The notes below the pieces were generated by a model. It searched no databases. It saw only the letters and a list, made by a program, of their open reading frames with translations, and was not told where the DNA came from. Of a DNA stretch of 21,652 bases, positions 1 through 21,652 are shown in pieces. This stretch comes from a virus. Where the stretch lies: positions 1 through 21,652 of IMG/VR virus record IMGVR_UViG_3300017734_000103; one strand, given 5' to 3'. Numbering within the stretch: position 1 is the first letter of the stretch; every line of letters begins with the position of its first letter. The position numbers and the translations under genes were made by a program.

Positions 1-1
1 G

Positions 2-130
2 TTGCATGCGATGGGCATTGAGGTTCAGGCTGATTATCAGGACGAGGGTGGTATGTTTGAGGGTGAGTATCATCACGGCGAGGATCGTTCGTGGGATCCT
101 GAGATTAAGGAGGAGATGGAAGATGTCTAG
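2..130 (+). CDS. C-terminal fragment of an unrecognised acidic phage protein
   Basis: The reading frame is open from the left edge of the window and stops with TAG at 128-130, so only the last 42 residues are present and the start lies outside. The visible part is strongly acidic, with many Glu and Asp residues, and ends in KEEMEDV. The next gene starts inside it at 123, in another frame, and its ribosome binding site (AGGAGG-like, 109-116) lies within this coding sequence, a typical operon overlap. No motif is recognised and no function can be given. An internal ATG at 11 could be a start, but the frame is open before it. Confidence 0.55.
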   Translation: MHAMGIEVQADYQDEGGMFEGEYHHGEDRSWDPEIKEEMEDV

Positions 131-326
131 TTTACCGTTGAACCAAGAGCAGTTGAAGAATTTTATTTTGCACCATGTACATCTGTGGGCGCAGGAGAGT
201 GTGGAAGAGCACGGCGGAGAGTTGTGGGAGGCAATGGATGTAGAGTTCAGTTCCTTCTATATACAAATGGCGGACAAGTTACGCAACGAGGTGTTGCCTG
301 AGTTTTACAAAGAGGAGGCGGCGTGA
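123..326 (+). CDS. Small hypothetical phage protein, 67 aa
   Basis: This 67-residue protein starts MSSLPLNQEQLKN at ATG 123, which sits about 8 bases after an AGGAGG-type ribosome binding site. The frame is open further upstream to position 6, but that extension is Arg/Val-rich and overlaps the preceding gene out of frame, so 123 is preferred. The sequence is predicted to be mostly helical and acidic (WAQESVEEHGGELWEAMDVEF). No family is recognised. The stop TGA at 324-326 overlaps the ATG of the next tiny frame (TGATG), and the gene lies in a tightly packed + strand early operon. Confidence 0.75.
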   Translation: MSSLPLNQEQLKNFILHHVHLWAQESVEEHGGELWEAMDVEFSSFYIQMADKLRNEVLPEFYKEEAA

Positions 327-370
327 TGAGTAAGATGAAAGAGTTGTTGATCGAGGAGGAGAAGAAATGA
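326..370 (+). CDS. Possible 14-residue linking peptide ORF
   Basis: ATG at 326 overlaps the stop of the previous gene, and the TGA at 368-370 overlaps the ATG of the next gene at 367. This gives a complete frame MSKMKELLIEEEKK that bridges the two genes with no gap. Its 3' half is also the purine-rich ribosome binding region (GAGGAGGAGAAGA) of the following gene. It may be a real micro-peptide, a translational coupling device, or simply a chance reading through a purine-rich leader. The overlaps on both sides are the only evidence. Confidence 0.3.
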   Translation: MSKMKELLIEEEKK

Positions 371-615
371 TTAGAGAATTTTGGAAACGGCTGACGCGCA
401 AGCGTCGGAGCAATAAGAAGCTGACGCGCAAGGAGCAGATCTTGGGTGAGTTGGACCGAGGAGCGGGGACTGCGAAGCAGTTGTCGGACCGCACGGGATT
501 GAAGCTTACGATTGTTCGGGCGACGATGACCCAGTTACACAAGGCTGGTTTAATTGTGGACACTGGAAAGAAGTCTGGACGCGAGGGCGTTTGGATTGTG
601 AAAAAAAGTTCTTGA
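367..615 (+). CDS. Winged-helix DNA-binding protein, 82 aa
   Basis: The first 20 residues are very basic (Arg and Lys rich). They are followed from about residue 22 to 80 by a pattern typical of small winged-helix domains: a first helix EQILGELDRG, then AKQLSDRTGLKLTIVRATMTQL as helix-turn-helix, then HKAGLIVDTGKKSGREGVWIV as the recognition-helix end plus a beta wing. This is the MarR/ArsR-like architecture common in phage regulators, though no exact family is claimed. The protein probably binds DNA and may regulate the early operon. A GAGGAGGAGAAG ribosome binding site precedes ATG 367. The stop is at 613-615, and the next gene begins 66 bases later after its own AAGGAG site. Confidence 0.75.
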   Translation: MIREFWKRLTRKRRSNKKLTRKEQILGELDRGAGTAKQLSDRTGLKLTIVRATMTQLHKAGLIVDTGKKSGREGVWIVKKSS

Positions 616-681
616 CTAACGCGCAGAGCGCATGTCACAAACAAGTTACTATCAACTAGAAGCCAAGTAAGGAGAAAACAC

Positions 682-1458
682 ATGGCAACGAAGAAAGCAC
701 CACAAGAGTCTGCATTGGAAATTCAACCATTGAAGCAGGGTCGCGTTAAACTTCGGATGATGGGCACTACCCCGTTGTATTTCAACAGCATGAGCAGCAA
801 GGCTATGCGTGATTTGTTGATTGGTGGGGGTCGCAAGACTGCGGCGCAGAAGAAAGAGATCAAGCACAACCCTGAGCAGGAGTTTCGTGATTCGGTTTAC
901 AAGAAGTCTTTTGGGGATACGTTGTTATGTTTCCCTGCTCCAGGGGTCAAGGGCGCGATGGCTACGGCTGCGTTGGAGACTGACGGGATTACGAAGACGA
1001 GTGTGCAGCGGTTGATTTTTTTACCTCAGACGCATGTTCAGATATGGGGCAAGCCTCAGTTGAAGATTGACATGGTTCGCTCTGCGGACATGAACAAGAC
1101 GCCGGACATGCGGACGCGGGCTTACTTGCCTCGTTGGTGTGCGGAGGTTGACATTGCGTATGTTCAGCCGACGTTGAGTGCGTATTCGATTGTGTCGTTG
1201 TTGACGAATGCGGGATCGATTGTTGGGATTGGAGACTTCCGACAGGAGAAGGGCCGAGGATCGTTTGGCACGTTCCAAGTTCTGACTGAGGACAGCATGG
1301 GTTCATTTCAGAGTGAGTGGGATGAGTTGATGTTGGAGGATCGAGCGGTTCAGCAGGATGCGATGGACAACCCTGTGTTTGCGGATGAGCAGACTGAGGA
1401 GTTGATGCAATTCATGGCGGAGGAGAGATCCCGCCGTGATATTACTTTAGTTGCGTAA
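682..1458 (+). CDS. Hypothetical phage protein with RAMP/Cas7-like sequence features, 258 aa
   Basis: The start ATG 682 follows a good AAGGAG site. Near the N-terminus is a strand-like segment GRVKLRMMGTTPLYFNSMS (residues about 19-37). In the middle are a small-residue motif, FPAPGVKGAMATAA, and the segment RTRAYLPRWCAEVDIAY. Near residues 173-196 is a glycine-rich segment, NAGSIVGIGDFRQEKGRG followed by SFGTFQV. The order TPL strand, PG-KGA motif and late glycine-rich GxG loop resembles the RAMP fold (Cas5/Cas6/Cas7 relatives), in which IPGSSLKG and G-rich loops are hallmarks. The resemblance is by eye at motif level, so the function is an inference. The last 50 residues are acidic and helical. 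A hairpin and then a 506-bp pentamer-periodic repeat region follow the gene directly. I believe similar proteins occur in other phages as hypothetical proteins. Confidence 0.8.
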   Translation: MATKKAPQESALEIQPLKQGRVKLRMMGTTPLYFNSMSSKAMRDLLIGGGRKTAAQKKEIKHNPEQEFRDSVYKKSFGDTLLCFPAPGVKGAMATAALETDGITKTSVQRLIFLPQTHVQIWGKPQLKIDMVRSADMNKTPDMRTRAYLPRWCAEVDIAYVQPTLSAYSIVSLLTNAGSIVGIGDFRQEKGRGSFGTFQVLTEDSMGSFQSEWDELMLEDRAVQQDAMDNPVFADEQTEELMQFMAEERSRRDITLVA

Positions 1459-1461
1459 GAA

Positions 1462-1487
1462 GGATCGGGGGCCGCGAGCCCCCATCC
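1462..1487 (+). terminator. Strong GC hairpin after the RAMP-like gene, weak intrinsic terminator
   Basis: The stop codon ends at 1458, and 3 bases later comes GGAT-C-GGGGGC, loop CGCGA, GCCCCC-ATCC. This gives a 6-bp pure G-C stem (1467-1472 with 1478-1483), extended by GGAT/ATCC after one bulged C. It is followed by ATTTGG and no real T tract, so it may terminate poorly. It could instead mark the boundary of, or protect the 5' end of, the repeat region that starts right behind it. Confidence 0.5.
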
Positions 1488-1490
1488 ATT

Positions 1491-1996
1491 TGGTCAAGGT
1501 TAGACGGTCTGGGTGAGGTGCGGTCGAGCACGTTCGGTTAGGGCGGGGTACGGTCCGGTTGGGTCAGGTTTGTTAAGGCGGTCACGGTGGTTTAGTTCGG
1601 GTTGGGCGTGGTAGGTCAGGTAAGGTAAGTCGGTCTAGGTTGGGTACGGCGGTGGGTGTCGGGTTGTGTTGGGTCAGGGTTTGTTACGGCGGTCATGTTG
1701 CGGTTCGGTTGGGTCTTATAAGGCTCGGTTGGGTCGGGTGTGTTAAGGCGGTCGGGGTCACTCTAGGTGAGGTGTGATGTGTTCGGTTAAGTTATGGTCA
1801 CGGTAAGGCGGTCGGGGTGAGATGTGTTTCGGCTTTATTGGTTTTGGTATCGTATGTTAAGGCGGTCACGGTTCTGGTCGGTTAAGTTGCGTCTGGGTAC
1901 GTCGAGGTGTGGTACGGCAGGCTAAGGCGGTCAAGGTGTGTTGTGTTCGGGCATGTAGATTTTCGGTGAGGTATGTTCGGGTGAGGCACGGCGGTC
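1491..1996 (+). repeat. G/T-rich pentamer-periodic array with about 59-bp higher-order anchors
   Basis: This gene-free stretch fills the gap between a 258-aa gene and a 165-aa gene. The + strand is highly biased: bases 1561-1620 contain G 28, T 18, C 7 and A 7. Two periods are visible. First, GGT (or GTT/GGC) recurs every 5 bases in one phase: triplets start at 1512, 1517, 1522, 1532, 1537, 1542, 1547, 1552, 1557, 1562, 1567, 1572 and 1577, with only the 1527 slot missing; other runs are 1702/1707/1712 and 1722/1727/1732/1737. Second, the anchor (T)TAAGGCGGTC or a one-base variant begins (AA/AC base) at 1575, 1627, 1686, 1745, 1805, 1859, 1924 and 1988, with spacings of 52, 59, 59, 60, 54, 65 and 64. 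No long ORF lies inside. The last anchor ends 17 bases before the ribosome binding site of the next gene. Role unknown: RNA scaffold, origin iterons or recombination-prone spacer are all possible. Confidence 0.85.
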
Positions 1997-2025
1997 AATT
2001 AAACAGCTATATAAGGAGAAAAGAA

Positions 2026-2523
2026 ATGGCTGGTTTTCCAAAGAAAGAACGTCAAAGAATTATTGACGAATATCTAGCGGCATCTGGGAACAACATGTTT
2101 GTTCCGCACGAGTTTGTGGATTGGTTGGGTGGACAGCCTGATCATGAGGCATATGATTGGTTCTATGGTATGGATGATGCGCAAGCTGCGCGTCAACATC
2201 GGATCCAGTTGGCTCGTCAGATGGCGAGTGGTCTAAGGATCGTGGTTCAAGACACGACGACCAATGATCAGGTGGTTAGTTTATCGGTTCGTGAGTACCC
2301 TACGTTCATCAGTCCTGTGAGTTTACGCAAGAGTGGTGGAGGGTATGAGCGGTTTGATCCTGATAGCAGTGATGCTCAACAAGAATTACGCAGACAGGCG
2401 GCGACGGCTATGGCATCTTGGTTATCAAGATATCGTGGGTGTGCTGAGAACATCGGTTTGGACATGGGTCCTTTGGAGGATATTGCTCAGACGTTGCGGG
2501 GTGTTGAGGAGGAAGTTGCGTGA
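2026..2523 (+). CDS. Hypothetical phage protein, 165 aa
   Basis: ATG 2026 is chosen because an AGGAG site sits 7 bases upstream. The frame stays open back to 1909, but that part is translated from the G/T repeat array and is Arg/Val-rich nonsense-like sequence. The protein begins MAGFPKKERQRIIDEYLAAS and contains NNMFVPHEFVDWL and HEAYDWFYGMDDAQAARQHRIQLARQM. It then has a beta-rich middle (LRIVVQDTTTNDQVVSLSV) and a C-terminal helical part (AATAMASWLSRYRG). It looks like a conserved phage or prophage protein of unknown function. It is translationally coupled to the next gene, whose GTG overlaps its TGA stop. Confidence 0.8.
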   Translation: MAGFPKKERQRIIDEYLAASGNNMFVPHEFVDWLGGQPDHEAYDWFYGMDDAQAARQHRIQLARQMASGLRIVVQDTTTNDQVVSLSVREYPTFISPVSLRKSGGGYERFDPDSSDAQQELRRQAATAMASWLSRYRGCAENIGLDMGPLEDIAQTLRGVEEEVA

Positions 2524-2765
2524 TTGAATATTTTACAGCGTTGGTCCTGCATTATGAGGTGCAGGACCATGAGATGGAGACGGTGGTTTGGTTTGAGAAC
2601 GAGGCTCAATGTCAGGCGGTCATGGATCAGGACATTGCGATGCCGTTGTACGATGAGCTTTATAGTTTGTACGGCAACAACATCATGATGTTTTGTGAGG
2701 TGACCGATAAACCATCGAGGGTGGTACGACCGAAGATTAGGCCGGAGGGACTGGGCAATGGGTGA
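2520..2765 (+). CDS. Small hypothetical phage protein with GTG start, 81 aa
   Basis: The GTG at 2520 overlaps the TGA stop of the previous gene (GTGA), and the upstream purine-rich GAGGAGGAAG in that gene's end acts as ribosome binding site. The protein reads IEYFTALVLHYEVQDHEMETVVWF, then a helical EAQCQAVMDQDI segment, then YSLYGNNIMMFCEVTDKPSRVVRPKIRPEG. The alternating hydrophobic pattern suggests a small alpha/beta fold. No family is recognised. The following gene's ATG (2758) lies inside its last codons. Confidence 0.7.
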   Translation: MIEYFTALVLHYEVQDHEMETVVWFENEAQCQAVMDQDIAMPLYDELYSLYGNNIMMFCEVTDKPSRVVRPKIRPEGLGNG

Positions 2766-2946
2766 CAGTGATTTAACTACATTCCAAGCGGCTCAGTTGA
2801 ACTGGCTCAAGCGTCAGGTTGATGCGTTACAGGAGGAGCGGTATCGCAGAGATGCGAGGCCCAATGTACAGCGTGAGTTATTCGCTGCGCGTGAAGAACT
2901 GGATACATATGTTAAGAACCTTCGTGAAACGGGCAAGCAGATATGA
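2758..2946 (+). CDS. Small helical hypothetical protein, 62 aa
   Basis: ATG 2758 overlaps the end of the previous gene by 8 bases, and a GGAGGGACTGGGCA stretch supplies the ribosome binding site. The protein is almost entirely helix-forming and charged (QLNWLKRQVDALQEERYRRD and ELFAAREELDTYVKNLRET), so a short coiled coil is likely. Its TGA stop overlaps the next ATG (ATGA at 2943-2946). The product is unrecognised. It is part of the tightly coupled early operon. Confidence 0.7.
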   Translation: MGDSDLTTFQAAQLNWLKRQVDALQEERYRRDARPNVQRELFAAREELDTYVKNLRETGKQI

Positions 2947-3290
2947 ACACATACAAGCGTGATAAGTACGAGGACATTTATCGTCAGGCGTGGTTGGCGC
3001 AGAACATCAAGGACAAGGCAGACAATCCGCGTTGGAATGGTGGGATAAGCAGCAGTGCGTTGAACGGGTTCACGAAGCATACGTCGGTGAACAAGGGTGG
3101 GCGTCCGAAGTTGTCGTTATCCAAGGATGCGGTGATGTTAAACAAGTTGCTGCAACGTGAGATTTCTTTAAACGATGCGGCTGACATCTTGGGCTTGACC
3201 GTTAAGTCTTTGCGTCAAATTAAATCAAGATACGGGTTACCAAGGAGCAAGGATGAAAAACCTTCTGACGTACATTCCAACGCGGATTAA
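2943..3290 (+). CDS. Helix-turn-helix DNA-binding protein, 115 aa
   Basis: ATG 2943 overlaps the preceding stop. Residues 51-57 (KGGRPKL) contain a GRP core like an AT-hook minor-groove binder, with basic residues after it but not a full hook. Residues about 74-99 (ISLNDAADILGLTVKSLRQI, then KSRYGL) form a clear helix-turn-helix of the Hin/transposase or sigma-region-4 type, where NDAADILGLTVKSLRQI are the two helices. A phage regulator or DNA-binding accessory protein is the likely role. The last 38 bases overlap the start of the next small gene in another frame. Confidence 0.7.
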   Translation: MNTYKRDKYEDIYRQAWLAQNIKDKADNPRWNGGISSSALNGFTKHTSVNKGGRPKLSLSKDAVMLNKLLQREISLNDAADILGLTVKSLRQIKSRYGLPRSKDEKPSDVHSNAD

Positions 3291-3423
3291 AGAACTGAAC
3301 CAAGAGATCGATGATATACTGTGGGAAGACACCGCGGATCCGAGGATCGAGCAGTTGGTAGAAGAACTCAATTATTTAAAGAGCCAAGAAGAGAAAGGAG
3401 AACTCTATGAGCCAGACTTTTGA
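3253..3423 (+). CDS. Small helical hypothetical protein, 56 aa
   Basis: ATG 3253 follows a CAAGGAGC ribosome binding site at a spacing of about 5-6 bases. The frame reads MKNLLTYIPTRIKELNQEID and continues as an acidic helix containing DDILWEDTADPRIEQLVEEL, ending in LYEPDF at the TGA 3421-3423. It overlaps the previous gene by 38 bases and the next gene by 17 bases, in the same dense pattern as the rest of the operon. The helix pattern suggests a small coiled coil. No family is recognised. Confidence 0.6.
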   Translation: MKNLLTYIPTRIKELNQEIDDILWEDTADPRIEQLVEELNYLKSQEEKGELYEPDF

Positions 3424-3661
3424 GACGAAGAAAAAGTTTCAGTCGGAAGAGATGACTGTTTTGATAGAGGATCTAACTCATTCCGACAGTGCGTTCGGTG
3501 TGAATGAAGAGGGTGACGGGGTGTTCTTCGGCACCAGGATCGTTGAGAAGATGGAGCTTGAACCTGGAGACGAGGTTACGGCGCACTGCATTCCTAATTA
3601 TGTGGACAAGCGGGACGAGATACCGTGGCGCTGCATAAAGATTTCCCACAAGAACGATTAA
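3407..3661 (+). CDS. Small protein with cold-shock/OB-like look, 84 aa
   Basis: A clear AAAGGAG site precedes ATG 3407. From residue about 29 the sequence reads SAFGVNEEGDGVFFGTRIVE, then KMELEPGDEVTAHCIPNYVD, then IPWRCIKI. The order G-x-G-like turn, DGVFF strand, L-x-P/G-D-x-V strand and final strand resembles the cold-shock domain plan (GFGFI, VFVH, L-x-GxxVxF). RNA or single-stranded DNA binding is therefore a reasonable guess, but the classic RNP aromatic motifs are not conserved. The stop at 3659-3661 lies 7 bases before the hairpin that controls the next gene. Confidence 0.7.
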   Translation: MSQTFETKKKFQSEEMTVLIEDLTHSDSAFGVNEEGDGVFFGTRIVEKMELEPGDEVTAHCIPNYVDKRDEIPWRCIKISHKND

Positions 3662-3668
3662 CTTGCAA

Positions 3669-3713
3669 CTTGTCCTCCAGTGGGTTAGAAGTAACCAACA
3701 AATGGAGGACAAG
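3669..3713 (+). promoter_or_regulatory. Hairpin sequestering the ribosome binding site of the RHH gene, possible operator
   Basis: CTTGTCCTCCA (3669-3679) and TGGAGGACAAG (3703-3713) are perfect 11-base inverted arms. Between them GGTTA-GAAG-TAACC (3683-3696) makes an inner 5-bp stem, with two further pairs across one G-A mismatch. The distal arm contains the only Shine-Dalgarno sequence (GGAGG, 3704-3708) of the gene starting at 3716, at ideal 7-base spacing, so the RNA hairpin would block translation. As DNA, the same inverted repeat could be a binding site for the ribbon-helix-helix protein encoded directly downstream. Confidence 0.75.
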
Positions 3714-3715
3714 CT

Positions 3716-3886
3716 ATGGCTCGTAAGAAGATGAAAGAGAAAGACAAGCAGCAATTTCAGAATGTTGGCTTGATCAAAGAGGATCATGACCTGCTTCGCA
3801 AGTTGGCGGACGCAGAGCAGAGGTCCATGGCACGACAACTATCTGTATTGATTAGAAAAGCTATTGCTGAATTAGAGACGGCTTGA
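3716..3886 (+). CDS. Ribbon-helix-helix (Arc/CopG-like) regulator, 56 aa
   Basis: The frame reads MARKKMKEKDKQQFQNVGLI, then a KEDHDLLRKLADAEQRSMARQ stretch and LSVLIRKAIAELETA. The basic N-terminus, short beta strand (QNVGLI), helix (EDHDLLRKLADAEQ), turn and second helix (SMARQLSVLIRKAIAEL) match the ribbon-helix-helix plan of Arc, MetJ and CopG in both order and length. Such proteins bind DNA as dimers through the paired strands and are often autorepressors. The 5' leader contains an inverted repeat that masks its ribosome binding site. It is the last gene of the left + strand block and is followed by a terminator. Confidence 0.8.
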   Translation: MARKKMKEKDKQQFQNVGLIKEDHDLLRKLADAEQRSMARQLSVLIRKAIAELETA

Positions 3887-3946
3887 TATACTTTACCTAC
3901 TGCTCGAATAGGTTCACGCCTGTGGCCTTATTTGCCCTCATTAACT

Positions 3947-3996
3947 AACCCCGACCCGGCTAGGATTCGCACTGCAACGGTTGGGGTTATTTTTTT
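3947..3996 (+). terminator. Rho-independent terminator of the early + strand operon
   Basis: AACCCCGACC (3947-3956) pairs with GGTTGGGGTT (3979-3988) in a 10-bp stem with one G-U wobble, around a 22-base loop, followed by ATTTTTTT to 3996. This fits an intrinsic terminator for the + strand. The stem overlaps the stop codon of the convergent - strand gene at 3987-3989, so it may also slow transcripts from that side, though no T tract exists there. About 60 bases before it, from 3887, contain nothing recognisable. Confidence 0.8.
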
Positions 3997-4235
3997 GCCT
4001 CATTAGATTTGCCTTTTTTGCCTGCGATTTGGTAGTCCTTTTCTTTGGAGTACCCTCGGATTTGTGTGACGTTGGTGTAGGATTTATTCATTCCTTTGAG
4101 CAGGGCTTTTGCTACGTCATCCTCTAGGCCTGTTTGTTCGGCAAGGACCTTGGCCCCCGTATCAAGGGTCCGAAGTCCTTTCTTATAGTCCACCATGGTT
4201 TCGATTATTTCATCGTGGGTTTTAGACTTAGCCAT
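3987..4235 (-). CDS. Small basic hypothetical protein, 82 aa
   Basis: This protein is encoded downstream of the SNF2-like helicase on the - strand and overlaps its last 31 bases, so the two form a two-gene operon. It begins MAKSKTHDEIIETMVDYKKG, has a helical middle (DTGAKVLAEQTGLEDDVAKA) and a Lys-rich tail (YQIAGKKGKSNEAKK). AAGGGA just upstream of ATG 4235 can serve as ribosome binding site. No family is recognised. A nucleic-acid contact through the basic tail, or a partner role for the helicase, is only suggested by composition and context. Confidence 0.7.
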   Translation of the reverse strand: MAKSKTHDEIIETMVDYKKGLRTLDTGAKVLAEQTGLEDDVAKALLKGMNKSYTNVTQIRGYSKEKDYQIAGKKGKSNEAKK

Positions 4236-5674
4236 TCCCTTGCTTCCTCTCCTAATACTTTGGCGCCAATATCGATCTTGGTTCGAAGGGCCTTGACTAT
4301 GCGTTCATCGATGCTGCCTTCGCAGATCAGATCGATGTATGTCACGTTGTTCTTTTGTCCGATCCGGTGAGCTCGATCCTCTGATTGGATCCGGGTTTCC
4401 AGATTGAAGTCGTTGGCATAGTATACCACGAGGTTTGCCTCGGTCAAAGTCAGACCGTATCCTGCGGTGGCGGGGTTACCTACGAAGAATCGAAGTGGGT
4501 GGTTTGGATTCTGGAAGTTCTTGACGATGTCATTGCGTTCGTCGTCGGTTGTGTCCCCGAAGTATGCCGCAGCGGATCCTTCTCCAAACTTATCGTTCAG
4601 CATTTGTGTGATCTGTTGGATGTCGTACCGGAAGCGGGACCAGATGATAGCTTTCCCGTCGTGCTCGTCCATGATCTCGGTCAGGGCATCCATGCGTTTG
4701 GATGGGAAGTACAGCATCTCACCGTCGTCGGTCTTTAGATGGCCGGACATTATCTGTTGGAGCCGCAGCATCTGCGTGATTACTGCGGGTGCGGTGACCA
4801 ACTCACCGTCATCAAGCAGCACCATGGCATGGCGGCGCACATCCTCGTACATCTTGAACTGTTCGGAGGTCATGCCGACATACCTGGCGGTGTAGATTTT
4901 GTCGGGGAGATCGAGGCAGTCCTTCTTTAATACGCGGAAGGAGAACATGTCGATCTTGTTGGTGAGCTCGTCGAGATTCTTGAACCCAATGATTTGTTGG
5001 AAGGCTGCTTGACCCATGGTCTTGCGTTGCACTACGGCGTAGCGTCCTTGGAACGCGTAGTACGAATCATATCCCAAGAGCCCAGGGCGGAGAAACTCGC
5101 ACTGCGAATATATATCCATTGGGCTTTTTGTTATGGGTGAGCCTGTCAAGAGTCTTCTATACTTGAACCCCGCAGCGATTTTCATTAGAGCTTTGGTGCG
5201 CTTGGCCTTATGGTTTTTGATGGTGGTTGATTCGTCGATTGCGATCATACCGTTTGAGCCCAGCGCACGAGCCATCCATTCCCCCGCATTCTTACCTTTG
5301 AGAGATGAGAATGATTCGACGTTCATGACGAAGATGGTCAGGCCGTTGAACTTATCTTTGACTGAGCGCATCTCTTCGGTTTGTTTTTTGTTTGGACTAG
5401 ACACCCAACGTATGACGCGATGGGGTATATCATCGGACATATGCTCGGGGATTTCTTTGGCTACCCAGTTGCGATACACGCCTTTGGGTGCGATGACCAA
5501 GGCGAAGTTGATCAGCCCTGATTGATACAGCATGCCCATGTTGTCGATTAGAACTTTGGATTTACCTGTCCCCATCTCCATGAACAAACCAAACTCGATT
5601 CGATCCCACCCGTCATCCAAGGCTTCGGCCTGATGATTAAACGGTGGTAATTTATATTTGTAGTTGACAACCAT
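4205..5674 (-). CDS. SNF2-like superfamily II DNA helicase/ATPase, 489 aa
   Basis: Motifs are in the order expected of SNF2/SWI2 proteins: an N-terminal Q-like NHQAEALD, motif I MGTGKS at residues 34-39 (Walker A), motif II IDEST at 146-150 (DExx Walker B), motif III LLTGSP at 175-180, the second RecA lobe with AIIWSRFRYDIQQI around 342-355, motif V GYGLTLTEAN at 405-414, and motif VI QSEDRAHRIGQ at 430-440, the near-invariant SNF2 signature. Such phage proteins are ATP-driven DNA translocases or branch-remodelling helicases (UvsW-like role). The length fits a minimal two-lobe core without accessory domains. GGAGG lies 7 bases before ATG 5674. Being on the opposite strand from all other replication genes is notable. 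Confidence 0.93.
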   Translation of the reverse strand: MVVNYKYKLPPFNHQAEALDDGWDRIEFGLFMEMGTGKSKVLIDNMGMLYQSGLINFALVIAPKGVYRNWVAKEIPEHMSDDIPHRVIRWVSSPNKKQTEEMRSVKDKFNGLTIFVMNVESFSSLKGKNAGEWMARALGSNGMIAIDESTTIKNHKAKRTKALMKIAAGFKYRRLLTGSPITKSPMDIYSQCEFLRPGLLGYDSYYAFQGRYAVVQRKTMGQAAFQQIIGFKNLDELTNKIDMFSFRVLKKDCLDLPDKIYTARYVGMTSEQFKMYEDVRRHAMVLLDDGELVTAPAVITQMLRLQQIMSGHLKTDDGEMLYFPSKRMDALTEIMDEHDGKAIIWSRFRYDIQQITQMLNDKFGEGSAAAYFGDTTDDERNDIVKNFQNPNHPLRFFVGNPATAGYGLTLTEANLVVYYANDFNLETRIQSEDRAHRIGQKNNVTYIDLICEGSIDERIVKALRTKIDIGAKVLGEEAREWLSLKPTMK

Positions 5675-5693
5675 TATATACCTCCACTATTGT
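5664..5693 (+). promoter_or_regulatory. Candidate sigma70-type promoter of the replication operon
   Basis: TTGACA at 5664-5669 is a perfect -35 hexamer. TATTGT at 5688-5693, 18 bases later, is a fair -10 box (4 of 6 to TATAAT). A start near 5700 would give a leader of about 50 bases before ATG 5751. The -35 box overlaps the first codons of the divergent helicase gene, so transcription in the two directions would interfere. A TTGATT/TATCCG pair on the - strand (5725-5730 and 5701-5706) is a weak candidate for the helicase. Confidence 0.45.
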
Positions 5694-5700
5694 CCACTAA

Positions 5701-5720
5701 CGGATAGCATGGTGCTACCG
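5701..5720. promoter_or_regulatory. Imperfect palindrome in the divergent control region
   Basis: CGG-A-TAGCA, loop TGG, TGCTA-CCG forms an 8-bp stem with one bulged A, between the two divergent genes and right after the predicted start of the + transcript. It may be an operator for one of the HTH or RHH proteins encoded nearby, or a 5' leader hairpin. Only the symmetry and the position support it. Confidence 0.35.
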
Positions 5721-5750
5721 GATAAATCAACCCTGAAGAGGAAAAACTTT

Positions 5751-6308
5751 ATGAGCGATATATTTGAAGACTTATACGACGAATCGGAGGCGCTCGCGTC
5801 TGTCGATACTGGAACCGGAAAGCAGTTAAGTCAACTGGTTCGCAAACTTCGCGCTGTTGAGAAAGAGATCAGCGATGCGGAGGACCACATCAAAGCTATG
5901 AAGCAAGAGAAGCACAAGCTTTCGGTCGAGAACATCCCCGCCTTAATGGATGAGATGGGCGTCGAGCGTCTGGATGTGGACGGCTCTGTTGTGGAGCGTA
6001 AGATGATTGTTGCTGCGTCAATACCTGCGGCAAACAAAGAGGCCGCGTTTGATTGGCTTCGGTCCAATGGCTTGGATGACATCATCAAGAATGACATTAC
6101 CGTGTCCTTTGGTAAGGGCGAGGATAATGTGGCGGGCGACGTTGTCGGACTGCTGCAAGAGCGTGGCTTCGATCCGAAGACCAAGACCCACGTTCACCCT
6201 TCTACACTCAAAGCCTTCGTTAAGGAGCGCGTGATAGAAGGTAAGCCGATTGATCTCGATCTGTTCGGGGCTTTCATTTCCAATACAGCACAAATCCGGA
6301 GGAAGTAA
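5751..6308 (+). CDS. Coiled-coil phage protein of the replication operon, 185 aa
   Basis: ATG 5751 is preferred because a GAAGAGGA site lies just upstream. The open frame reaches back to 5664 but would run over the promoter. Residues about 20-70 form a strong charged helix (SQLVRKLRAVEKEISDAEDH, then IKAMKQEKHKLSVENIPALM), a likely coiled coil. This is followed by a MGVERLDVDGSVVERK strand pair and an alpha/beta C-terminal part with HPSTLKAFVKERVIEG. The long N-terminal helix is reminiscent of Gam-like nuclease inhibitors, but no diagnostic motif is seen. It sits 1 base from the SSB-like gene, so a replication or recombination accessory role is likely. Confidence 0.75.
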   Translation: MSDIFEDLYDESEALASVDTGTGKQLSQLVRKLRAVEKEISDAEDHIKAMKQEKHKLSVENIPALMDEMGVERLDVDGSVVERKMIVAASIPAANKEAAFDWLRSNGLDDIIKNDITVSFGKGEDNVAGDVVGLLQERGFDPKTKTHVHPSTLKAFVKERVIEGKPIDLDLFGAFISNTAQIRRK

Positions 6309-6309
6309 T

Positions 6310-7101
6310 ATGGGTGCCGTAGCTAAGAAAAAAAGTGCAGAGTTAAGCACAGATGTCATGGATGACATCCTAGAGTTTGCTGGAGAAGGCGCCGCCTTTG
6401 ACAGTTCTGAAATGCAGATCCCGTTTGTTCGTATTCTGCAAGCGATGTCCCCGCAGCTTAACAAGCGCGAGGCCAGTCACATCAAGGGTTCGGAGCAAGG
6501 TGATCTGTTTAACAACGTCACCATGGAACTGTTCACAGGAGAGGACGGGGTTACTGTCATTCCCTGCTACCAGACTGTTAAGTACCTGGAGTTCGTGCCT
6601 CGGGATCAAGGTGGTGGTTTCCAAGGAGAGATTGCTGCAACCGATCCTGTGTTGCAACAGACTTCCCGCTCGGGATCCAAGGAGATCCTGCCCAACGGCA
6701 ATGAGTTGGTCAAATCAGATCAGCACTTCTGCTTGCTAATTGGAGAGGACGGGATCACGCAACCTGTTGTGATCGACATGAAGTCTAGCCAGTTGAAGGT
6801 CAGCCGTCGTTGGAAGACCCAGATTGCGATGCAAAAGGTTAAGCATCCAAAGACAGGGCAGATGGTTCTGCCACCCCTGTTCGCTACGATCTGGAAGTTC
6901 AGCACTGTTGAAGAGAGCAATGACCAAGGTACATGGTTCAACTATCAGATCGAAAAGGTCGGGTTGGTTGAGAGCCGTGACCTAATGCTTGAGGCCAAAG
7001 CCTTCCGCGACAGTGTCGCTGCGGGCGAAGTGAAAGCTGCACCGGAGGAAGGGGCTTCCACTCCCACTCCTCCATTGAAGGATGATGAAATCCCCTTCTA
7101 G
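6310..7101 (+). CDS. Single-stranded DNA-binding protein candidate, 263 aa
   Basis: ATG 6310 follows GGAGGAAGTAAT. The protein ends with PPLKDDEIPF, the acidic hydrophobic tip (like bacterial SSB DDDIPF) that recruits partner proteins. Before it is a flexible Ala/Pro/Glu stretch (EVKAAPEEGASTPTPPLKDD), the usual linker composition. The core (residues about 30-215) is beta-rich: IPFVRILQAMSPQL, then LFNNVTMELFTGEDGVTVIP and YQTVKYLEFVP, then SSQLKVSRRWKTQI and IWKFSTVEES. An OB-like ssDNA-binding core is inferred, not proven. The family is not the E. coli SSB family itself. A strong terminator hairpin follows, and the primase is next in the operon. Confidence 0.8.
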   Translation: MGAVAKKKSAELSTDVMDDILEFAGEGAAFDSSEMQIPFVRILQAMSPQLNKREASHIKGSEQGDLFNNVTMELFTGEDGVTVIPCYQTVKYLEFVPRDQGGGFQGEIAATDPVLQQTSRSGSKEILPNGNELVKSDQHFCLLIGEDGITQPVVIDMKSSQLKVSRRWKTQIAMQKVKHPKTGQMVLPPLFATIWKFSTVEESNDQGTWFNYQIEKVGLVESRDLMLEAKAFRDSVAAGEVKAAPEEGASTPTPPLKDDEIPF

Positions 7102-7109
7102 CAGCCTTG

Positions 7110-7139
7110 GGGAGGCGGACGGGTATCCGCCTCCCTTTT
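7110..7139 (+). terminator. Intrinsic terminator/attenuator between SSB and primase
   Basis: GGGAGGCGGA (7110-7119), loop CGGGTA, TCCGCCTCCC (7126-7135) form a perfect 10-bp G-C-rich stem followed by TTTT. Placed inside an otherwise continuous operon, it probably gives partial termination, so that the abundant SSB-like product is made in excess over primase, helicase and polymerase. Confidence 0.85.
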
Positions 7140-7155
7140 CACTTGGGAGCAGTAA

Positions 7156-8682
7156 ATGTCACAATCTAAAAAACTGCTTGCCGCGTTTGCCGGAGCCAAG
7201 AATGCTCACGGCACGACATCCGTAGGTCGGATAGGTCGGAACGGTAAGGCAGACTCAAAGAGTAAGATTATCCGCGAGCCGTTGACCGAGGCGCTAGTCA
7301 AAGCGCACATCAAGGGTGAGCAGGGGGTTGGGGCTATCCCGATCAACGAAGACAATAAATGTCGGTTCGGTGCTATAGATGTGGATGTCTATGATCTGAA
7401 CCAGAAAGAAATGCAGGACAAGATCCAGAAGCTCAAGCTTCCGCTGCTGCATTGCAGATCTAAATCCGGAGGCGCCCATCTCTATTTGTTTCTAAAGGAG
7501 TGGGAGCAAGCAGCCGTGGTCCGAGAATACCTGACCGAGATGTCGATCATGCTTGGGCACAGTGGCGTTGAGATTTTTCCAAAGCAGGACACGATCATTG
7601 CCGAGCGCGGTGATGTTGGAAACTTTATAAACATGCCGTACTTCAATGCGGAAACCCCGCAGCGGTATTGCTACAATCCCAACGGCGAAGCCATGGAACT
7701 GGATGAGTTCTTGGATGCGGTGGAAAAGAACCGGGTTGAGTTGGCTGACTTGGAAGCCTTGCGCAGCACGACCAAGGTTCGCAAACACTTCGACGATGGT
7801 CCTCCCTGCATACGCAACATCTTTTCGGACGGGCCACAGAGCGAGCCGAGGAACAAGCTTTTGTTTTTCATGGGCGTGTACTGCAAGAAGAAGTTTCCGG
7901 ATAGTTGGCAAGCCTCCCTGGAGGAATACAACCGCACGTTATTCTCTCCGCCCCTTCCATCCTCAGAGGTGCTGACCGTAATCAAACAGCACGAGAAGAA
8001 AGACTGGGGGTATACCTGTAAGGACGAACCGTTCAAGTCATACTGCGATCCATCTCTGTGCGTCTTGGCAAAGCACGGGATCAGCGATGATGCGCCTGAT
8101 GCGCCGCAGGTTGGTGGGCTTACGATCATGTTGTCTGAGCCTCGGTTATATTTCATGGATGTAAACGGGTTGCGGATTCAGTTGGGCTCAGAGCAGTTGC
8201 AGAATCAAACGCTGTGGCAGCGAGCTTGCATGGAGCAATGTAACTTTATGCCGCCGACTACTAAGCCACAGAAGTGGCAGCAGATGGTCAACAGTTTGAT
8301 GAGCCAAGCAACGTACATCGATGTGCCGTATGAGGAGACGATTGCGGGTCAGTTTAAGGAGCACTTGTTTTCCTACTGCACCAGTCACATTCGCGCCATG
8401 GCTCCAGAAGAAATCGAGATGAATAAACCGTGGACCGATGGTGGTGTAACGAAGTTTAAGTTGGAAGGCCTGTTGGAATATCTGCACCATCGAAGGTTTG
8501 TTGGTCAGACGCGAGCGCACATTATCCAGATGATACGGGACATGGGCGGGGACAATGGGATCCAACATGTTACTAAAAAGAAAGGGCAGCGGACAACGAT
8601 ACGATGTTGGTATGTACCTGCTTTTGAAGAAGATGAAACCGAATTGCCTGTGAAGGAGATATCAAATGACATCCCATTCTAA
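7156..8682 (+). CDS. Archaeo-eukaryotic-type primase (AEP / PrimPol-like), 508 aa
   Basis: The N-terminal half has the AEP signature series: FGAIDVDVYD with the catalytic acid pair D75 and D77, then KSGGAHLYLFL with H108 (the sGxH motif), then GVEIFPKQ at 137-144 and GNFINMPYF at 155-163. This arrangement matches the AEP domain of the kind described in TOTE conflict elements and many phages, which makes primers and sometimes extends DNA. No helicase motif is seen in the C-terminal half, which is helical and of unknown role. The very end, VKEISNDIPF, copies an SSB-type acidic tip. The start is after GGGAG. The last 17 bases overlap the next gene. Confidence 0.87.
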   Translation: MSQSKKLLAAFAGAKNAHGTTSVGRIGRNGKADSKSKIIREPLTEALVKAHIKGEQGVGAIPINEDNKCRFGAIDVDVYDLNQKEMQDKIQKLKLPLLHCRSKSGGAHLYLFLKEWEQAAVVREYLTEMSIMLGHSGVEIFPKQDTIIAERGDVGNFINMPYFNAETPQRYCYNPNGEAMELDEFLDAVEKNRVELADLEALRSTTKVRKHFDDGPPCIRNIFSDGPQSEPRNKLLFFMGVYCKKKFPDSWQASLEEYNRTLFSPPLPSSEVLTVIKQHEKKDWGYTCKDEPFKSYCDPSLCVLAKHGISDDAPDAPQVGGLTIMLSEPRLYFMDVNGLRIQLGSEQLQNQTLWQRACMEQCNFMPPTTKPQKWQQMVNSLMSQATYIDVPYEETIAGQFKEHLFSYCTSHIRAMAPEEIEMNKPWTDGGVTKFKLEGLLEYLHHRRFVGQTRAHIIQMIRDMGGDNGIQHVTKKKGQRTTIRCWYVPAFEEDETELPVKEISNDIPF

Positions 8683-8887
8683 TCGCTTGCTCCGAGTGGG
8701 GGAAGTTGCGGACCTATTGGGTGTGTCGCGATCCTACGTCTACAAGTTAGCGCAGACTACAGATAACTTTCCGAAGCCCATTGTTCTGGGGGACGAAACA
8801 AACAAGCGGTCCTCTAGCCGTTGGGTTCTGTCCGAGGTTGAAGATTGGGTAAACTCAAGACCAAGGGGCAAAGAGTATGATACCTAA
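8666..8887 (+). CDS. AlpA/excisionase-like helix-turn-helix protein, 73 aa
   Basis: A strong GAAGGAG site sits in front of ATG 8666. Residues 8-28 (LLRVGEVADLLGVSRSYVYK) are a MerR/AlpA-type HTH, followed by NFPKPIVLG (35-42) and RWVLSEVEDWVNSR (52-65), which is the usual AlpA layout. Such proteins are small DNA binders that act as transcription activators, excisionase-like architectural factors or replication initiator helpers. It overlaps the primase by 17 bases and the UvrD-like helicase by 11 bases, an unusual place for an excisionase. No integrase is in the window. Confidence 0.8.
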   Translation: MTSHSNRLLRVGEVADLLGVSRSYVYKLAQTTDNFPKPIVLGDETNKRSSSRWVLSEVEDWVNSRPRGKEYDT

Positions 8888-10406
8888 AGCGGAACTGGTG
8901 CTTGGTCCTCCAGGGACAGGCAAGACCTACTACCTGATACAGCAGATCAAAGCTGCGTTGGAAAAAGGAACGCACCCATCAAGGATCGGCGTGATTTCGT
9001 TCACGCGTAAAGCCATCGAGGAGATGGTTGCTCGGGCCTGTGATGAGTTTAACCTGGAGCCAAAAGACTTTCCGTTTATGAAGACGAGCCACTCGTTCGG
9101 GTTTCATGGACTGGGGTTGCAGCCTCAAGACATCATGACCAAAGAAGACTACGACAACATAGGACGGGAGCTCGGCCTGACGTTTGAGGGTAAGATGCGT
9201 ATGTCGCTAGAGGATGGCTTGTCTTTGCCCACGATTGGAGGATCAGGGTCCAAGTATCTGCAACTGGAGAACCGAGCTCGGCTGCGGATGATTGATCTGA
9301 AACGTGAGTTCAATGATGCGGGGGACCGTGATTTGTTTTTCCCGAAGCTTGTGCAGTTATCCAAGCAGATCGAAGAGTACAAGGCGGCGACTAACAAGTT
9401 TGACTTTGTGGACATGATCGAGAAGTACATTCCGTTGGGGGAAGCGCCGAGCCTAGACTTCTTGTTTATTGATGAGGCCCAAGATTTTACTCCGCTGCAA
9501 TGGCGGATGGCTGAGAAGATAGCGGACAATGCCGATCAGGTGTTTATTGCAGGGGATGATGACCAAGCTATTCACAGGTGGACGGGCGTCGATGTTGATT
9601 TGTTTAACGATAGTTCAAACAATGTAAAAGTTCTGGAGAAATCCTACCGTATCCCCAAGGCCGTGCATCGTTTGGCAAACAGTATATCCGAACGTATATC
9701 CGGACGGCACGAGAAGGAGTTTGATTCGCGTGACGAGGAGGGGAAGGTCGAGTTTGTTTATCACTTGGATGACATCCCGTTGTACGAGGGGTCGTGGACA
9801 ATCATGGCTCGGACCAACAGCTATGTTACGGACTTGGCGGACCACATAAAGAAGGCAGGGTTTAAATACTCTATCAAGGGACGGCCCAGTGTGTCCCCTA
9901 CCTTGGTTGCAAACATCTTTACTTGGCAGGATCTTTGCGCGGACAAGACGGTGTCACTGCAAAGGATCAAGGACTTATATTCGTCTGTCCCAAAGCAGGG
10001 GCAGAACGCTGTTGTCAAACGAGGATCCACTCAGATGCTAGATACTTTAGCAACTGATGCGGAGCTCACCATGGAGCAACTGCAAAAAGATTATGGGTTG
10101 TTGGTGGGGGCCGAACAGTCTGCGTCGGAAGTATTAAGGATTGGCAAAGCTGAAAGAGAGTATATCGTAGCTATGATGCGAAGGGGTGACGATTTACTGT
10201 CCGAACCACGCATTAAGTTGTCCACCTTCCATGCTATGAAGGGCGGGGAAGATGATAACTGCGTCGTATATACGGCGTCCACCGCAGCGTGTGTGAACAG
10301 TGACCACCCAGACGATGAGCATCGAGCGTTCTATGTCGGGGTGACCAGAGCAAGGCACACGTTGTACATTCTACAGAGCAGCAACAAATACAGGTACACG
10401 CTATGA
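8877..10406 (+). CDS. UvrD/PcrA-like superfamily I DNA helicase, 509 aa
   Basis: All SF1A motifs are visible in order: motif I GPPGTGKT (10-17), Ia SFTRKAIEEM (41-50), II DEAQD (199-203), III GDDDQAIHRW (226-235), IV with SYR (256-258), V TFHAMKGGE (450-458) and VI YVGVTRAR (486-493). At 509 residues it is shorter than cellular UvrD or PcrA (about 700), because the 1B and 2B subdomains are reduced. It should translocate 3'-5' on ssDNA with ATP and open duplex DNA for the polymerase. ATG 8877 overlaps the end of the AlpA-like gene. Its stop overlaps the start of the next gene by 4 bases. Confidence 0.93.
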   Translation: MIPKAELVLGPPGTGKTYYLIQQIKAALEKGTHPSRIGVISFTRKAIEEMVARACDEFNLEPKDFPFMKTSHSFGFHGLGLQPQDIMTKEDYDNIGRELGLTFEGKMRMSLEDGLSLPTIGGSGSKYLQLENRARLRMIDLKREFNDAGDRDLFFPKLVQLSKQIEEYKAATNKFDFVDMIEKYIPLGEAPSLDFLFIDEAQDFTPLQWRMAEKIADNADQVFIAGDDDQAIHRWTGVDVDLFNDSSNNVKVLEKSYRIPKAVHRLANSISERISGRHEKEFDSRDEEGKVEFVYHLDDIPLYEGSWTIMARTNSYVTDLADHIKKAGFKYSIKGRPSVSPTLVANIFTWQDLCADKTVSLQRIKDLYSSVPKQGQNAVVKRGSTQMLDTLATDAELTMEQLQKDYGLLVGAEQSASEVLRIGKAEREYIVAMMRRGDDLLSEPRIKLSTFHAMKGGEDDNCVVYTASTAACVNSDHPDDEHRAFYVGVTRARHTLYILQSSNKYRYTL

Positions 10407-10762
10407 AACGAGATGAAGTCTTAGACAAAGCCAAAGAGTTGATCAACGGTCAGAGGGCCAAGGATTACGGTGATGCGTACCACAATCATGGCAGGATTGC
10501 GGAGGGGTGGAACATTATTATCAGCGGCGCATTAAAGAGCCACGGTCATGTGACCGCTGCGCATGTCGCATTGATGATGGACTGGGTAAAGAGTGCGCGT
10601 TTGGTTGAGAACATTGACCACGAGGATTCTTGGGTGGACAAGGCTGGGTATAGTGCCCTGGGCTCGGAGCACATAGACCGGGATAAGAAAGACGTACCGT
10701 CTCTTTTATTACCTCGGCACAAAGAAATCATCCAAAGGATGCGTGAAAAGAATGCAAGATAA
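10403..10762 (+). CDS. DUF6378-like phage protein, 119 aa
   Basis: ATG 10403 overlaps the helicase stop (ATGA). The N-terminus, VLDKAKELINGQRAKDYGDA followed by YHNHGRIAEGW, then HVALMMDWVKSARLVENIDH with DSWVDKAGYSALG, is the pattern of a common phage protein family I know as DUF6378. Conserved polar residues in QRAKDYGDA, NH and KxARL suggest a nucleotide-binding or enzymatic pocket (nucleoside-metabolism genes are frequent neighbours in other phages), but the function is unknown. Family assignment is from memory of the motif. Confidence 0.78.
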   Translation: MKRDEVLDKAKELINGQRAKDYGDAYHNHGRIAEGWNIIISGALKSHGHVTAAHVALMMDWVKSARLVENIDHEDSWVDKAGYSALGSEHIDRDKKDVPSLLLPRHKEIIQRMREKNAR

Positions 10763-12653
10763 TCTCTTTGGCAGTGCGCTGCACCACCAGATTAAGAACG
10801 AGTTGGATCTGATAGATGCTGACTGGAACATTCCTCCGGACTACCCTGACCTAACAGGGTACAAGAATGTGGCCGTGGATTTGGAAACCTATGATCCCAA
10901 CATCAAGACTCTTGGCCCAGGGTGGGCCCGTAAGGACGGCCACATCATAGGTATTGCGGTGGCAGCGGGAGAATACCAAGGATACTTTCCTATCCGGCAC
11001 GAGAATTCTCATAACCTAGACCCCAAGTTTACCCTGCGGTGGCTCAAGAAACAGATGTCTGTGCCTGACATGAACGTGATTATGCACAACGCAACCTACG
11101 ATGCGGGTTGGCTGAGAGCCGAGGGCATAGAGATCAAGGGTAGGATTATCGACACGATGATCTCAGGGGCACTTGTGGATGAGAACCGTTGGTCATTTGG
11201 TCTTGATTCCATGGCTCGGGATTTTGTGTCCATGCGAAAGAACGAACGGCTTCTGCAAGCAGCGGCCAAGGAATGGGGCGTTGATCCTAAGTCAGGGATG
11301 TACAAGCTTCCGCCCAAATATGTGGGGGCCTACGCCGAGCAGGACGCGGTTGCTACGCTCAAACTGTGGGAGGCGTTAAAGATACGTTTAGAGGAAGAAG
11401 AACTCTGGCACATCTGGGATATTGAGAACGGGTTGATACCCTGCATGTTGGACATGCGGACCAACGGTGTGCGCGTTGATCTGGACAAGGCAGAGCAAAA
11501 CAAGAAGCTGATTCGTAAGCAATCGAAACTCTTGAGGAATAAGATTGAGAAAGAAGCAGGGATGGAGGTGGACATCTGGGCATCCGCTTCAATCCAGAAG
11601 ATGTTTGACAAGCTAGGTATGGAATACCTTACCACGGAGAAAGGTGCGCCGTCCTTTACCAAGTCATTTCTGAACGAACACCCCGCTGAGATATGCCAAT
11701 CACTGGTCAAGCTGCGTGAGTTTGACAAGGCAGACGCTACATTTATTGACAGCATTCTGCGGCACGAGCACAACGGACGTATTCATACGGAGCTCCACTC
11801 TACCCGTAGGGATGAGGGCGGCACGGTTACGGGTAGGTTTTCGTCATCCAACCCTAATCTACAACAGATTCCCGCTCGTGATCCGGACATCAAGAAGATG
11901 ATCCGCGGATTGTTTATTCCGGAAGAGGGAATGAAGTGGGGATCGTTTGACTACTCGAGTCAAGAGCCGAGGTTATTGGTTCACTTCGCAGCGAGCGTTC
12001 CGTCTGAGTTGCGCAGTCATGTGGTGGATGATGTGGTTGATGAGTTCAACAGTGGTGATGTTGATCTGCACCAGATGGTGGCGGACCTTGCAGGGATCAC
12101 GCGTAAGCAAGCCAAGACTGTGAACCTGGGGATTATGTACGGCATGGGCGTAGCCAAACTGGCCGATCAGCTAGGCATTGCTTCGGATGATGCCAAGGAT
12201 TTAATCAAGCGGCACCGCAGTAAGGTTCCGTTTGTTAAGCAGCTTGCGGACATGGCAACCAAGAGGGCTGACAAGAACGGTCATATACGCACTCTGCTAG
12301 GCCGTAAGTGCAGGTTCCCCTTGTGGGAGCCTAAGAAGTTCGGAGTGGGCAAAGCCATGTCTCACGACGATGCACAGAAGGAGTACGGATCGGACATCAA
12401 ACGAGCGTTCACATACAAGGCACTCAACCGTTTGATCCAAGGATCAGCAGCCGACCAAACAAAGCAGGCGATGCGTGATTGTTACAACGAGGGACTTACT
12501 CCTATGCTCACGGTTCATGATGAGTTATGCTTTAACATAGAGAGCCAAGAACAGGCTGCTAAGATAAAGGACATCATGGAAACAGGTATACCGCTCAAGG
12601 TCCCTTCTAAAATTGACGTAGATATTAAAGATGATTGGGGAGAAATCGAATGA
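10743..12653 (+). CDS. polA: Family A DNA polymerase with 3'-5' exonuclease, Leu762 type, 636 aa
   Basis: Exonuclease motifs: VAVDLETYD (D46, E48), HNATYDAGWL (N116 to D120) and YAEQD (Y197, D201). Polymerase motifs: A, FDYSSQEPRLL (D403, steric-gate E408), where other family members usually have DYSQIELR; B, RKQAKTVNLGIMYG (R454, K458, L462, Y466); C, TVHDEL (H592, D593, E594). Thus both proofreading and polymerase activities should be intact, with no 5' nuclease domain. L462 stands where E. coli Pol I has Phe762. The start may be GTG 10743 (overlapping the previous gene by 20 bases, AAGGA 3 bases away) or ATG 10752. The stop overlaps the next ATG. Confidence 0.94.
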   Translation: MKRMQDNLFGSALHHQIKNELDLIDADWNIPPDYPDLTGYKNVAVDLETYDPNIKTLGPGWARKDGHIIGIAVAAGEYQGYFPIRHENSHNLDPKFTLRWLKKQMSVPDMNVIMHNATYDAGWLRAEGIEIKGRIIDTMISGALVDENRWSFGLDSMARDFVSMRKNERLLQAAAKEWGVDPKSGMYKLPPKYVGAYAEQDAVATLKLWEALKIRLEEEELWHIWDIENGLIPCMLDMRTNGVRVDLDKAEQNKKLIRKQSKLLRNKIEKEAGMEVDIWASASIQKMFDKLGMEYLTTEKGAPSFTKSFLNEHPAEICQSLVKLREFDKADATFIDSILRHEHNGRIHTELHSTRRDEGGTVTGRFSSSNPNLQQIPARDPDIKKMIRGLFIPEEGMKWGSFDYSSQEPRLLVHFAASVPSELRSHVVDDVVDEFNSGDVDLHQMVADLAGITRKQAKTVNLGIMYGMGVAKLADQLGIASDDAKDLIKRHRSKVPFVKQLADMATKRADKNGHIRTLLGRKCRFPLWEPKKFGVGKAMSHDDAQKEYGSDIKRAFTYKALNRLIQGSAADQTKQAMRDCYNEGLTPMLTVHDELCFNIESQEQAAKIKDIMETGIPLKVPSKIDVDIKDDWGEIE

Positions 12654-12856
12654 TTGATGATGATATGCCGACACTAGGCCTGAAACAAATGCACCCGTTA
12701 CAGGTTCACGCGTTGATGGACTTCGTAGGAGAGGCGCTGAACCTAGCAGCCTTGACCGACGACGAAGAGATTCTGAGAGAAGTAGAGTCTTCAGCCGATG
12801 AATTGGTACGGTTGTTTGGCGGCAACGGTGTTAAGGTAACCGTCGAAGCTTACTGA
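12650..12856 (+). CDS. Small acidic hypothetical protein, 68 aa
   Basis: ATG 12650 overlaps the polymerase TGA (ATGA), with GGGGAG 7 bases upstream. The frame is open to 12635, but without a better start. The sequence MIDDDMPTLGLKQMHPLQVH and the helix VGEALNLAALTDDEEILREVESSAD are strongly acidic and helical. It is the last gene of the replication operon and its 3' end overlaps the convergent virion gene by 7 bases. The product is unrecognised. A polymerase accessory role is only suggested by position. Confidence 0.65.
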   Translation: MIDDDMPTLGLKQMHPLQVHALMDFVGEALNLAALTDDEEILREVESSADELVRLFGGNGVKVTVEAY

Positions 12857-15800
12857 CGTTGTTGGCGGCGTAGGATTTCTTCGTTAGCAGCCTGCGCCGC
12901 TGGATCACTGCCCAAGACTGACGGAGCTAGAGACTGAGCTCGCTGCAATAAGTTTGTTGCGCCAGTCGTTGCTCGATCCGCTAATCCGCTAATCGTATCC
13001 GTCGCTTGCCCTACAAAAGTCTCACTAGGCTGTGGCTGTGGAACCGTGGGTTGTGGAGCGGGGGCCGAAGTGTTAAGAGCAATAAAAGGATTGTCTGTAG
13101 GTTGTCGAGTCTCAACTATCTCAGTATTTAGTAGAGATCTACGAACTTCATTTATTTCTTTTTTGGGAACGCGTTGTAGTATCCTGTTTTCTTTTTTAAC
13201 GTTCACCTCTCGGGCAACTTCCCTAATCAATGACCGACTGACTTTGATTGGGTCATATCGGTTGCTAAGAATATTCCGTAGTTCTTTTCGAGACACTGGG
13301 GTTTCTTTAAATGCTTGAAAAATCTGAGCCCGAGTCATCCCAGCATCCATTGCAGCATCTATTTTACTTTTTAAGACAGCTTGGTGCCGCCGTTTCGCCG
13401 TGTTTGCTTGAACATACGCATCCAGAATGCTTTCTACTGTAGCGTCGTTGTCGTCCGCAACCTTTGTAAAGATCTGAACCGCACTGGACCTGTCCGCGGA
13501 GTATGCACCAGCATCGTATCCCAAGCTTCGACCGATGTTAATCTTCAAGGGACGAAGACCCGTAAGCATCGTGCCCGCTTCTTCCGCCACCGTAAACGGA
13601 TCACCAGTCTTTCCGGGCTCACCTGTGATTGCGCGGTTTAATCTGCCAGAAACAATCTCTCCACCTTTGACGGTGTAAGCCTGCTCCACGATCCCAGGGA
13701 CGAAGGCTCCCGCTACATGGACCAAGGACTTAGATAGTTTGTCCCCCCAAAGTTCACCGGGCTCATAGATTTCGGCGCCAGTCTGGGTTTTACCGTCTCG
13801 GATAGTAACATCAACAAGACGTTCCGTTGCCAAAGCCTCTGATGCAAACGGCTCCGAAAACTTCTTGAACGCTTCAATCGCAGCGAAACCAATTTTTTCT
13901 GCCTCGTTGGCCCCGATCTCACCTTTCTCTTGGTACACTTCTGCGGCGGCTCGGGCAGGAGCCAACATAAACTCATAAGGAAGCATGTACGACAGATCAA
14001 CAACGTCAGCGTTCAAGTCTTCGTCTGGTTTTTCTAAGTACATCATCGTGTTACCGACAGACCAGAACGGCTTGTTCTTTTCCAGAAGATCCTCTTCTGC
14101 TTCTGTAATGCCCAAGATGTTATGCGCCGCGTCTCGCATTGCAACAGGTGCAACCGTAGCCATAGATATGTAACCCGTAAGACGCTCGGCCCCAATGCCA
14201 CGCACCTGACGAGCGAACGCTCTAGCCTGCTGCTCACCCATGGCTTGAATCATTTCAGGGGTAGCCTTAAACCCTAGTTCCTTGACCGCTCGGTTTACAA
14301 TGTTGCCAGAAGTACGAATGATTTCCGCAGGGAACGCCATAAAGTTACCCATAACAGGGATTCGACGCAGGGATTTAATGACTTCAGGAACCATAGAATA
14401 TGTAGGCATGGTCTGCTTGACCAAGTCTGTTGCCAGCATGTTGCCAAAGTCTGTGCCCGCGATAGAAGAGGTTCGCTGCGCTAACCCAGCTTTCTGGAAC
14501 GCATCTTGAATCAAGGGGTTAACATTCTCTATGTCAATACCAGCCTTACGCATCGCTGCGCCGTACCGAGCTTTCTCGCCAAGAGCACCCACCACCTTCC
14601 AGTAGTCGTCACCTAACTGGTAAGTTTTTTCCATAAACTTTACCCCAGTGCCAATGACCGGGGTCTTGCGAACTAAACTTCCGCCTTTAGTAAGAAGAGA
14701 GGATACACCTTCTTCAGTCTGCTCCTGCATCAACTTTTTAAGTTCGTTGAGTTGGATGTTCTGACCGATGGCGCCTTCGTCTTGCATAGCCTTGAGCAAC
14801 CGGAACTGTTCTGGGCTGTCCACCGCGTTAGCTACCAGCACTTGCCCGCTCTCAAAGATGCCCATGTTGCGGCCAAGCAATCCGTTTGCCCCCACAACAA
14901 AGGTGTTCGACAAGAAGTTACGAACCTGTGACAACGGATTAAGAACCGTCTTCGTCATCTGGGACAGACCCTTGAGTTGCAAGGATACAGCAAGGGCATC
15001 CTGCACAAAAGACTGTGATCGACTTGGTGTAGTCAAACTATTAGCAATCTCTGTCGGAACGTAGTTGCCAGACAAAGATCCATACTTACCACCAAACACG
15101 TTCTCCGAATCAAACTCACCCATCTTGGTATAGTTTAACTCTTCCGTAAGAACTTTGACCTGATCATCAGTCAAATTGTTTCCGTTGATGGCAAAGGGCC
15201 GACCGCCTGCGTTCATCTTTTGAACGGCCTCATCAAAGAACTGAACCTGCCCTGGGGTCGAGGCAGACTGTGCGGTGTTGCTGATCGAGTCAAACAATCT
15301 TTGCGAAGCCATCGTAGTGGACATGTTGTCCACTGTGCGTAGGAACGCCTCCTTTGGATTACGAACCTCGCCCATCATTTCCCGCAGCACAGGAGCTTGT
15401 TCCAAGAACGCCGAACGATCTTTTAACATTCCGTCTGCCAACTTAAACAGCGAGGTGCGCCCTACCACTTCCTTCGCGCCTTTCGCCACACCAGAACCAG
15501 CCTGTCTAGCAGCCGCCTCTGGCGTCAAACCAAAGGAGTTGACTGAAGACTTGTTAAATATGTCGTTGATAAACTGCGTGGCTTGTTGGTCCGCGGTCTG
15601 AGTATCAATGGTCGGGGTCCGAGTTTGGATGACATCTATAATTTGTTGCTTGGCCTCTTTGTACTGAGGCATGGACGCTGGGTTTACGTCTTGAAACTTC
15701 TTTGGATCCAAGTGTAGCTCGTACAGCCGTCGGATGTATGTCCCCTGATTGTTTTGAAACTGTTGGAGAAGTTCATCCTGACGGGCAGGATCAAGGTTTG

Positions 15801-16980
15801 GAGCAGAGCGAACAGAGGTTTCGAACTCTACGCTTAGATCATCGATCTTACTGCGCATGTTATCCACAGCAGTCCGGGCCTTGGCACCATAAACCTTAGT
15901 AAAGTCATCCTTACTCATATTGCCTGTGAGAAAGTCCATTGTGTCGTTGTACGCTCGTTGCGTGGCGGACTTGCCCCGACCTGTAAGACGTTGCAGGCGA
16001 ATAGCTTTGCTGATTGCAGACTCATACTCGCGTAAAAGTTTAGACGCCGCGGCTTCTTGGGCCTCGGTCATGCCTTCCGCGGTACGAACAGCGGTGGTTA
16101 TTTCGTTGGGTGCCAGCCCATCCGCGGTAAAGTTCTTCTTTAAGAAGTCCGCAGATTTAGGAAACAAACCTTTTGCTTTATCCCCTAAGTAATTCATTCC
16201 AGCCGACAGGCCACGAGCCAAAGTCGGAACGCCCGACAATTCTGTGCGGCCAATTCCTTGGATCACGGCCCCCGCTACAGGCAGCACGACTTCTCCGGCA
16301 AGGTTAAAGCCCGCGCCTTCTACACCAAGCCGGAATTTGTTTCTCAGCCGTACCGCTGCGAGCTCCTTGCCCGTTAGACCGAACTCATCTTCTGTTCTCA
16401 TAAGATCTGGCATAGCGTCCCAGCTATCTGCCAAGGTGGTCATGGTGCTAGGAGACACCAACACATCTGCTATGCCTGTCCCTGCCGTGGTCAGAGCAGC
16501 ACGACCCGCTCTTGTCTGTGTCAAAGCTTTGGGCGCAGTTCTTCCAAACGATTGCGCGGCCTTACCGAACCATGTTCGAGCAGCGGGAATCGCGGTCCCT
16601 GATTGCAAAGCTTTACGGGCCTTGTCCGCTTTGGAAACAAGACTAAACACCCCTAACCCAGGGGTTGCGTATGTTGTAATAACTTCTGCGACTTTACCTG
16701 CGGAGCGTTCTGGCACTAAGCCCAAACTGTCTTTCACGCCCTCAAAGGTTTCAGTGACCTTCTGTTGGGCTCCGTCTTCTATTAGATCAGCGGACGCTAG
16801 ACCCGCTGCTCCCAGTTCTGTCAAACCTTGACCGATGTTTACGATACCCGCACCAGCGCCACGGGCTATCGACCCGATGACCGTTTGATCCGACTCTTCG
16901 TCCATATCTTCCGAAGTCAAAGCTAAAAAAGGATTCTCCGTCGGGGCGGATAAAGCTAAGAACGGGTTCTCTTCTGCCAT
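12850..16980 (-). CDS. Giant internal/ejection-type virion protein, 1376 aa
   Basis: A very long protein at the end of the virion operon. Residues 5-10 and 16-21 are NPFLAL twice, and residues 1297-1302 are NPFIAL, so the same tag sits at both ends. After the N-terminus comes a Gly/Ala-rich helix (SIARGAGAGIVNIGQGLTEL), which could insert into a membrane. Long helical stretches follow (for example around QEAAASKLLREYESAISKAI). The tail is Pro/Gln-rich (PAPQPTVPQPQPSETF) and ends in EEILRRQQRQ. Size, helicity and position suggest an internal virion or DNA ejection protein, as in podoviruses (T7 gp15/gp16-like role). No lysozyme or other enzyme motif was recognised. No Shine-Dalgarno is seen; its ATG overlaps the previous stop (TAATG), implying coupled translation. 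Confidence 0.85.
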   Translation of the reverse strand: MAEENPFLALSAPTENPFLALTSEDMDEESDQTVIGSIARGAGAGIVNIGQGLTELGAAGLASADLIEDGAQQKVTETFEGVKDSLGLVPERSAGKVAEVITTYATPGLGVFSLVSKADKARKALQSGTAIPAARTWFGKAAQSFGRTAPKALTQTRAGRAALTTAGTGIADVLVSPSTMTTLADSWDAMPDLMRTEDEFGLTGKELAAVRLRNKFRLGVEGAGFNLAGEVVLPVAGAVIQGIGRTELSGVPTLARGLSAGMNYLGDKAKGLFPKSADFLKKNFTADGLAPNEITTAVRTAEGMTEAQEAAASKLLREYESAISKAIRLQRLTGRGKSATQRAYNDTMDFLTGNMSKDDFTKVYGAKARTAVDNMRSKIDDLSVEFETSVRSAPNLDPARQDELLQQFQNNQGTYIRRLYELHLDPKKFQDVNPASMPQYKEAKQQIIDVIQTRTPTIDTQTADQQATQFINDIFNKSSVNSFGLTPEAAARQAGSGVAKGAKEVVGRTSLFKLADGMLKDRSAFLEQAPVLREMMGEVRNPKEAFLRTVDNMSTTMASQRLFDSISNTAQSASTPGQVQFFDEAVQKMNAGGRPFAINGNNLTDDQVKVLTEELNYTKMGEFDSENVFGGKYGSLSGNYVPTEIANSLTTPSRSQSFVQDALAVSLQLKGLSQMTKTVLNPLSQVRNFLSNTFVVGANGLLGRNMGIFESGQVLVANAVDSPEQFRLLKAMQDEGAIGQNIQLNELKKLMQEQTEEGVSSLLTKGGSLVRKTPVIGTGVKFMEKTYQLGDDYWKVVGALGEKARYGAAMRKAGIDIENVNPLIQDAFQKAGLAQRTSSIAGTDFGNMLATDLVKQTMPTYSMVPEVIKSLRRIPVMGNFMAFPAEIIRTSGNIVNRAVKELGFKATPEMIQAMGEQQARAFARQVRGIGAERLTGYISMATVAPVAMRDAAHNILGITEAEEDLLEKNKPFWSVGNTMMYLEKPDEDLNADVVDLSYMLPYEFMLAPARAAAEVYQEKGEIGANEAEKIGFAAIEAFKKFSEPFASEALATERLVDVTIRDGKTQTGAEIYEPGELWGDKLSKSLVHVAGAFVPGIVEQAYTVKGGEIVSGRLNRAITGEPGKTGDPFTVAEEAGTMLTGLRPLKINIGRSLGYDAGAYSADRSSAVQIFTKVADDNDATVESILDAYVQANTAKRRHQAVLKSKIDAAMDAGMTRAQIFQAFKETPVSRKELRNILSNRYDPIKVSRSLIREVAREVNVKKENRILQRVPKKEINEVRRSLLNTEIVETRQPTDNPFIALNTSAPAPQPTVPQPQPSETFVGQATDTISGLADRATTGATNLLQRAQSLAPSVLGSDPAAQAANEEILRRQQRQ

Positions 16981-19469
16981 TAAATTAAACCATATGTTTT
17001 AGGATCATGACCTGCTTCAATTAGTTGAGATTTAATTTTTTCATCGGAGACACCGTCGGTTTTAAGGGTTTGGATTAACGCCGATACCTGTGATTTTTTA
17101 GGATCAACAGTATCATCCGTATAAGTCCTTGCAAATTGTGATTCAGGGAAAGCTTTAGATGCAGCTTCGAAGGCGCTGCGATTCGCGTCTTCTATAGTCA
17201 TAGTGCCGTCTTCCACTTGTGCTGACAGCGCACTCATCGTGTTGTCTAATACAGATTTAAACATACGATCTGGTGTAGCAAAAGATCCAGTTCCACTGCT
17301 TCGCATACCTGCAATTCGCTCCGCACTCCGGAGTCTTGCGTCCAATCTACGATCCGCGTTGGCTTCTGCTATTGATAGCTGGGCAATTTCATCTTTACGC
17401 GCTTGCTCGGATGCTCGATCCTCCTTCATCATCTTCGTGCCTGCAAGCATACCGTTGGCTATGTTAGCCAGTGCATTCGGGCTTTCTCCCGCGGCTATAG
17501 CAAATCCAATCATTGCCATGTTGTGCCACATTTCTTTTTCTTTGTCCTTGTCTTTTACTCCAAGGAGATCACTAAAATACTTCTGATAAGCAGCAACCGA
17601 TTCTTTTGGGCCTAGATCAAGCTTTTCTCCAGTCACTCCGCTAAGAGTTGCATTAGCTAACTCATTACTTTTCTGTTCAGGCGTACTGTCAATATTGCTC
17701 GCAATAGCTTCAGCGTCTTTAATAACCTCAAGACCTCCAGGTCGAGTTTTTGGGCGCACGGTTTCGGGACCTTGAGGCTCACGAACAATATCTTCTACGA
17801 CAGATGGCGCAATGTCATCACCTTGAGATGGGTCAGGCGTAACATCAGTTTTTCCTGCCGCCTCGTCGATGACCGTTTGCGCGTCTTTTTGCAACGGACT
17901 TTCCTCCACGAGTGCGTCAAGAGTTTCTGTTTGGGATTGCGTCTCTTCCCCTAGTGCCGTGGCCTTGCCACCTACGGTGTTGAATGGAACAATTGGGTCA
18001 AGAACTTTGTCCATTTCATTTTCTATTGCCGAGGCGTTTGTTCTAAATTTTAATAAATTTTCAGATCCCAAAGCAACTTCTGGAGATCTAAAATCTATTA
18101 ATTCGTCAATAGGCATATCTCCAACTCTTCCTTGTGGAGGGGGAGGTAGAGTTAATCCAGGTCCCGACATTGTTCTAATAGGGGAAGGCGTTACATTAAT
18201 TTCTGGCAAATCACTTTGCGCCATTCCTGGCGCTGTCATAGAGCCTTCGACGGATGTAACAGAAGTCGTTCTTGGAAACGCCGCCGTTGCTCCTTCCGGA
18301 AGGAACTCAACAGGTGCGCCTTCTGCAAACAAAGAATCATCTCCGTCTAACGTCGCAGCAAGAGAATCCTTTCTAATTTGTTCGCGTTGTTGCGCCAATT
18401 GTTCTGCTTCGGAAGGACCAAGATCTCCTCGAAGTAAATCAGTGTTTGAAATACGAGGTAGTATATCCCCCTCGCCATAGTAGGATTCGTCCCCAAACTT
18501 TTTTAGGTTTTGAGCAATGCCTGCGTAAAACTCTGCGGACTCAGGGTTGTTTACGACTGCACCTTGAACCACGGCAATAAGATCCGCCGCCAACGCTCCT
18601 ACTTCAACCGTCCCCTGAGCGGCAAGCCCCAAACCAATGTCTAATATTTCTTGTATGGGGCGACCCAATGCGTTTGCAATTTCTGCCGCCCGCTTTCCGG
18701 ATTGACCTAACCGAACCACTTTAGCCTTGATGTTCTCAGGATCCGCTTCCAACTCCGCGTCTAATCTTTCTAAGCCGCTTCTGTCGTCTATTTTAGGCGC
18801 CGCTAAACGGGATACATCGTACATTGGAGGGGACATCAACCCCTGTGGATCAAACGTAACGGGATCCTCGCTTAAACCAGCGTCTATCATCGCTTGAACA
18901 TACGGATTTGCTCGTCCTTCGGGCTCCGCATCTTTCTGCGGAACGAACGGTCTGGATAACTCACCAGGGAACATTACTTCAGGCTTCGCTTCAGGAAGCA
19001 TTACTTCGGGTTGTGCAAACACACGAGGCTGTCCTTGCGGAACGGGCTGCGCCATAGCCATGTCCTCTTCCGCAACCCGCTCGCCTTGAGTAAGAATTTC
19101 TGTTTTCAGATTGGGCTCTTCGATCTCCACACCGGACTCAGTGTGAAAAATCCTATTCCCAACCACCTCAAATAAACTTCCAAGAAAACTAACGATTCGA
19201 CCTTGAACTCGATCATCTAAAGCCTGCATCTTGCTGCCCAAATCACGGTCTAAATCTTGCAAGCTAAAATCAAGGGGCTGCATACCGGACGAAGCAAATT
19301 GATCCAACGCGCCCTGCCCAGAAATCGCTCTCTCACGAGCAGTGCCACCATTAGCAAACTTCATCGCCTCGCCCATTAACTCAGGAGATGAGGCTAGTAT
19401 TCCACCCATTTCTGCAAGGCGCTTACGAGCGTCACGGTTTGCAAAGAGCTTTCTGTTTTCAACGTTCAT
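16980..19469 (-). CDS. Large virion-associated protein, 829 aa
   Basis: ATG 19469 is preceded by TTAGGAGTT, a good ribosome binding site. The N-terminus, MNVENRKLFANRDARKRLAE, with FANGGTARERAISGQGALDQ, is followed by a long Pro/Glu/Asp-rich, probably disordered middle (for example QPVPQGQPRVFAQPEVMLPE). Near residues 647-683 is a moderately hydrophobic segment, MWHNMAMIGFAIAAGESPNA followed by LANIANGMLAGTKMM. A charged helix rich in Arg and Ala (QARKDEIAQLSIAEANADRR) comes next, and then a helical C-terminus. The mixed order, with low-complexity linkers and a membrane-like helix, suits a tail or internal virion protein. The function is inferred from the operon. Confidence 0.82.
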   Translation of the reverse strand: MNVENRKLFANRDARKRLAEMGGILASSPELMGEAMKFANGGTARERAISGQGALDQFASSGMQPLDFSLQDLDRDLGSKMQALDDRVQGRIVSFLGSLFEVVGNRIFHTESGVEIEEPNLKTEILTQGERVAEEDMAMAQPVPQGQPRVFAQPEVMLPEAKPEVMFPGELSRPFVPQKDAEPEGRANPYVQAMIDAGLSEDPVTFDPQGLMSPPMYDVSRLAAPKIDDRSGLERLDAELEADPENIKAKVVRLGQSGKRAAEIANALGRPIQEILDIGLGLAAQGTVEVGALAADLIAVVQGAVVNNPESAEFYAGIAQNLKKFGDESYYGEGDILPRISNTDLLRGDLGPSEAEQLAQQREQIRKDSLAATLDGDDSLFAEGAPVEFLPEGATAAFPRTTSVTSVEGSMTAPGMAQSDLPEINVTPSPIRTMSGPGLTLPPPPQGRVGDMPIDELIDFRSPEVALGSENLLKFRTNASAIENEMDKVLDPIVPFNTVGGKATALGEETQSQTETLDALVEESPLQKDAQTVIDEAAGKTDVTPDPSQGDDIAPSVVEDIVREPQGPETVRPKTRPGGLEVIKDAEAIASNIDSTPEQKSNELANATLSGVTGEKLDLGPKESVAAYQKYFSDLLGVKDKDKEKEMWHNMAMIGFAIAAGESPNALANIANGMLAGTKMMKEDRASEQARKDEIAQLSIAEANADRRLDARLRSAERIAGMRSSGTGSFATPDRMFKSVLDNTMSALSAQVEDGTMTIEDANRSAFEAASKAFPESQFARTYTDDTVDPKKSQVSALIQTLKTDGVSDEKIKSQLIEAGHDPKTYGLI

Positions 19470-19477
19470 AGTAACTC

Positions 19478-21202
19478 CTAATTGCGAGACATGCCGTATA
19501 GGCCCAATCCAATTCCCGCTGCTTGCGTAAACGGATTCGGAGACGGGCTTTGCTGCGTCATAAACGTGGACTGCGCCGTGGGCATACCTTGATAAATATC
19601 TGAGTAGAAGCCCAGTTGCTGATATGGCGACATAACATTCTGGTATTGTGTCTGACGCTGCGCATCCAGAATAGCCTGCTGCTGCGCTTGCTCTTGAGCA
19701 CCCATCGAAGACAACAGGTTAATGTCGTTCATGTTTAGACCCTGATAGGCTTCACCCAAACGCGCTTGCTGCATACCCAGAGATCCAAGACCCTGACCCA
19801 TTTGTCCCATCTGCCCTGCTCCAGAAAGCCCAAGCTGGCCGTATTGCGCTCCAAGCTGACCGATGTTTTGCCCGATACCTGCGGCTTGCTGCGCGGCTTG
19901 CATTCCAGTTTGACCAGCCTGAATGCCCATCTGCCCAGCTTGACCCGCTGCTTGCGTTCCGAGTTGTGCACCCGCCAGCCCAGTTTGCGCCGCCTGCCCT
20001 GTTTGTTGCCCGGCTTGCCCAAGACCAGCCAGACCCATTTGAGTTGCCGCTTGCGCTGTTGCCGCGCCTGCCTGCGTTCCTTGTTGTTGTGCTGCACCCG
20101 CCTGTTGTGCGCCCTGCATCATTTGACCCGCTTGCGACTGTCCAAGTTGCGCCGCGCCCGTAGCCGCCTGCATCGCAGAACCTGCGCCCGCCTGACCCAA
20201 TGCGCCAGTAAGTTGCGACTGCTGCAACTGTCGGCCCAACGCGCTCTCGTAAGCAGCTTGCGCCCGTTTGGCAGCACTTTCGTATCCAGCCTGACGCATC
20301 CCCGCAGCAGTTCGACCCTGCTGCTCCAGAACGTTCCTGCCCAATTCCTGCTCGGCTATCGCCTGACGAGCTCCGCCATACGCATTTGCCCCTACGGCCT
20401 GCGCTCCAACCGATTGTTTTTGAATCTCCCCGGCACGAGCAATGTCCGACAACGCTTGTTGCACCGCTGTATCTTCGTACTGATTCATAAAGCTGGAGAT
20501 TTGATCAGGAGTAAATCGATCCGCTGCCCCCGCTAATCCCGCTATTCCTGCCTGTGCGGCACCAACGCCCATCTTCCCAGCTTCGGCCAATGCACGTTGC
20601 GATGCGGCAGTGCCTTCCCGTGCCCCGCCAGACGCTGCCGTAATAGCTCTCGCAATGTCCTGACCCTGCGCTTCCATGCGCTCGCCATAGGCAGGCAATG
20701 TACTAAGAGCATCAGTTCCAAGTTGCGCGGAGCGAGCAGCTAGATCCCCCAATCCCATTGCACCGCGTTCCGTAAACTGTCGGCCACGAGCCGCCTGACC
20801 ACGAATATCTCTTGCGCCCAGTCTTGCTGCGTCTTGCGCTTCCAACGCTCCCGCATACGTTCCGGGAATAGCGCCTTGCATAGCGCCCAACGCCGCCTGT
20901 TGATAAGGCCTTGCTCCCATCAACGCCTGCTGCGTCATTTGCATTCCGCTTTGTATACCGCCAACACCTTGGCCCACGGTTCCTGCCCCAGCTTGCAGCA
21001 TTGGAAGATACGAGCCAACTCCCGCTGCCGCTCGTTGCGCTGCCGCCTGTTGCATGGGGGTACGAGCCGCGACCTGATACTGCGGAAGTACAAAACCCGG
21101 GTCCTTGGCTAGTGCCTGCGCCCGAGTTAGAATTTCGTCTTGATATTTTCTAAGCCAATCAGGGATTTCCGTGGTTTGTATTGTTTTGACTTCTTCAACC
21201 AT
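19478..21202 (-). CDS. Gly/Gln/Ala-rich virion protein, 574 aa
   Basis: Residues 1-60 look like an ordinary helical N-terminus (EVKTIQTTEIPDWLRKYQDE). Residues about 60-330 are Ala/Gly-rich, and residues 330-478 are extreme low complexity, with GQ-, AQ- and QxG-type words repeating about every 11 residues. The end is more ordered: MSPYQQLGFYSDIYQGMPTA, then SPSPNPFTQAAGIGLGLYGM with an NPF at 556-558. Similar Gln/Gly/Ala-rich proteins with this kind of C-terminus are, to my knowledge, found in phages as structural or ejection-channel proteins. No clear ribosome binding site; the start overlaps the previous gene by 8 bases. Confidence 0.85.
   Translation of the reverse strand: MVEEVKTIQTTEIPDWLRKYQDEILTRAQALAKDPGFVLPQYQVAARTPMQQAAAQRAAAGVGSYLPMLQAGAGTVGQGVGGIQSGMQMTQQALMGARPYQQAALGAMQGAIPGTYAGALEAQDAARLGARDIRGQAARGRQFTERGAMGLGDLAARSAQLGTDALSTLPAYGERMEAQGQDIARAITAASGGAREGTAASQRALAEAGKMGVGAAQAGIAGLAGAADRFTPDQISSFMNQYEDTAVQQALSDIARAGEIQKQSVGAQAVGANAYGGARQAIAEQELGRNVLEQQGRTAAGMRQAGYESAAKRAQAAYESALGRQLQQSQLTGALGQAGAGSAMQAATGAAQLGQSQAGQMMQGAQQAGAAQQQGTQAGAATAQAATQMGLAGLGQAGQQTGQAAQTGLAGAQLGTQAAGQAGQMGIQAGQTGMQAAQQAAGIGQNIGQLGAQYGQLGLSGAGQMGQMGQGLGSLGMQQARLGEAYQGLNMNDINLLSSMGAQEQAQQQAILDAQRQTQYQNVMSPYQQLGFYSDIYQGMPTAQSTFMTQQSPSPNPFTQAAGIGLGLYGMSRN
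19769..20215 (-). repeat. Low-complexity coding repeat (GQ/AQ words) in the 574-aa gene
   Basis: This is the part of the gene that encodes residues 330-478, made almost only of Gly, Ala, Gln, Met, Leu and Thr. Words such as QLGTQAAGQAG, QMGIQAGQTG and GQNIGQLGAQYG follow at about 11 residues (33 bases). An 11-residue step is typical of extended hendecad coiled coils, and the small residues would allow close helix packing. The repeat is degenerate at the DNA level, so it is not a recent duplication. Confidence 0.65.
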
Positions 21203-21652
21203 GATGTGGCCCCATTTTGTATCCGTTCATTGAAGCAAACATTTTTGCTGCAACTTCTCCACGAGTTCCGTTTGGCGCATCGCCAATAACTTGACCCGCT
21301 TTTTCAGCATCACCGTTTCCGATGTTCTTTAAATCCTTTAAAGACAGCACAACCTCACCGTTTGATAGCGCCGCTTCCTGCACGGGCTGTCCGTCCTGAT
21401 ATATCATCGCGGGAATATCGTCCGAGGTTCCCGTTCCGGGGCCCTCGATTAAACCACCTCGGGCGTAGTCGTAGCCAAACTTTTGCTCATACTCAGAGTC
21501 ATATGAATCCCGTTCTTCAGACGTATCAAATGACTGTCCTGTGTAGCGGCTGCGGTATAGGTCCTTTAAAAATTCTGACCTGTCATAGTCTCCGCCATAG
21601 CCCTCGGGCATACTTAGATCAACGCTTTCAGGATCTTGAGTTGCACCAAGAA
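21195..21652 (-). CDS. C-terminal part of a virion-associated protein (open at right edge)
   Basis: The frame is open to the window edge: before MPEGYGGDYDRSEFLKD at 21611 the reading continues as LGATQDPESVDLS, so the true start is probably outside. It ends DAPNGTRGEVAAKMFASMNG, then YKMGPHHG. The middle has ARGGLIEGPGTGTSDDIPAM followed by DGQPVQEAALSNGEVVLSLK. GPGTGTSDDIPA and the S-N/D-GEVVLS block resemble a C-terminal module known to me from many phage structural proteins, whose role is not known. The stop overlaps the next - strand gene by 8 bases. Confidence 0.7.
   Translation of the reverse strand, partial: LGATQDPESVDLSMPEGYGGDYDRSEFLKDLYRSRYTGQSFDTSEERDSYDSEYEQKFGYDYARGGLIEGPGTGTSDDIPAMIYQDGQPVQEAALSNGEVVLSLKDLKNIGNGDAEKAGQVIGDAPNGTRGEVAAKMFASMNGYKMGPHHG

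Follow-up and report, generated by a model that had tools for sequence, protein, structure and literature searches.

The systems closest to the locus described here are the Viral Interference Programmable Repeat (VIPR) systems, reported in a preprint of April 2026 (PMC13142463). According to the available part of that preprint, a VIPR system pairs a RAMP protein with RNAs of alternating GGY and NN, whose NN pairs read DNA with one base skipped, and its guides, of 9 to 16 repeats each, lie next to vipr (PMC13142463). The same portion of the text recognizes seven VIPR types, names staggered arrays with overlapping vrRNAs (fig. S18), and presents experiments on the SUSP1 and P. fulva systems that address RNP formation, DNA binding, and repression (PMC13142463). 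The type II system of Escherichia phage SUSP1 has four separate guides, each followed by a 3′ tail of about 50 to 60 nt. The CRISPR class 1 effectors (Csm/Cas7) also combine a RAMP protein fold with a guide array.

We analyzed a 21,652-nt stretch of viral DNA, positions 1 to 21,652 of IMG/VR record IMGVR_UViG_3300017734_000103 (hereafter, the window), in which an array of G-[GT]-[CT]-N-N pentamers grouped into guides, with GGCGGTY junctions between them, occupies positions 1492–1996 of the + strand. We are highly confident that it is the vrRNA array of a VIPR system. An earlier note on this DNA had called the repeat architecture undescribed, but its alternating GGY/NN code is that of the vrRNAs in the published VIPR systems (PMC13142463). 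The periodicity that the note had proposed is real. When base identity at each lag was compared with 500 dinucleotide-preserving shuffles of 1491–1996, z was 5.2, 5.0, 4.3, 3.3, 3.7, and 3.3 at lags 5, 10, 15, 20, 25, and 30, and further identity peaks appeared at lags 54 and 59; GGT-to-GGT spacing peaks at 59 and 64. GGT occurs 59 times in this region versus 40 expected, and the + strand contains 217 G, 155 T, 69 C, and 65 A. As the note had also held, the array itself holds no reading frame: the ORF at 1909–2523 is only the next gene with its start extended upstream. Tandem Repeats Finder returned only fragments of the array, and a distant blastn search with it against phage records gave no match, as expected for a degenerate code. 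Rfam assigned no family within positions 1–4500, where a chance match to RsmY fell far below the cut-off, and it placed no hammerhead ribozymes, the mark of hammerhead-interspersed VIPR, between the guides.

Immediately upstream of the array lies a gene (682–1458, + strand) for a 258-residue protein of phrog_4652, which we designate vipr. Its AlphaFold model (pLDDT 77.5, pTM 0.74) has a RAMP/Cas7 fold: all 50 matches at E ≤ 0.001 in a PDB fold search were CRISPR effector complexes, nearly all of them Csm or type VII Cas7-like RAMP chains. The Vipr profile also matches PDB 36pp_D, "SUSP1 Vipr protein" (E = 1.5e-4), and hhalign of the two proteins gave 95.9% over 59 columns, a sequence link that spans only about 55 to 60 residues. 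The array is thus accompanied by a RAMP-fold protein related to SUSP1 Vipr, with the invariant glycine-rich residues G182, G184, G191, and G196. Between the vipr stop codon and the array, a GC hairpin (GGGGGC-CGCGA-GCCCCC, 1467–1483, + strand) may serve as a leader or stabilizing element, judging from its sequence; inspection by eye found hairpins of other sequence at the same place in four relatives (L028, L031, L060, and L055). Downstream of the array is a candidate vap (VIPR-accessory) gene (2026–2523, + strand) encoding a mostly helical protein of 165 residues that belongs to no known family of assigned function, matched no fold in the PDB, and is not a relative of SUSP1 Vap1. The gene's longest called ORF opens within the array at GTG 1909; the likely start codon is ATG 2026, downstream of AAGGAG. 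The gene probably encodes an accessory protein. Neither gene was recognized by Pfam, NCBIfam, or PADLOC.

The three elements travel together. A search with the upstream protein yielded 75 viral contigs, nearly all of which have a gap of 288 to 990 bp 3′ of the vipr homologue with the same composition and lag-5 signal; in the most distant relatives the array sits one gene further on. By the earlier note, absence of a similar array from this place in all related phages would have refuted its reading; such an array is present at or near the place in nearly all of them. Conversely, when viral contigs were scanned with the DNA pattern alone and no protein query, homologues of both neighboring genes were present in all 35 loci with at least 2.2 kb on either side of the array. 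The array strand was that of the vipr homologue in 99 of 99 loci. The earlier note was right to take the array for a conserved, noncoding, strand-specific element selected for its period. Placement is variable: the array may lie before, after, or on both sides of its neighbors, as a single block or several, each 0.1 to 2.6 kb long, with the order gene-array-gene in 52 loci, two flanking arrays in 16, the array last in 11, and other arrangements besides. Across 213 distinct units, the pentamer consensus is G (94%), G (61%) or T (31%), T (64%) or C (31%), and two near-flat N positions. A parser for these pentamers, built from the relatives of the window, also marked the SUSP1 vrRNA tracts, one upstream and three downstream, which served as a positive control.

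Several loci deserve separate mention. The arrays at L082:2037–4551 and L185:5162–7747, of 2.5 to 2.6 kb next to vipr, are among the longest found. In Mycobacterium phage Donkeykong, the annotated hypothetical gene gp48 (L197:3486–3872) overlaps a GKYNN array that immediately precedes the vipr homologue gp49, and it is probably not a real gene. In Cyanophage Cy-LDV1, arrays (L196:4625–4808 and 5420–5566) neighbor g34, the homologue of vipr, within a prophage-like element of cyanobacteria that also encodes cI, excisionase, bet, and exonuclease. A VIPR module also lies within a very large viral contig of 375,937 bp (L110, IMGVR_UViG_3300026302_000005), which could be a jumbo phage or a provirus inside a host contig. 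Elsewhere in the window, positions 7156–8682 encode a TOTE-family AEP primase and 3407–3661 a small protein with a weak S1CSD-TOTE-2 domain match, and the two products may be functionally linked; two adjacent proteins encoded at 5664–7101 match the Pam3 phage gp33-like and gp34-like families of unknown function.

The anchor in the earlier note proved to be the boundary between guides. Its eight recurrences were confirmed, but the spacing is 40 to 71 rather than 52 to 65, and only three copies of the full TTAAGGCGGTC are present. The element that recurs is GGCGGTN, which starts at 1577, 1648, 1688, 1747, 1807, 1861, 1926, and 1990, with degenerate versions at 1503 (GACGGTC) and 1629 (GTCGGTC). 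In the junction at 1577–1583 (GGCGGTC, + strand), GGC closes one guide and GGTC starts the next. That the junction shifts the 5-base phase, as had been proposed, is upheld by the relatives: of about 311 distances measured from junction to junction, 221 equal 4 modulo 5. We read each guide from the first NN pair after GGTC through the last pair before the next GGC. So read, guide 1 (1510–1576, + strand) comprises about 14 pentamers after the degenerate junction GACGGTC, and guide 4 (1695–1746, + strand) spells 11 dinucleotides (AT GC TC TG CT AA TC TG CG GT AA). Guide 6 (1814–1860, + strand) reads GG GA GT TC TT TG TT AT AT AA, and guide 8 (1933–1989, + strand) reads AA GT GT CG AT GA TC GA AT CG GA AC. 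Frame breaks interrupt units 2, 3, 5, and 7 of the window, and hence only some units read as clean guides.

The NN pairs match DNA when exactly one target base is skipped between pairs. With arrays masked in 194 loci, a skip of one gave matches at ≤1 mismatch for 7 of the 559 guides, and no guide matched at skips of 0, 2, or 3 or after shuffling. In an enlarged 3.5-Mb set with arrays masked, which is still a limited sample of DNA for such a comparison, 7 of 568 guides matched perfectly under a skip of one versus zero in all seven controls (skips of 0, 2, and 3, and shuffled guides at all skips); at ≤1 mismatch, the numbers were 13 versus 0 to 2. Inside the matched units, base identity was 81 to 100% at nearly every dinucleotide, and beyond the junctions on both sides it fell to the chance level of 12 to 30%. 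This collapse indicates that each unit is one discrete guide with GGC|GGTC as its border. The targets across the family lie in genes for TerL (two sites), TerS, the prohead protease, and the major tail protein, and in BppU_N-like and Sak4-like genes, and the skipped base usually falls at the codon wobble position of the target.

Two of the window's own guides follow the same rule. The first 10 pairs of guide 8 match the codons for KVVRMESDIR in a small-terminase gene, with mismatch at three of the four last bases; in all of IMG/VR, the 10-pair pattern occurs in three contigs, and each occurrence falls on these codons in a member of that small-terminase family. All 10 pairs of guide 6 match, in antisense, the codons with which a BppU_N-like phage gene encodes its N-terminal FIIKQNDTSP, and they skip the wobble positions. 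Its 9-pair pattern was found in 15 contigs versus one for the shuffled order, and the tenth pair also matched in 10 of the 15, those inspected all lying at the same BppU_N-like gene start. Guide 6 had no exact match when cellular genomes were scanned, and neither guide 6 nor guide 8 has a self-target at ≤3 mismatches in 11 records of up to 65.6 kb (the window and relatives). Guides 1, 4, 5, and 7 had no convincing target in the local set, and guide 4 also gave no match in an exact scan of viral contigs. Some of the contigs targeted by guides of the family (L107, L114, L125, L136, and L179) bear VIPR arrays themselves, and L125 is both attacker and target. A large-terminase gene on L376, a contig from a single-cell genome of Paracoccaceae, is matched by several guides, one with 10 of 10 pairs; this hints that the host belongs to the Rhodobacterales.

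These matches bear directly on readings of the array in which the NN positions carry no message. Targets of TRAP, the tryptophan RNA-binding attenuation protein, consist of triplets and 2-nt spacers with a 5-nt period, and the spacers are noninformative. An RNA sponge or scaffold bound in this manner at triplets, with no guide role, would share the triplet, the two spacer bases, and the period of the array, and it would suit an RNA whose predicted structure does not exceed that of shuffles (fold z = +0.85). Spacers of that kind should drift, yet phages that share one target retain the NN pairs as their K and Y scaffold bases diverge, indicating that the NN content is what is selected; here, the pairs spell codon positions 1 and 2 of phage genes, and the spacers are the code. 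We regard such a scaffold as very improbable. The earlier note's suggestion of an RNA scaffold or protein-coating track probably holds insofar as the RNA is coated by protein, but it overlooked the information in the NN positions and the role of the junctions in bounding guides. A DNA-level element, in which a phage protein would bind GGT pentamers in double- or single-stranded DNA at origin iterons, a partition site, or primase start sites, draws on the regular spacing, the strong strand bias, and a location among early/replication genes, close to a primase of the AEP type (Pfam AEP-TOTE). It is hard to reconcile with the shifting placement and block number of the arrays, with a strand that is always that of vipr, and with NN positions that match foreign genes under one specific skip rule, and we give it very little credence. 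The least credible reading is that the sequence forms G-quadruplexes or R-loops: on this G-rich strand, GG pairs that recur at about 5-base intervals, 3 bases apart, could stack as two-layer quadruplexes, but these require neither the 5-base phase nor a conserved Y, GT occupies the second position in one of three units, and the linked RAMP protein and gene-specific NN content would be left unexplained. The iterons, R-loops, and G-quadruplexes invoked in the earlier note are unnecessary, and the iteron, primase-site, G-quadruplex, and TRAP-like readings, weighed before the guides were decoded, were dropped.

As a VIPR array, the locus resembles the SUSP1 type II system (PMC13142463; PDB 36pp), insofar as that system is described in the available part of the preprint, in its RAMP-fold Vipr, the adjacent GGY/NN tandem-repeat RNAs, the second small gene, and the one-base-skip targeting of other mobile elements. 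Unlike in SUSP1, the 6 to 12 guides are usually tailless and joined end to end by the 7-base junction GGCGGTY; T is frequent as the second base of the pentamer, and the accessory gene is not related to vap1. The invariable structured 3′ tail of each tract that marks type II was not found in the window. With G or T as the second base and more than a quarter of the family's units holding 7 to 8 pairs, the consensus is slightly looser than that given in the available part of the VIPR preprint. The staggered vrRNA arrays named there (PMC13142463) may have the same architecture of tandem tracts changing phase; in our family, target matches end at the junctions, so neighboring units share no guide information. 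The array differs from CRISPR class 1 systems in lacking long repeats, in its gapped rather than contiguous pairing, and in being encoded by a phage; the window's pentamers are degenerate rather than near-identical repeats separating unique spacers, no cas1, cas2, or other cas genes were seen, and PADLOC found no match to the two associated genes. We tentatively suggest, as a possibility we would not yet favor, that the family is a compact tail-less VIPR type, maybe outside the seven published ones, in which up to about 40 guides are set apart, and possibly also processed, by nothing more than the 7-base GGC|GGTY junction, the accessory protein is of a new family, and marine phages hit conserved protein motifs in the terminase, protease, and tail genes of rivals, some of which bear VIPR themselves.

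The marine phage represented by the window probably uses VIPR to silence packaging and virion genes of rival phages. We propose that the array would be transcribed with the operon and then cut or trimmed to vrRNAs of about 45 to 70 nt, one for each stretch bounded by GGC|GGTC. Each pentamer of a guide would be occupied by one subunit of a Vipr polymer, which would grip the conserved G-K-Y bases and leave the two N bases exposed. These exposed pairs would base-pair with double-stranded DNA, with one target base passed over from each pair to the next, and the 2026–2523 product would probably be the accessory protein. Binding would repress transcription of competitors' packaging and virion genes, such as the small-terminase and BppU_N-like genes. 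RNP formation, DNA binding, and repression are ascribed to this system by analogy with the SUSP1 and P. fulva experiments as presented in the available text (PMC13142463). The computed results provide independent confirmation of the VIPR code, in that the unit, the one-base skip, and the guide boundaries emerge from raw phage DNA, and they widen the range of VIPR targets by dozens of contigs from marine phages, several acting as attacker and target alike. Because the guides read codon positions 1 and 2 of conserved motifs, they can match many species and resist silent mutation, and the hundreds of decoded guides could map which uncultured phages compete within one host.
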